NCBI RefSeq assembly: GCF_017591425.1
Contig: NW_024466599.1
Coordinates: 71,032,501-71,096,500, forward strand
Reading direction: 5' to 3'
Length of the DNA stretch: 64,000 bases
Source of the DNA: Ochotona curzoniae
Taxonomy: Eukaryota; Chordata; Mammalia; Lagomorpha; Ochotonidae
Numbering within the stretch: position 1 is the stretch's first letter; each line of letters opens with the position of its first letter. A program made the translations under genes and the position numbers. Positions 1-64,000 of the stretch are shown here, in pieces. Below the pieces are notes generated by a model. The model did not search any database. It was not told the DNA's origin and saw only the letters and a program-made list of their open reading frames with translations.

Positions 1-279
1 GGGGCCCTTTCCGGGTGCTGAGTGCAAGGCTGCTGCCCGCCCCAGTAAGCCAGTGGCGGCTTCCACATGAAGATGAGCACTTGAATCTTGACTTCCTTTA
101 GATGAATCCCTAAGGAGATTGGGCCCTTTGATTGTGGCTTCCAGTTGTCAAAAGGGGATATTGACGATGGAAACGGGTTTCTTTCCCATCTCCTTAGCAG
201 TCTTGGGAGACACATGCCATTTTAAATATTTCAAGCATATGTTGGTGAGTTCATTTTAATAAGCAGGTTGTGAATTTTT

Positions 280-600
280 AAAAATATGTACTTATCTTTA
301 TTGGAAACTCAGATGTACAGAGTGGAGGAGAAGGAGAGAGGAAGATCTTCTGTCTGACGGTTCACTCCCCAAGTGACCGCAATGGCTGGAATTGAGCCAA
401 TCCGAAGCCAGGAGCTCTTCCAGGCCTCCCACATGGTCTCAGGGTCCCAAAGCTTTGGGCCTTCCTCCACTGCTTTCCCTGACAGCAAACGGAGGTGGAT
501 GGGAAGTAGGGCTGCTGGGATTAGGACTGGCGCCCATATGGGATCCCAGCATGTGTTCCGGGTGAGGACTTTAACCACTATGCTATTGCACAGGGACCCA
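280..600 (-). repeat. C-type SINE, young pika-like subfamily
   Basis: Read on the minus strand this is a lagomorph C-SINE. The tRNA-like head lies at the right end, with the box-B-like motif GGTTCTAATCC (here degraded), and the pyrimidine-rich tail with TTTATTGGAAA lies at the left end. Landmarks such as CATATGGGATCCCAGC and CACTCCCCAAGTGACCGCAATGG are intact. The two long frames over this interval are SINE-derived and not genes. Confidence 0.9.
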
Positions 601-1350
601 GGTTGTAAAATTCAATATAAAGAGGAAGATCCAGCCATAAGCACAGCTGAGAATAATACCCTCTGCACAATTGCCCATTTGGCTGAATAGATTGCTTCCA
701 GAAACCTTACCTCACTTGATCTGCACCAACAACTGGAGGGTGCTAGGACATGTCTGCTTTTCAGAAGGAGAAATTGAGGCTTGCAGGCTACCTGCCAGTG
801 TAGGACCACACACGGGATTACAGTGGCCATAATTCAAGTGCAACACACTCCTTGTTGCACCTGTTTGTCTCCACATTTCCAGAGTTGGCCCTCATTTGAG
901 GAACTCATTGCACTTGCTTCTTTGTATGTGTTCAGGTTCCACGTTTCTGACACTTTTCACAATCCTCCCAGAGGACCCTGCTAGGCAATAAATAAATAAA
1001 TAGGGATGCTTCAGGCAATGCAACAACTCAGCCTCTGGCCCTGCAATGTGTGCCCAGGACCAGCTCAGGGCCTGCCACCCCATCTTTCTCCTCCTCCTAT
1101 ACACCATCTTCCTCCTCCTCCCACAAGTCCTGCCCTGGGGAGCCATTAGCTATGGCATGTGCCCACTCCTGGTGAGTTGGCCTCTTAACTCTTTCCTGGA
1201 GTGCTTGGAATAGTGTCCTAGTGATGGGCCTGCCTGCTCGAGAGAAGCCTGAGCACGTTGATCCTATTCCTTCCCCAGTCTCAGGTGAGTAATGGCTGAT
1301 TCTGAAAAAGGTCAGCCAGGAGTAGACATGTTTTTTTTAATAAAGTTCAT
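601..1350. other. Unassigned intergenic sequence
   Basis: No repeat or exon is recognised here beyond a short (AATA)n run near 986-1002 and a CT-rich stretch near 1085-1125. Open frames are short and have no protein-like features. Confidence 0.5.
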
Positions 1351-1660
1351 TTTTTAAAAATTTTTATTTATTTTTTTTTATTGGAAAGGCAGATGTACAG
1401 AGGAAGAGAGACAGAGAGGAAGATCTTTCATCCAATGATTCACTCCCCAAGTGACCACAACAGCCAGAGCTACAATGATCCGAATCCAGGAACCAGGAAC
1501 TTCTTCCAGGTCTTCTACACAGGTGCAGGATCCCAAGGCTTTGGGCCTTCCTTGACTGCTTTCCAAGGCCACAGCAGGGAGCTGAAACGGAAGTAAGGCT
1601 GCTGGGATTAGAACTGGTGCCCATATGGGATCCCAGCACATTTAGCCCCCAGGCCATAAC
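1351..1660 (-). repeat. C-type SINE
   Basis: Minus-strand C-SINE. The poly-T and TTTTATTGGAAAGGCAGATG tail is at the left, and the CCCATATGGGATCCCAGCAC head motif is near 1620-1640. The extreme 5' head past 1645 is degraded. Confidence 0.85.
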
Positions 1661-1714
1661 AGGGGTCTGCATGGATAACACTTTCAATTACTTTATTCAT
1701 TTATAGCCCCAACT

Positions 1715-1920
1715 TCATGCGATTATCATTTATTGATCACCCAGTGTGTGCTACAAACACTACAGCCATTGTTGTTCCCTCCTTGTAACTTCCCTATGAA
1801 GGGAGAATTGGGGGTTGGGAGAGGTCAAGTTACTCAAGTTACATAGCCAGAGGATGCAGGGTCTTTTGAACTGGTGTCTCTCTGACTCCAGAGCCTCTGC
1901 TGGCCTCCATATCCTAACAG
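1715..1920 (+). repeat. MIR-family SINE fragment
   Basis: The order of motifs matches an ancient MIR element on the plus strand: TTTATTGATCACCCAGTGTG, then a GAGGTCAAGTTACTCAAG and ACATAGCCAGAGG segment, then TGGTGTCTCTCTGACTCCAG. It is heavily diverged. Confidence 0.65.
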
Positions 1921-2306
1921 CAAATGGGTATTAGAGAGAAGATAGCAAACCACACAGAGGAGGAGGAGTCCCAGTTTGCTCAGAAGAGCTAATGAGGTGG
2001 TTGTGAATGAACATGAAATCTGAGTGAGCAAAATGGGAGTAGGACAAGAGAGCCACAGCTTCTTCCTCCAGGGAGACTCTCTAAGGGAAAAGGAAAGGCA
2101 ACTAAGTTTTCTTACTTTCAGACCCAACACCTGCTGCCTCCAGGGAGTGCACTGGCAGGAAGCTGCAATTGGCAGCAGAGCCAGGACTTGAACCCTGCTG
2201 GTTCTCTGGAAGGAGATGCACATAATATCCCAAGCAGCATTTCCAACACTGTGCCAACTTCCTGCCCCCTTTTGCCTCTTTCTCTTTGTGTCTCAAATAT
2301 TATTTT

Positions 2307-2671
2307 AAGAAATGAAGTTTGAGGGCCCGGCGTGGTGGCGCAAGTGGTTAAAGGTCCTCGCCTTGCACACCCAGGATCCCATATGGGCGCCGGTTCTAAT
2401 CCCGGCAGCCCCGCTTCCCTTCCAGCTCCCTGCCTGTGGCCTGGGAAAGCAGTCGAGGATGGCCCAAAGCTTTGGGAACCTGCACCCACGTGGGAGACCC
2501 GGAAGAGGCTCCTGGCTTCAGATTGGCATAGTATCGGCCCGTTGCGCTCACTTGGGGAGTGTATCATCGGACGGAAGATCTTCCTCTAAGTCTCTCCTCT
2601 CTGTATATCCGCCTTTCCAATAAAAAAATAATAAAAATAAATCTTTAAAAAAAAAAAGAAATGAAGTTTGA
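2307..2671 (+). repeat. Complete C-type SINE with 16-bp target-site duplication
   Basis: The element runs from GGGCCCGGCGTGGTGGCG at 2323 to an A-rich tail ending near 2655. It is flanked by the perfect 16-bp duplication AAGAAATGAAGTTTGA at 2307-2322 and 2656-2671. The intact duplication, A tail and conserved box A/B-like head point to a relatively recent L1-mediated insertion. Confidence 0.95.
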
Positions 2672-2704
2672 ACAAACAAGTATCACAAAAGATGAATACA
2701 AGGG

Positions 2705-3090
2705 ACTAGTGTTGTGGCACAGGGGATAAAGCCATCTCCTACAATGCCAGCCTCCCATACAAGCACTAGTTTGTGTCCAAGCTGCTCCACTTCTGATCCA
2801 TCTCCCTTCTAATGGTCTGGGAATCTCAGAAGGAGATGGCCCCATGGTTCAAGCATTTGTACTCACATGGGAGAGCTGGATGAAGCTCCTGGATCCTGAA
2901 TTCAGCCTGACCCTTCTCTGGTTATTGCAGCTACCTAGCAAGTGAACTAGTAAATGGATTATCTTCTGTCTCTGTCTCTCTCTCTGTGTCTCTCTCTCTG
3001 TCTCACCCAGTTTCTCTTTGCTTCTCTTTCTGTAATTCTGACTTGATTTCAAAATAAATAAGTAAATTATTTATTTATTTATTATTTCTA
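2705..3090 (+). repeat. Old C-type SINE with CT-rich tail
   Basis: This is a diverged older-subfamily C-SINE. It has the ACTAGTGTTGTGGCACAGG head and CTCACATGGGAGAGCTGGAT in the body, then a long (TC)n tract at about 2960-3005. It ends in TTCAAAATAAATAAGTAAAT and a (TTTA)n run at about 3068-3085. Confidence 0.8.
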
Positions 3091-3220
3091 TGAAAAGCTA
3101 GATAAACAATTTTTCCACACAATGTATTCATCTGTTCTGTAATCATTCAACACACTCCAAGCACCTGCCATCCATCCATTCCTAGAATCAAACCCTGCAA
3201 GATGGCAACAGTTCTTCAGT

Positions 3221-3905
3221 GTTGTTGTTGCAGGAATTTTGACTCCGAGTATGGCAGCAACCTCAAATTCTTGTCTCGCAGGAAAGAAGAATTTTCATGC
3301 GGACACAGTTTAGTTTTAAAGCAGGATTTATTAGAAAGGCTGAGAAAAGAAGACTCCCGTCCTAGCGACGGGAGGGGGTTTTGAGATAGAAAAACCCTTA
3401 CCTCCTGCCATAGTGGCAGGAGGACAAGAAGCAAAACCCTAGTCTTCTGCCATAGTGGCAGGAGAAGAATAAGCAAAACCCGTATTAATGGTGGGGAATG
3501 CACCTTTTAAAGTTTCCCTCAAAGATGTTTCTCCATGAACAAAGAAAATTCCTAGTTTCCATGGTACCTGGCCTTGGGACAAAAGGCCACAGAGGTGCCA
3601 GACATAGGACATTCCAGGCCTTAGGCAGATGTGTATTACTTCTTCCTGCTCTCCTTTCAATGATAAAGAGATCGGCCTGAGGCCTTCCCACAGTGGCCGG
3701 AGGTAATGGCCGATACTTCTGGTGGGGAATTGATATGCCAATAGCACCCCTATCCCTTGGAAGAGATGTGCTCTGGTGAGTTCAAGACATGGTGGGGAAA
3801 TTCTCTTTTACTCGGGGACCCAGAATACCCTAACTGCCTACTACCCACTCTAACTCCTCTCTCATTGTCATCCCACATGAAGGTGTGCCTAAAGTGTTCC
3901 AGAGG
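3221..3905 (-). repeat. Solo ERV LTR (family shared with the 44.1-44.6 kb LTR)
   Basis: On the minus strand a polyadenylation signal (AATAAA, seen as TTTATT near 3329-3334) is followed by a U5-like region ending in CAACAACAACA at 3221. The last 120 bases closely match the end of the plus-strand LTR at 44110-44645. The interval around 3354-3465 contains three hairpins (see findings). The U3 start near 3905 is only approximate and no target duplication was found. Confidence 0.65.
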
Positions 3906-4860
3906 CTCATAGGCTGTGATGATCACCCCACACTCTGGGGGCACTCTGATGACCTGAGGCACAGCCACATTACTCAAAGTGTTAAATGATGAGCTGCAAT
4001 TTGCAATTTATCTCCCAAGAGAGGGAAGCATTCAAGGAAAAGGGACTGATGGATTGTGCTAAGGCATGAATGCAAGTGCAGCCCTTGAGGACTAGGATGT
4101 CATTTGACAGTGGGGAAGGGCAGGCCTGCCAGGTGTCAGCCAGCCTGAGGAGGAGATCCCAGAACTCAGGGCTGAAGGGACAGAAGCCACACGTAGACGT
4201 TGGGAATAGGAGTCTGGGAAGAGATAGTTGCTGAGTACACAGAGAGTGGGTGGAGAGGTCCCAGGGAAAGGACTACTGCTGAAGAAACACCAACAGAGAG
4301 AGCGGGGAGATGGCAGGGCTCTCTTCTGTGTTGATCCAGAGGATGGTCCCCCAAAGGGGAGTGAACCCATGAAGGTGAGCACAGGTGGAAACCAGGCTTA
4401 AGTTAGAGCCCCAAGGAATGCAGGGGCTGAAGACTTACCAGAAGTGCTCCCTGTAGGTTGATGTAATGGCAGAGCAGCAGCTATCCGTGAGGGTCACATG
4501 GGCCAGGCTCCACTGATGGGTTGCAAAATGGCTTGCCTGAGGACACAGCTGGCACACCAGGAGGAGGGATAATTCAGAGCACAGAATTATCTGTTGGAAT
4601 TCCTCTCACCTCATGCATGCCCTCTTTTCTTTTCAACAGTGATACAGGTAGAAAGTGATATGAGCTTCTGCTCTCTGACATCATTTTGGGAGAGGAATCT
4701 TCTTCAGTTTGCTTTAGTAGATCTCTGTCCACTCTGAGCTGGGCTGTTTTTGGAAATAGGTGTCCAATTCAGATGAATTTCTCCAATAGTTCCCCAGATG
4801 CAATAATCTCTCTTTAATGTAGATGTGTCCACACTCATGCTTATTTATGTTTTCCCATTG
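3906..4860. other. Unassigned sequence
   Basis: No recognisable element or exon was found here. Confidence 0.4.
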
Positions 4861-4864
4861 ACAA

Positions 4865-5135
4865 AACGGCAGGGCCTAATGGTGAATATGTCACTGGGAC
4901 TCCTGCAAACCATATTGGAGTCCTGGGCTCCTGTCCTGGCTCTGCTCCCAATACCAGCCTCCTGCTGCTGCTCATCCTTGGAGGCAGCAGGTGATGGCTC
5001 AGGTAGTTGGGTCCATGTCACCTTGGAGGAGACCCAGATTGAGTTCCAAGCTTTGGCCTGGCCAGCCTTAGCTGTTGTGCCCATTTGCAGTGTAGCAATA
5101 GATGGAGGTATTTTTCTTTCTATCTTTCTCAAGTA
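4865..5135 (+). repeat. Old C-type SINE
   Basis: It contains the older C-SINE body motifs TCCTGGCTCTGCTCCCAAT, GGAGGCAGCAGGTGATGGCT and GAGACCCAGATTGAGTTCCA in the right order on the plus strand. The 201-residue frame starting at 4825 runs through this SINE and is not a gene. Confidence 0.8.
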
Positions 5136-5309
5136 TTTTTTAACCAAACAGCATAATTGTCCTTTGTTATTTAGCAAGTCTCCGGTATGGGTTTCTGGGC
5201 CCTATGAATGGCACGTGCAAGAAGGAGAAGAACATGGTTCACGACATCCTCCCCTTAAAGTGTTTATAAGTCTACTAGGAAAGAAAAGCGGATGGGCTGC
5301 CTGTTTCAT

Positions 5310-5560
5310 TGTTTTCTCTTTATTTGAAAGGCATTTTTCAGAGAGAGAGAGAATGAGAGAGATCTTGCATCTGCTGATTCATTCTACAAATAGGCTTGAG
5401 CCTCTGCACCCCCGTGGGAGACCTGGATGAAGCTCTGGGGTGATGCCAGGACTGCCTTATTGACTGATGCCCTCTGGTATGGATCTAGCAAATGGAACCT
5501 TGCTCTCCCTGTCTCTCTCACTCACTTTGTATTCCAACCTATCAAATAATTCAATCAATA
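5310..5560. repeat. Two abutting C-SINE fragments in opposite orientation
   Basis: 5310-5395 reads as the tail of a minus-strand C-SINE (TTTATTTGAAAGGCA and a GAGAGAGAGA tract). 5400-5560 reads as the 3' half of a plus-strand copy (GCACCCCCGTGGGAGACCTG, then CTCTCCCTGTCTCTCTCACT). The heads of both copies are missing. Confidence 0.6.
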
Positions 5561-5783
5561 TTAAAAATACCAACAAGAAGTCCATGCAAAGAAGTATTTA
5601 AAAGGAATTTGTGGCGTCACAAAAACGTAAAATCTAGGCCTGCTCTGCATAATACGTGTACTTTCACCAATTTTTTGACCATTTCATATTAACTATCCTC
5701 TCTCAGATAAGCCTTTATGTACAAGTTCCTGAAAATGTATACAAGACGTAAGCACTAAGTTCAGTACTTTCCCAATGCTATAG

Positions 5784-6366
5784 TGTAAGGCTGCGCGAAG
5801 TGAGGACAGCCTTACCAACTCTAGAGAAGGTGCGTCTCCCCAATGATCAACGAAGACCAGGCTTGATGCAAAAGCAGGAGGATTTATTCAGATGCCAGCG
5901 CGCTGGGACGGAGGCCAGTTCCTCACACAGGAGGGTGGCACATCCGTCCCAACCCACTACATCACCTGTCTTTTATAGGCCAAAATCACTTACACAGCAT
6001 TTTGAAAAATAGTTTACTAATGGATACAAATAGAATCATAAAACAATAAAGTTAGGGGCTGTTTTTTCCTGACCATTACATCATAAGACTGCTGTTTCTT
6101 TTAGTTCCTTGTCACAATTTTCCTTGAGTTTGCTTTTCTCAGACCTTTGGAGCCTCCTCCAAGAAGTCAGGGACTTTTCGGCTCCTCACTTTTACCTTGA
6201 TTGCTCCTGAGATACTTATGTCAGGGCCACTGTTGAATTTTGTATCCTGAATCCCAATTGAACCTAATTATTTACCAAAGACATCCTATTCAGCTATTCT
6301 CAGCAAGCGAAGTACAGAAAGCAAAGACCAATATACTTCTTATTTCTAAATTTAATTTCTCTCTAC
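5784..6366 (-). repeat. Probable ERV LTR
   Basis: On the minus strand it has a TATA-like box (GGCCTATAAAAG, seen near 5970-5985) and an AATAAATCC polyadenylation signal near 5880. It has short inverted ends TGTA...TACA at the stated limits. No target-site duplication was seen, so the ends are tentative. Confidence 0.5.
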
Positions 6367-6639
6367 ATTCTTCAATACTACTGTAAAAGTAGGTGGTATC
6401 TTGTGTGTTTTGGTAAGATAAAATCCTCAGAAACTCTGAACTCAACTCAAATATTCAGAAGCAATCGCTGTCTTGACAGATGTGGTTCAGAATTCAGGGA
6501 CATCAGGGTCACCTGTAAGGCAATAATTCTTGCTGCCTCCTAACTGGCAGCTGCTGCAGGGTCAGCTGTGGCACCTGCATGAGAAGCCTGCATGCATCCT
6601 CCACCAGTCATGACACCTCCCTGTCAGTCAGTCACTCAG

Positions 6640-7690
6640 GGCTCCATGCCCCCTGAGACCTCGGTGGGGGTGCAGCTGGAAGGGAACAAACCCAGAGTCC
6701 CGACCTGGCACACCTCAGAGTAGTCTCTCCACTCCTGAGTCTGGGCTGATTTCTTGGGACTCTGAAGAACAGCTTCTGGCCTCAAACCAGACCCTGGCCT
6801 CAACAAAGCAGGAAAAGTCCCTTGGCAAACAGCCATGGATATGCAGGGGACTCTTCACCTAGAGCCAAGAGGACTTACCAAAGACATCGGCAAAACGTCC
6901 ATCCGCATTGTCCAAATGGGAGGAATATTGCTTTTGGGCATCTGTGGGGAAATAGAGCCAGCTGTGATGAAGCCACTCACAGATCTGCAGAACAGTGCTT
7001 CCCCCGTATTCACCCAGCACGAACCCCTGCAGTTGTCTGAAATAATCGAGACTACCACACCCTATGCATGCTTTAATATACCTACACACACTCCATCTCG
7101 TTCAAATATTCCTATGTTATTGTCCAGGGCTGTTGACACTTGAGTGTCAACAGGGCTTCACTCCCTCAACACAATTCGTGCACAAATAGACCACTGAAAT
7201 GTCAATGGTCAGGTTCCCAAGAGGAAAATGGAAAATTCTCATCTCTGATCTGTAGCTGATGAATGTGTTTTGCACTGAAATTTACTGAAAATGTCACCCA
7301 GACAGATAAAAGTTGCCCCACGGAGGGCTCCCCAGATACCTCATTGGAGGTACAGGTTGATGGGAGCAAACCAACAGTTCCAAGCTGAGACTGCTTCTGT
7401 TGTGTCCCAACCAACTGTGTTTGCTTAATTTTTTTCCAACACTAATACTTAGAGAAACAATACTTAGAGAAATCAATTTTGCTTGCACTGCTGCAGGAAC
7501 AGTAGGCAAACAGCAGGTGATTAGTCACCTATAGGCAAAGTTAGTCACTAAAGAGTGTATGCAGAGCTTCATCCTTTTCATCACTGAGGAATCTATGCAT
7601 TTACATTTGTGGAAAATGCAATCAGCTGTGAAGAAGCCATTACCGACATCTGCGTGACAGTGCTTCCCCCTCATCACTTTCTTTGCAATG
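6640..7690. repeat. Diverged local tandem duplication, offset about 670-680 bp
   Basis: Segments around 6645-6720 and 7325-7400 align, and so do segments around 6966-7010 and 7631-7675 (for example CAGTGCTTCCCCC in both). The identity is clearly visible but well below that of the 17-27 kb array. Confidence 0.55.
6660..7384 (-). pseudogene. Exon-like blocks related to the duplicated gene at 18.7-25.9 kb
   Basis: Three short minus-strand blocks have splice-like edges. 6879-6941 (63 nt, symmetric phase 1) follows CTATTTCCCCACAG and ends CTTTG|GTAAG. 6660-6704 (45 nt) ends GAG|GTCTCAG. 7340-7384 (45 nt) ends GAG|GTATCTG. The two 45-nt blocks are paralogous and keep the same reading frame (residues such as GLxPSxCT). 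The 63-nt block aligns with a 64-nt block at 20791-20854 inside the tandem array. This suggests a diverged, probably decayed relative of that gene. No signal-peptide or membrane exon was found here, so functionality is doubtful. Whether these blocks were ever spliced is inference. Confidence 0.4.
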
Positions 7691-7975
7691 TCAAATTTAG
7701 ACAGAAAAGGAGAGACAGAGTTTTTTCAGCTGTTTCACTCCCCAGATGGCCTCAAGGACCACAGATGAGTTGACCCAGTGTTAGGAATCAGCAGCTTTTT
7801 CTAGGTTTACTACATGGACGTCAGGTCCCAAAGACTTCTGCCAGCCTCTTTTGATTTCCCATGCCTCGGGCAGGAATTGGGATGGCAAACGGAGTAGTCT
7901 GGACATGAAGTGGTGCCTCTATATGGGATGCTGGCAATACAGAAAGAACCTCAGCCTGCTACAACTGCATACTCT
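7690..7975 (-). repeat. Old C-type SINE
   Basis: Minus-strand diverged C-SINE. GTTTCACTCCCCAGATGGCC, AGGTCCCAAAGACTTCTGCC and TATATGGGATGCTGGC keep the expected order. Confidence 0.7.
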
Positions 7976-8339
7976 CTTGCCCAAGCTTTTTTCTTTTGTT
8001 AGGGAACAGACTTTGACTTCCTGGTCAGGTTAAATGGGCTACGCCTTGGAAAAGTGTCACTCTACATTCCATTCATATCATCTATATTCCCAGATCAGTT
8101 TCAAGAGATGCTAGCACTTGGGAGAGGAGTTCACTCACTTAACACAACAGGAGCTCACCACAGAAAAACAGCAGTCACATTGCCAGGAAGAAGGGCAACA
8201 CTCCTCTCTGATCCCTTGTTGATGAGAGTTTGATGCAAAATGAGTTTGATCATGCAGAGTCTCACCACACACAAGAACTCACTTCTTCGCTCTCTTCCCA
8301 GAAAGAGTCTCAGGCCCCCGGGGGAGATCCTGAAGTGTA

Positions 8340-9660
8340 GCTTGATAGGACTTGTCCCCAGTCCTAGCCTTTGCCAGCTGATGCTGTGTAAAGCCCAAGC
8401 AGCCTGCACTTACTCTGGCTCATCCATGCAGTGGATATAGTTAATTAGCCCAGCCTGGCTCCCCCCACTCAGAAACCTGTTCACATGTAGACCAATGGAT
8501 GTTGTAGCCCTGCCTGGCCTGGTCAGCTCCTGGTCCCAGTACTCATGGTCACCAGCAGGAGCAGTGGCCCAGCAGGGGACTCTTCGCTGCCCTCTAGTGG
8601 GCTCACCCTCTACCCACCCCAAGTCTGGTAAGTCTTGCCTCACCTTGGCATTTGCCAGCAGCTATTTATACCTGGTCAAGCCATGTCTGCCCTCAGTTAC
8701 AGCTCCTGCTAATGAGTGCTGTCACCCAGCCCAACCCCAGCCAGCCCACAGTCGCAGCACTATTGTGAACTGGCTGGTGTTCTGGCCCAACCTGGCCTGG
8801 CCTGTGCCCCATCCTTGGTTCTTACATCTGCCAGTGGGTGCTATGAACTGGTCCAGCCTGGCTTGTCCCCAGATCTGACCCACATATACGCTGGCAGGTG
8901 CTGTAATCTGGTCTGGTCTGGACTGCTCCCAACCTTGGTTCTTGTGTTTATCTGCAGGGACTGTTTCCTGGCTGAGTTCTCCAAGGTCCTCTATTAGGTC
9001 TCCTTCCAATGGCAGATCTTACACACACTGGTGAGTCATTGGCCCAGGTTGACTTTGCCCACTTCCTGTCCTGGCAGGAATAGTGGCCTTGCCTGACCAG
9101 CCCACACCTGTTACAGTTCTTACTGTTGGGTACTGCAATCCAGCCACACCTGGTCTACACCCCCAGACTCAACTCTCATGTAGTTGAGCGGGTGCTGACA
9201 CTTAGCTCAGCCTGTCCTACACTCACCCTGACTCACAAGCACCAGCAGATGCTGGAGTCTAGCCTAGTCTGGCACACCCCAAAGCCCAGTCCATACCTAT
9301 GCTGAAAGATACTTCAGTCATATCCGACCCAGATCACCATCCCTAATCTAGCTCTCACACTCACCTGTGGGGATCACAACCCAGTCAGGGCATCCCCTTA
9401 GTACTCCAACCAGGTCTGTTCCCAGCCGCAGATCTTGCACGTGCCAGTTGTTGCTCTGACCCAACCCAGCATAACCCACCATGTGTTAGACTTGACCATT
9501 GGATGCTTCAGCTTAGCCTGGCCCAGCCTGCACCCAGTCCCAACTCTTGCTGGTGGGTGCTGCAGCCTAGCCCTACCCAGTTTGCCTTCATCCCTGATAC
9601 TCACCCTCTCTTCTTAACCTCATCTCTTGCACAGGAAACCTAGGCCACCACTGGGCCCCA
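8340..9660 (-). repeat. Degenerate tandem-repeat block of the dispersed repeat family
   Basis: This block is built from irregular units of roughly 60-75 bp. Each contains a TGGCAGGTGCTGTAGTCTGG-like core followed by CCTGGCCTG and GTTCTTGT-type segments. The same unit type makes up 54.2-55.0 kb and 63.0-64.0 kb on this strand and 58.9-61.4 kb on the opposite strand. Here only the tandem body is visible; the A-rich 3' end seen in other copies is absent. All open frames inside are by-products of the repeat. Confidence 0.7.
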
Positions 9661-9685
9661 GCATGGCAATCATTTTGATATGGTC

Positions 9686-10231
9686 TGTTAGTGTGTGAGT
9701 AAAATGCTATTGTTGGGCAGTGTGAGGTTCCTTTGTGTAGAGAAAACTGCTACTTTGCTAGGCCAGGAGGCCCTGGAGCTTGGGAGGATTCTGCTTTAGT
9801 GATAAATCTGTTCTTTGCTGACCTGCAACTTTGTGAACCCAGGTGCAGGGGGGCAAGGGCACAATTCTTCTGTGGTCCCAGGAACAGGAGGAAGATAAGG
9901 GTGTGAGAATGGGATGAACCATACAGATAATGGGTATGGGAACAGAACAGGCTGCCTATGCCTGAAGGCCATAAAAATGAACATGTCTAAGGTTGTTACT
10001 TTTGATGTATTTCCCAGCCCAAAAAGACCTATATAAGCTTCTGTCTTGGGCTGTTCGGGGTCTGACTGCCCTGCTTGGCTGGCCTGTGTGCCCCAAGTGC
10101 GGTCTGGCCCTAGCATGCTGGTGCAATAAACTGTGTTTGCTGTTTGCATTACCAGTGAGACTCTTTGTCGTTCTCTGGGGGTTGACTAGCTCGCACCCTG
10201 ACATCCGGGGGCTTTAGCCTGGACTCTAACA
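9686..10231 (+). repeat. 5' LTR
   Basis: It starts TGTTAG and ends CTAACA, giving short inverted termini. A TATA box (TATATAAG) is at 10030-10037 and the polyadenylation signal AATAAA is at 10125-10130. R should therefore begin about 25 bases after the TATA box. The 117-residue antisense frame in this LTR recurs in every copy because the LTR does; it is not a gene. Confidence 0.92.
10030..10037 (+). promoter_or_regulatory. LTR TATA box
   Basis: TATATAAG lies 95 bases upstream of AATAAA in the 5' LTR, the spacing expected for U3/R promoter and poly(A) signals. The same motif is at 14143-14150 in the 3' LTR. Confidence 0.7.
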
Positions 10232-10233
10232 TT

Positions 10234-10251
10234 TGGAGGACCCAGTGAGAT
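10234..10251 (+). other. Primer-binding site, tRNA-Gln-like
   Basis: TGGAGGACCCAGTGAGAT begins two bases after the end of the 5' LTR. It matches 15 of 18 positions expected for the complement of the mammalian tRNA-Gln 3' end. The assignment to glutamine rests on knowledge of the tRNA and is an inference. Confidence 0.65.
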
Positions 10252-13200
10252 TGTCGACCCCCTTTTAGAGCGACCAAACAGTAGACTGGCATCAGAGTTA
10301 AGTATTCCTCGAGGGCTCGGGTTAGACCTGAGGTTGGAGCGAGAGGCTCCAGGGGAGCAAGGAAGCTCCAGGTACTGCAGCAGGACTTGATCACCCCAGA
10401 GAGGAGCAAGGAAGCTCCAGGTACTGCAGCGGGACTTGATCACCCCAGAGAGGAGCAAGGAAGCTCCAGGGCAGCCAGAGAGGCTTCAGGAGAGCAAGCA
10501 AGGCTCCAGGCACGAGGCTTCAGGGGAGTGAGCAAGGCTCCCAGTGACCTCGGCGGGACTTGGCCATCCAGAGTAAGTAAGGTAGAAATGACCTGCAGGG
10601 CAGGAGCAGGATTACTTCCTTGAGAAAGTTTTCGAGCTTGTTGATCATCTGCAGTCCAAGTGGATGCTGTCAGGGCACTTCTAAAGATCCAGATCTGGAG
10701 AAATGGTGAGTGTGTGGAAAAGTGCATAAGGTGGACCGGTCCTAGTGAAAGTTGGCTTGCTGTGAGAATTTGTGTATTTGCGGGCCTAAACTGGAGGTGT
10801 GTTATGTGTCCTTGTCTTGTAGCCCTGTTTTTATTTTAGGCTTGAATTCGATGGCTGTTAAGGCTCCCACTACTTCTGAGTGTTGCCGGTTGGCCAAGGC
10901 GTGGCTTCTAGGCAGCAGGACCTGGCTGGGAGCAAACTCTTCAGTTAATTTAACTCTTTCTAGCCTGAGAGATTTTGGTCCCTTTTCTTGGGTGGTCTCT
11001 GCTTCTGACTAGAAGTGTGGAATCCTTTGTTTCTTTTGCGATGTATTTTACTGATATTGGTGATGGGTTCATGTGCTGGTTCATCAGAGTTTTTGTGTTA
11101 TGGCAACTGACTTCAGTAATGAGCTCTCAGTGTTTTGTAGTGTTCTTGACTACTTTTTGGTGTTAAAAGTAAACACTGGTTTCTAGCAGATCAGATCTGG
11201 CCTACTTTTTGGCATGCTCAGTTCTCCTGACTTTGGGAATTCTATAGGATCCATGGCACTCTCAAGGAAAGAGACAAAATTTGGACAATTTAGTTGCTGT
11301 TTGAAACAATCTGGATTATAATCTCACAATGTTATGAAATTATGTGAAATTAGTTGCTTCATATGTTCTATGAAGTGATGGATATTTACATGGTTACAGA
11401 GCATGCATATTGGTGTTTATGTCTATTGGTCAAAATATTTTTAATCACAGGTTATAAATTATCTCTGTTCTTATTTATAAAGAAGTATTGTTTGTAAGAT
11501 TTTGCCTTACAAGAAGATAATGAGTTTTTAAAGGATGTGTGGTAAAATTGTCTGTATTGTGTACAGTCTTCTAAGTATTTAACCTTTTTTAAAGCAACAG
11601 AATTGAAATTGAAGTTTAATCCCTTGTCAGAAGTTCTTCAGTACCCTTGACTTCAATAAAACAGAGGACAAAAAGATGCACCAGGCCTATCAGCCCAAGA
11701 AAAGGAGGGGCATGTTTGGAGCCTAGCCTTTGAGGAATTTGGGACTTTAAAACCTTGACCTTGTCTCTGCCTTCATTTAATAAGAGGAAAGTTCCAAAAT
11801 CAGCTGGAAAGAGGTAACCACTTCTGGTTCTGAAGCGGGTTTGTGTTTTAAAATGCCTTGTTTTAAGGTTTTCAAAGTTTGTTTCAAAATATAGATCTGA
11901 AGAATTGTCAAATAAAGAATGGTTACAAGCCTGAGAATATGTTCTTGGTGAGAAGATTATAAAAGGAAAATTATTAAAGAAGAGCATTGCTGTGGTGGTA
12001 AAAATATTTTGTCCTACAAGAATATGGCTAAGAAAAGCTAGGACAAAATAGTTGAAAGTTTAAGCATATTAAAAAAAGAGGTGAGAAAGTCATAAAATTT
12101 GAGAAATGAATCTTGCAAGTTTTACAAGGAACTGATTGTAATTTTTGAGATATTGTTACAGCGTTGTTTAAGTATTACTGACATTTGAACTGATATCTGT
12201 TTGCAAAATACCTTTAAAGTGTACATCTATGGAAGTGCTCCTAAATACCTGACAATGGAAGTCTCGAGTTTTGAGGATTGTTAATGGAAACAAATTGATA
12301 ACTTTGTCAATTGTCTATCCAGCTTCAATAAGCTCTATTATTGATATTTGTGTGGTCATTTTATCTAATCTGTTACTGTTTCAGTCAACCTGACTCTTGT
12401 GATTTTTGAGATTCCTATATGGGCCCCTAGGAGTCTCAAAGTCATAAGAATATTTGTCAAAGATTACATCTTTTGGTTGGCAAAGAGAATTGTATAGGGC
12501 AAAGATGACTTTAGAAAACCTTGCCAGTGGGGAGCCAAAATTGGTTACAGTCCAGGAAGGCTGCAGAAATGGTTGAAAGATGCTTCCCCCCCCCCCCCAG
12601 GTCGAGGAACAGAAACTAACAGACAAAGAAAAGGCACCTGCTGGATGAACAAACTGATTGTTGATATGTGAATTCCTCAAACCATCCTTCCTGATCCCTA
12701 AGTGACCATCTGGTTGTAGAGTTATCAGTTGTGATGGTTAGGCACTTCGGTCTAAAAAATACAGAAGTGTGTAAAGTCCTACAAGTAGTTTTACAGTGCT
12801 ATCTGAAATATAGATGTCTCTATTTTCTTAATGTTTGATAATTTGAAACATGAATACTTTGTTTTTTAGATTTCAGCAGACCAATTGTATCCATTTAAGC
12901 TAAAGTTTAGTAATAAACTATAGTTATTGTTTATTCAGATATGTATAAGAGTGTTCAACGATAATTCAGATATCAGAAAATGTTAAAATGCTCCCATAGG
13001 GGAAACGGTTTTTACAGTAGACTCATAGACTGAGAATCTTGAGTAGCACTCAGTGGCCTCAGAATCAGCCCAAAAGGCATTCTAGTCTGACAAGAGAGCC
13101 AGCAAGAGAGCAAGCGCATCAGGTGTGGAAAGCCCAAGACACTGCTGCAAGAGTGTCGCTCCGTGAAAAGCCTCAGTGGTCCACGCCCCAGTGCAAAGAA

Positions 13201-13783
13201 GCAGCCATCAAAGATGGTTGTGCTCTTCTCTCAATGGAGAGGAGAACTTCCATTTTGTGTGTAGCCTTGTCTAATGCCTCGTGGGGTTGGTGTGGATTCA
13301 AGAAGCTTCCACAGCCAAAGCATCGTGTGTCAGGAGCCTCAGGTGATTACTGACGTCACACACAAGAGTGCTAATTTATTAAATTCACTAGAGTCACTGT
13401 GTACTGACTTCCCATGCGGGACCTGAATATTCAGAGTTATATTAAAAGCTAGTGACTTAAGGATCTAGAGAGTCTTATTAGTAGGAGGAGCTTAGCATAC
13501 AGTGGCTCCCAGTAGCCTGTAAGTTGGCTGGCATATGATCAAGAACTGCTAGATGGACCCCCTACTGCTACTGTTACTCAACACAGCGCCCCCTTCTCAA
13601 TAGGAAATAGCCAAGAGTAGATGACAACATCCCTTTTCCCTAAAAGCAATTGGGGTCCAGTCCTCTATTTGGAAATATAAGGAGCCAAATGTCTTGTATA
13701 AAATTTGTAAAGGACCGTCCAATTGCTAATCCTCTAACAACAGTTTCAACAACTACCTTGCACTGAGAAAGATTCCTCAGTAT
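10252..13783 (+). other. Non-coding interior of the LTR retrotransposon
   Basis: Apart from the leader repeat, this interior is AT-rich in its middle part and stop-dense in all frames. A C-tract lies at about 12585-12598. The longest sense frame (13039-13353, 104 codons) resembles no retroviral domain I know. No zinc-knuckle, protease DTG, reverse-transcriptase YXDD or envelope features were found. Confidence 0.7.
10355..10485 (+). repeat. 49-bp tandem repeat in the element leader
   Basis: GAGCAAGGAAGCTCCAGG recurs at 10355, 10404 and 10453, giving about two and a half 49-bp units. A degenerate AGCAAGGCTCCAGG-rich continuation runs to about 10540. It lies just downstream of the primer site, where retroviral packaging signals usually sit. 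Confidence 0.8.
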
Positions 13784-13798
13784 AAAACAAGGGGGGAA
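13784..13798 (+). other. Polypurine tract
   Basis: AAAACAAGGGGGGAA directly abuts the start of the 3' LTR at 13799, the position and composition expected for the plus-strand primer of reverse transcription. It is interrupted by a single C. Confidence 0.8.
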
Positions 13799-14344
13799 TA
13801 TTAGAGTGTGGGTAAAATGCTATTGTTGGGCAGTGTGAGGTTCCTTTGTGTAGAGAAAACTGCTACTTTGCTAGGCCAGGAGGCCCTGGAGCTTGGGAGG
13901 ATTCTGCTTTAGTGATAAATCTGTTCTTTGCTGACCTGCAACTTTGTGAACCCAGGTGCAGGGGGGCAAGGGCACAATTCTTCTGTGGTCCCAGGAACAG
14001 GAGGAAGATAAGGGTGTGAGAATGGGATGAACCATACAGATAATGGGTATGGGAACAGAACAGGCTGCCTATGCCTGAAGGCCATAAAAATGAACATGTC
14101 TAAGGTTGTTACTTTTGATGTATTTCCCAGCCCAAAAAGGCCTATATAAGCTTCTGTCTTGGGCTGTTCGGGGTCTGACTGCCCTGCTTGGCTGGCCTGT
14201 GTGCCCCAAGTGCGGTCTGGCCCTAGCATGCTGGTGCAATAAACTGTGTTTGCTGTTTGCATTACCAGTGAGACTCTTTGTCGTTCTCTGGGGGTTGACT
14301 AGCTCGCACCCTGACATCCGGGGGCTTTAGCCCGGACTCTAACA
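13799..14344 (+). repeat. 3' LTR
   Basis: It is the same length as the 5' LTR (546 bp). Differences seen by eye are positions 2, 7 and 13 of the LTR, one base before the TATA box and one base near the end. The first dinucleotide reads TA instead of TG. It ends CTAACA, followed by the GGTC duplication. Confidence 0.92.
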
Positions 14345-15570
14345 GGTCTAGGCAGGCAGCTAGTGTAGGATCACAAGTCTGAAAGCTACGCTTCTTTCAC
14401 ATGTGTTGAATCTTCCACCCACCCATACGTCAGTTTGTCAGTGCCTGAGACTTGAGGGGAAGGGAGAGGACAGGGCTGCACTGTGATTCACCATGGCCCT
14501 CTCACGCCAGCTAAAAGCCGGTGCAAAGAGAGGTTCCTGCCTCTCAGCCCTCTTGCCATCTGCACCCCCTCAGCTCTCCTTTGTTTCCTGCAGGCAGACT
14601 CAGAAAAAGGTCACAGTTTATTTCCCTTAGGACACAACATCTCCCCCTCACCCCCTTTCCTTTGTGCTTTACCACTTGTTTTTTGTCACATTAATATCTG
14701 TGATTAGATTGCTTTTAAATCAAATGCAAGAACCTGAGAAAACCTAGACTATAGCATTTTTATTGCTCAAGTTCACAGCCCTCGTGAGCTGCTCTGGTGT
14801 TCAGGGCCTGGGGACCTGGCATACTTTCGTACTTCTAGAAGTTTCTCTGTTTCTGCAAGGCTCAGAGGCAGCCCTGACAGGGTCCAGCAGGAGGTCAGGG
14901 ACAGAACAGGCAACTGTGTGTCCCACTGACCCCTCTGGAAGGGCGATGCTTCCCTCATGACCGTTCCGGCCACATCTGCTCTCTTCTTCAGTCAGACACC
15001 ACTTGTCCAGGCCCCACAGACCCTCCTGGCAGCTCTCCATCCTTCTCTTAACGATGTGGTTTAGGCAGGTAGCTAGTTCAGGGTCATGAGTCTGGAAGCC
15101 ACACTCCTCCCCCACCCTCTACCGTGTAATATTTTTTACCCACCAATGACTCAGTTTGACAGTTTGTCAGTTTGTCAGTTTGTCAGTTAGTGCTTACCCA
15201 TCTTTCCCTGGGACCTGGGCGGGGAGGGGCAGGGTTGCACTGTGATTGGCCACCCCCTTCTCAAGCCCATGCAAGGAGGGGCTCGTCCTTTTGGCCCTTT
15301 GGCCATTTCGGGGTGGGGGGCTGTTTGGTTGAGCTCTTCACTCTCTTTAGCTCCTCTCCTCCCCCACTTGTTTCCTGCAGGCAGACTCAGGAAAAAGGTA
15401 GCAATTTCTTTCCCTTAGGACACAAAGTATCAATCTCCATCCCTTACTCCCTTTTCTCTGTTTCTCCATCTTAGTTTCTATTTCTTACCACTTGTTTGCC
15501 ATGCTAGTGCCTGTGCTTAAAATGCTTTTTAAGTAAAAGGCAAGAACCTAAGAAAGCCTACAGTACAGCC
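14345..15570. repeat. Diverged direct duplication, 14345-14757 and 15058-15570
   Basis: Both copies begin GGT(C/T)TAGGCAGG. Both contain a stretch with CAGTTTGTCAG, a GCACTGTGATT segment, TTTCCTGCAGGCAGACTCAG and a CAAGAACCT end. The second copy has an extra (TCAGTTTG)n run near 15160-15190. The retrotransposon target site sits exactly at the start of the first copy. Confidence 0.7.
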
Positions 15571-17230
15571 TTGCCTCAAGGGGCTGTCCTCCATGAGACA
15601 CAAACCAGCCAGAGAGAGTGGCCAGGTGCTGTTGCATTTGGCTATGACTGAGCAGATGGGCTGAGCAGATGGAGGCCAAGGTGAACAGGCCACCTGCAGC
15701 ATCTGTGTGGAGACCAGCTAGTTGAAGAATCAGGGTCCTAGAAGCCAAGACCTTCCTGAGAAAGACATGGGCACCTCGGCCCACACACACATGCACCCAT
15801 GCAGGGCAGGCGAGAGAAAGTCACGTCCTGCCAAGGTTGCTCGCCCTGGGGAAAGTGGGGGAGACTCTTCCCCACCTCTTGACTCGCTCCGGAGATGGTT
15901 ATGGTGGCAGGACCTGGGCAGAAGGCCCTGACATCCAAGTGAGTGGCTGCTTGTGTGTGGAGCCTAAACAGGGCAGGGGGCTGCTACCAGAAGGCCTGGT
16001 GTCTGAGGTGTCCCTGCCAGCAGGTGTCTCTGAGACTCCACCTATTTCCTTGTTGTAAAGACAGGAAAGGGGGCTGTTTGAAGTCTATGTCAGAATCACA
16101 AAGTGCTGTGTTCTAGGAAAAATCACAGGCTACCAGCTCAGGGGAGGAAGGCACAAGGCAGTTTTGAATGGGGCTCCAAAGTTCCTGCTCCAGCAGGGGT
16201 TGGGGCTCAGTGGGGTAAGGGTGCTGGTGGCATAGTGGAGCTGGCACTGGGAGCCCAGGCCAGCAGCAGCAGGGCTGTCACAGCTGACCACAGTGACCAC
16301 AGCTCCTGCACCCAAAAAGGAGAAAGGCAGGGTTTGGTCTTGGATGCGGGAAGTAGGACAGTGGGAGCCCCCAAGGCCTCACCGGAAACTGGCCTGCACC
16401 TACTTTCTCTTGCCAGGGACCAGTGCCCTGGCCAGGTGCTGTGGAACCATGCAGACAAGTGACATGTTTATTCCATGGGCAGGTTAGAAAGCGGCAAGGG
16501 AATGGCAAACCCATTAAGTAGGTGCTCCCCAACACTGTGTGTGCATCCCCACTCTTTGGTACCCACAGGTTACAGGGGGCAGCTGATCTCACCCAGAAGG
16601 CCATGTGCTGGCTCACTGGAAGCCTGGGCCCTGTGTGCTGCCTAGGAGGTTCCAGTGAGGCCTGGAGCATGGCAGGAAAGGGCTCCCAGAGGACTCCCAC
16701 ATGCAGACAACACATCCATTAGCACCCATCCAGTCCCAGCCCTGCCCCTCCCACCTGCACAAGTGATGCGCATCTCCTAACCCCTATTTTTTCAATTAAA
16801 ATGGCATGTTTTCAAGCACTGGCACATCGTAGGAGTGGTAAAACTGCTCTTGCTGAGACAGACACTGGGTAGGAATTGCTTTTCCCACACACCACCCTTC
16901 TGCCTAAACTATCTCCCAGGTTCTCAGAGAATGCCTCACCCTGCTCATCAGAGTGTTCCATACAGCCTGGCTTCTGAACAAGACCTCACTTCACACCTAA
17001 TAAAATGCAGCAATGGGACATGGTCAGGGATATCCCTGCTCTTCATGCTCCCTTCACGCTAAAGCAGATGACTTCACACGTGGATGGAATGGCCTCTCGA
17101 AAACCATGCTGGTCAGGCAGCCACACATTGAGAGACAGAAAGCAAAGTTTCCCAGGAGACTGTCGATGAGCTGAATCAGTGATTCAGATCCAATATATGA
17201 TGCAGGTTCTCAGCTGCTTCCAGTCATGGC
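15571..17230. other. Unassigned sequence, moderately GC-rich
   Basis: No repeat family, exon with convincing splice sites or conserved reading frame was recognised. Several frames of 60-145 codons overlap on both strands, which suggests composition rather than coding. Confidence 0.4.
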
Positions 17231-17254
17231 TCTAGCAATCTAATGGTAGAACTG

Positions 17255-17495
17255 GAAGCAGTGGGACAGGCATCTGGTGCAGCAGTTAAATCTCCACTTG
17301 GAACACCTGCATTCCATATTAGAGTAGCTGGCTTGAGTCCTGGCTCAACTTCCCATCTGTGCACACCCCGGAAGGCAGCAGTGATGGCTCAAGTATTTGG
17401 GGTCCTACCACTCACACTGGAGACTCGGTTTGAGCTCTGGGCTCCTAGCTTTGGCCGGGGCAAGCATTTGAGGGGTGTGGGGATGGGTGAACCAA
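17255..17495 (+). repeat. Old C-type SINE fragment
   Basis: It shows a C-SINE head (GGCATCTGGTGCAGCAGTTAAA), the body motif AGGCAGCAGTGATGGCTCAA and GAGCTCTGGGCTCCTAGC. Its right half (from about 17445) is also the left edge of the tandem units, where units 2 and 3 have different upstream sequence. Confidence 0.65.
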
Positions 17496-18736
17496 TGGTG
17501 TTTAAGCAAGCACACCTTGCAGCCAGAATTCCAACTGCCTCTTCATGATGTCCTTATGGACATATCCCCACATGGCAGCTCACAGTTTGGGCTGGTTGAT
17601 GACTCTTACTATCTGAATTACTTGTCAGCAGCTTCTCTTAACCAAAATAGTTGCTGAGGTTTTTTTTAATCTTGAAATTTCTGCAATAATGTTTGGCCAC
17701 TAAGGAAAATGATATTGTATGTCATGTTTGCTGGGAATCTGAAACAAACCACAGAAAATATGTTTGCTCAGATACCTAGACAAGAACCCTCTTAGTGGCT
17801 CTCCAGGTGCGGTCAAGGGCTGGAGTTCATGGTGCAGTTGCAGAGGAGGTGAGATTCCACCTGTCATCAGGAAGGCTTGGCCTGCATCATATTCCTGCTT
17901 CAAGTGTTCAACATTGAGCCACTGTGCTATCCCTTTCTGAGGTAGACTTTCTCACGAGTAACTCAGGCCATGCAAAGCTTCACTATTGGGCATGGAGTGG
18001 AAATAGCTCATCCAAAAGATGAACCAAGTGAAAGGAAGCCATGCTTATTTTAAGAGTCTAGAGTGCTAACCATTACACCATGGAACCCTCCCTGTTACTT
18101 TCAGGAACTTACAAACATGTCATCTCGAACCCTCAATGGGTTACCAGTCCCAGGGACCTTGAAGAACTACTGGCATTTAGGGAAAGCTGGGCCCTTCTTG
18201 ATGGCCAACTGGAGAACCTAGATACAAAGGGAGACACCTGGTCCCTCATCACACACGCCCTCCAGGTCCCCATTCTCTGGAGACACACTGAGCACAAGAC
18301 ACAGTGAGCGGGTGTGTGGGAGCTGCTCTTCCTCTGTGATAGGTGCCCAATGATGCACCATGAGCCACAGGATTCCAAAAGGCAGTGACGCATGCGCACA
18401 CGCCTGTGAGTTAACTGAATCCTAGTGTCTGCTCACACAGTTCCATGCTTGAGCCCTGTCATCCAGAGGGTTAATCAAGCACGGAACAAGGGTGCACATG
18501 CATAGACTCTGCTGGTCAAAATGCCCACTGCTGGAGCCTGGCCTCTGAAGGCCATCACTGTGCCCTAGCTGTTAAACCTTCAAGTGCAGGATCAGGGAGA
18601 AGTTGGTGGGAATAGTTTTTGAAGTGGCTGTGGGTCATGACCAGTAGAACTCTCCTTAAGACTTCAACAACCAGAACGTCTCCTCCGTGGAACTCAGCTG
18701 AATATCAGCCCCATTTGCATCCCTTCCCACCTGTTG

Positions 18737-21513
18737 TCACAATCTATTTCTCTTCTCTACAAGCCTATGGCTGTTTTCCCATCTTTGCAACAGAGGTGAC
18801 AGGGTCTCCTCTTTCAGTAGCCTGATGGACATGGGTGGCCCAAATCCAGTCAGCCCAAGGAATTCACTGTGCAACACAGTCACCCCGACAGCACCTAGGA
18901 CCCAGGTCATGCCTCGGTGTCCAGACCCACAAATGGCCCACAAACACACGGCCTGGTAGTGAAGGGAGTCCAGCCCTCCTCCTAAATCCAGGAAGATCAG
19001 GGTGGTGGGAAGAGGTTACGTGTGGGTGCTGGGAGCCACTCACAATGGTTGCCACCTCCTGATATATGAGTTCAATAAGAATAGCATCATCATCATGATA
19101 GTTAGGCTGGCACCCATGACAGTTATCCAAACAATGATGTTCTGACACACGATGTTGGTGAGTTGAATCCAGGGTGTGTCTTCACTGCGGTCACCTACAG
19201 AAGATGACACAGGGTAGAGGAGACATGAGAGAGGCAGCCAGCCACACAGACCCTGGCTGCTACCCACCACCCAGCCCAAGTTTGCCAGGGCAGCCCATGA
19301 GTATGGCTCACAGCAGAAAGTGAAACACCAGCACCTCATGGCTCACCTGCTGCTTCTGCAAGTGCTCTTGACCAAAGAACTGGCTTCCTTTAGGGAAGTC
19401 AATTTATTAAGCCACTGGCAGGCAATAGAGCAGCAGAAAGAAGCTGCCAGAAACCATGTGGAAGAATCAAAGTGAGAAACTACAGGAGGTGAAAAAGTCC
19501 TACTGCAGACTCAAACGGACAGTGGTGATAACATTTGGCTTACAGCCTTCTGAGTAATATAAGCCTGGCTCTGCTGCCCCTGCCCTGAAATGAATATCTT
19601 ATACAAAGGACCAGTCAGGCTCCTTCCCCTGCCTCAAGTGATGCAACAGCTGTCATCGCTCCCCTAGCACTCCTTGTATTCAGTACCAGGAGACTGCTCT
19701 GGGACACAGTCATGGCCTCCGTTTGTCCTGTCTCAGGGCAGGACACTTGGGGTTTTGTCTTATCCATAGAATGGGGCCCTGACGACTCTCCCACTCTCCT
19801 ACTCTCCCACAACACATCAGGCACATGGAAGGACAGACTGTACAGAATAGAAATTTAGGCTGTCACCCAAGGTTTGTGCTGCCAGGGAACAATGAATTCC
19901 ACTTTAACTCTGATCCCCGGAACAGAGTCCAGAGGGCCAGGACCTGCGTGGCCCCTCATGTCAGTGGTCACCCCCAAATACAAGCATGGTTACACTTCAG
20001 ACCACAGACTCCATATGGGGGGTAGAAGGTTAGACAGAGACCTCACACTGTCTGCCTTTGCCCCACAAAGGCTTGTTTAAAGAAGGCAAAGATGAGAACA
20101 AATATGGAGCCTATAAAGTTATGAGTACTTATACATGTACTGACGTATACTTACCTTTATCAATTTGTATCAGTGATTTGCCTCTCGTAGTGGCTTCTTC
20201 AGCCAGCAGTACTTCAAATGCATTCCTCAATAATGAGTACTCAATTAGTTCATCTTAAATGAGACAAAGGCATGTTAAAGTCAGTAATGTAGAACTGATG
20301 TATTTTGTAAGTTCCTATAGTGCTCTAAGAGGACCTGAAGAAATGATACAGCTCTCTGCTAAATATGATTTCTTTGTAAAGTTATTTTAATTTTTATTGT
20401 GATAGATATTTACAATAAAATTTGCATTTTAAGTATTTTTAAATGTACCACTCCAGAACTTTAGGAATATCCAGTGTTCTTTAAATATCACTTTTCCCCC
20501 CACAATTTCTTGATCACCCCCAAAAGAAACTATGGCTCCCATTCCACAGTACTCCCCGATTGAGCCCACCTCAGGCCCTGATCAGATAGGTGATTTGCAA
20601 ATACCTTCTCCTAGTCAATTACATACAGGAAACCAGCCTATCGGATAGCATTCATGCTCTCTCTCGCTCGCTGTCATTAGAAAACTTTGATAATAAAAGT
20701 TAAATGACTGAATGGCTATGAGCCAGGAGCTGCTTGGCATGTAACCAGGCATTAGCAGATGACTCTTCACCTCTAGCCAAGGGAATTTACCAAAGTAAAT
20801 TTGGCAAAACCTTTATCCTCACTTTTCTGAGTTGAAAAAAGTCACCATCAGAAGCTGGGGAGGAAATACAAGCAGCTTAAGGGATCCACTCACCGGCTGT
20901 GCCATACACTGCTTCTGCCTTATCACAAGGCACCAAAAGCCAGCAGATGTCTAAAACTATGAGCAGCACTGAACCCTGTACTTATACACACACATTCAAT
21001 GCCTTCTCTGCCACCCACTGCGGCCGTAACTTTTCAGCACCTGCTATCCATGTGGGAGACCAGGAAGAAGCTCCTGACACCTAGCTTCAGCTTAACCCAG
21101 CCCTCTTTGTCACAGCCATCCTGGCAGGGAACCAGCCTATCAGATATTCATTCATGCTCTCTCTTGCTCGCTCGCTCTCTTTAGAAAACTTTGATAGTAA
21201 AAGTTAAATGACTGTATGCTAGCATCTTCTGTCTCCAGATATTGAGAAAGCTTCAAGTTAGGAAATCAGTTGAAGTTCCTGCCTTCTCCCATGCACTAAA
21301 TCCCTACTGGCAATTGTGAGGGGTAGAAAAGGCAGGTAGAGGGAAAGCCTGTGTTCCCCCCTCAGCAGTGTCTCTGCCAGTGATTCAGGATCACAGAGAG
21401 TCTCTGCTCCTTGGTTGCAAGATGGCCATACCTTCCATCACACTGATGGGGCGAGGCTCCACTCCTCGCCACAGCATCAAAAACACTAAGCACTGTAACA
21501 GAATACACGACAT
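18737..21513 (-). CDS. Candidate small type I membrane protein gene, copy 1
   Basis: I do not recognise this gene. Proposed minus-strand exons: 21432-21513 (ATG at 21513, hydrophobic signal peptide MSCILLQCLVFLML..., donor G|GTATGG); 20155-20253 (99 nt, acceptor TTTAAG, donor AAAG|GTAAGT); 19044-19194 (151 nt, acceptor TTCTGTAG, donor ATT|GTGAGT); optionally 18737-18782 (acceptor TTGCAAAG, basic tail, stop TGA). The first two junctions are phase 1 and join in frame. The product would be about 125 residues, or 111 if exon 3 runs to its own TGA at 19040-19042. It has a signal peptide (about 1-17), a short acidic ectodomain, and one membrane span (about 79-101, rich in I/M/L) followed by SYIRRW. 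No N-glycosylation sequon is visible. Glycophorin-like proteins share this plan but no homology is shown. Splicing and expression are inferred. Confidence 0.42.
20628..21218. repeat. Internal direct repeat of about 85-93 bp within the tandem unit
   Basis: 20628-20712 and 21126-21218 share AACCAGCCTATC, CATTCATGCTCTCTCT, a (GCTC)n run and AGAAAACTTTGATA(A/G)TAAAAGTTAAATGACT, about 500 bp apart. A C-SINE-like piece (CATGTGGGAGACCAGGAAGA) lies between them at about 21050. Confidence 0.65.
20791..20854 (-). pseudogene. 64-nt exon-like block between exons 1 and 2 of candidate gene copy 1
   Basis: It has an acceptor (ATTTCCTCCCCAG) and a donor (TTTG|GTAAAT) and aligns with the 63-nt block at 6879-6941. 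At 64 nt it breaks the phase-1 frame and would bring in a TGA at the next junction. A T6 run suggests a one-base expansion. It is either skipped or a decayed exon. The same block is at 25129-25192 in unit 2. Confidence 0.4.
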
Positions 21514-21840
21514 TTTCGCAGCGCTCTGTCCAACACAAAGTGAACACAAGTTCAAGCTCAAGAGTCTTGAACTCCAGAATACCTGGAACACAGAGGGCAG
21601 TGATGTCACACTCAGCAAGGAGGGTTTATCATCATTGCAAAGGTGAGGGGCATGACAGGGACTCAAGAGAGACCCCTGGCTCTGTGCTGCCTCTGTAAAG
21701 CAGAAGTTGCGTGCAGGGCACCATCTGTGCCTGGGGGTTTAAACTTCCTGCAGCCTCTCAGCTGTGGGTGGGTCCTAGGACGGGGCGTCTCATGCCCGGA
21801 TCCCTGATGCTAGCCACCACGTGCACGTGGGAAGCTTTGC

Positions 21841-24800
21841 CTAGCTTTGGCCGGGGCAAGCATTTGAAGGGTGTGGGGATGGGTGAACCAATGGTGTTTA
21901 AGCAAGCACACCTTGCAGCCAGAATTCCAACTGCCTCCTCATGATGTCCTTATGGACATATCCCCACACGGCAGCTCACAGTTTGGGCTGGTTGATGACT
22001 CCTTATTATCTGAATTACTTGTCAGCAGCTTCTCTTAACCAAAAGAGTTGCTGAGTGTTTTTCTCTTGAAATTTCTGCAATAATGTTTGGCCACTAAGGA
22101 AAATGATATTGTATGTCATGTTTGCTGGGATTCTGAAACAAACCACAGAAAATTAGTTTGCTCAGATACCTAGATAGGAACCCTCTTAGTGGCTCTCCAG
22201 GTGCGGTTGATGGCTGGAGTTCATGGTGCAGGTGCAGAGGAGGTGAGATTCCACCTGCCATCAGGAAGGCTTGGCCTACGCCATGTCCCTGCTTCTAGTT
22301 GGAAGCATTGAGAAACTGGGATATCTCGTGTACAGTTTCTCACAACTAACTCAGGCCATGCAAAGCTTCAATTTTGGGGATAGAGGGGAAATAGCCCAGC
22401 CAAAAGATGAACCAAGTGGAAGGGAGCCATGCTTACTTTCAGGAACTCACAATCATGTCATCTCTAACCCTCAGTGGGTTTCCAGTCCCAGGAACCTTAC
22501 AGAACTCCTGGCATTTAGGGAAAGCAGGGCTCTTCATGATGGCTGATTGGAGAACCTAGATACAAAGGGAGACACCTGGTCCCTCATCACACACGCCCTC
22601 CAGGTCCCCATTCTCTGGAGACACACTGAGCACAAGACACAGTGAGCGGGTGTGTGGGAGCTGCTCTTCCTCTGTGATAGGTGCCCAATGATGCACCATG
22701 AGCCACAGGATTCCAAAAGGCAGTGACGCATGCGCACACGCCTGTGAGTTAACTGAATCCTAGTGTCTGCTCACACAGTTCCATGCTTGAGCCCTGTCAT
22801 CCAGAGGGTTAATCAAGCACGGAACAAGGGTGCACATGCATAGACTCTGCTGGTCAAAATGCCCACTGCTGGAGCCTGGCCTCTGAAGGCCATCACTGTG
22901 CCCTAGCTGTTAAACCTTCAAGTGCAGGATCAGGGAGAAGTTGGTGGGAATAGTTTTTGAAGTGGCTGTGGGTCATGACCAGTAGAACTCTCCTTAAGAC
23001 TTCAACAACCAGAACGTCTCCTCCGTGGAACTCAGCTGAATATCAGCCCCATTTGCATCCCTTCCCACCTGTTGTCACAATCTATTTCTCTTCTCTACAA
23101 GCCTATGGCTGTTTTCCCATCTTTGCAACAGAGGTGACAGGGTCTCCTCTTTCAGTAGCCTGATGGACATGGGTGGCCCAAATCCAGTCAGCCCAAGGAA
23201 TTCACTGTGCAACACAGTCACCCCGACAGCACCTAGGACCCAGGTCATGCCTCGGTGTCCAGACCCACAAATGGCCCACAAACACACGGCCTGGTAGTGA
23301 AGGGAGTCCAGCCCTCCTCCTAAATCCAGGAAGATCAGGGTGGTGGGAAGAGGTTACGTGTGGGTGCTGGGAGCCACTCACAATGGTTGCCACCTCCTGA
23401 TATATGAGTTCAATAAGAATAGCATCATCATCATGATAGTTAGGCTGGCACCCATGACAGTTATCCAAACAATGATGTTCTGACACACGATGTTGGTGAG
23501 TTGAATCCAGGGTGTGTCTTCACTGCGGTCACCTACAGAAGATGACACAGGGTAGAGGAGACATGAGAGAGGCAGCCAGCCACACAGACCCTGGCTGCTA
23601 CCCACCACCCAGCCCAAGTTTGCCAGGGCAGCCCATGAGTATGGCTCACAGCAGAAAGTGAAACACCAGCACCTCATGGCTCACCTGCTGCTTCTGCAAG
23701 TGCTCTTGACCAAAGAACTGGCTTCCTTTAGGGAAGTCAATTTATTAAGCCACTGGCAGGCAATAGAGCAGCAGAAAGAAGCTGCCAGAAACCATGTGGA
23801 AGAATCAAAGTGAGAAACTACAGGAGGTGAAAAAGTCCTACTGCAGACTCAAACGGACAGTGGTGATAACATTTGGCTTACAGCCTTCTGAGTAATATAA
23901 GCCTGGCTCTGCTGCCCCTGCCCTGAAATGAATATCTTATACAAAGGACCAGTCAGGCTCCTTCCCCTGCCTCAAGTGATGCAACAGCTGTCATCGCTCC
24001 CCTAGCACTCCTTGTATTCAGTACCAGGAGACTGCTCTGGGACACAGTCATGGCCTCCGTTTGTCCTGTCTCAGGGCAGGACACTTGGGGTTTTGTCTTA
24101 TCCATAGAATGGGGCCCTGACGACTCTCCCACTCTCCTACTCTCCCACAACACATCAGGCACATGGAAGGACAGACTGTACAGAATAGAAATTTAGGCTG
24201 TCACCCAAGGTTTGTGCTGCCAGGGAACAATGAATTCCACTTTAACTCTGATCCCCGGAACAGAGTCCAGAGGGCCAGGACCTGCGTGGCCCCTCATGTC
24301 AGTGGTCACCCCCAAATACAAGCATGGTTACACTTCAGACCACAGACTCCATATGGGGGGTAGAAGGTTAGACAGAGACCTCACACTGTCTGCCTTTGCC
24401 CCACAAAGGCTTGTTTAAAGAAGGCAAAGATGAGAACAAATATGGAGCCTATAAAGTTATGAGTACTTATACATGTACTGACGTATACTTACCTTTATCA
24501 ATTTGTATCAGTGATTTGCCTCTCGTAGTGGCTTCTTCAGCCAGCAGTACTTCAAATGCATTCCTCAATAATGAGTACTCAATTAGTTCATCTTAAATGA
24601 GACAAAGGCATGTTAAAGTCAGTAATGTAGAACTGATGTATTTTGTAAGTTCCTATAGTGCTCTAAGAGGACCTGAAGAAATGATACAGCTCTCTGCTAA
24701 ATATGATTTCTTTGTAAAGTTATTTTAATTTTTATTGTGATAGATATTTACAATAAAATTTGCATTTTAAGTATTTTTAAATGTACCACTCCAGAACTTT

Positions 24801-26180
24801 AGGAATATCCAGTGTTCTTTAAATATCACTTTTCCCCCCACAATTTCTTGATCACCCCCAAAAGAAACTACGGCTCCCATTCCACAGTACTCCCCGATTG
24901 AGCCCACCTCAGGCCCTGATCAGATAGGTGATTTGCAAATACCTTCTCCTAGTCAATTACATACAGGAAACCAGCCTATCGGATAGCATTCATGCTCTCT
25001 CTCGCTCGCTGTCATTAGAAAACTTTGATAATAAAAGTTAAATGACTGAATGGCTATGAGCCAGGAGCTGCTTGGCATGTAACCAGGCATTAGCAGATGA
25101 CTCTTCACCTCTAGCCAAGGGAATTTACCAAAGTAAATTTGGCAAAACCTTTATCCTCACTTTTCTGAGTTGAAAAAAGTCACCATCAGAAGCTGGGGAG
25201 GAAATACAAGCAGCTTAAGGGATCCACTCACCGGCTGTGCCATACACTGCTTCTGCCTTATCACAAGGCACCAAAAGCCAGCAGATGTCTAAAACTATGA
25301 GCAGCACTGAACCCTGTACTTATACACACACATTCAATGCCTTCTCTGCCACCCACTGCGGCCGTAACTTTTCAGCACCTGCTATCCATGTGGGAGACCA
25401 GGAAGAAGCTCCTGACACCTAGCTTCAGCTTAACCCAGCCCTCTTTGTCACAGCCATCCTGGCAGGGAACCAGCCTATCAGATATTCATTCATGCTCTCT
25501 CTTGCTCGCTCGCTCTCTTTAGAAAACTTTGATAGTAAAAGTTAAATGACTATGTATGCTAGCATCTTCTGTCTCCAGATATTGAGAAAGCTTCAAGTTA
25601 GGAAATCAGTTGAAGTTCCTGCCTTCTCCCATGCACTAAATCCCTACTGGCAATTGTGAGGGGTAGAAAAGGCAGGTAGAGGGAAAGCCTGTGTTCCCCC
25701 CTCAGCAGTGTCTCTGCCAGTGATTCAGGATCACAGAGAGTCTCTGCTCCTTGGTTGCAAGATGGCCATACCTTCCATCACACTGATGGGGCGAGGCTCC
25801 ACTCCTCGCCACAGCATCAAAAACACTAAGCACTGTAACAGAATACACGACATTTTCGCAGCGCTCTGTCCAACACAAAGTGAACACAAGTTCAAGCTCA
25901 AGAGTCTTGAACTCCAGAATACCTGGAACACAGAGGGCAGTGATGTCACACTCAGCAAGGAGGGTTTATCATCATTGCAAAGGTGAGGGGCATGACAGGG
26001 ACTCAAGAGAGACCCCTGGCTCTGTGCTGCCTCTGTAAAGCAGAAGTTGCGTGCAGGGCACCATCTGTGCCTGGGGGTTTAAACTTCCTGCAGCCTCTCA
26101 GCTGTGGGTGGGTCCTAGGACGGGGCGTCTCATGCCCGGATCCCTGATGCTAGCCACCACGTGCACGTGGGAAGCTTTGC
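21841..26180. repeat. Tandem unit 2 of the 4.3-kb array (4340 bp)
   Basis: It begins immediately after unit 1 with CTAGCTTTGGCCGGGGCAAG. Its first 0.7 kb matches unit 3 closely, and its remainder matches unit 1 almost exactly, so the array is a mosaic. It carries candidate gene copy 2. Confidence 0.95.
23075..25853 (-). CDS. Candidate small type I membrane protein gene, copy 2
   Basis: Same structure as copy 1, shifted by 4338-4340 bp. Exons are 25772-25853 (start ATG at 25853), 24493-24591, 23382-23532 and optionally 23075-23120. The exon and splice-site bases I compared are identical to copy 1, so the two copies would encode the same protein. The skipped or decayed 64-nt block is at 25129-25192. 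Near-identity over introns as well as exons shows recent duplication or conversion. It is therefore not evidence of selection on the protein. A collapsed or falsely expanded assembly is the main alternative. Confidence 0.42.
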
Positions 26181-27567
26181 CTAGCTTTGGCCGGGGCAAG
26201 CATTTGAAGGGTGTGGGGATGGGTGAACCAATGGTGTTTAAGCAAGCACACCTTGCAGCCAGAATTCCAACTGCCTCCTCATGATGTCCTTATGGACATA
26301 TCCCCACACGGCAGCTCACAGTTTGGGCTGGTTGATGACTCCTTATTATCTGAATTACAAAGAGTTGCTGAGTGTTTTTCTCTTGAAATTTCTGCAATAA
26401 TGTTTGGCCACTAAGGAAAATGATATTGTATGTCATGTTTGCTGGGATTCTGAAACAAACCACAGAAAATTAGTTTGCTCAGATACCTAGATAGGAACCC
26501 TCTTAGTGGCTCTCCAGGTGCGGTTGATGGCTGGAGTTCATGGTGCAGGTGCAGAGGAGGTGAGATTCCACCTGCCATCAGGAAGGCTTGGCCTACGCCA
26601 TGTCCCTGCTTCTAGTTGGAAGCATTGAGAAACTGGGATATCTCGTGTACAGTTTCTCACAACTAACTCAGGCCATGCAAAGCTTCAATTTTGGGGATAG
26701 AGGGGAAATAGCCCAGCCAAAAGATGAACCAAGTGGAAGGGAGCCATGCTTACTTTCAGGAACTCACAATCATGTCATCTCTAACCCTCAGTGGGTTTCC
26801 AGTCCCAGGAACCTTACAGAACTCCTGGCATTTAGGGAAAGCAGGGCTCTTCATGATGGCTGATTGGAGAACCTAGATACAAAGGGAGACACATTGTCCC
26901 TCATCACACATGCCCTCCAGGTCCCCTTTCTCTGGAGACACACTGAGCACAAGACACAGTGAGCGGGTGTGTGGGAGCTGCTCTTCCTCTGTGATAGGTG
27001 CCCAATGATGCACCATGAGCCACAGGATTCCAAAAGGCAGTGACGCATGCGCACACGCCTGTGAGTTAACTGAATCCTAGTGTCTGCTCACACAGTTCCA
27101 TGCTTGAGCCCTGTCATCCAGAGGGTTAATCAAGCACGGAACAAGGGTGCACATGCATAGACTCTGCTGGTCAAAATGCCCACTGCTGGAGCCTGGCCTC
27201 TGAAGGCCATCACTGTGCCCTAGCTGTTAAACCTTCAAGTGCAGGATCAGGGAGAAGTTGGTGGGAATAGTTTTTGAAGTGGCTGTGGGTCATGACCAGT
27301 AGAACTCTCCTTAAGACTTCAACAACCAGAACGTCTCCTCCGTGGAACTCAGCTGAATATCAGCCCCATTTGCATCCCTTCCCACCTGTTGTCACAATCT
27401 ATTTCTCTTCTCTACAAGCCTATGGCTGTTTTCCCATCTTTGCAACAGAGGTGACAGGGTCTCCTCTTTCAGTAGCCTGATGGACATGGGTGGCCCAAAT
27501 CCAGTCAGCCCAAGGAATTCACTGTGCAACACAGTCACCCCGACAGCACCTAGGACCCAGGTCATGC
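26181..27567. repeat. Tandem unit 3, partial
   Basis: It starts like unit 2 (4340-bp offset) but lacks about 23 bp near 26358 (offset becomes 4317) and has a cluster of substitutions at about 26893-26930. Near-identity stops at about 27567, after GTCATGCCT. From there only a diverged paralogue of the unit continues, to about 27890. Confidence 0.9.
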
Positions 27568-27784
27568 CTTGGAGTCCAGCCCTCCTCCTAAATCCAGGAA
27601 GATCAGGTTAAGTGTGTGCACTGCTAGTCACTCACAATGGTTGCCGTCTTCTGATGCATGAGATCAACAATGCAGTAGGATCAACATAAAAGTTAAGATA
27701 GCACCATGACAAAGGCAGTGACAATGATATTATGGCGCATGAAATTCAACAGCTGCGCACAGGGCATGTTCCCATCACGGACAC
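27392..27784 (-). pseudogene. Frameshifted paralogue of the candidate membrane protein gene
   Basis: A diverged copy of the membrane-span exon lies at 27636-27784, with acceptor TCTTCCGCAG and donor ATT|GTGAGT conserved. It is 149 nt instead of 151, and the frame breaks inside the membrane segment with an early TAA. The short basic-tail exon (27392-27437) belongs to the near-identical part of unit 3. No first or second exon was found upstream. This looks like an older gene copy partly overwritten by the young array. Confidence 0.5.
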
Positions 27785-27889
27785 CTGCGGAAGATGACAC
27801 AGGGTAGAGGAGACATGAGAGAAGCAACCAGAGCCCATGGCCTCTGAAATGTGATCTATAGTAGACATATCCATCAGTAAGCACCATTG

Positions 27890-29125
27890 GTGTGGGATGA
27901 GGTTTTATGACAAAAGTTATTTCTGTCTAAACTCAAATTTGGGAGTCTAGTTGGGCTTCCTGTTGTAACCCTGAGCCTTCCTGATGCAGAGCCGGGTAGG
28001 GTGGCAGCAGCTTTTCCCCGCTGCTCTGTTCAGTCCTACTTGAGTTGCCCCATCTGCCTCTAAACCTCCCCACAACTCCATTTAACAGGCATTCCTGCAG
28101 GTCCATCCCTGAGCTAAAGCACTCAGGCCTTCGGCAGTCAATGTCACACTCAGGGTCATGGAGCCTGCCAGTGGCAGTGGGGCTCTGAACCCAGCTCAGG
28201 CTGATACAACAGTCAGAATCAACTACTCCAGGGAACCACTGCTAGGAAAGCAGGACTCCCAGCCCCAAGAAGGGCCTGGGGCTCCCTCACATCCCTACAG
28301 ACCCAGACTGGTCCAGCAACCTTTGATAGCTGGGGAGACTGCAGCAAGTCCCTGACTCCAGCAGACTCAGTTCTCTGTGTCCATTGATTAACTAAACAAT
28401 GTCCCTCCACTCCACACATGGTGAGGCCAGACTCTTCAACCTCAGCCCTCACTGCCTAAGTTCTCAGAATTGTTGTGATCTCAGCAAGAAGCACTCCCTC
28501 CTTGGGCCTCAGGTTTGGGAGTAGAGGAGAGGCAAAGTGGGCTCAGATGAGTACAACGTTTGGAAACCCCATTCATTAACATGGGACAGCAGTGGGTAGT
28601 TGGTAATGTGGTAGGGTCTTGCTGCTACAAACCCCTCTCCAGTCGAAATCTCTAGGACTGAATAAAATCTGTTCTGAATCTCATCCAAGTGGGATGAGGA
28701 TTCTGGCAAGATGCTTACCCAACAGCCCGTACCCAGCACGCTGCACAGAGTCACTCCCTCCTGTCTAAATACAGGGAGTGGGATTTCCCCCCTCAACACC
28801 CCCCCAGGGCACCCAGCTGCTAATTCCAGTGTGTACTTATTCCCCTTTCAGGCTACTTGGCCTGTCCCCAAGGGTCCCTGCCAGGGCTGCTTGGGGAGGC
28901 TGGAGAATAGGTGAGGGAGGACAAAACAGCCTGGCTACCAAAATCCTTCCATCCTGGGGAACCCTGGACCCTCATCTCGACAGAGGTTTATGAGGCGCCT
29001 ACTCTGCCTTCGCTGCCCTGGCTGAGACAAGACTCATCTTGAGCTGGTCCTCCATGCACCCCGACTCCTCCCTGAGCCAACTCAGTCATCAGCCAGGAGC
29101 CCAGCACCTCCGGACACCCTCATTT
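27890..29125. other. Unassigned sequence
   Basis: No recognised repeat, exon or pseudogene was found. Confidence 0.4.
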
Positions 29126-29129
29126 CCAT

Positions 29130-29240
29130 CTGTATTTATTAACTGATACAGATGGGAGCTCAGAGAGGACAAGCAGCTTGCCCAAAGACACAGCAGCTGG
29201 GCTGAGCTTGAAGGAGCCATTCTCTTAGTATATCCAGATG
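29130..29240 (+). repeat. MIR-like fragment
   Basis: TTATTAACTGATACAGATGG, GCTCAGAGAGGACAAGCAGC and TTGCCCAAAGACACAGCAGC match the MIR core-to-3' motif order. Confidence 0.6.
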
Positions 29241-29244
29241 CCCC

Positions 29245-30340
29245 CACTTTTTTTTAAATTTTTGATGATATTTACAGGATGCATGCCTGTGTAGACCACT
29301 GATTAGGGTGGGAAGGGACAAGGATTAGGAAAAAATGGATGAAATCGTTATTTCCAATATTCTTTTTCTTCTTCCCATATCTGGGAGAAAGGGGTAGAGA
29401 AGGGAAGAAGCTGCACCCAGCAGCCTAACCATACTAGTACCCAGGGATGGAGAAGGGCCACCCAATGTCATCCCAGAGTCCCCGATGTGGAGTATGCTTC
29501 AAGGGTTCTGCTTAAGTGGTTTTGATAGTTCCGAAATGCTGTTGATCTCACTGATCCAATGATGGGGAAATCCTTCCATGGTCTTTTGGCTGACATAGTA
29601 CACCTCACAGTCTCCATTCGCTCAGATACTTGCTGTCAATGCTTAACTTGGGTAGTTGTCTATTTGTTCTGTCCTCCATCCTCTGCTGTGGTACTAAATG
29701 TCCACTGCAGGCCCCAGTGGACTGCCATATTCTCTATGTGCATCAGGGCATGCCACCCATTGCTCCATCTAAGTCACTGAGGAGGCTCAGTTCTGACACA
29801 TGCATTCCATGGTCAGACCAACTCTCCCCATGTCTGGGGTTCTGAGTTCAGTGGTTCAGTTGGGCAGATCCCCAAAGAAACCTCATCTGAGGTGACCCTA
29901 AAACTGGCTCGTATGTGCTTGCCAATACGGGGTCTGGCTCAGTCTGTCACCTATGTCAGCCTACACACCCAGGATTGGTTGCAGTTACTCAGTCAGTTCT
30001 GTCTCTGACCCCATCTCATACGAAAAACAATGGATGCTGTGGCCAAGCCCAACCCTGCCCACCACATACTCATCCTTCACGTATCCCAGCAGAAAGTGCA
30101 GCCCAATCCTAGCAACTTCCAATAACCCTCCCCCAAGCCTTCCCCCCAGCCCTCTTTCCTGCACATGCCGGTAAGTGCAGCAGACTGGTCCAGTCTGTCC
30201 TGCATCCCATTCGGCTTTTGTACACACCAAATGGGTGCTGTAGCCTAGCTCAGCCTAACCAACCCCACTATCCAGCCCAAACCTAATGCTGTTGAGTACT
30301 GCTGTCTGTCCGGCCGGGTCCACCCCCAGTCCTGGGCATA
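29245..30340 (-). mobile_element. Tandem-repeat-bearing dispersed element, minus-strand copy
   Basis: Read on the minus strand it consists of a shortened tandem body (about 29950-30340), then a unique segment with CCATGGAATGCATGTGTCAG-type sequence, then a 3' end TGTAAATATCATCAAAAATT and an A-rich tail. The unique and terminal parts align with those at 53.5-54.2 kb and 61.4-61.9 kb at visibly lower identity, so this is an older copy. Confidence 0.65.
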
Positions 30341-30479
30341 TGTACATGTTGTGAAAATTGACTGATTCAATCCTTTAACATGTAAAAACAAACAAAAACA
30401 AAACAACAACAACAAAAAAGCCCACAAGAACTGGAAATAAGTGTAGGGTTGAGCTTAGGCACCAACTATGGAGCCATGC

Positions 30480-30645
30480 TCTGTACCGTGGCCACGTCCA
30501 CGACCTGCAGCAAGTGACTGAATGTGTTAGCACCTCGATGTTGTCATCTGTGGAGCGGACTAACAGCAGCGCCGCAGACTGCTGTGGGGATTAGGTACAA
30601 GCACACGGTGCCTGGCACGGAAGAAGCTTTGGTGTTTTTGTCAGG
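30480..30645 (+). repeat. MIR-like fragment
   Basis: GTTGTCATCTGTGGAGCGGA, GGATTAGGTACAAGCACACG and GTGCCTGGCACGGAAGAAGC are recognisable diverged MIR 3' motifs. Confidence 0.6.
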
Positions 30646-31324
30646 CTGATGATGATCAAGCAACTTCCACTTGAGAGAAAGTGGATCAAGTCTTGTTGTG
30701 AGTGTAGGTGAGAAGGGAGGGTAAGCAAGGCCTAGAGGCCCACCAGGGGCTTCCTGAGGCGCTGTTGCTGGCTGGAGTCCTCTGGTAGGGCCTAGGAATC
30801 AGCATTTCTAAGCAGATGACCATAGTGCTGTTGGTCTTTGGGTCACCTGCACAAGGCTGCTGCTGTGGCCTGCGGCAGGTCACCTGTAAAAGCTCCCCCA
30901 CCCTCCAGCCCTTGAGGCTCCTGCAGTGAACCCCAAAGAAAGTTCTAGAGAGGAAGACAGAGAAGTGCTTAGTGGCAAGCCCCTTTGAAGCCTCTCTGGA
31001 CATCTGTAGGGCTCGTCTTCTCGGAGACTGCATATTGGAGTGTTAGCTTGCCTGGGTTTGTCCTCGGACTAGACGGGCCTCACAGGTTAATGGCTCTGGC
31101 TGTTAATATCTCCTCTTGGTCCCACAGATGAGTCACTTGGTGCCATCTGCTCCTGATGATTTGCTTTCTCTGAATCGGGGGGCCCGTGTGCCCTTTACAA
31201 AGCTGGACAGGGGTGGGGGTAAGGGAGATGGGGTAAGGGGATGGGACTGGGAGGAGGCACTATCAGGGGCATCTACCTTTCATATCAGTAATTGTCCAAC
31301 ATGATGCTGTATCAGTCAGCTGGG

Positions 31325-31460
31325 TAATATTTGGGTTGCTGAGTGGCACCCGAGAAAGCCCGACTCAGTAGGGCTAGGGTGGGGCCTGAGAATCTGCATC
31401 TATGACAAGCTCTAAGACGATGCTGGTGCTGCTACCCCAGAGACCCCACTGTAAGACCGC
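31325..31460 (-). repeat. MER5A-like (hAT-Charlie) DNA transposon remnant
   Basis: GGTGGGGCCTGAGAATCTGC, CAAGCTCTAAGACGATGCTG and a GACCCCACTGTAAGACCGCT end match the typical diverged MER5A pattern, read in reverse orientation. Confidence 0.6.
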
Positions 31461-31474
31461 TGTTCACTTTTTTT

Positions 31475-31800
31475 GTTTTATTTTTAATATTTGTTTCTCT
31501 CTTTTGAAAAGCTGAGTTACAGAGAGAAAGGCAAACACACAGAGAAAGACAGGGATCTTTCACACCTAGCTCACTCCCACAATGGCTGCAGCTGGGCCAG
31601 GTCAAAGCCAGGAGCCAGGAGCTTCAGCTGGACTAACATGGACTCCAAGGAGGCCAAATACTCGGCCAACTTCTGCTGCTTTCTCAGGTGCATTTGTAAG
31701 AAACTGGGCCACAAGTAGGGCAGTGGGACTCACAAACATCCCGTGCCCACACGGGATGCGGGGAAACACTTAACCTGGTATGCCACAGCACTGGCCCCAG
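31475..31800 (-). repeat. Old C-type SINE
   Basis: A minus-strand C-SINE with TTTTGAAAAGCTGAGTTACA tail motifs, CTCCCACAATGGCTGCAGCT and a terminal GCCACAGCACTGGCCCC head. Confidence 0.8.
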
Positions 31801-33225
31801 AGATGCTCTGTCCTAATGAAAAAAAAAACACAAAAAACAATGGTTATTTGGGGTGCAAGGACAGATGACTTCCTTCATAGCCCTGCTGAGGGTTAATCCT
31901 GTGTATGTTAGATACCCATGGCCTTTTCAGACCTGCAAAGGTCTTAAGGTCTCCTTGAATCTTCACTGTAAAGCAGCTAAAATCCAGAAAGGGGTAGAAC
32001 TCTTCTGACTTTGGGTTCAGCCTCCTTCCTATCACACCACACATCCAGCTGTAAACATGCAATTGTTAATATAATCATGATATGTACAACAGGAAACAAA
32101 ATATTATTTTGCGGGTTTTGTTTTGAAGAACAGATAAATGCATATGCCACATATATGTATGTCATAAATTGATGTTAACTAGAGGCTTGTTCATGTATAT
32201 TGCAGGTGTTATACGTGTTATGTATAAACTTCATATATGTAAACATGTTGCAAATATGTGTTAAATAGCTATGTATGCATGTGCTATAAATGTGTAGGTG
32301 TATGGTAAACATGCATGTATATTCAAAACTTAATTATTCAGTTGCTGATCAACCTAAGAGAGGCCAAAGTCTCAGAAACAAGTCCCTGAGTCTTCTTGTG
32401 TGAGACTTTCCAGTTGGCATGACTAGGGGACAACCTTGCCCTGGAGGAAGTTGCTCGGCTCTAGATTGGGACACTCGAGCCTGGTTGCTCATGGGTAACA
32501 CCTGAGAAGTCTTAAAAGTAACAATGGCAGGTTTCCCCACACCCAAGCAATCAGAATCCCTGGAGATACTGCAGACATTGTATAGTCAGGCTTCTCTATC
32601 AGACATTGTGTCCAAGAATTCAACCAACCATGGATGAACTATTCAAGAAAATAATCCCAGAAGCATCCTAAAAGTAAAACTTGCATTTGCCACTTACCAA
32701 GTACTTCACTGAAATCTACAGAAGTAGAATGTGCAGTTATTAGCCAGGATGAACTCATCTAGAGATGATCTAACGTGAACAGGAGGATATATATATAGGT
32801 TTTATACAAGGGCTGTGTTATCCCCTGGGGATACCAAGGGATGGCTCATAGACCCTTAGCCTGTCCTGATGGTCCTAGTGTGCAGCCAGGGCCACGAGCC
32901 ACTTACCTTTCCACACAGGGTGATCCAGAGAGCAGCAGTATTGGCCTTACCTGGAGTTAGGCTCCACTCGAGAACTGTAAAACCAGAACTTGCAGGTCCC
33001 CATGGAGCTCTTGAAGATCCCTGATCAAGAGGATCATGACGTGTGTGAGAGAAGGACAACTTAAATCTGTCAGAGAAAAGATTATACCAGGGCACAGGAT
33101 CAGCATTGGGTATGGCACCTATACCTTGGTGTCCTTTCTAGCTTCCATACCTCCCATCTTCTAAAACAAACTCATCAGTAGGTTCAAGGTGGGTCAGGGT
33201 TACACAAGAAAAATTTGAATGAAAT
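31801..33225. other. Unassigned; AT-rich ATGT-type simple sequence at about 32130-32340
   Basis: It holds a degenerate (ATGT)n/(TATA)n-like tract at about 32130-32330. Otherwise no feature is recognised. Confidence 0.45.
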
Positions 33226-33229
33226 AATA

Positions 33230-34720
33230 GGAGACCCCCAATAACTTACACAGTCTTGAACAATAAAAATAAAGCTGGATGCATCGCAATACTAGATTCC
33301 AAGTCATACTGCAGGGTAGTTATAAATCAAAACTTTTTGGGACTAGCACAAGGACAGACATGTAGACTGATGGAACAGATTAGAGTCCTCAAAAATTAAA
33401 CCAGGCAACTGCAACCAACTAGTCTTTGACAAATGAGCTAATTCACTCCCCGGAGAAAGGACAGTCTTTTCAACAAATGGTGTTGGAAAAATTGGATCTT
33501 TGCATGAAGAAGTATGGAATAGGACCCTTCCTTTCATCTTATACAGAAACCAGTTCAGAGTGCAGCAAGGATCTAAACCTAAGACCTGAAACTATTAAAT
33601 TACTAGATAAAAACACAGGAGAAACATTGCAAGTCATTGAGATAGGTAAGGACTTTTTGTATAAAATCCCAAAAGCAGAGGCAAAAAAAAGTGATAAAAA
33701 TGGATAAATGGGGTTACAACAAACTAACACTCCTCTGCACAGTTAGAGAAACCCTCCGCAAAGAAGCTACCAACAGCAGGGGAGGAAATATTTGCAAGCT
33801 TCCTTAAGTATACATAGGCTAAAGGATTAATACCCAGAATATTTAAGGAGTTTGAAACCTCAACAACAATAAAAGAATCTAGTTAAACATGGGTTAAGAA
33901 AAGAACAGGTGTTTTTCCAAGGTTGCAAGGCAAGCGGTCAGTTGACACACGAAAAGATGTGCCCAAGATCACTATCAGGAAAATGCACATAAAACTCACA
34001 ACGATGTTTCATCTTCCCCCAGCAAGTGGGCCATCATCCAAAAATCAAAAAGTAACAAAGGCAGGCAAGGATGTGGGGCTGGGTAATGATGTGTGGGCTC
34101 CTATGATACTGTTGATGGGGAGGTAACAGTATAATCATCATGGAAGAGAGTAAGGAGATTGCTCAGAAATCTGAAAATAGCTTTTCCGTGCAACCCAATC
34201 ATCCCTCTCTTAGGAGTGTACCCGAAAAATATTAAATCAGCATAGGAAAAGGTTACTTGTACTCCCATGTTCACTGTAGCTCAATTCACACTAGCTAAGG
34301 TATATAATGAACCCAAGTGTCCATCAACAGACGATTAGAGGAATTGTATGTATGCATAATGAAATACAATTGAGTCATGAAATCCTATCTTTTGCAACAA
34401 AATGAATACAATTGGAGATTATTATGCTTAGGGAACTATGGCACTCACGAAAAAATAGCTATCATGTTTTCCTTTATTTGTGGTTAAAAATGCAAAGGGT
34501 TCAACAAATGTAATATATATGAATGAAACTGACATTTTCAGATTTGATTATTGTCTATGCTATTAAACGGTGATTTTTTTTTCTGCTTTGTGTTTGCTGT
34601 GTTTTTTATTTAGTGGAGTATTACATTTGTGATTATAAAAGTATGCTATTGCAAAATTTTTTTAAAAAAATAGGGAAGAATGAAAGCAAAGCAGAGAGGG
34701 AAGATAGGATGCATCATTAT
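33230..34720 (+). mobile_element. Decayed L1 3' fragment (end of ORF2 and 3' region)
   Basis: Broken frames spell typical late ORF2 segments, such as the stretch around 33426-33707 and a kin-like segment near 33920-34090 (HLPPASGPSSKN). They are followed by the AATGAATACAATTGGAGATT and ATTATGCTTAGGGAACTATG motifs of old L1 3' regions. Many stops and frameshifts make it inactive, and the 5' part is absent. Confidence 0.8.
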
Positions 34721-34726
34721 GTTCTT

Positions 34727-35084
34727 AAAACTGTATGTATGGGGCCCAGCACGATAGAGTAGTGGTTAAAGTTCTCACCTTGCATGCGCCAGGATCCCAC
34801 ATGGTTGCCAGTTCTAATCTTGGCAACCCCATTTCCCATCCTGCTCCCTGCCTGTGGCCTGGGAAAGCAGTTGAGGTCAGCCCAAATCCTTGGGATCCTG
34901 CACGTGCATGGAAGACCTGGAAGAGCTCCTGGCTCCTGGCTTTGGATTGGCTCAGTTCCAGCCATTGCGGTCATTTGGGGAGTGAATCATCGGATGGAAG
35001 ATCTTCCTCTGTCTCTCCTCCTCTCTGTATATCTGACTTTCCAATAAAAATAAATCTTTTTTTAAAAAAAAACTGTATATATGA
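34727..35084 (+). repeat. Complete C-type SINE with target-site duplication
   Basis: GGGGCCCAGCACGATAGAGT starts at 34741. The tail is AATAAAAATAAATC followed by an A/T-run. Flanks AAAACTGTATGTAT and AAAACTGTATATAT form a 14-bp duplication with one mismatch. Confidence 0.9.
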
Positions 35085-35304
35085 AATCCATGAAAATTGT
35101 TCTCTTAATATAAACAAAATTTTTTTATTAAAAAAAATGTTGTGATGGGCCAGGATGACAAAAGGGCAATTCATCTCCATAATAAGAAATTCTAGGGAGA
35201 GTTTTTTCCATGGGTAACTTGTGGTGAGAAGCAGAAGAGCATCTTTTTATTCTAAAGGTTGGGACTCGAGGCTTGAATGAATTAGATTTTAGTCTTTGAA
35301 TAGC

Positions 35305-35630
35305 TGAAGGGGCTGATGTTTTGCCATAGTGGGTGGAGCTACAAGCTTGCAATGCCAGTATCCCATGCAGATACCGTTTTGCTGGCTACAGTCCCAGTTG
35401 CTCCAACTTGACTTAGTCCCCTGGTAATACCCCTGGGAAAGCAGGACTATGGCCCAGGTCCCTGGGCCCTCACATGTTGTGGGAGACCTGGAAGCAGTTC
35501 CAGGTCCCAGGCTTTGATGTGGTTCAACCTTGGCCATTGCAGGTATTTGCAGAATGAACCAGCAGATGGGAGATTGTTCTTTCCATCCCTTTCTCCAAAT
35601 GTTTCTTGAAAATTAAAAAATTCAAAATTG
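35305..35630 (+). repeat. Old C-type SINE
   Basis: Motifs TGGGAAAGCAGGACTATGGC and TGTTGTGGGAGACCTGGAAG and the AACCAGCAGATGGGAGATTG end are in order on the plus strand. Confidence 0.75.
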
Positions 35631-35685
35631 AAATAATACTGCATATTTAAGAATGCTAGGTTTTTTGATACTTAAAAAATATATT

Positions 35686-36000
35686 GGCCCAGTGTAGTAG
35701 CCTAGTGGCTAGTCTTCACCTTGTATACACCAGGATCACAATAGGGCTCTGGTTCTAATCCTGGCAGCTCCACTTCCCTTCCCATCCAGCTCTCTGTTTA
35801 TTGCCTGGGAAAGCAGTTGAGGATGGCCCAAAGCCTTGGGATCTTGCAGCTGCATGGGAGACCCAGAGGAAGCTCTTGGCTCCTGGCTCCTGGCTTCAGA
35901 TCAGCTCAGCTCCGGCCATTGCAGTCACTTGCAGAGTAAATCATCGGATGAAAGATCTTCCTCTCTCTGTCTCCTACTCCCTGTATATCTGACCATATAT
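35686..36000 (+). repeat. C-type SINE
   Basis: The head GGCCCAGTGTAGTAGCCTAG, body GGGAAAGCAGTTGAGGATGG and tail CTCCCTGTATATCTGACC are followed by a short (AT)n run. Confidence 0.88.
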
Positions 36001-37080
36001 ATATAAAAGACATAAGCTCCTCATCTGTTCTGCTGATTGCTTAGTTTATTCTTCAGAATACAATTCATCAGATGTCTAAAGCGAAGGAATACAGAAACGT
36101 TTAAGTCAACTAGCTGCCAATTTGACTAGACAGTTTATTATGCAAAGATGAAAGCACTAAATGCTTGCTATTTTTCCCTTAGATATTCAGATCTTAAATC
36201 TTAAAAGGTACTATAAACTGAGACAGAACAGCCACAAGGGAGGCCCCACGCTGAGTTTGGTTGTATGTTTGGCCATTCCTGATCCGTTTCATTGATTGCT
36301 CAAACATCTCCGGCCAAGGACACCACAGAAAAAGCTGCACTGTCACTGCATCGGTGATGATCCGCCATCTGCCTCCTTGGGCCCCCACCCCCCACCCCAA
36401 GGATGCTTCCCAAGCGCCAGCCCTCCCCAGCTTCCAGCCCTCTGTTCTGGCACAGCCACCTGGGGAAATGCTGCTGGGGTGCCCATCACAGAGCTCGGGG
36501 GAGGATTGTCATGGCACCTAGTTCCAGGCCCTGCACTGCCTCCAGTGAGGCCCGGGGCAGGATGGAAAGGGGAGGCCTCTCAGCTCTCGCTCCCTTGCAT
36601 TCATGAACTCAAAAGAAGAGAAGTCAAAGGCAATGTACATTTATTTAATATATGGTGGTTTTTATCTTAATCCCTAAGGAGAAAAAACTAAATTTATTGT
36701 TTTGAGTCATACAGATATGAAATGTCAGAATATTGGGGGTTGGGACATCATAGCAAAATAAAAAATCCTGTCTTAAATGAATACCGAGGAAAGATTTGAC
36801 TTTTGATGTGATGAATCCAAGCAGCACTTTGTTCCTTCACAAAGGTGAATAAACACACTTCCTTCACAAATGCCAGAAGAAACGCAAAGAGATGCTTGAG
36901 TAAATGTCCATTGTTTGATGTAAACGTAAAGCAGAGCCACAAGCATGATTTGCTGTAAAGATTTGCAATGAGTATGGCTTTGTACTGGGGAAACAGTTTG
37001 CCTAATTATCTCAAATGTTAAACCTCTCATTCAGAACACTTGAGCAATTAATGGTGCCTCTTCCTGGAAGGGGCTCCTTC
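36001..37080. other. Unassigned sequence
   Basis: A C-rich stretch lies at about 36385-36405. No recognisable gene or repeat is seen. Confidence 0.4.
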
Positions 37081-37103
37081 TTTCCAGGTAACCTGGTGCT
37101 GAG

Positions 37104-37590
37104 ATGGTTCACCACTTGCTGGACCCTGAGAACCCACGAAGTCGTTCAAGTCCAGAAGCTCAATTCTGCACGTCCACTTTAAAGACGCCCAGGCCATCAG
37201 GGCATGTACATCCACACTGCCACCAAGCATCTGGCAGATGTCTCATTAAAGGAGTGTGTGTCGTTCCATCGGTACTGATCACTGTGCCCAGGCCAAGCAC
37301 TGGAGTTGGACGCAGGGTCATTGGCCCAAAAAGAGTGCTGAGTGTCTGTTGGGCATGTGAAGAATGAAGAGAGTAATGCTGAGCTGAAGGGTTTGGAAGT
37401 CAATTCTCGGGTCATTGAACACATCTAGGTGGACAAGGCCGCCAAGAGGCACTGCTGTACCTACAGCGCCCATAGTCGCATTAACCCTGAGCCAGAGGAG
37501 GAGGTGCCACAGAAGAAAAAGGTTTTCCAGAAGAAAGTAACAAAAACTTATGGGCTTGGAATAAGTCCAGCAAAACAAAACAAATACAAT
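37104..37590 (+). pseudogene. RPL17: RPL17 processed pseudogene
   Basis: An intronless copy of the 60S ribosomal protein L17 coding sequence. It starts at ATG 37104 with a recognisable LDPENP segment. The KHW-WTQG and WPKKSAE-like segments, then VIEHI and RINPEPEEE-VPQKKK, follow, spread over different frames. Several frameshifts, an in-frame stop and a deletion between RINP and the PEEE stretch leave no usable protein. It ends at about the normal stop region and runs into an A-rich AACAAAACAAATAC stretch. Absence of introns marks it as retrocopied. Confidence 0.85.
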
Positions 37591-38625
37591 GAGAGGGGGG
37601 AAAAATGAATCCCCTTCCTCCTTAGTTCCTGCCCTCACCCTCCAGTGAGTCCTCAGTCTTCCCTGCCACAAATGCTTACACTGGTGACCACATGTTGCAG
37701 ATGTGTGAACTTCTATGCTGGCCTCTCCATCCCCAGCCCACTCTGCCAACCCATGGCATAGGCCCCGGATGTTAGTTACAAAGCCACTGGACCAGTTGTT
37801 ATATAAAATCAGCCCCACCAGACACCCTAGCATTAGTTAATGCTGTGACTGAAACTCATAGGAACCTGTGCCACACTAGACTCTGGGCTAAGTGCATGCT
37901 GGGAAAACCCAACCCACAGAGGCAGCCACACAATCCCCAAGTGTTTGTTAGTGCTCTCATAATCTGTACTTGGAAGTCAATGGCTCCCTCTTCTAGTTTA
38001 CTTCAATGTATTCATGGAGAATGAGATTTTTAAAAAAAGTATTTTGGGTGCAAACATTTATTTTTAATCCATGCATGGTTTTTCCTTAGGCCCATTCCCA
38101 TAACTTTTTTGAAGATCTTTCTTAGAAATCTACCACATATAGGAAGCTTTCCTGTCCTCTTCTTCTTCCCATGCTTACCACTCGTAGAGGGCCATGGCTA
38201 GTTACAAATTTGTATATAGTTTAGTAACTGCTTGCTACATATGCCAGTTTTAACTGGATTTTAAATTACAGAAAATAAGGAAATTATTTCTTCAGGCACA
38301 CTAGCCCTCAGTGATTTCAGCTAGTGTGTAAAATATCACAGACATGGACTGTCTATAGCATGATAGAAAGTTCCATGGGACAGCACTGCTCTGAATATTT
38401 TGAGCAAATAAAAAGTGACACATGAAATTGCTTCCTGAGGGATGGAACTCGATGGGGGCACAACGGGTAAGGGGTGCTAGCCACTGAGGGGGGCTCAGCT
38501 CCCAGCTCCAGAGAAACCCTTTTACCTCTGAATAAAATTCTTTATATCTGGAGACTGTGAGCTGGATAAGTAGCATATATCAGAGAAAAAAAATGTACAG
38601 GTTAAATTTCAATGGGAAATTGTAG
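37591..38625. other. Unassigned sequence
   Basis: The 171-codon minus-strand frame at 37318-37833 overlaps the RPL17 pseudogene on the opposite strand and shows no domain, so it is not treated as a gene. Nothing else is recognised. Confidence 0.4.
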
Positions 38626-38628
38626 AAT

Positions 38629-38972
38629 AAAAGTTTTCTTTGGGCCTGGCGCGGTGGTGCAGTGGTTAAGGTCCTCGCCTTGCACGCCCGGGATCCCATA
38701 TGGGCGCCAGTTCTAATCCCGGTGGCCCCACTTCCCATTCAGCTCCCTGCCTGTGGCCCGGGAGAGCAGTCGAGGATGGCCCAAAGCTTTGGGACCCTGC
38801 ACCCGCGTGGGAGACCCGGAAGAGGCTCCTGGCTTCGGATCGGCATAGCATGGGCCATTGCGGTCATTTGGGGAGCGAATCATTGACGGAAGATCTTCCT
38901 CTCTGTCTCTCCTCTCTGTATATCTGCCTTTCCGATAAAAATAAAATAAATCTTTAAAAAAAAAGTTTTCTT
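38629..38972 (+). repeat. Complete young C-type SINE with target-site duplication
   Basis: The element begins GGGCCTGGCGCGGTGGTGCA at 38642 with an almost undamaged head and body. It is flanked by the perfect 12-bp duplication AAAAGTTTTCTT at 38629-38640 and 38961-38972. Together with the copies at 2.3 and 53.1 kb it is among the best-preserved SINEs here. Confidence 0.95.
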
Positions 38973-39111
38973 CCTCTAAAATATTGGCATCTCAGATTCG
39001 GGATACACAGAAGGCCCATGACAGTCATTTGTGCTTCACACACAAAAAGAGTTTCCACCTTTGCAACAACTTTTTATTATTATCTGATTTAAATGTTAAT
39101 CACTTAATAAT

Positions 39112-39339
39112 ACTGGAAGGTATTTATTTTTCTTATTGGAAAGGTGGATATAAAGAGAGGAAGATCTTCCGTCCAATGATTCACTCCCCAAGTGAGTGCA
39201 ACGGTCCGAAGCCAGGAGCCTCTTCCAGTCTCGTGCGGGGCCACCGGGATTAGAACTGGCGCCGATATGGGATCCCGGGCGTGCAAGGCAAGGACCTTAA
39301 CCACTGCGCCATCATGCCAGGCCCAACTGGAAGGTATTT
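39112..39339 (-). repeat. Internally deleted C-type SINE with target-site duplication
   Basis: A minus-strand SINE only about 200 bp long that keeps both ends, flanked by the perfect 14-bp duplication ACTGGAAGGTATTT (39112-39125 and 39326-39339). The body between the GGAGCCTCTTCC region and the GGGGCCACCGGGATTAG region is missing about 100 bp. Confidence 0.93.
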
Positions 39340-40670
39340 CTGAAGGTATCAGTTCCTTGAGAAAAATGTCCAGGTAGGGTCAAGCTATTTTCTACTTCTG
39401 TTTGGAAGACAAAAGTGTTTGTCACAGGGTTGGTTCCTCATGTGGGGAGAGTCCTCATGTTAGCCCAACCTTCCCTTGTGGTTGGCCATAGCTTGAATGA
39501 TGACATTGTGTGTCATCGTTCTCCATTCCGATTGCTACTTGGAAGTGTCAGGGCACAGTGTGGGCTTTGTTGCCCACACAAGTGGCATTTCCAGACAGCT
39601 GCAGTAATCTGGCAAGCAGATGCTACATCACTACTGTGTAATTGCTGGAAGCAAGTCTCTGTATCGCTTCCACTTTTCAAGCAATTGAAAAGTGGCACTA
39701 GCCTGGAGGAAAGTTCAAATCAGCCCTAGGAGACTGAGAGATCTTGAGGGACACATTTGCATCAAAATTCCTCCCAAGATTTTGCTTACACAGTCACTCA
39801 GCTACCAAAGATAAGAGGCAAAAAAAAAAAAAAGGATTAAGGTGATGTTTCGGAGAAGGTGTTATGTCAGAGAATTTTGTGCAACTTGACATTGGTGTTT
39901 GCTAGCCTATTCTATCAATGTTAGGAAAATCGTAACTTTTTGAAACGCATGAGAATCAGGGAAATAAGTCTGTGCCCTCTGGTGTTGTGTCAACTGCAGT
40001 GTGACGGATCGGCAGGTAGGGCTTGGCTTTGAATGCTTGTCTAATAGGTTAGTGACTTGGGTTGTATTTTGATCTGATCTACTGTTGCTTCATCTATAAA
40101 ACAGAAATAGTCTGAGCATTGAATGAACAGAAGGGTGCTGTGCCAATGTGTTGGGGGGAGGTGAGAAAGAAAGCCAACACCTGCCTCTTGGCCAAAGGAT
40201 TGGGTATTGGCATTAAGCAATTTGAATGGCAGGGAACATTGGGCACGGCAGTGGCTGAACATGGACCCAAAGACTTGTTCTCATTCTCAACATGGTTTGA
40301 AAACCTGTGTTTGCCAGTTTTTCCTTGCTACAGTGAAAAACCTGAGGCTGCGTGCTTTCTACAGAAAATGATTTTATTTAGCTTTGGCAGTTGAAAGTAG
40401 ACCCATTGATTCAGGCTGGGGAGGGCTCCCATGGGTGATGTCACAGCAGATGTGACCACAACGGGTGCTAACAAGAGCAAGATGAGGTTGATGTGGGAAT
40501 GGAGGTCACCAGGGAAGGGAGCTGAGGTTCCACGGGCCCAGCCCAACTCTACTGGGCAGCTCCCCACTGACACATCAGGGCCACTAATTGACAGCTCCTG
40601 GTGATCTACAACCTAAAAACTAGGGCCAACAGTGCTCTGACTGCAGAGCCAGTAATGTGGACAGGGAGAG
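39340..40670. other. Unassigned sequence
   Basis: A poly-A run lies near 39820-39833. No other feature is recognised. Confidence 0.4.
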
Positions 40671-40674
40671 GGTC

Positions 40675-41030
40675 TGGTGATGAAGCACCAACAGACCAGT
40701 GATGGTAGAAGTCTCTGCAAAGTCTGTTTATTGATCCTTCATCTCTCCTTATATATTCTTTCCCCATCCCCGTCTTAATTTAGCCAGGATATTGGATACG
40801 GAAGAGTCCAACTAGTCTAGGTGTTTTTAGCTGCAAACCCAGTTCCTGCCCAGCCCAACGAGCGCTAATCAACTCCTTAGCCCACAACACAACAGATTGC
40901 AGCTGGCCCAGATGTCAGTATGGCCTGGCCTGTGTGACAGGTTCCGTTCTGTGCTCCCTCCCCCTTCGTTCCTCTCTCTGTGCCCCATCTAGCCCTGCAA
41001 CCCCAAGCTATTCCCTCATCCTTCTGGCGT
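40675..41030 (-). repeat. Probable ERV LTR
   Basis: On the minus strand a TATA-like GAATATATAAGG (near 40748-40759) precedes AATAAAC (as GTTTATT near 40728), the spacing of an LTR U3/R region. The ends are not defined. Confidence 0.4.
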
Positions 41031-41635
41031 AGCACAGGCTATCAGCATTTCAAAGGTAGAACCAAGTGCTAGCTAGAGATATCCAAAATGTCAGCAAGAA
41101 GTGTCCTCCTGGTGAATTACTGCGGGGTCACAACCACTGCCACTGTGGACTTGACCCCGGTTCAATCCTGGTATTTCAAACAAAGAGCACAAAAGCCAGT
41201 GGTGCTTGAGCCCTTCTCCCCAGACTCTGCTGCATCTTGGATATTCAACACTGTGCCTCTGGTTATAGGGCGACGGGAACATTATTTGCTTTGTGGAATG
41301 TTTTCCTTGGAGTCTTTTCCCCATTGGAGATGCTTGTACATTCTCTTTCTGGTTTGCCTTCATTCTCAAACTTGCATTTTAGCTTTGCTCTAAACAAACC
41401 CTGCTTTTCTGTACACACTGCAATAAGCCTAGCTGAGAGCCTGGTAGCCACAGACTGAGGACGTAGGAAGTGAGGGGAGCTGGGCAGGGAACACACCTCT
41501 TAAAGGAGCCAGACCTTTTAACATCAGTACACTGAGGATGAGGTCCCAACAAACCTTAGGGCTCATGTTAAATCCATATCTAAACCATGGTAGAACCACT
41601 GAGGTAGTCTGTGACAGGGGTTCCACTCAAGAGTT

Positions 41636-41998
41636 TCTTCTCATTCTTTTTTTAATGCTTACTTTTTAAAAACATATTTATTTTATTGGAAAGGTGGATA
41701 TACAGAGAAGAGGAAAGACAGAGGGGAAGAACTTCCGTCTGATGCTTCACCCCCCAAGTGGCCGCATCAGCTGGAGCTGAGCCAATCTGAAACCAGGAGC
41801 CAGGAGTCGGGAGGTTCCTCCGGGTCTCCTACACAAGTGCATGGGCCGTCCTCGACGGCATTTCCAGGCCTCAGGCAGGGAGCTGGATGGGAAGTGGAGC
41901 TGCTGGAATTAGAACCGGTGCCCATATGGGATCACAGCACATTCAAGGCGAGGAATTTAACTGCTACTGTATCGCACTGGGCCCTCTTCTCATTCTTT
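41636..41998 (-). repeat. C-type SINE with target-site duplication
   Basis: A minus-strand SINE ending at GGGCCC 41979-41984. The 14-bp duplication TCTTCTCATTCTTT is found at 41636-41649 and 41985-41998. Confidence 0.92.
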
Positions 41999-42039
41999 AT
42001 TGAGAGTGAATCCTCCCCATTTCAGTATTGACAGGTAAT

Positions 42040-42260
42040 AGTTACTGATGGCTACCACGGTAACCGGAGGTAACCGGAAGGGATGGCGGAATTCTGGCGG
42101 GACCGTCAGGCTGTGAGACCACAACTACTCTCCTGCCTCCATGGCAAGAGATGGCCCCTTTTCTCTTCTCTCTCCCTCCCCGATTCCTCCACTCCTATCC
42201 CTATCCTGCTGGAATAAAGGACTTCCTGGCTGCCTTGCTGTGTCTAGTATTTGGCTTATT
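42040..42260 (+). repeat. ERV LTR fragment (R/U5-like)
   Basis: A CCCTCCCC and TCTCTCCCT pyrimidine stretch is followed by AATAAAGGACTTCC, which looks like an LTR poly(A) region. TAACCGGAGGTAACCGGAAG direct repeats lie just upstream. No 5' boundary is visible. Confidence 0.4.
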
Positions 42261-42689
42261 TCAGCAAATTTATCCCAGAAAGAGGACTTGGATGCACATA
42301 AAAATTAACAATCACTGCTACAGAAGATTCTGCAAATAAGCTGTGATTGCTCTCCTGGAATCCAAATTAGCTAGGTTCACTTGGCACGCATGACCTTTTC
42401 ACTAAGAACTTCATCACGTCCCAATGATGTAGTCTCACTAGATTCTCACAGCAGCTCTGTGTGGTAGACAGATTTTTAAAATATTCACAGGGAAAGAAAA
42501 TAATCATAATTTAAAGACTATATGCAAGTTTACACAGTTGGAAAGTTTTAAAGGTAGCTCTGTTCTTGCTCTCTAACAGCTGAGAAAACAAGACTTGGAC
42601 AAAACGTAGCTGTTAGATTCGCTGCTGGCCAAAATGGTAGATTCACCAACCATCAGGGAAAGAATAACTCAGCTGAATATATGGAAAGG

Positions 42690-43310
42690 ATTTAGATGGC
42701 CTTTATTTCAGGGACCCACGGTCATGGGCTTCCCTTCCCCAGGCAGCACAAAGACAGACATGAAAGAGTGAGCTGCAGAGGAAGAAGAGTGCGGAAGAGA
42801 CGGGCAAGGGGCTTTATAAACCCTCCTTGACAAGGAAGCCTATGGTGGGGGGGTGCCTCGGCCGTTATTGGTGGGGGGATATATCCTTCATTGGTGTGGC
42901 TGCCAGGAAAGAGGAGGGGGGGGCAAGATGAAGGAGGATGGTGAAGGGCAGGGCAGGGGAAGAGGGCAGCATGCAATGGAGGAAAGATGCATTCTGGAGC
43001 ATTCCTTTTCTTGTGCCAGAAATGAGCATCATGGGGCCGTAAGAGATTGGTGGATGGGACTGTTGGAGCCTCAGGGCATTGGTAGGGGAGGAGCTGCAAG
43101 GGATTGGTGAGTGGGACTGTCAGGTAACAGCACCTTGGGATTACAACAGATCAGTGGGAACAGGGTTACAAAGTTACAGTGGAAATAAGTGTAAATTTGA
43201 ACCAGAGAGGTGGCCAAATCTTAAGCCCATATAGGGGAAAGCAGATATTTAAAACGGTAGCAAATCCAAAATGGAGGGGGCCTTTAGGATAGATGTCCAA
43301 GTCACCCCTT
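42690..43310 (-). repeat. Probable ERV LTR
   Basis: On the minus strand there are several CCAAT boxes (ATTGG at 42866, 42890, 43047, 43078 and 43102 on the plus strand). They are followed by a TATA-like GGTTTATAAAGCC (about 42810-42822) and by AAATAAAGG near 42700. Confidence 0.5.
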
Positions 43311-43420
43311 ACACTGATAAATGCCCATGTTCACACAACCAACTCCTAGACGTCAGAAGATGTGACACCTGTGGATTATCCCTGTCCTGGCCTACACAGT
43401 TATCTCTGTTATCATCTTTT

Positions 43421-43442
43421 ATTGATTGATTGATTGATTGAC
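43421..43442 (+). repeat. (ATTG)n microsatellite
   Basis: About five perfect ATTG units. Confidence 0.9.
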
Positions 43443-43569
43443 TCCTCTGCTTACGTTATCCATCAAAATTTGGGTCTGATTCTTGGTGAGAAGAAATCAG
43501 AAACTCCACCTATTATTTTAAAAAGTTAGAGTTCTAGTTGCAGCTAATTCCCGCAGCCTAGTTCTTTAC

Positions 43570-43995
43570 CCTGAGCCAAAAACAGCAGACGCAACGAGGT
43601 ATCTTAGGAGGTTTATTCCAGCGGGGCAGGAACAGGACTAGGTGGTGGGAAGGCAAGGAGGAAGGGGAGGAAGAAGTTGGGGGTAGACTGGAATGAGAAG
43701 AAGGACACAGAGCCACTCGGGGCCTTTATGCCATTCAAGTGAGCCCGCAAGGTGTGGGGGCAGGGATTGGAAGGGATTGAGGGCAGGCCTCAGGGGATTG
43801 GTGCCTGAGACTGTCACAGGTGATTGCCTAAGGATGATTGGTCAGTGGGTGGAGTTGGGGAAGGGGCTGGAAGATTAGGGGTGGGATTCTCAGGTGAAAT
43901 GCCAGGTTACATCTAATCGGTAGGAGGCTGGACTGGCAAGAATTTCGTGAGCTGTGAGGAAGAGGAAGTGGTGCAGGGTCCAGGGTGGAATATTC
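43570..43995 (-). repeat. Probable ERV LTR, related to 47.9-48.24 kb
   Basis: On the minus strand, CCAAT boxes (ATTGG runs between 43765 and 43842) precede AATAAACCTCC near 43610. The U3 end (AATTTCGTGAGCTGTGAGG and GTGGTGCAGGGTCCAG on the plus strand) matches 48160-48240. Confidence 0.5.
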
Positions 43996-44109
43996 ACATA
44001 AATCCTTACACCACCAGAAGTACTTGTTATTACATAAAGTAACTCATTCTCCTCAAATAGGAAACCATGGAAAACTGTAACCAAAACCATAGCACCCTGA
44101 ACAAGGGTA

Positions 44110-44645
44110 TTTTTTTTTAAAGATAGGGGTAATGAACATGCAAGAGGGGAAGTCTTTGTGAGAGAGGAATTAGACTGGGTAATAGGCAGTTAGGGTATTC
44201 TGGGTCCCCAAGTCATTTTTTTTCTCAAATGTGAAATTGTATTTTCTCCACCATGTCTTAAATTGACCAGAGCATGCTTCTTCCAAGAGACAAGTGCATA
44301 TTTAACATATTGAGAACATGCTTCCCCAAGAAGCTAGGGTGGCATTAACATAACAGTTCCCCACCTAAAGCGCCAGTCCAAGGAGATAGTGTCTAACACC
44401 TTTTTGGGCCTTTTGTCCCAAGCCAGGTACCATGGAAACCAGGAATTTTACTTTGTTTATGGAGAAACTCCTTTGAGGTAAACTTTTAAAAGACACCATC
44501 CCCATCTCTAGGACAGGAACCTCTCTTCTCAGCTTTTCTAATAAATCTTGTTTTAAAACTAAACTGTGTCCGCATGAAAATTCTTCTTTCATGCCAGACA
44601 AGAATTGAGGATGCTGCCATATTCTGGGTCGAAAACCCTACAACA
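44110..44645 (+). repeat. ERV LTR, same family as 3.2-3.9 kb
   Basis: It carries AATAAATC near 44541 and ends CCCTACAACA. It shares AGGCAGTTAGGGTATTCTGG and CTGTGTCCGCATGAAAATTC with the minus-strand copy at 3221-3905. It lacks the clear hairpin run of that copy. Confidence 0.65.
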
Positions 44646-44793
44646 CTTGTCATCACATGTCAAGACACGTTAGTAGGCAATTGCCCCTGGGTCTCTGCCT
44701 GCTACCTGGTAGGCCTGTCTTAGAACTTACCTGCCCATTGACCTAAGGTACAGTTTCCAGCCCTGTCTGTGTGTGAAACTTGATCTCTGACAT

Positions 44794-45339
44794 TGTTAGA
44801 GTCCAGGATAAAACCGATGGACATCAGGGTGTGAGTTAGTCAACCCCCAGAGAATGACAAAGAGTCTCACTGGTAATGCAAACAGCAAACAGAGTTTATT
44901 GCACCAGCATGCTAGGGCCAGACCGCACTTGGGGCACACAGGCCAACCAAACCGGGCAGTCAGACCCAGAACAGCCCAAGACAGAAGCTTATATAGGTCT
45001 TTTTGGGCTGGGAAATACATCAAAAGTAACAACCTTAGACATGTTCATTTTTATGGCCTTCAGGCACAGGCAGCCTGTTCTGTTCCCATACCCATTATCT
45101 GTATGGTTCATCCCATTCTCACACCCTTATCTTCCTCCTATTCCTGGGACCACAGAAGAATTGTGCCCTTGCCCCCCTGCACCTGAGTTCACAAAGTTGC
45201 AGGTCAGCAAAGAACAGATTTATCACTAAAGCAGAATCCTCGCAAGCTCCAGGGCCTCCTGGCCTAGCAAAGTAGCAGTTTTCTCTACACAAAGGAACCT
45301 CACACTGCCCAACAAAAGCATTTTACCCACACTCTAACA
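44794..45339 (-). repeat. Solo LTR of the 546-bp LTR family
   Basis: It is exactly 546 bp, runs TGTTAG...CTAACA and is the reverse complement of the LTRs at 9686 and 13799 with scattered substitutions. Flanking ACAT (44790-44793) and ATAT (45340-45343) are a 4-bp duplication with one change. No internal sequence of the element is nearby, so it formed by LTR-LTR recombination or belongs to a lost partner. Confidence 0.92.
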
Positions 45340-45344
45340 ATATG

Positions 45345-45720
45345 AGGGATAGACGTGTCTTTTAGCCAATCACTGTTAGATCTGCTGACCACCCAAGAAA
45401 GAAAATACCAGCCAAGTACAAACAGGCCTTTATTATGCAAAGAGAAGTCCATTCCTGGGCCTTTCCCATGTGGTGGAGGAATGAACAGGAGAGGAGAGGA
45501 CCACAAGTGGGAAAGACAAGCTGGGTAGCCCATACAAAGGTTTTATACCCCCTCTGACATGGGTGCTGGCATCATCCCTACTTGGGCTCTGATAGGACAG
45601 GGAATGTTGGCCTTTGTCCATCATTGGCTCATATGTGGCCTTGGCTGCCTTCGGGGCATGCTCTTAGATCTCTGACTGAGGTGACTGTGGTGTCCACCCA
45701 CTTTATGCAACCGTGGTAAC
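45345..45720 (-). repeat. Probable ERV LTR
   Basis: On the minus strand a TATA-like GGTATAAAACC (about 45540-45550) precedes ATAATAAAGGCC (about 45427-45437). Confidence 0.5.
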
Positions 45721-45724
45721 CATC

Positions 45725-46130
45725 AATGACCACTGACCGCCGGCCCGTTGGTGGAATAATATCAGCAAGTTGTCCATACTTGTAACAGAAGCTTTATTGG
45801 AATATCTGGTCCTGGGCCCCCCTCACGCAGAGTGGAAGGAAGATGCAGGCAAAAAGGGCAGCTGAGATACGTGTCCAGGAGTTTTATACTCCTCTACACA
45901 TGTGTGCTGGCAAAGGGGCAGTCTATGACCCAGTTATGTAAGGAATGTCCTTTCAGATGTGCCATTGGTTGGCTGGAATCCCACCAGGCCGGTGATGTAA
46001 CTGGTTCTTGTGGTCCCTCCTGTTCTGGGCTAAAGCCTGGGAGATATGCTGGGTCTGAAGCAGATCCAGCCCCTCACCTCCAATGCCCTGGGCAGCCATC
46101 ATTCCGGACTCTTGGTAATAGGAAAAGGGG
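45725..46130 (-). repeat. Probable 3' LTR of the envelope-bearing ERV remnant
   Basis: On the minus strand AGTATAAAACTCC (about 45880-45892) is followed by AATAAAGC (45793-45798), a standard U3/R layout. It lies directly downstream of the envelope remnant in that remnant's orientation. Confidence 0.55.
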
Positions 46131-46151
46131 TGACAACCTCATTCTGGCTAC

Positions 46152-47400
46152 TTACTGCTGGAGAGGGTTGTAGTCCCTAATTGTGGCCTGGAGAGGGCTC
46201 TGTGGGCAACAGAATGTAGGGGTGGAGTAACAGTTGAGAGTGAAGCCTGAGGCTTCGTGGATCTTTTCTTTGGCGAACCTTAGAAAACAAGGGGCAAATG
46301 TTAATAAAAGGCCTATAACTATTAATGGGGTTAGTATAGGCAAGCGTCAGGTTACTGGGGCGGCGGGGGGGAGGGGAGAAGGAGGGATTCCCAGATGTTA
46401 AAACCTGAATTTTTGCCCATATTTTACCAATTATGGAGTCAATCCCTTATTGACTGAAGATTTTCATCCCAGTTTCTACTATGCCAGATTCGTTAACATA
46501 ACAGCAATACTGTTCCTGTAGGAAGACACAGGTTCCCCCTTTGCTTGTGGTCACGAGATCCAGGGCTTTTCGATTCTGGAGTGCCACTTCAGCCAGCAAG
46601 GTGATTTGTCGCTGTAGTATTGCCAGGGACCAGTCTGAGTCTTCTATTGCCTGATTGAGGCAAGCTTGGAGCTTGTTGACCTTGATGATGGTGTGACCCA
46701 GAGCTCCTGCACTTCGGCCTACTGCCAGTAGGAAGGTCGCAACTGACACGCCTACCAAAGTTGGAATGAAGACTGTCTGGCTCTCAGGATCCTGGCAGTT
46801 TGAAATTTCCTGCTTAGCTTCTGACCAAAAAAGCAGCATTAGTTGGGGCACCTGATCGAAAATTCATACCAGTTGACTGAAATAAAAGAAAATGACATGA
46901 AAGAGGAATTGGTTCTGGAGGTAAGACAATTACATTGAACCATGTTGAGAGATAGAGCAGGAGCTGGCCAACAGAGAATTGGCCCTGGAGATCCTGTACA
47001 CCTTGTGATATAGCCCTGCATAGCACTGTGGCACGATACTGGGTTTCCCAGTGCCACAAAGCTCTTTGGGAATAATAACATTTGTCGAGAGGCAGGTTAG
47101 ACACATGCCCTTGACATTGCCATGGGTTCCAATACCCTAATGGAGCAAATCCAGCTGAAATGAAGAGAAAGGGGTTACCTGTTGTCAGGAAGAGGAGTAA
47201 GAAAGGAGTGAGGTAGTTGGGAGAGTTGGTAGGTCAAGGATTCCAGGAAGTATGATGAAGGAGTTTGGCAGCCACTGTCATGGTCAGGGTCACCAAGTGA
47301 GGTCTGGTCCACTGAGGTTGGAGTGAGCATGGGTGGAGAGGCATTGAGGTCTGATGGTGTGGTAGCAGCCAGGTCTAGAAGATAGCAGTCCATGTGTTCT
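46152..47400 (-). pseudogene. Broken class I ERV envelope (surface end, transmembrane subunit, anchor)
   Basis: Minus-strand frames at 46814-47104, 46447-46851 and 46152-46343 correspond in order to three parts. These are the end of the surface subunit, the ectodomain of the transmembrane subunit, and the membrane anchor with cytoplasmic tail. The middle part has the heptad region, the LQNRKALDL-type immunosuppressive-domain-like stretch and a cysteine cluster typical of gammaretroviral envelopes. A stop follows the ectodomain and the anchor is in another frame, so the gene is inactive. A weaker leader-like frame lies at 47175-47393. Upstream polymerase was not identified. Confidence 0.75.
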
Positions 47401-47899
47401 CAGAGAAGCTTTCGCGGGTGAGCACATGGGTGAAATCAATTCTCATCTGGTTGATATCCATGCCAAAGTAAAATAATTTTTCCACATAACCACAACATTT
47501 ACTAAGTTCTTGAAAAGAAACCAGTATTAAATTGGATAACCCCTCTCCTTCACCCTTCTAACTCCACATCAAATCACTTTCATGCTTCTTGGACACTACA
47601 AAGTGACCCTCCCTACTTCGGCTTTTACCCTTGCTTACCACCCTAAGACTTATGCTCCCAGAGGGGAGAAGGACCTGTCCAAGTTGGGGTCAGATCACAT
47701 CATGTCCATGCAGCTGGTGAGTAGGCAACCTAAGCTTAAGGACTCTTTGGGGAGAAACAGTGGAAAACGTTGGGCAGGAGGAGTTAGTGAGTGAGGCATT
47801 GGTGATGGGCATTCCTTTGGTGGTAAGAAATCCCCTCTCCTGCCAGATGGGAGAGTGGGGAGGCAATTGGCCTCTAGGATGGACTCAGGAATGACTACC

Positions 47900-48245
47900 A
47901 CATAGGCTGCATGGTGCGGCCATGCAGGTTGGACACCAAGCTACTGTCCACTAAAAAGAGTGAGGTCAGGAGACTGTAGAGGCTGGTGCAGCAAGCCATC
48001 CCTAGGTAGGAGATGAGAATCGAGGACTGCTGGCAAGAGTGAGAGATTGGGAGCTGAGGAAAGTGTTAAGGGGAGGGGAATTGGGAGAGGATGGTGGGTG
48101 AAGTTCTCAGGTATGACATGAAGTTTTATATCTCATTGGTCGTGCATAACCGGAACAGCACAAATTTCGCAAGCTGTGGGAAAGGGGAAGCAGGAAGTGG
48201 TGTCAGGGTCCAGCATGGGATGTTGGAATCACTCTCACATACCTC
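47900..48245 (-). repeat. Partial ERV LTR (U3-like)
   Basis: The plus-strand text GCACAAATTTCGCAAGCTGT and AAGTGGTGTCAGGGTCCAGC aligns with the U3 end of the LTR at 43570-43995. Confidence 0.45.
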
Positions 48246-49420
48246 CCTTTTGTTAAATATTGGGGGAGGAATGGCAGGCTCCTAGCCCTGCAAAAGAAAC
48301 TTAATGGTTTGGTTAGAAAAAAAAAATGTACATTTGGGTGAAAGACACAGGAATGGAGGGAGGGGTTACTTACCCAAAATGATGGCTTGAGTTCCTCCTG
48401 AAGCTCATTGGAATATGTAGTCTCTGAGGGTTGGTCTTGAGGAGCTTCTTTGGGGTGCCTCTGTGGTGACGAATGGATCATCATGGACCTTCTGTGTGGA
48501 CTCTGCATTCCAGCCATTCTTGGTTGGAGTGTTCATTTGACTTTGGCACAGAACTGGGGATGCTTCTACTCAGCCCCAATTTCCTGGGACACTATCCTGG
48601 CCTTTTGTTGTATGGAATTAGTGGAGAGGCTTAGGCAGGAACATGCATGAAAACTGGTTAAGATTGTCTAGCGAGGCCTTGAGAAACAAGACAGGATGTA
48701 TAGTCTGACCTGCTTCTAATCCTGTATTCTTTCCCTCCCTCTGCTCACTGGGGACTCTGGCTGCTAGCAGGAGCTAAGTAAGGGTCTATGGTAAGGCCAG
48801 GGCTCCAGTAGACAGTGGCCTTCAAGGTTACAGTGCCAGCTAACAAAAACTGTTTCTAAGGTCTTACATACATGTTCACTGGAGTTTCAAGTCTAGATGC
48901 ACCCAGGAAAGTTCTGCTGTTACCCAAATCCAAAAGTTGGTCATGTGCATGTAAGGTCCAGAACCATCTATCTCTTCACATGGAGTACTGGAAGAGACAT
49001 CATAAAGGAAGTGTGAAACTGGGGAGACATCCTGGTGACTCCAATTACCTGGCTGTACAGAGAGGGGAGCTGGCCTGAAAGGGAGGCTGGTACAGAGATG
49101 GTGTCTCTGGATGAAATATACAGCTTTACCTGCGATGTTGCTGACCACAGGCCATCCCTCCATGGTGACGGATACTTTGGGAGCTGGTTAGAGTGAAGGG
49201 CTTTCTAGCTAGTGGCCCACCATGTCATTATTGGGCAGGGAGACTGCCTGAAGATGCCCTCCTGCCCTCCCCTTCCTTAACCTTTAAAAACTTGAGCTTT
49301 GTGCTGAACAGACATTCCTCCCCTGTCTGTCTCCAGTGCTTCTCATGGCTGAAGAATACTGTCTCCTCACCCTTGGTGACCTTTGGGCCTGCTGTTTCCT
49401 CGAATGATGCAGGTTTGCCT
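48246..49420 (-). other. Possible decayed ERV interior, not assigned
   Basis: Minus-strand frames at 48203-48517 and 48876-49163 have no domain I can name. Their position upstream of the envelope remnant makes retroviral origin possible. Confidence 0.3.
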
Positions 49421-49423
49421 TGT

Positions 49424-49650
49424 TACAGGGTGCGAGTGAGAACACACCAGACATGTCTAAGGTTTATTAAGGAGTCTATTAACCAAGCTTAGTGATAATA
49501 GAATGCACTAAAAATAGCAAATCACAAGTCCATATAGCAATCCAATCAATTATAATCCAACCAATCATAGCCCCAAGAGGAACAAATGGTCATTACCCTT
49601 AAGTCCATCTGTTAAGCTGAAGACCTATGTCCCAGCTTCCCCAACAGTAT
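49424..49650 (-). repeat. Possible ERV LTR end
   Basis: TGTTACAGGGTGCGAGTGAG opens the block, and TTTATTAAGG (AATAAA on the minus strand) follows 30 bases later. The other end is undefined. Confidence 0.35.
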
Positions 49651-49696
49651 AAGTTATCCTTCCAGTGAATAACCTGGACACACTTACAAAGCTTCA

Positions 49697-50106
49697 GTGA
49701 GAAATCTACCGTCTGAAATCTTAACCATTTGCCCCTGCTCAGTGCTAATTGCTGTATTCCTGCTGCTGTAACTTCTGTCCTGTTCTGCTAAGCGATTGTG
49801 TGACCCCAGGCCTGACAATCTAGGGACATTTGTCCAGGTACTCTGAGGGGGATCGTCCTGCCTACATGACACTTGTCCCATCACCCCGATAGGAAGCCCC
49901 CATCTACCTTTTGAATTAACCAATAGTGTAAGATCCCATACAAATGTAGAATACTGAAAACTAACCCTCTGACTGGCTGATTTTTGTATAAAAACCCTAA
50001 AGTTTGGAAGCTTGGGGTCTTTCCTCTTCTTTGGAGACACGGGCATGCTTGAATAAACACTCTGGTTGACGTCTGACTCCTGGTGATTCTTCTAGGAATC
50101 CCAACA
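49697..50106 (+). repeat. Probable ERV LTR
   Basis: It runs from TGAGAAATCTACCG to CCCAACA, with TATAAAA at 49987-49993 and AATAAA at 50052-50057. GTGGCACCAGCACTGG follows, which could be a decayed primer site but was not matched to a tRNA. Confidence 0.6.
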
Positions 50107-50218
50107 GTGGCACCAGCACTGGTGGTGGTGACCGTGATCGCAGTGGTGGAGTTCTTGCAGAGTTTTTGTAGTTTTTGTAGCCTCATAGTATAGTTTAGGA
50201 TGAGGATAAACGAACAAG

Positions 50219-50539
50219 GCCTGGCACCATAGCCTAGTGGTTAAAATCCTTGCCTTGCATGCGCTGGAATCCCATATGGTTGCTGGTTCATGTCCCAGCT
50301 GATTCACTTTCTATCCAGTTCCCTACTTGGGACCTGGAGAAGCAATAGAGGATGACCCAAAGCCTTGGGACTCTGCACCCACGTGGGAGACCCAGAAGAA
50401 GCTCCTGGCTCCTGGCTTCGGATGGGCTCAGCTCCAGCCATTATGACCCGATGCTTCCAACCAGTGGATGGAAGATCATCCTCTCTGTCTCTTCTCTCTG
50501 TAGATTTAACTTTCCAATAAAAATAAATCTTTTTTAAAA
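50219..50539 (+). repeat. C-type SINE
   Basis: The head GGCCTGGCACCATAGCCTAG, a full body and the tail CTTTCCAATAAAAATAAATC are present. Confidence 0.9.
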
Positions 50540-51145
50540 TGGGGGGAGTGGTAAATGAGCAAGTAATCAAGCAAAGCAACAAAGTGAGCTTTTCCATATT
50601 TAATTCTCAAGGCAAGTCCTGACTATTGTTTAGCAGTTGACTTTACAAAGCTGTCTCCTGGTATATAACAGTTTATTAATCCATCTTTCATTACTATAAT
50701 GAAATACTTGAAGCAAGCTAATTTTATAAAGTTCACTTGACTCACATCCTGAAGAACCAAGGACACCACATCAGCTCGGGTTGGGTGAGGAACTCCCTGT
50801 GGAAGGCAGCAGGGAAAGGCAGCTGGCGAATGGTTCAAGGCTTGTGTAACAACTTGTTCTCAAGTGAAATGTGCATTGTGGCTTGAGCAATCTGTAAAGG
50901 GGAAGGGTGAAGATACTTGAAAAGGCCACTATTTAATGGCGAAAGAACAAAGCCATAGAATTCTTATGCAGCCCATGACCCAAAGAGAAAATTCAAAGTG
51001 CACAGAGCAAGCAGGCCTCCGGCAGCTGAGAACAAGGCATTCAGGCTCAAACCTGGTGAGAGTTCTCAGCAGGGATTGGATGGTCAAGTGCACAAGGAGG
51101 CTGCCGCGGTGAACCTCACATGGAGACTCACAGAGGCGGGCAGGC

Positions 51146-51176
<31 letters not shown>

Positions 51177-52050
51177 ACACAGGCCCATGAGAGAGACCTT
51201 CATTTTCTCTAAGGGCAGTGCCCAGTGGATACAGGATCTCCTAACAGCCTCCCTTTCCCAAATTTCCACCACCTTCATTGCTATACTGTGTACCAAGGCC
51301 CCCCCCCAAGACATAAAACTTTAGGAGATCCATGTAATCCTTTTCCAAAACCAAGCGACCAGAGAACTCATAAAAGGGGAGATTAAACATTGTGTGGATT
51401 TTTGAGCTCATAAGATAAAAATCATCTGCTTTGGAAAACTCCAGACTTAGTATTTTTTTTTTTTAATTTTAAGAAATGCTTCCTCCATTGATCTTAGGAT
51501 TAATGAGGTTGAACTTGAGTGTATCAGCTTGACAAGGATCATCTCCAAGAGAGCTTGGCAAGAGGGAAAGGACAACATGGCAATGAATGAGGACCTTTGG
51601 TTTCTGCAGTGACTGAGACGCGCACGGCTGGCATGCACGAGTTTGATGGCCCACAGGTACACGACGTTTGTGTAGCTAAAAAACTTGCCTACATTAAGGC
51701 TTGGATTTTGCTTAGTTTGAGCTGATGATTCCTACAAACCTATTATATTTTCTAGGAAAGTAGCTTTCTTTTGTAGCGAGAGAAAATAATTACTCAAAAT
51801 ATTACCAAGTTTTTCACCATTTTAGAAAGTGAAATTACTGTGTCTGACATTTCAGTTGCCAAGGCAACATACAATATGTGTCTACATCAGTATCAGTTGA
51901 ATTCACAGTAATCTTACTTTTCTATAGAGAACTATAACTATTTAGCAAGTGTGAGAAATTCTTAAAAAGAGCATTTTGTTAGAAATCAGTATAATTTATC
52001 TCTTGGTTATGCAGTTGAGGTAGAGGACATACACATTGAAAATAGATTAT
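50540..52050. other. Unassigned sequence with a (CA)n microsatellite
   Basis: The (CA)n tract is annotated separately. A poly-T run lies near 51453-51465. No exon or other repeat is recognised. Confidence 0.4.
51146..51181 (+). repeat. (CA)n microsatellite
   Basis: About twelve CA units, one CAGA interruption, then further CA units. Confidence 0.95.
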
Positions 52051-52054
52051 TATT

Positions 52055-52370
52055 TGGCTCTGGCGCAGTAGCCTAGCAGCTAAAGTCCTCACCTTGTATG
52101 CGTCAGATCTCATATGGGAGCCGGTTCTAATCCCGGCATCCCTGCTTCCCACCCGGCTCCCTGCTTGTGTCCTGGGAAAGCAATCAAGGACGGCCCAAAG
52201 CCTTAGGACCTTGCACCTGCGTGGGAGACCTGGAAGAAGCTCCTGTCTCCTGGCTTCAGATCAGGTCAGCTCCAGCCATTGCGGTCTCTTGGGGAGTGAA
52301 TCAGAGGATGGAAGATCTTCCTCTCTGTCTCTTCTCCTCTCTGTATATCTAACTTTCCAATAATAGTTAA
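52055..52370 (+). repeat. C-type SINE
   Basis: The head GGCTCTGGCGCAGTAGCCTA, body GGGAAAGCAATCAAGGACGG and tail CTCTGTATATCTAACTTTCC are present. Confidence 0.9.
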
Positions 52371-52880
52371 CACTTGTTGATTTATAAAAAGTTGTTTGGT
52401 TTAACTTCGTTGCTACACATTCCATTTTAGGTAGTAAGAAAAACATAGGAGAATATGACGCGAGTCCCCAGAGTGGTGTGGGGTCTGGTGGAGTGGAGAG
52501 CCGCTGTGCGAAGGGCAAGCCTGTGAAGAGACGACTGCCTTCTTGAGTTTAGGTGGCAGGGTTCTGGCAGCTTGATGGCCCAGAGACCCTTCCATGTGTG
52601 CTCTGCAGCAAAGGAGAGTTCCCATGCAACGGAGGCACCGCAAAAAGGATGGGCAAGACAATAGGATTGTAGGGTTGCAGAAACCAAGAAAGCGGGGATC
52701 ACAGATTTAGGTTGGGGTGTCCCTCATGGGAACTCATTGGGTCATTAAACAGCTTGTACCCACGCAAAGGGCAGTGAGAAGCTGCCGACGAGGGTAATTG
52801 GGAAAACGGTCCAAATCTCGCCTTAGGGAGATTGCAGATGTGCAATGGGCTGGTGTAAATGAGACTAATTTTTTTATCCT
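52371..52880. other. Unassigned sequence
   Basis: No feature is recognised. Confidence 0.4.
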
Positions 52881-52889
52881 TATTTTCTT

Positions 52890-53109
52890 TTTTTTTTTCA
52901 GTGTGTGGTATTGGATTTTATCAAAGGCGTTTCTGTTTCTATTGATACAAACTATACAGTATTTCCTCTTTAGCCTGTTAATGTGATGGACTGTGTCAAG
53001 TTTTAGATGTTGTGCCACATACGCATCCCTGGAACAAATCCTACTTGGTAATCATTTTGTTGCATCCACTTGATTGCTGAAATAGATTGGTACATTCACC
53101 AGTGACAGT
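52890..53109 (-). mobile_element. L1 ORF2 fragment
   Basis: The plus-strand text GGATTTTATCAAAGGCGTTT, CTGTTAATGTGATGGACTGT and GCATCCCTGGAACAAATCCT is the reverse complement of the well-conserved L1 reverse-transcriptase region. It is a short, inactive fragment. Confidence 0.8.
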
Positions 53110-53467
53110 CACAACAAAGTTTTTTTTTTTTTAAGATTTATTTTTATTATTTTTTTTATTGGAAAGGCGGATATACAGAGAGGAGAGGCAGAGAGGAAGA
53201 TCTTCCGTCCGATGATTCACTCCCCAAGTGAGCGCAACGGCCGATGCTATGCCGATCCGAAGCCAGGAGCCTCTTCCGGGTCTCCCACACGGGTGCAGGG
53301 TCCCAAAGCTTTGGGCCGTCCTCGACTGCTCTCCCGGGCCACAGGCAGGGAGCTGGAAGGGAAGCGGGGCTGCTGGGATAGAACTGGTGCCCATATGGGA
53401 TCCCGGGCGTGCAAGGTGAGGACCTTAACCACTGCGCCACTGCGCCAGGCCCACAACAAAGTTTTTT
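53110..53467 (-). repeat. Complete young C-type SINE with target-site duplication
   Basis: A full-length minus-strand SINE flanked by the duplication CACAACAAAGTTTTTT (from 53110 and from 53452). It separates the L1 fragment from the next repeat. The overlapping protein frames in this interval are SINE-derived. Confidence 0.95.
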
Positions 53468-53469
53468 AA

Positions 53470-54995
53470 AAAATAATTTTTAATTAAGTTATTTTAATCT
53501 TTTTTGATGATTTTTACATGTTTAATTAGGGTAATAAGGGTCAAGGGTTACAGGGAAGTGGGTGAGACCATAATTTTGACATTCTCTTCTTTTCCTTCCT
53601 GTATCTGCGGGAAGGGAGGAAATAAAGGGAAAAGCCATATCCAGCCTTCCAAATGCTTCTGTTCCCTGGAAGGAGGACAGCTACCCGATACCACCTCAGG
53701 TCCCCAATGTGGGGCATGCTCTGAGGGTCCTGCTCAAGAGGTTTTGATAATTCAATAGTTCTGAATTGCTGCCGATCTTGCCACTCCAAGCATGAGGAAA
53801 TCTCTCCAGAATACACCAGCTGATACAGTCCACCTTAGAATCTCTGTTTCCCCAGATTTTCACTGCCAAGTCTTGGCTGAGGAAGATGATTGATTCGTTC
53901 TGTCCTCTGTCCTCTGCCGTGGTACCAGGTGTCCTTTGCAGACTGCAGTGTACTGCCATATCCTCCATGTGCACATGGCAATGCTGTCTGCTGCTCTGTT
54001 GCAGCCACTGAGGAGTCCCAGCTGTGACACATGCATTCCATGGTCAGACCATGGAATCTGCAATTCTCTCTGTGGCTGGGGTTCTAAGTCCAGCTATTCA
54101 TTTGGTTGGATCTTCACCTGAGAAACTTCATCTGAGGTGATCCCAGACCTAGTTCTCGTGTATGTTTGTTAATATAGGGTCTGGCACAATCTATTGCTCC
54201 AGTCAGTTTATGCACATGCTGATGGTTGCAATTGCTGGGTCAGTTCTGTCTTCAGCTGTGTCTTCTACACAAATGAATGGGTCTGCAGTCCAACCTGATC
54301 CTGCCCACCACACACTGGTCCTTCACATGAGCCAGTGGGAGCTGCAGCCTAGTTGAAGCAACTCCCCATAACCCCCACCAGGCCTGCCCCTACTCTGGTT
54401 CCCTTGCTTGCCAGAATGTACCACAGACTTATTCAGTCTGTCCTACATCCCATTCAGCTCTCATGCATGTCAGTGAGCATTGAATCCTAGTTCAACCCAA
54501 CCAACCTCACTATCCAGCCCACACATGTGCTGGCAGGGGCCACTATCTTTCTAGCCACACCTGCTCCAGTCCTGGTTCTCATGCTGGCTCTCAAGAAGGT
54601 GGTGCCCACTATTTCCCTACTGGGTCTACTCCCAGTCCCGGATCTTACACTCTCCAAGTGGTTCTGCAGTTTAGCTTGACAGTGTTTCCCCCTGTGCCAG
54701 CATCTGCCAGCTGATGTTGCGGCAAAGCCCAACCAACTGTCATCCTCTCTGACTTATGCATGTATGGTAGGTACACTCTGCCCAACCTGGCTTGTCCCTG
54801 ATCCAGCTTACATGCAAGCCAACAGGTATTGTAGCCCTGCCAGGCCTGGTCTGCCCCCAATCCCAACTGTTACACTCACTAGTGGGAGTGGTGGTCCAGC
54901 AGATCTCCCTGCAGCCCCGCTAATGGGTCGATACCTACCCCCTAGCCCCACCCGGGGTTGTGCTGGTTGAGTGCTGTGGCCCAGTTTGGCATACA
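53470..54995 (-). mobile_element. Tandem-repeat-bearing dispersed element, minus-strand copy
   Basis: Read on the minus strand: a tandem body of TGGCAGGTGCTG-type units (about 54180-54995), a unique region, then the 3' terminus CATGTAAAAATCATCAAAAA and an A-rich tail at 53470-53520. The unique region (53600-54180) matches 61370-61900 on the other strand closely, including a shared 92-codon frame (53696-53974). It shows no target duplication I could define. Confidence 0.75.
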
Positions 54996-54999
54996 ACAA

Positions 55000-55400
55000 A
55001 GTTTTGTAACAACGAGAGGCAAAGCAATCAACAGACCTGCTGGGACTGACACCCCTTACCCTAAGTATTGTCCTGAACAGCACATTCACAGGATTTTTAT
55101 GGGGCGGTTTACAATAGCTTTAAAGAGCCCAATTTATAACCGCTTGTAAGGTGAGGGAGCCACACATTCCCCACCTCTCCGGTGCAGTAATTAAGCTAAT
55201 CAGACTCCAGCCTTGGAGCCATCTGTGGGATAACCAGGCTTGGGCCTTGGTTTTCTTTGCCAAGATCACAGTTTCTTAGCTAAGCAAGCAAAGCAGAAGC
55301 TATAAAGTGAAAAGTATTGCAGTTAGCAAAACGCCATGTTTACTCCATTTTGTTTTCAAGTTTACACATCAATATATTGTTGGATTACCTCCTCTACAGT
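55000..55400. other. Unassigned, possibly LTR-derived
   Basis: A CCCCACCTCTCC segment and a possible reverse TATA-like motif (TTATAAATTGGG on the minus strand near 55127-55138) hint at LTR origin, but no boundaries were found. Confidence 0.25.
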
Positions 55401-55564
55401 TTTCTTGATAATTATTGTATCTGCAGGAGTTTTCATTTCCTAAAACGTCCATATCTGATTTGGGGCCTGAAAGTTTTGGTTGCCTCATAGACTGAGTTAG
55501 AAAGTATGCTTTCTGCTTCTACTTTTTGCAAGAGGTGGTAGAGAATTAATATACTTTCTTTCTT

Positions 55565-55865
55565 AAATGTTTGCAAGATTTATCTATTTGAAAGGCAAAG
55601 TGAGAAAGGGAGAGAAACCTTCCATTCACTGGTTCACTGTCCAAATGGCCACAATGGCTAGAGTCGGTGGAACTCAGGAATCTAGAATTCCATCTGGGTG
55701 AACCATGTGGAAATCCAACACCTGAGCCATCGGAGCCACCTCCCATTGTTTTTTCTCATATATTAGATGGGAATCAGCTTGAAAGCGGAGCAGCCAGGAC
55801 TTGAACAGGTTTTTATATGGGATGTGGGGGTCCCAAACTGCAGTTTAACCTAGCAGTGTTGTGAG
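55565..55865 (-). repeat. Old C-type SINE
   Basis: Minus-strand motifs CTATTTGAAAGGCAAAGTGA, CACTGTCCAAATGGCCACAA and TTTATATGGGATGTGGGGGT are present. Confidence 0.75.
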
Positions 55866-56179
55866 GAGTCAAATGCTGTAAGAGCAGTTAGAGTCTCCAG
55901 TCGTGGTGAAGTTACGTTTTAAAGTATAAAATTGGGCTTCTCCCCATTTCTTACCCTCTTAAGAGCACCTTCTCCCATTGAAGAAGAAGCAAAGAACAGA
56001 ACCAACTTATCAATTCCCATGTCATAACAAAAGCAAGGAGACTTGGCCCGCGCTAACCATCCCTGCAGGATGGTCAGAGATGGTACCTGAGTTCTCAGCT
56101 TCTCATCAGAACGGGAGCAGGAAGTCCCACCCTTCTGATGGCTTTGATTCTGGACTAGGTGCTACAGTGTTGCCTGTAG

Positions 56180-56505
56180 TTTTTCCCCCTTTTTCCTTCT
56201 TTTTGTCCTTTGCATTCAAAGGGGAGTCATTACTCCCCTGAGACGGTGTGGAAGAGGCACCATCTCCATTGTTTCCCCCTGGATCCTCCTCCTGCCACTA
56301 CAGCAGGAGCTCTTACTCTTCCTTTCTTGGATCTCCTCAGGTCTTTCCTCCCCTTGAGTCCCCTCCTGCCACTGGGACAGGAGCCTTTTTTCCTTCCTAA
56401 ATAAGCCGTGCTTCGCAAACTAGAGTTGTCTGCATAAAAATTCTTTTGCACGGGACAAGAAACAAGGTTGCTGCCATGTTTGTTATACGTCAAATTCCCT
56501 CAACA
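56180..56505 (+). repeat. ERV LTR fragment related to the 3.2 and 44.1 kb LTRs
   Basis: It ends TTCCCTCAACA and contains CCTCCTGCCACT-type repeats. CTGCATAAAAATTCTTTTGC and GACAAGAAACAAGGTTGCTG match the U5 of the LTR at 3.2 kb. The U3 start is uncertain and may extend left to about 55870. Confidence 0.5.
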
Positions 56506-56689
56506 GTGCCATGTGGATGCCTTTTTCCTTCACTCACCATTGAATGTGCCTGCCCCAGATGCTTTGTTCTTTTGATGTTATTAAATTCCTTTGAGCCTAT
56601 AGTCCTATTCCAGCTGATCTTTCAAGACACTGCAATACTAGAATAGGAATAAATGTGTAGGATTGATAATCCAGACATAAGTTCTCATG

Positions 56690-57370
56690 TTTATGAATAA
56701 TTGGCTTTTTCTAGAGCGACAAGATGATTCAATGGGTACGGGGAGATAGTTATTTTGAAAAACAGTACTGGGACAACTGAATATCCACCTATGGAAAAAA
56801 AAAAAAAAGAACTGGGCCCAGCACAGTAGCCTAGCGGCTAAAGTCCTCACCTTGTAAGCGCCATGCTCTCATATTGGCGCTGGTTCTTATCCAGGCAGCC
56901 CCACTTGTCATCCAGCTCCCTGCTTGTGTCCAGGGAAAGCAGTCAGGGATGGCCCAAAGCCCTGGTACCCTGTACCCATGCAGGTGACCCAGAAGAGGCT
57001 CCTGGCTGCGGATTGGCTCAGCTTCCACTATTGGGGCTACTTGGGGAGTGAACCAGTGGATGGAAAATCATTCTCTCTGTCTCTCCTCCTCTCTGTATAT
57101 CTGACCTTCCAATAAAAATTAAAAAATAAATTCATACAATGCATAAAAGTAATTGAACATGGGCCATAGATCTAAATGTAAGAAAGTCACAAAACTCTTA
57201 GGAGAAAATAAGAGAGTATTTTTTTTTACTTTGAATATAGACATAAGTAAAACATAATCATAGAAAAAGTAGACACCAACTGTACACCTAATGTCCATAA
57301 GGCGGATATCACCAGAATTAAAAAGTGTGTTCCTCAAAGGACACTATCAGGCAAGGGAAAAGATAACCTA
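56690..57370 (+). mobile_element. L1 ORF2 fragment split by a SINE
   Basis: CAGTACTGGGACAACTGAAT (about 56764) and, after the SINE, CATGGGCCATAGATCTAAAT (about 57158) are adjacent segments of L1 ORF2. They are interrupted by the C-SINE at 56814-57130. Many stops are present. Confidence 0.75.
56814..57130 (+). repeat. C-type SINE nested in L1
   Basis: The head GGGCCCAGCACAGTAGCCTA, a full body and the tail CTCTGTATATCTGACCTTCC are present. Confidence 0.9.
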
Positions 57371-58110
57371 GGCTGGGCTACTGACCATCACTCAGCAGTC
57401 CACGTATAGCATTGTCGGCTCCGTGCACCAAGTCCATCGCTGCCAGACAGGGACAAGTGGAGTCCCTGAACAGGGACTTGAAAGCTGATACAAAGTGCGA
57501 CAGAGACCGCCACCGGAAGAGGGAGGACTTAGACTTTTCATCCAAAACTTGGAAGCTAACTTCACAAAGAAATGAAGCACCGAAGCACGTAGTGTCTGCA
57601 AGTGGTGCCAGGGCAAATGTCCCACAATGAGGTAAGTAAGAGGGCTGCTTAAGTCATTCTTGCCACATAAACTGGAAAGACATAGCAGGGAGCCAGTACA
57701 TGACAAAGTGGAACCACTGTTCCTAAGCTCTCCACCAATAGGAGAACCCCTTTTATGATATGTGTTGCCTACTCACTCAAATAACACACAGGAACTACTG
57801 GGGATGGATGAAAAGCTCCAATGTCTGGGCGTGCTTGTTTCTAATTTGGAAGGAACAAGTATAGAACCTGAACAGAAGGAGGATGGTGGGGATAGGAAGT
57901 CACTGTTGATGTGCTGTTCACATTTGACAGCACAGCTAGAATCAGCAGCTAAGCACAAACATAACGCACTGGTATCCCTAAGTGGTCTCATGGTAAAATG
58001 GGATGCGTGAGCTTCTAGAACCGATTCTGAAGCTGTTACAACTTCTGCTTGAAGGTGAAACTCTGAATTGAAAATTCCTTCACTAATAAAATACTACTAT
58101 ATCAGAAAGG
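57371..58110 (+). pseudogene. Possible processed pseudogene of unknown origin
   Basis: The frame at 57762-58010 (82 codons, with a Glu/Gln-rich stretch) and a discontinuous frame upstream (about 57420-57650) look protein-like and end near an AATAAAATAC signal at about 58085. No family was recognised and no target duplication was seen. It could equally be chance. Confidence 0.3.
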
Positions 58111-58189
58111 ACATTGCTTTTATTCATTAAATCTGTATACACTGAAATATTTGAGCCAGAGTGCCTTAAAACAATGTCATCATGGAGCA

Positions 58190-61100
58190 GTGGCATGGGT
58201 GACTCAGTCTCCCAGCACATGGCTGTGGGTACCCGTGCTGGCCCAGGCTCCCTGCTGGGGATACTAGCTCCCCATCCAATGCTGCTAAACAGGGGGAAGA
58301 GTCCTGGGTTTATCCAAGCCTAAGGTTTGAGAACCTCCTCTCTCCACATTGATCATGCTGGGGAACAAACTCAGATAGCTGTGGGCATGCCCAGAACCAT
58401 GGCTCTGCCCACCGCTACCAAGTTGGTGGGCAGAGTCTAAGTAAGTCTGAGCAGCGGTGCAGGTGTCTGGGTCCCCCAGCCATGTAGCTGTGGCTGGGTG
58501 CACCCATGATGGCCCAGGCTTCCTGCTCAGGATCCTAGCTCCCTATCCACCACTGGTAAGCAGGAGGAGGGTCCTGGGCTTGTGTGTGGTCAGCAGACGA
58601 AACTCGGCACTGGTTGGTGCTCTGGCTGCCCAGCGACAAGCTCTAGGGTCTTGGGGGTATGAAAATACTGCCTACAAACATTCATGGATAAGGCCGTGGT
58701 ACGTGTAGGTGAGGAATGACTCCTGAGGGACAACCAATGACAGGGCAACTGTACTTGCAGGTAAGAGTGGGGATTGAAACCTGGAGGGGAGAGACCTGAA
58801 GATCTTTACGGTCAGACTGATGCACCAGCCCACATGGAAGACCTGGGTTGAGCGTATTAGCATGGCTGACCACGACACACCAGCACACATGCAAGCTATG
58901 GTTGGAGGCCTATCCGGCAGGGCTAGATCCCAGCACCTGTCAGTGAGTGTCAGCTCAGGGGATGGGTAACATTAGACTGGGCCATGACACCAACCAGCAT
59001 GCAAGAGAACCAGGTCTGGGGTTGGATTCTGTGGGGGATATGTGGGCCCAATCCTATAAAACTACAAGTCACACTGGTTAGCTTAAGAGTTGGGACAGTG
59101 AGGGGCTGAGCTAGGTGTGACCATGGAGCTCAAAGATGCTCACTGGTATGGGACTTGGAATAGGCAGGGCAGGTCCAGGTTACAGTATCCACACAAGCAA
59201 CCTAAAATAGGGTGTGGGGTGGGCTGGGCCGCACCAGCTCATACAAGGCTGGGACAAATAGATGGGGCAGGACACGTTGGGTAAGGGCCAAGCACCTGCT
59301 GGCATGTGTGAGATCTGGGTCTGGGAGTGGCCTGAGTGCGGGAACCTGAGAAACTCCCCTAGTGGGTCATAGCTCCCACTGATGAGCATGTGGTTCAGGT
59401 CTGAGAGTTGGGCAGGCTGGTCAGGATAGCTCCATTGGTAAGTGTATGAGTTAGTTTTGGAAGAGGACAGATTGGGTGGGGCCAAGCAAACCATAGCCCA
59501 TTGACAAGTGCAGAAACTAGGACAGAGTGCAGGTCAAGCCAGGCTAGGCTGCCACAGCTACTGGTTTGCATGAGTCAGAGATGAGAGCAGACTGAGTAGG
59601 GCCAGGTTACAGCACCCACCAGTGAGAATTGGGACTGGAGGCCTTCTGGGCCAGGCCAGGCTGCAGCATCCAAAGGCAAGGAACAAGGGGAGAAGCTGTG
59701 CCAAGCTGGGTCAGAACAACTACTGGCATGCATGAGATCTCTGGCTCGGATCAGGCCTGGCTGGGGAGCCAAAGGATGCCCTGTGTTGGTTGTGGGTCCC
59801 ACTGGTGAGCACAGAGGCCAGAGTGAGGAATGCAGTCTGCTCGGATATGGATGCAGCCTCCCTAAGGCACAGGTGTGGACTGGGTCTAGGGTGTGCAAGA
59901 CTGGGTTAGACTCCAGCACCCATTGGATTTCGTGAGAACCAAGAAGGGTATAGGATGGACTGGGCTATGTCTCTGTCCCAGCTGAGCCAAGTGTGAGCTG
60001 TGTCTGGGTATGAACCTGGCTTGGCTGGGCTGTAGCACCCAACAATAAGAACCAGAATGGGTGGGGGCCAGACAGGAAAGGTCACTATTCTGGCTAGGAC
60101 AGAAGGTTGACTAAGGAGGCCTGGCCCATGGACCTACCAGTGTGTGTGAGATCTGGCTTTGGGAGAGGTTCCGATGAAGGAACTTGGCAACTCCTCTGTT
60201 GGGACACAGTCCCTGCAGGTCAGCCTAAGACCCAAGAAAGGGAGCAGCCCAGATCAGACCAAGCCAGGATATGGTACCCAGGGGCTTATCTTTGGCTCAG
60301 GCCTAGGGCAAGCCAGGCTGGGTCAGTTCACATCACCGACTGGTAAATCCAAGAGCCACAATGGTGTGTGGGTTATGCCAGGTCAGGCCACAATACCAGC
60401 CAGTTCACACAGTTCAGGACTGGGGGCTGGGTGGGTTGGTTAGGCTGTAGTTCACACCAGTGTGAGCTGGAACTGGGGGCTGGCTGGGCCGAACTAGACT
60501 ACAGCACCCACTGGCAAATGCCAAGATGAGGTGGGTCATGTCAGACTTGGCTGCAGCACCCAACCAGCACACATGAGAACCAGAGGGAGAGGGTGTGAAC
60601 CGGATCCCCTGTTGGGCCAGTATTTCCACTAACGAGCGTGAGATTTGGGATTGGGGGCAGACCAGGCTGGGTAGGGCTACACCTGTTGGCTTGCATGTAA
60701 GCTGGATCAGGGACAAGCCAGGTTGGGCAGAGTGTACCTACCATACATGCATAAGTCAGAGAGGATGACAGTTGGTTGGGCTTTGCCGCAACATCAGCTG
60801 GCAGATGCTGGCACAGGGGGAAAAACTGTTAAGCTAAACTGCAGAACCACTTGGAGAGTGTAAGATCTGGGACTGGGAGTAGACCCAGTAGGGAAATAGT
60901 GGGCACCACCTTCTTGAGAGCCAGCATGAGAACCAGGACTGGGGCAGGCATGACTAAACAGATAGTGTGGGCTGGATAGTGAGGTTGGTTGGGTTGAACT
61001 AGGATTCAATGCCCATTGACATGCATGAGAGCTGAATGGGACGTGGGACAGACAGGACCAGTATGCTGTACATACTGGCAAGCATGGGCACCAAGACAGA

Positions 61101-61935
61101 AGGTGGACCTAGTGGAGTTGATTGAAGGTTGCTCCGACTAGGCTGCAGCTCCCATTGGTTTGCGTGGGGACCCAGTGTGTGGTGGGCAGGATCGGGTCTG
61201 GGCTCCAACACCCATCAGTTTGCGTAGAAGACGGGGCTGGAAACAGAACTGACCCAGCAATTGCAACCATCAGCATGTGCATAAGCTGACTGGGGCAACA
61301 GACTGTGCCAGACCCTATATTAGCAAGCATACACAAGAACCAGGTCTGGGATCCCCCAAACTGAATAGCTGGACTTAGAACCCCAGCCATGGAGAGAATT
61401 GCAGATTCCATGGTCTGACCATGGAATGCATGTGTCACAGCTGGGACTCCTCAGTGGCTGCAACAGAGCAGCAGACAGCATTGCCAGGTGCACATGGAGG
61501 ATATGGCAGTACACTGCAGTCTGCAAAGGACACCTGGTACCACGGCAGAGGACGGAGGACAGAATGAATCAATCATCTTCCTCAGCCAAGACTTGGCAGT
61601 GAAAATCTGGGGAAACAGAGATTCTAAGGTGGACTGTATCAGCTGGTGTATTCTGGAGAGATTTCCTCATGCTTGGAGTGGCAAGATCGGCAGCAATTCA
61701 GAACTGTTGAATTATCAAAACCTCTTGAGCAGGACCCTCAGAGCATGCCCCACATCGGGGACCTGGGATGGTTGGGAGGCTGGCTGTGGCTTCTCCCCTT
61801 ATCCCTTCCCTACCCCTAGATACAGGAAGAAAAAGAGAATGTCAAAACAATGGTCACACCCATTTTCCTAAAGCCCTTGACCCTTCGCATTGTAATCAAA
61901 TATGTAAAAAGTATCAAAAATAAAATTTATACAGT
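58190..61935 (+). mobile_element. Tandem-repeat-bearing dispersed element, longest copy, plus strand
   Basis: The 5' part holds two copies of a segment of about 270 bp (58190-58320 and 58460-58600 share GGCCCAGGCT, AGCTCCC and GAGGGTCCTGGGCTTG-like text). A long tandem body (about 58880-61370) follows, with units containing CAGCACCCACTGGCATGCAT and GAGAACCAGGACTGGGG-like sequence. Next is a unique region (61370-61850), and then the 3' end ATGTAAAAAGTATCAAAAAT with AATAAAATTT. The layout (tandem body, unique end, A-rich terminus) recalls composite retroelements moved by L1. That comparison is inference. Confidence 0.7.
61488..61871 (+). other. 127-codon frame in the unique 3' region of the dispersed element
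   Basis: The first 90 codons are nearly identical in the copy at 53696-53974, and recognisable but stop-containing in the copy at 29.6 kb. It has no known domain. Shared ancestry of the repeat explains the similarity without invoking coding. Confidence 0.3.
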
Positions 61936-61939
61936 AAAG

Positions 61940-62715
61940 AAAACATTGTCATAAACTGAAGTGACTATTTTTTCAGTGGTTACCCCTTCTTCTGAAGATA
62001 CAGTTGGTGATTCTTTGGCTTGCAGTACAACTTGAGTCTGCTTTTTGTGTATATGTTCTTGGAATGAGTTTATAATTTTCAAGGTTATGTTTTGTATTTC
62101 AGCATCTAGAGGCTTGTTTCTTAATCCATGTTTGAAAACATAGATAAAAGCTTTGATATAAATTGCACAGCAGTTTCTTGTATCATGTGAGAAGGCGGTT
62201 GGCGAGCCTGTCTGGGCTCATGCTGAGCAATCTGTAATGTTCATGATACCTTTAAGAATATTTTCTACATCAGCCTCAGCTTATGCAGCATACTGAAATG
62301 GACCTCAGTCTCCAGAGAGGGTTGGAACTAACTGTCAGTCATTTTCCTTAGAAGTTGAAACCATTCTACAACCACTGGTGATATAATTTTGTATGCTCTC
62401 ACGAGATCCAAATTGTGGCAACAAATTAGTATAAATCATTTGAGCCACCACTTGAATAACCTCATCATCATTAGGATGTAAAAGGTTGGACATTCTGCAT
62501 AACCATATGTTTTTCTCTAGAGATCTTTTGACACAACTGTGCTTACTAATATCATGTGAAAGAAATCTAATCCCATGTATAAATTCTCTCCAGAATGTTT
62601 GTGTTGGGTTCTATACAAAAAATTTTTGAGAGGAGGCAAGACATTATGTCCTTTAAGAACTCATGAAATTTGTTAACTCCGGGAAGAGTCGTCGATTTCA
62701 CAATTCTAGGGCATA
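61940..62715 (-). pseudogene. Protein-derived pseudogene fragment, parent not identified
   Basis: On the minus strand several long stretches read as protein across frameshifts and stops, for example segments around 62380-62470 (VIQVVAQMIYTNLLPQFGS) and 61950-62130 (FQEHIHKKQTQVVLQAKES). It is intronless over 0.77 kb and therefore probably a retrocopy or one large exon. It is bounded on both sides by dispersed-element copies. I do not recognise the parent gene. Confidence 0.5.
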
Positions 62716-62717
62716 TC

Positions 62718-64000
62718 TATCTTTTTTTCTTTTTACATAGTTGATAGGGTAGGAAGGGTTGAGGATCAGGGGTAGTGGGTAAGACCCCTGTTTACACATT
62801 TTTTTCTTTTTCCTGTATATGGGAGAGACTGTCAATATGTACAGATTTTTTTTTTCTCTACAGAAAACATGTTTTTTGTACAGAAAATCTTTGAGACATT
62901 ACGTTCTCTAACAACTCATAAAATTGCCCAGAAATTTGCTGTCAAGTTTCACTGGGGTAGTTGATCAATTTGTTTTGCCCTCCATCCTCAGCAAATCAAT
63001 AGATGCTGTAGCCTAGCCTAACCCTGCCAACCAGAGGCTTGGCCCTCACGTACACCAGGGGGAGCTGCAGCCCACAGCGACCCCCAGTAGCTCCCGCAAT
63101 GGTTTCTATGCTTGCCAGCAGGTGCAGTGGACTGGTCCTGTCTATTCCACATTCCATTGGGATCACATATACATCATTGGGCATTGAAGCCTAACTTATC
63201 CCATCTGACTATATCTTTCAGCCGACATTCTTGCCAGTGGGTGCCATGGCCTGTCCAGCCAGGCCCACCTCCAGTCCTGGTTCTCATGCTCTCCTGTGGG
63301 AGTTGCAGCCCATCAGAGAGGTTCCCACAACCCTTCCACTGAACCCACTCCCCACCTTGGATCTTGTACTCTCAAGGTTATTCTGCAATCTAGCTTAACA
63401 GGACTTGCCCCAGTCCCAGTATTTGTCAGTTGATGCTGTGGTGAAGTGCAACCAGATTGCCGTATTCTGGTTCATGCCTGTTCCTATGGATACAATCAAT
63501 CACCCCAGCTGGCTCTCCTCTTCACCTGGTTCCCATGTAGGCCAACAGGTGTTGTAGCCCTGCCCAGCACAGTCAGTCCCCAGTTTCAGCTCTCAAGCTT
63601 GCCAGCATGGCAGTGGCCCAGCATTGGCATCCTCACTACTCCCCTACCAGGCTCAACTACCCCCTCTCCCATCCCAGTCTCATGTGTGTTGGCAGGTGCT
63701 GTGACCTAGTCTGGTGCCGGCAGGTGCTGTAGTCTGGCCTGGCCCGGTCAGCTCCTATTCCAGCTAATGCTGGTTGGAGCTGCTGCCCAGACTGGCTTGA
63801 TCAGCCCCCAGTCCCGGCACTAATGTGAACTGGCAGGTGGTGTGGCCAGACCCAGCCCGTCCTGCATTCCATCCTGGTTCTCAGATCTGCCAGTGGGTGT
63901 TATGAACTGGCTCAGTCTGGCTCACCCTCATACCTGACCCACACATATGCTGGGGGTTTGTAACCTGGTCTGCTCTGGGCTGTTCCTTGCTTTGGTTCTT
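62718..64000 (-). mobile_element. Tandem-repeat-bearing dispersed element, minus-strand copy, runs off the window
   Basis: The 3' end (ATGTAAAAAGAAAAAAAG on the minus strand) is at about 62718. The unique region is shortened (62720-63000). The tandem body (63000-64000) has clear TGGCAGGTGCTGTGACCTAG-type units and continues past the window end. Confidence 0.7.

What the first reader, a model, noticed from the sequence alone, without database searches (positions are those of the whole stretch)
18737..25853. Tandemly duplicated, apparently undescribed small membrane-protein gene
Two near-identical units each hold a minus-strand exon set whose first two splice junctions keep phase 1. They would encode a signal peptide, a short ectodomain and one membrane span ending in an arginine-rich motif, about 111-125 residues. 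I cannot assign the protein to a family. The plan resembles glycophorin-type proteins (small phase-1 exons, single span), but that is only a comparison.
Basis: partly seen in the sequence, partly recalled or inferred. Interest (0 to 1): 0.75.

Follow-up and report, generated by a model that had tools for sequence, protein, structure and literature searches.

The report
Duplicated small membrane-protein gene, family unknown
A short mammalian DNA segment carries two almost identical copies of what looks like a real small cell-membrane protein gene plus part of a decayed older copy; its family and function could not be identified with the data at hand.

Summary
Two minus-strand units (A, B) have identical coding exons (0 of 326 nt differ), phase 1 junctions and a 111-residue product with one membrane span. 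No model of this kind appeared in 200 Markov resamplings at the observed scores; relaxed, the mean was 0.025 per 60 kb (thresholds post hoc). New here: (1) a diverged exon 3 (copy C, 27784-27632), frameshifted twice, whose divergence from A is constrained in exactly the claimed frame (25 of 48 residues identical, 18.4 expected, P 0.003, dN/dS 0.26; the five other frames show nothing). (2) The 3' tails fit unequal crossing-over, which gave B the old copy's 3' end. (3) Exon 3's stop overlaps a GTGAGT donor; a candidate exon 4 would give 134 (A) and 149 (B) residues, unproven. Glycophorin features tested were not met. No family was found, but the searchable sets hold little mammalian sequence, so 'undescribed' stays open. 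The window's own assembly could not be searched. No RNA data exist here; function is inferred from anatomy only.

The parts
21432..21513 (-). Unit A exon 1 (coding part): ATG, hydrophobic N-terminus, ends in phase 1
   Evidence: donor AAG|GTATGG scores 4.4 bits
20155..20253 (-). Unit A exon 2 (99 nt, phase 1-1), charged ectodomain
   Evidence: donor AAAG|GTAAGT 8.5 bits, acceptor weak, 1.5 bits
19040..19194 (-). Unit A exon 3 with membrane span, YIRRWQPL and TGA; alternatively exon ends at 19044 before donor GTGAGT (19043-19038)
   Evidence: frame-specific constraint against copy C
17666..17738 (-). Unit A candidate exon 4 (phase 2); product 134 aa. Unproven
   Evidence: picked post hoc from 14 acceptors above 3.5 bits between 18973 and 13500
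25772..25853 (-). Unit B exon 1, identical to A
24493..24591 (-). Unit B exon 2, identical to A
23378..23532 (-). Unit B exon 3 with TGA; alternative end at 23382 before GTGAGT
22015..22132 (-). Unit B candidate exon 4; product 149 aa. Lies in the copy-C-type part of the middle tail. Unproven
   Evidence: one of 2 acceptors above 3.5 bits in the stretch scanned (to 21900)
27632..27784 (-). Copy C: diverged exon 3 of an older paralogue, two 1-nt frameshifts; exons 1 and 2 not found in the window
17444..18928 (-). 3' tail of unit A
21840..23266 (-). Middle (hybrid) tail after unit B: A-type down to about 22576, copy-C-type from about 22547, with one 23-nt A-like block at 22041-22019 that C has lost
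26180..27582 (-). 3' tail of copy C

Best explanation
A and B are two copies of a real host protein-coding gene for a small type I membrane protein: hydrophobic leader, about 60-residue charged ectodomain, one span, basic juxtamembrane YIRR. They arose when 3' tails of two older paralogues (X, ancestor of A and B, and C) paired out of register and crossed over unequally. This duplicated X and gave B the downstream sequence of C; C then, or already, decayed. Shown: identical exons, third copy, hybrid tail, frame-specific constraint in exon 3. Inferred: expression, cleavage of the leader, topology, splicing from the exon 3 GTGAGT to exon 4 with a cytoplasmic tail carrying a YxxI motif (YNII), and that the protein works through its span and juxtamembrane segment, as a small accessory or adaptor subunit of a membrane complex. 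The functional step is the weakest: I give it about 0.25 on its own.
For: No model in 200 of 200 resamplings at observed thresholds. Exon 3 of A against C: substitutions by codon position 15/12/24, 25 of 48 residues identical against 18.4 expected (P 0.0033), dN 0.35, dS 1.36; none of the other five frames deviates. The result holds when 3 codons round each gap are dropped (19 of 36, P 0.008), and before the first gap (10 of 25, P 0.02), but not after it alone (15 of 23, P 0.11). The acceptor side of intron 2 matches in 41 of 45 nt between A and C, while exon 3 matches in 93 of 144 ungapped nt (51 substitutions). Span and C-terminus keep 20 of 31 residues, the stem 6 of 18 (alignment, two X columns left out; boundary chosen by me afterwards; Fisher P 0.043). 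Tail comparison goes from A=B (75 columns) to B=C (118 then 95 columns), broken only by 23 columns where C has a deletion; gap columns, and unalignable sequence beyond about 17442, are in these counts.
Against: No RNA data. No homologue in any set searched. Only exon 3 has comparative evidence; exons 1 and 2 rest on ORF and splice sites, and the exon 2 acceptor is weak (1.5 bits). No AATAAA or ATTAAA lies between B's exon 3 and unit A (next one 20398, inside A's intron 1). Leader has no basic N-terminal residue and no convincing cleavage site (inspection). Exon 4 carries an early in-frame stop in A relative to B, and a 23-nt deletion in C; it was picked afterwards from 14 (A) and 2 (B) acceptors. 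The exon 2 helix is not more amphipathic than shuffles (P 0.72).
Confidence: 0.7

Rival explanations
1. A and B are a recently amplified pseudogene or non-expressed relic: the family was once coding (hence the signal between X and C), but the X lineage is no longer translated, and the two identical copies reflect only recent duplication.
For: Copy C is frameshifted. A and B are too alike to show present-day constraint (0 of 326 CDS differences; one substitution and one indel in 3.0 kb). No canonical polyadenylation signal after B exon 3 before unit A. A's exon 4 frame is shorter than B's.
Against: Exons 1-3 of X are open with GT..AG sites intact after a divergence from C with dS above 1; a relic of that age should carry stops (inference).
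Confidence: 0.2
2. The second unit is an assembly artefact: two haplotypes or a repeat loop were laid end to end, so the real genome has a single X gene followed by the tail. (Compatible with a real gene, so these odds do not exclude the best explanation's coding claim.)
For: The 3.0-kb comparison shows one substitution and one 2-nt indel, an allele-like difference. The junction lies in a repeated tail, where assemblers can loop.
Against: The middle tail is a mosaic of the two outer tails, switching in the order expected for unequal crossing-over.
Confidence: 0.15
3. A true glycophorin-family gene (GYPA/GYPB/GYPE-like tandem array), fast-evolved beyond profile recognition.
For: Small exons in phase 1 and one span followed by IRR. 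The resemblance of the span's end to glycophorin A is recalled, not computed.
Against: No Pfam family matched at E up to 10 for the 111-aa and 149-aa products, and only DUF6737 at 0.26 for one of two exon-3 forms; that the library holds a glycophorin profile is recalled. PDB: none for the 111- and 149-aa products; the exon-3 profile met only an unrelated chain at E 0.87. Ectodomain not Ser/Thr-rich, no sequon, no small-xxx-small motif.
Confidence: 0.04

Closest known systems
Glycophorins (GYPA/GYPB/GYPE group)
   Same: Small type I single-span protein, phase 1 exons (glycophorin exon phases recalled), tandem copies (recalled), basic residues after the span.
   Different: Glycophorins carry sialylated O-glycans and/or N-glycans (passages of PMC6591965); here 8 Ser/Thr in 60 ectodomain residues, no sequon, no small-xxx-small dimer motif, no Pfam match.
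Small sperm membrane proteins such as FIMP and TMEM95
   Same: Short, leader plus one span; FIMP has a transmembrane isoform and TMEM95 is a type 1 single-pass protein with signal peptide (passages of PMC11673484).
   Different: No sequence link could be tested; testis expression unknown here. Compared on plan only.
Short single-span signalling partners (DAP10, DAP12, FcR-gamma type; recalled)
   Same: Leader exon in phase 1, very short ectodomain, one span (recalled for these proteins).
   Different: No charged residue inside the span, no ITAM; the YNII motif considered here lies in the unproven exon 4.

Membership tests
Glycophorin A family (PF01102, accession recalled) | Match to the family profile | tested here: not met
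   0 Pfam families at E up to 10 for the 111-aa and 149-aa products; of two exon 3 forms one gave only DUF6737 at 0.26. Presence of the glycophorin profile in the library is recalled
Glycophorin A family (PF01102, accession recalled) | Ser/Thr-rich, heavily O-glycosylated ectodomain | tested here: not met
   8 Ser/Thr in 60 residues, no N-glycosylation sequon; family feature from PMC6591965 passages
Glycophorin A family (PF01102, accession recalled) | GxxxG-type dimerisation motif in the span (recalled) | tested here: not met
   No [GAS]xxx[GAS] from residue 76 on
Glycophorin A family (PF01102, accession recalled) | Erythroid expression | not testable with these tools
   No RNA data
Small type I single-span membrane protein (structural class) | Cleavable N-terminal leader | tested here: inconclusive
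   Strong hydrophobic stretch (12-residue mean 2.82), but weak cleavage site by inspection
Small type I single-span membrane protein (structural class) | One hydrophobic span with basic cytoplasmic edge | tested here: met
   19-residue Kyte-Doolittle maximum 2.2 in exon 3, followed by YIRRWQPL
Protein-coding gene | Frame-specific constraint between copies | tested here: met
   Exon 3 A against C, P 0.0033 in the coding frame, 0.40-0.94 in the five others; exons 1 and 2 have no such test
Protein-coding gene | Spliced transcript | not testable with these tools
   No reads available

The most novel reading that the evidence does not exclude
An undescribed mammalian family of small type I membrane proteins, in which unequal crossing-over between 3' tails gave copy B the C-terminal exon of a dying paralogue: A and B would share all exons up to the span but differ in the cytoplasmic tail (products of 134 and 149 residues, both tails with YNII), so a recent duplication would have produced two differently signalling versions at one stroke.
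Probability: 0.15. Interest if true: 0.55.

Novelty: new member of a known kind. Interest (0 to 1): 0.35.

Why it matters
If expressed, this is a gene for which no family was recognised, in a mammalian genome, with a preserved record of how unequal crossing-over can duplicate a gene and swap its 3' end. Fast-evolving, tandemly copied small membrane proteins are often tied to reproduction or host-pathogen contact (general knowledge), so expression data alone would point to a role. If annotated already in lagomorph databases, it is ordinary.

Tried and rejected
Glycophorin membership: rejected on profile and anatomy. Amphipathic-helix idea for exon 2: no better than shuffles. A resemblance of exon 2 to CRF/urocortin peptides was noted from memory; the 41-residue segment found no PDB chain at E up to 10, and it was dropped. 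Homologues: none at E up to 1 in the 5.8-billion protein set for the 111-aa (1 candidate) and 149-aa (7 candidates) queries; in viral contigs 2 stretches matched one of 6 peptide patterns and neither was confirmed; none in phages. All are poor sources for a mammalian gene. Control for the protein set: a window fragment that I take, from recall, for LINE-1 ORF2 (Pfam named no family for it) found 10 proteins of 11 candidates. Location from neighbouring genes: of 10 ORFs that I chose from the 200 listed, Pfam named above its cut-offs FSIP2 in two and a retroviral envelope in one; no synteny anchor resulted. Rfam 0 at gathering scores, tRNA 0. Exons 1 and 2 of copy C: not found in the window by blastn or tblastn. 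Literature: 7 searches; in the listings I saw nothing on this gene (one search listed 20 of 1,574 papers, 10 of 18). Two papers were seen in passages only, the rest as listings.

Splice-site frequencies and hydrophobicity scales were typed from recall, so bit scores are approximate. An apparent acceleration of exon 3 against its flanks was considered as positive selection and rejected: synonymous sites are diverged too (dS 1.36), which fits old paralogues with later-homogenised tails.

Full report
What is there. On the minus strand, unit A has exons 21513-21432 (82 nt coding), 20253-20155 (99 nt) and 19194-19040 (with TGA); unit B has 25853-25772, 24591-24493 and 23532-23378. Both junctions are GT..AG and phase 1, and the product is 111 aa: hydrophobic N-terminus, ectodomain, one span (19-residue hydropathy maximum 2.2), then YIRRWQPL. 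A and B differ at 0 of 326 coding nt and, over 3.0 kb, by one substitution and one 2-nt indel.

Is it more than chance? I scored models of the form leader exon, internal exon, span exon, phase-compatible, with splice scores and hydropathy at least as good as those observed. The two real copies were the only models in the 64-kb window. With one unit removed (59.7 kb left), 1 locus was found on the minus strand and 0 on the plus strand; in 200 blockwise Markov resamplings the strict count was 0 in 200 and the relaxed mean 0.025 loci.

A third copy gives a better test. Searches showed a diverged exon 3 (copy C, 27784-27632) with two 1-nt frameshifts against A. Over 48 ungapped codons there are 51 substitutions in 144 nt, 15/12/24 by codon position; 25 residues are identical against 18.4 expected when the same substitutions are placed at random (P 0.0033). 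The five other frames give P 0.40 to 0.94. Nei-Gojobori dN is 0.35, dS 1.36, ratio 0.26. Without 3 codons round each gap: 19 of 36, P 0.008; before the first gap 10 of 25, P 0.02; after it 15 of 23, P 0.11, not significant alone. So exon 3 was probably under protein-level constraint in the claimed frame for part of its history; copy C itself is now broken. The intron 2 acceptor side agrees in 41 of 45 nt, against 93 of 144 in the exon. The span and C-terminus keep 20 of 31 residues against 6 of 18 in the stem (boundary set afterwards, two X columns left out).

How the array arose. Three 3' tails lie at 17444-18928, 21840-23266 and 26180-27582. In a three-way alignment, B agrees with A for 75 variable columns (A coordinates 19036-18238) and then with C for 118 and 95 columns, apart from 23 columns that are one deletion in C. 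Gap columns are counted, and the last group includes sequence beyond about 17442 where A is no longer alignable. This is the pattern of one unequal crossover between the tails of two older paralogues, X and C, which duplicates X and leaves a hybrid middle tail. An assembly loop could mimic it, which only long reads can exclude.

Where the gene ends. TGA after QPL overlaps GTGAGT, present in A, B and C; by my recalled matrix the donor is weak (2.8 bits), in part because of T at -1. There is no AATAAA or ATTAAA between B's exon 3 and unit A. In the distal tail an acceptor (5.4 bits) opens an in-phase exon: A 17738-17666, product 134 aa; B 22132-22015, product 149 aa. It was picked afterwards: one search found 14 acceptors above 3.5 bits in the stretch scanned behind A and 2 behind B, and the other acceptor shared by both (18217 and 22555) opens 28 and 7 codons. 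Candidate exon 4 and the sequence after it are alike between A and B in 56 of 57, 56 of 60, 58 of 59 and 59 of 60 per block, then 46 of 57 and 12 of 23 where the repeat ends. The blocks before it give 52 of 55, 53 of 60, 43 of 48, 20 of 22, 53 of 60, 39 of 54, 53 of 60, 56 of 60 and 55 of 60 (gap columns left out). The difference is modest and may be coding, untranslated or other conservation; A has an early stop and C a 23-nt deletion there. I count exon 4 as a candidate only.

Family. Pfam: 0 families for the 111-aa, 149-aa and 39-aa proteins at E up to 10; of two exon 3 forms one gave only DUF6737 at 0.26. PDB: 0, and one unrelated chain at 0.87 for the exon 3 profile. The large protein set gave 0 at E up to 1, but a control with a fragment that I take from recall for LINE-1 found just 10 proteins, so absence there says little. 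Glycophorin features tested were not met: 8 Ser/Thr in 60 residues, no sequon, no small-xxx-small motif, against a family described as carrying sialylated O- and/or N-glycans (passages of PMC6591965).

Verdict. A probable real gene of unknown family, recently duplicated, with a broken older paralogue; function inferred only from anatomy. Interest moderate, because the likeliest outcome is an already annotated uncharacterised lagomorph locus.

Noticed in passing
9686-10231 and 13801-14344, with a related inverted copy at 45339-44794: A 544-bp direct repeat, 99.3% identical, flanks about 3.6 kb: looks like the LTRs of a young endogenous retrovirus. A further copy (96%) lies inverted at 45 kb, near the envelope fragment at 46447-46863.
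   Followed up: no
46447-46863 (-): ORF of 138 aa matching the retroviral envelope family TLV_coat (E 5e-19).
   Followed up: no
61927-62610 (-): Two ORFs matching fibrous sheath-interacting protein 2 (FSIP2, E 1.5e-15 and 3.4e-19), in profile order; perhaps a gene fragment or pseudogene. Two paper searches found nothing.
   Followed up: partly
17442-17760, 21840-22150, 26180-26490 (-): Block at the end of each 3' tail somewhat more conserved between tails than most of the sequence before it, with no AATAAA or ATTAAA in the B and C copies.
   Followed up: partly
53690-54885 and 60626-61772: Inverted repeat pair, 97% and 87% identical in adjoining pieces.
   Followed up: no
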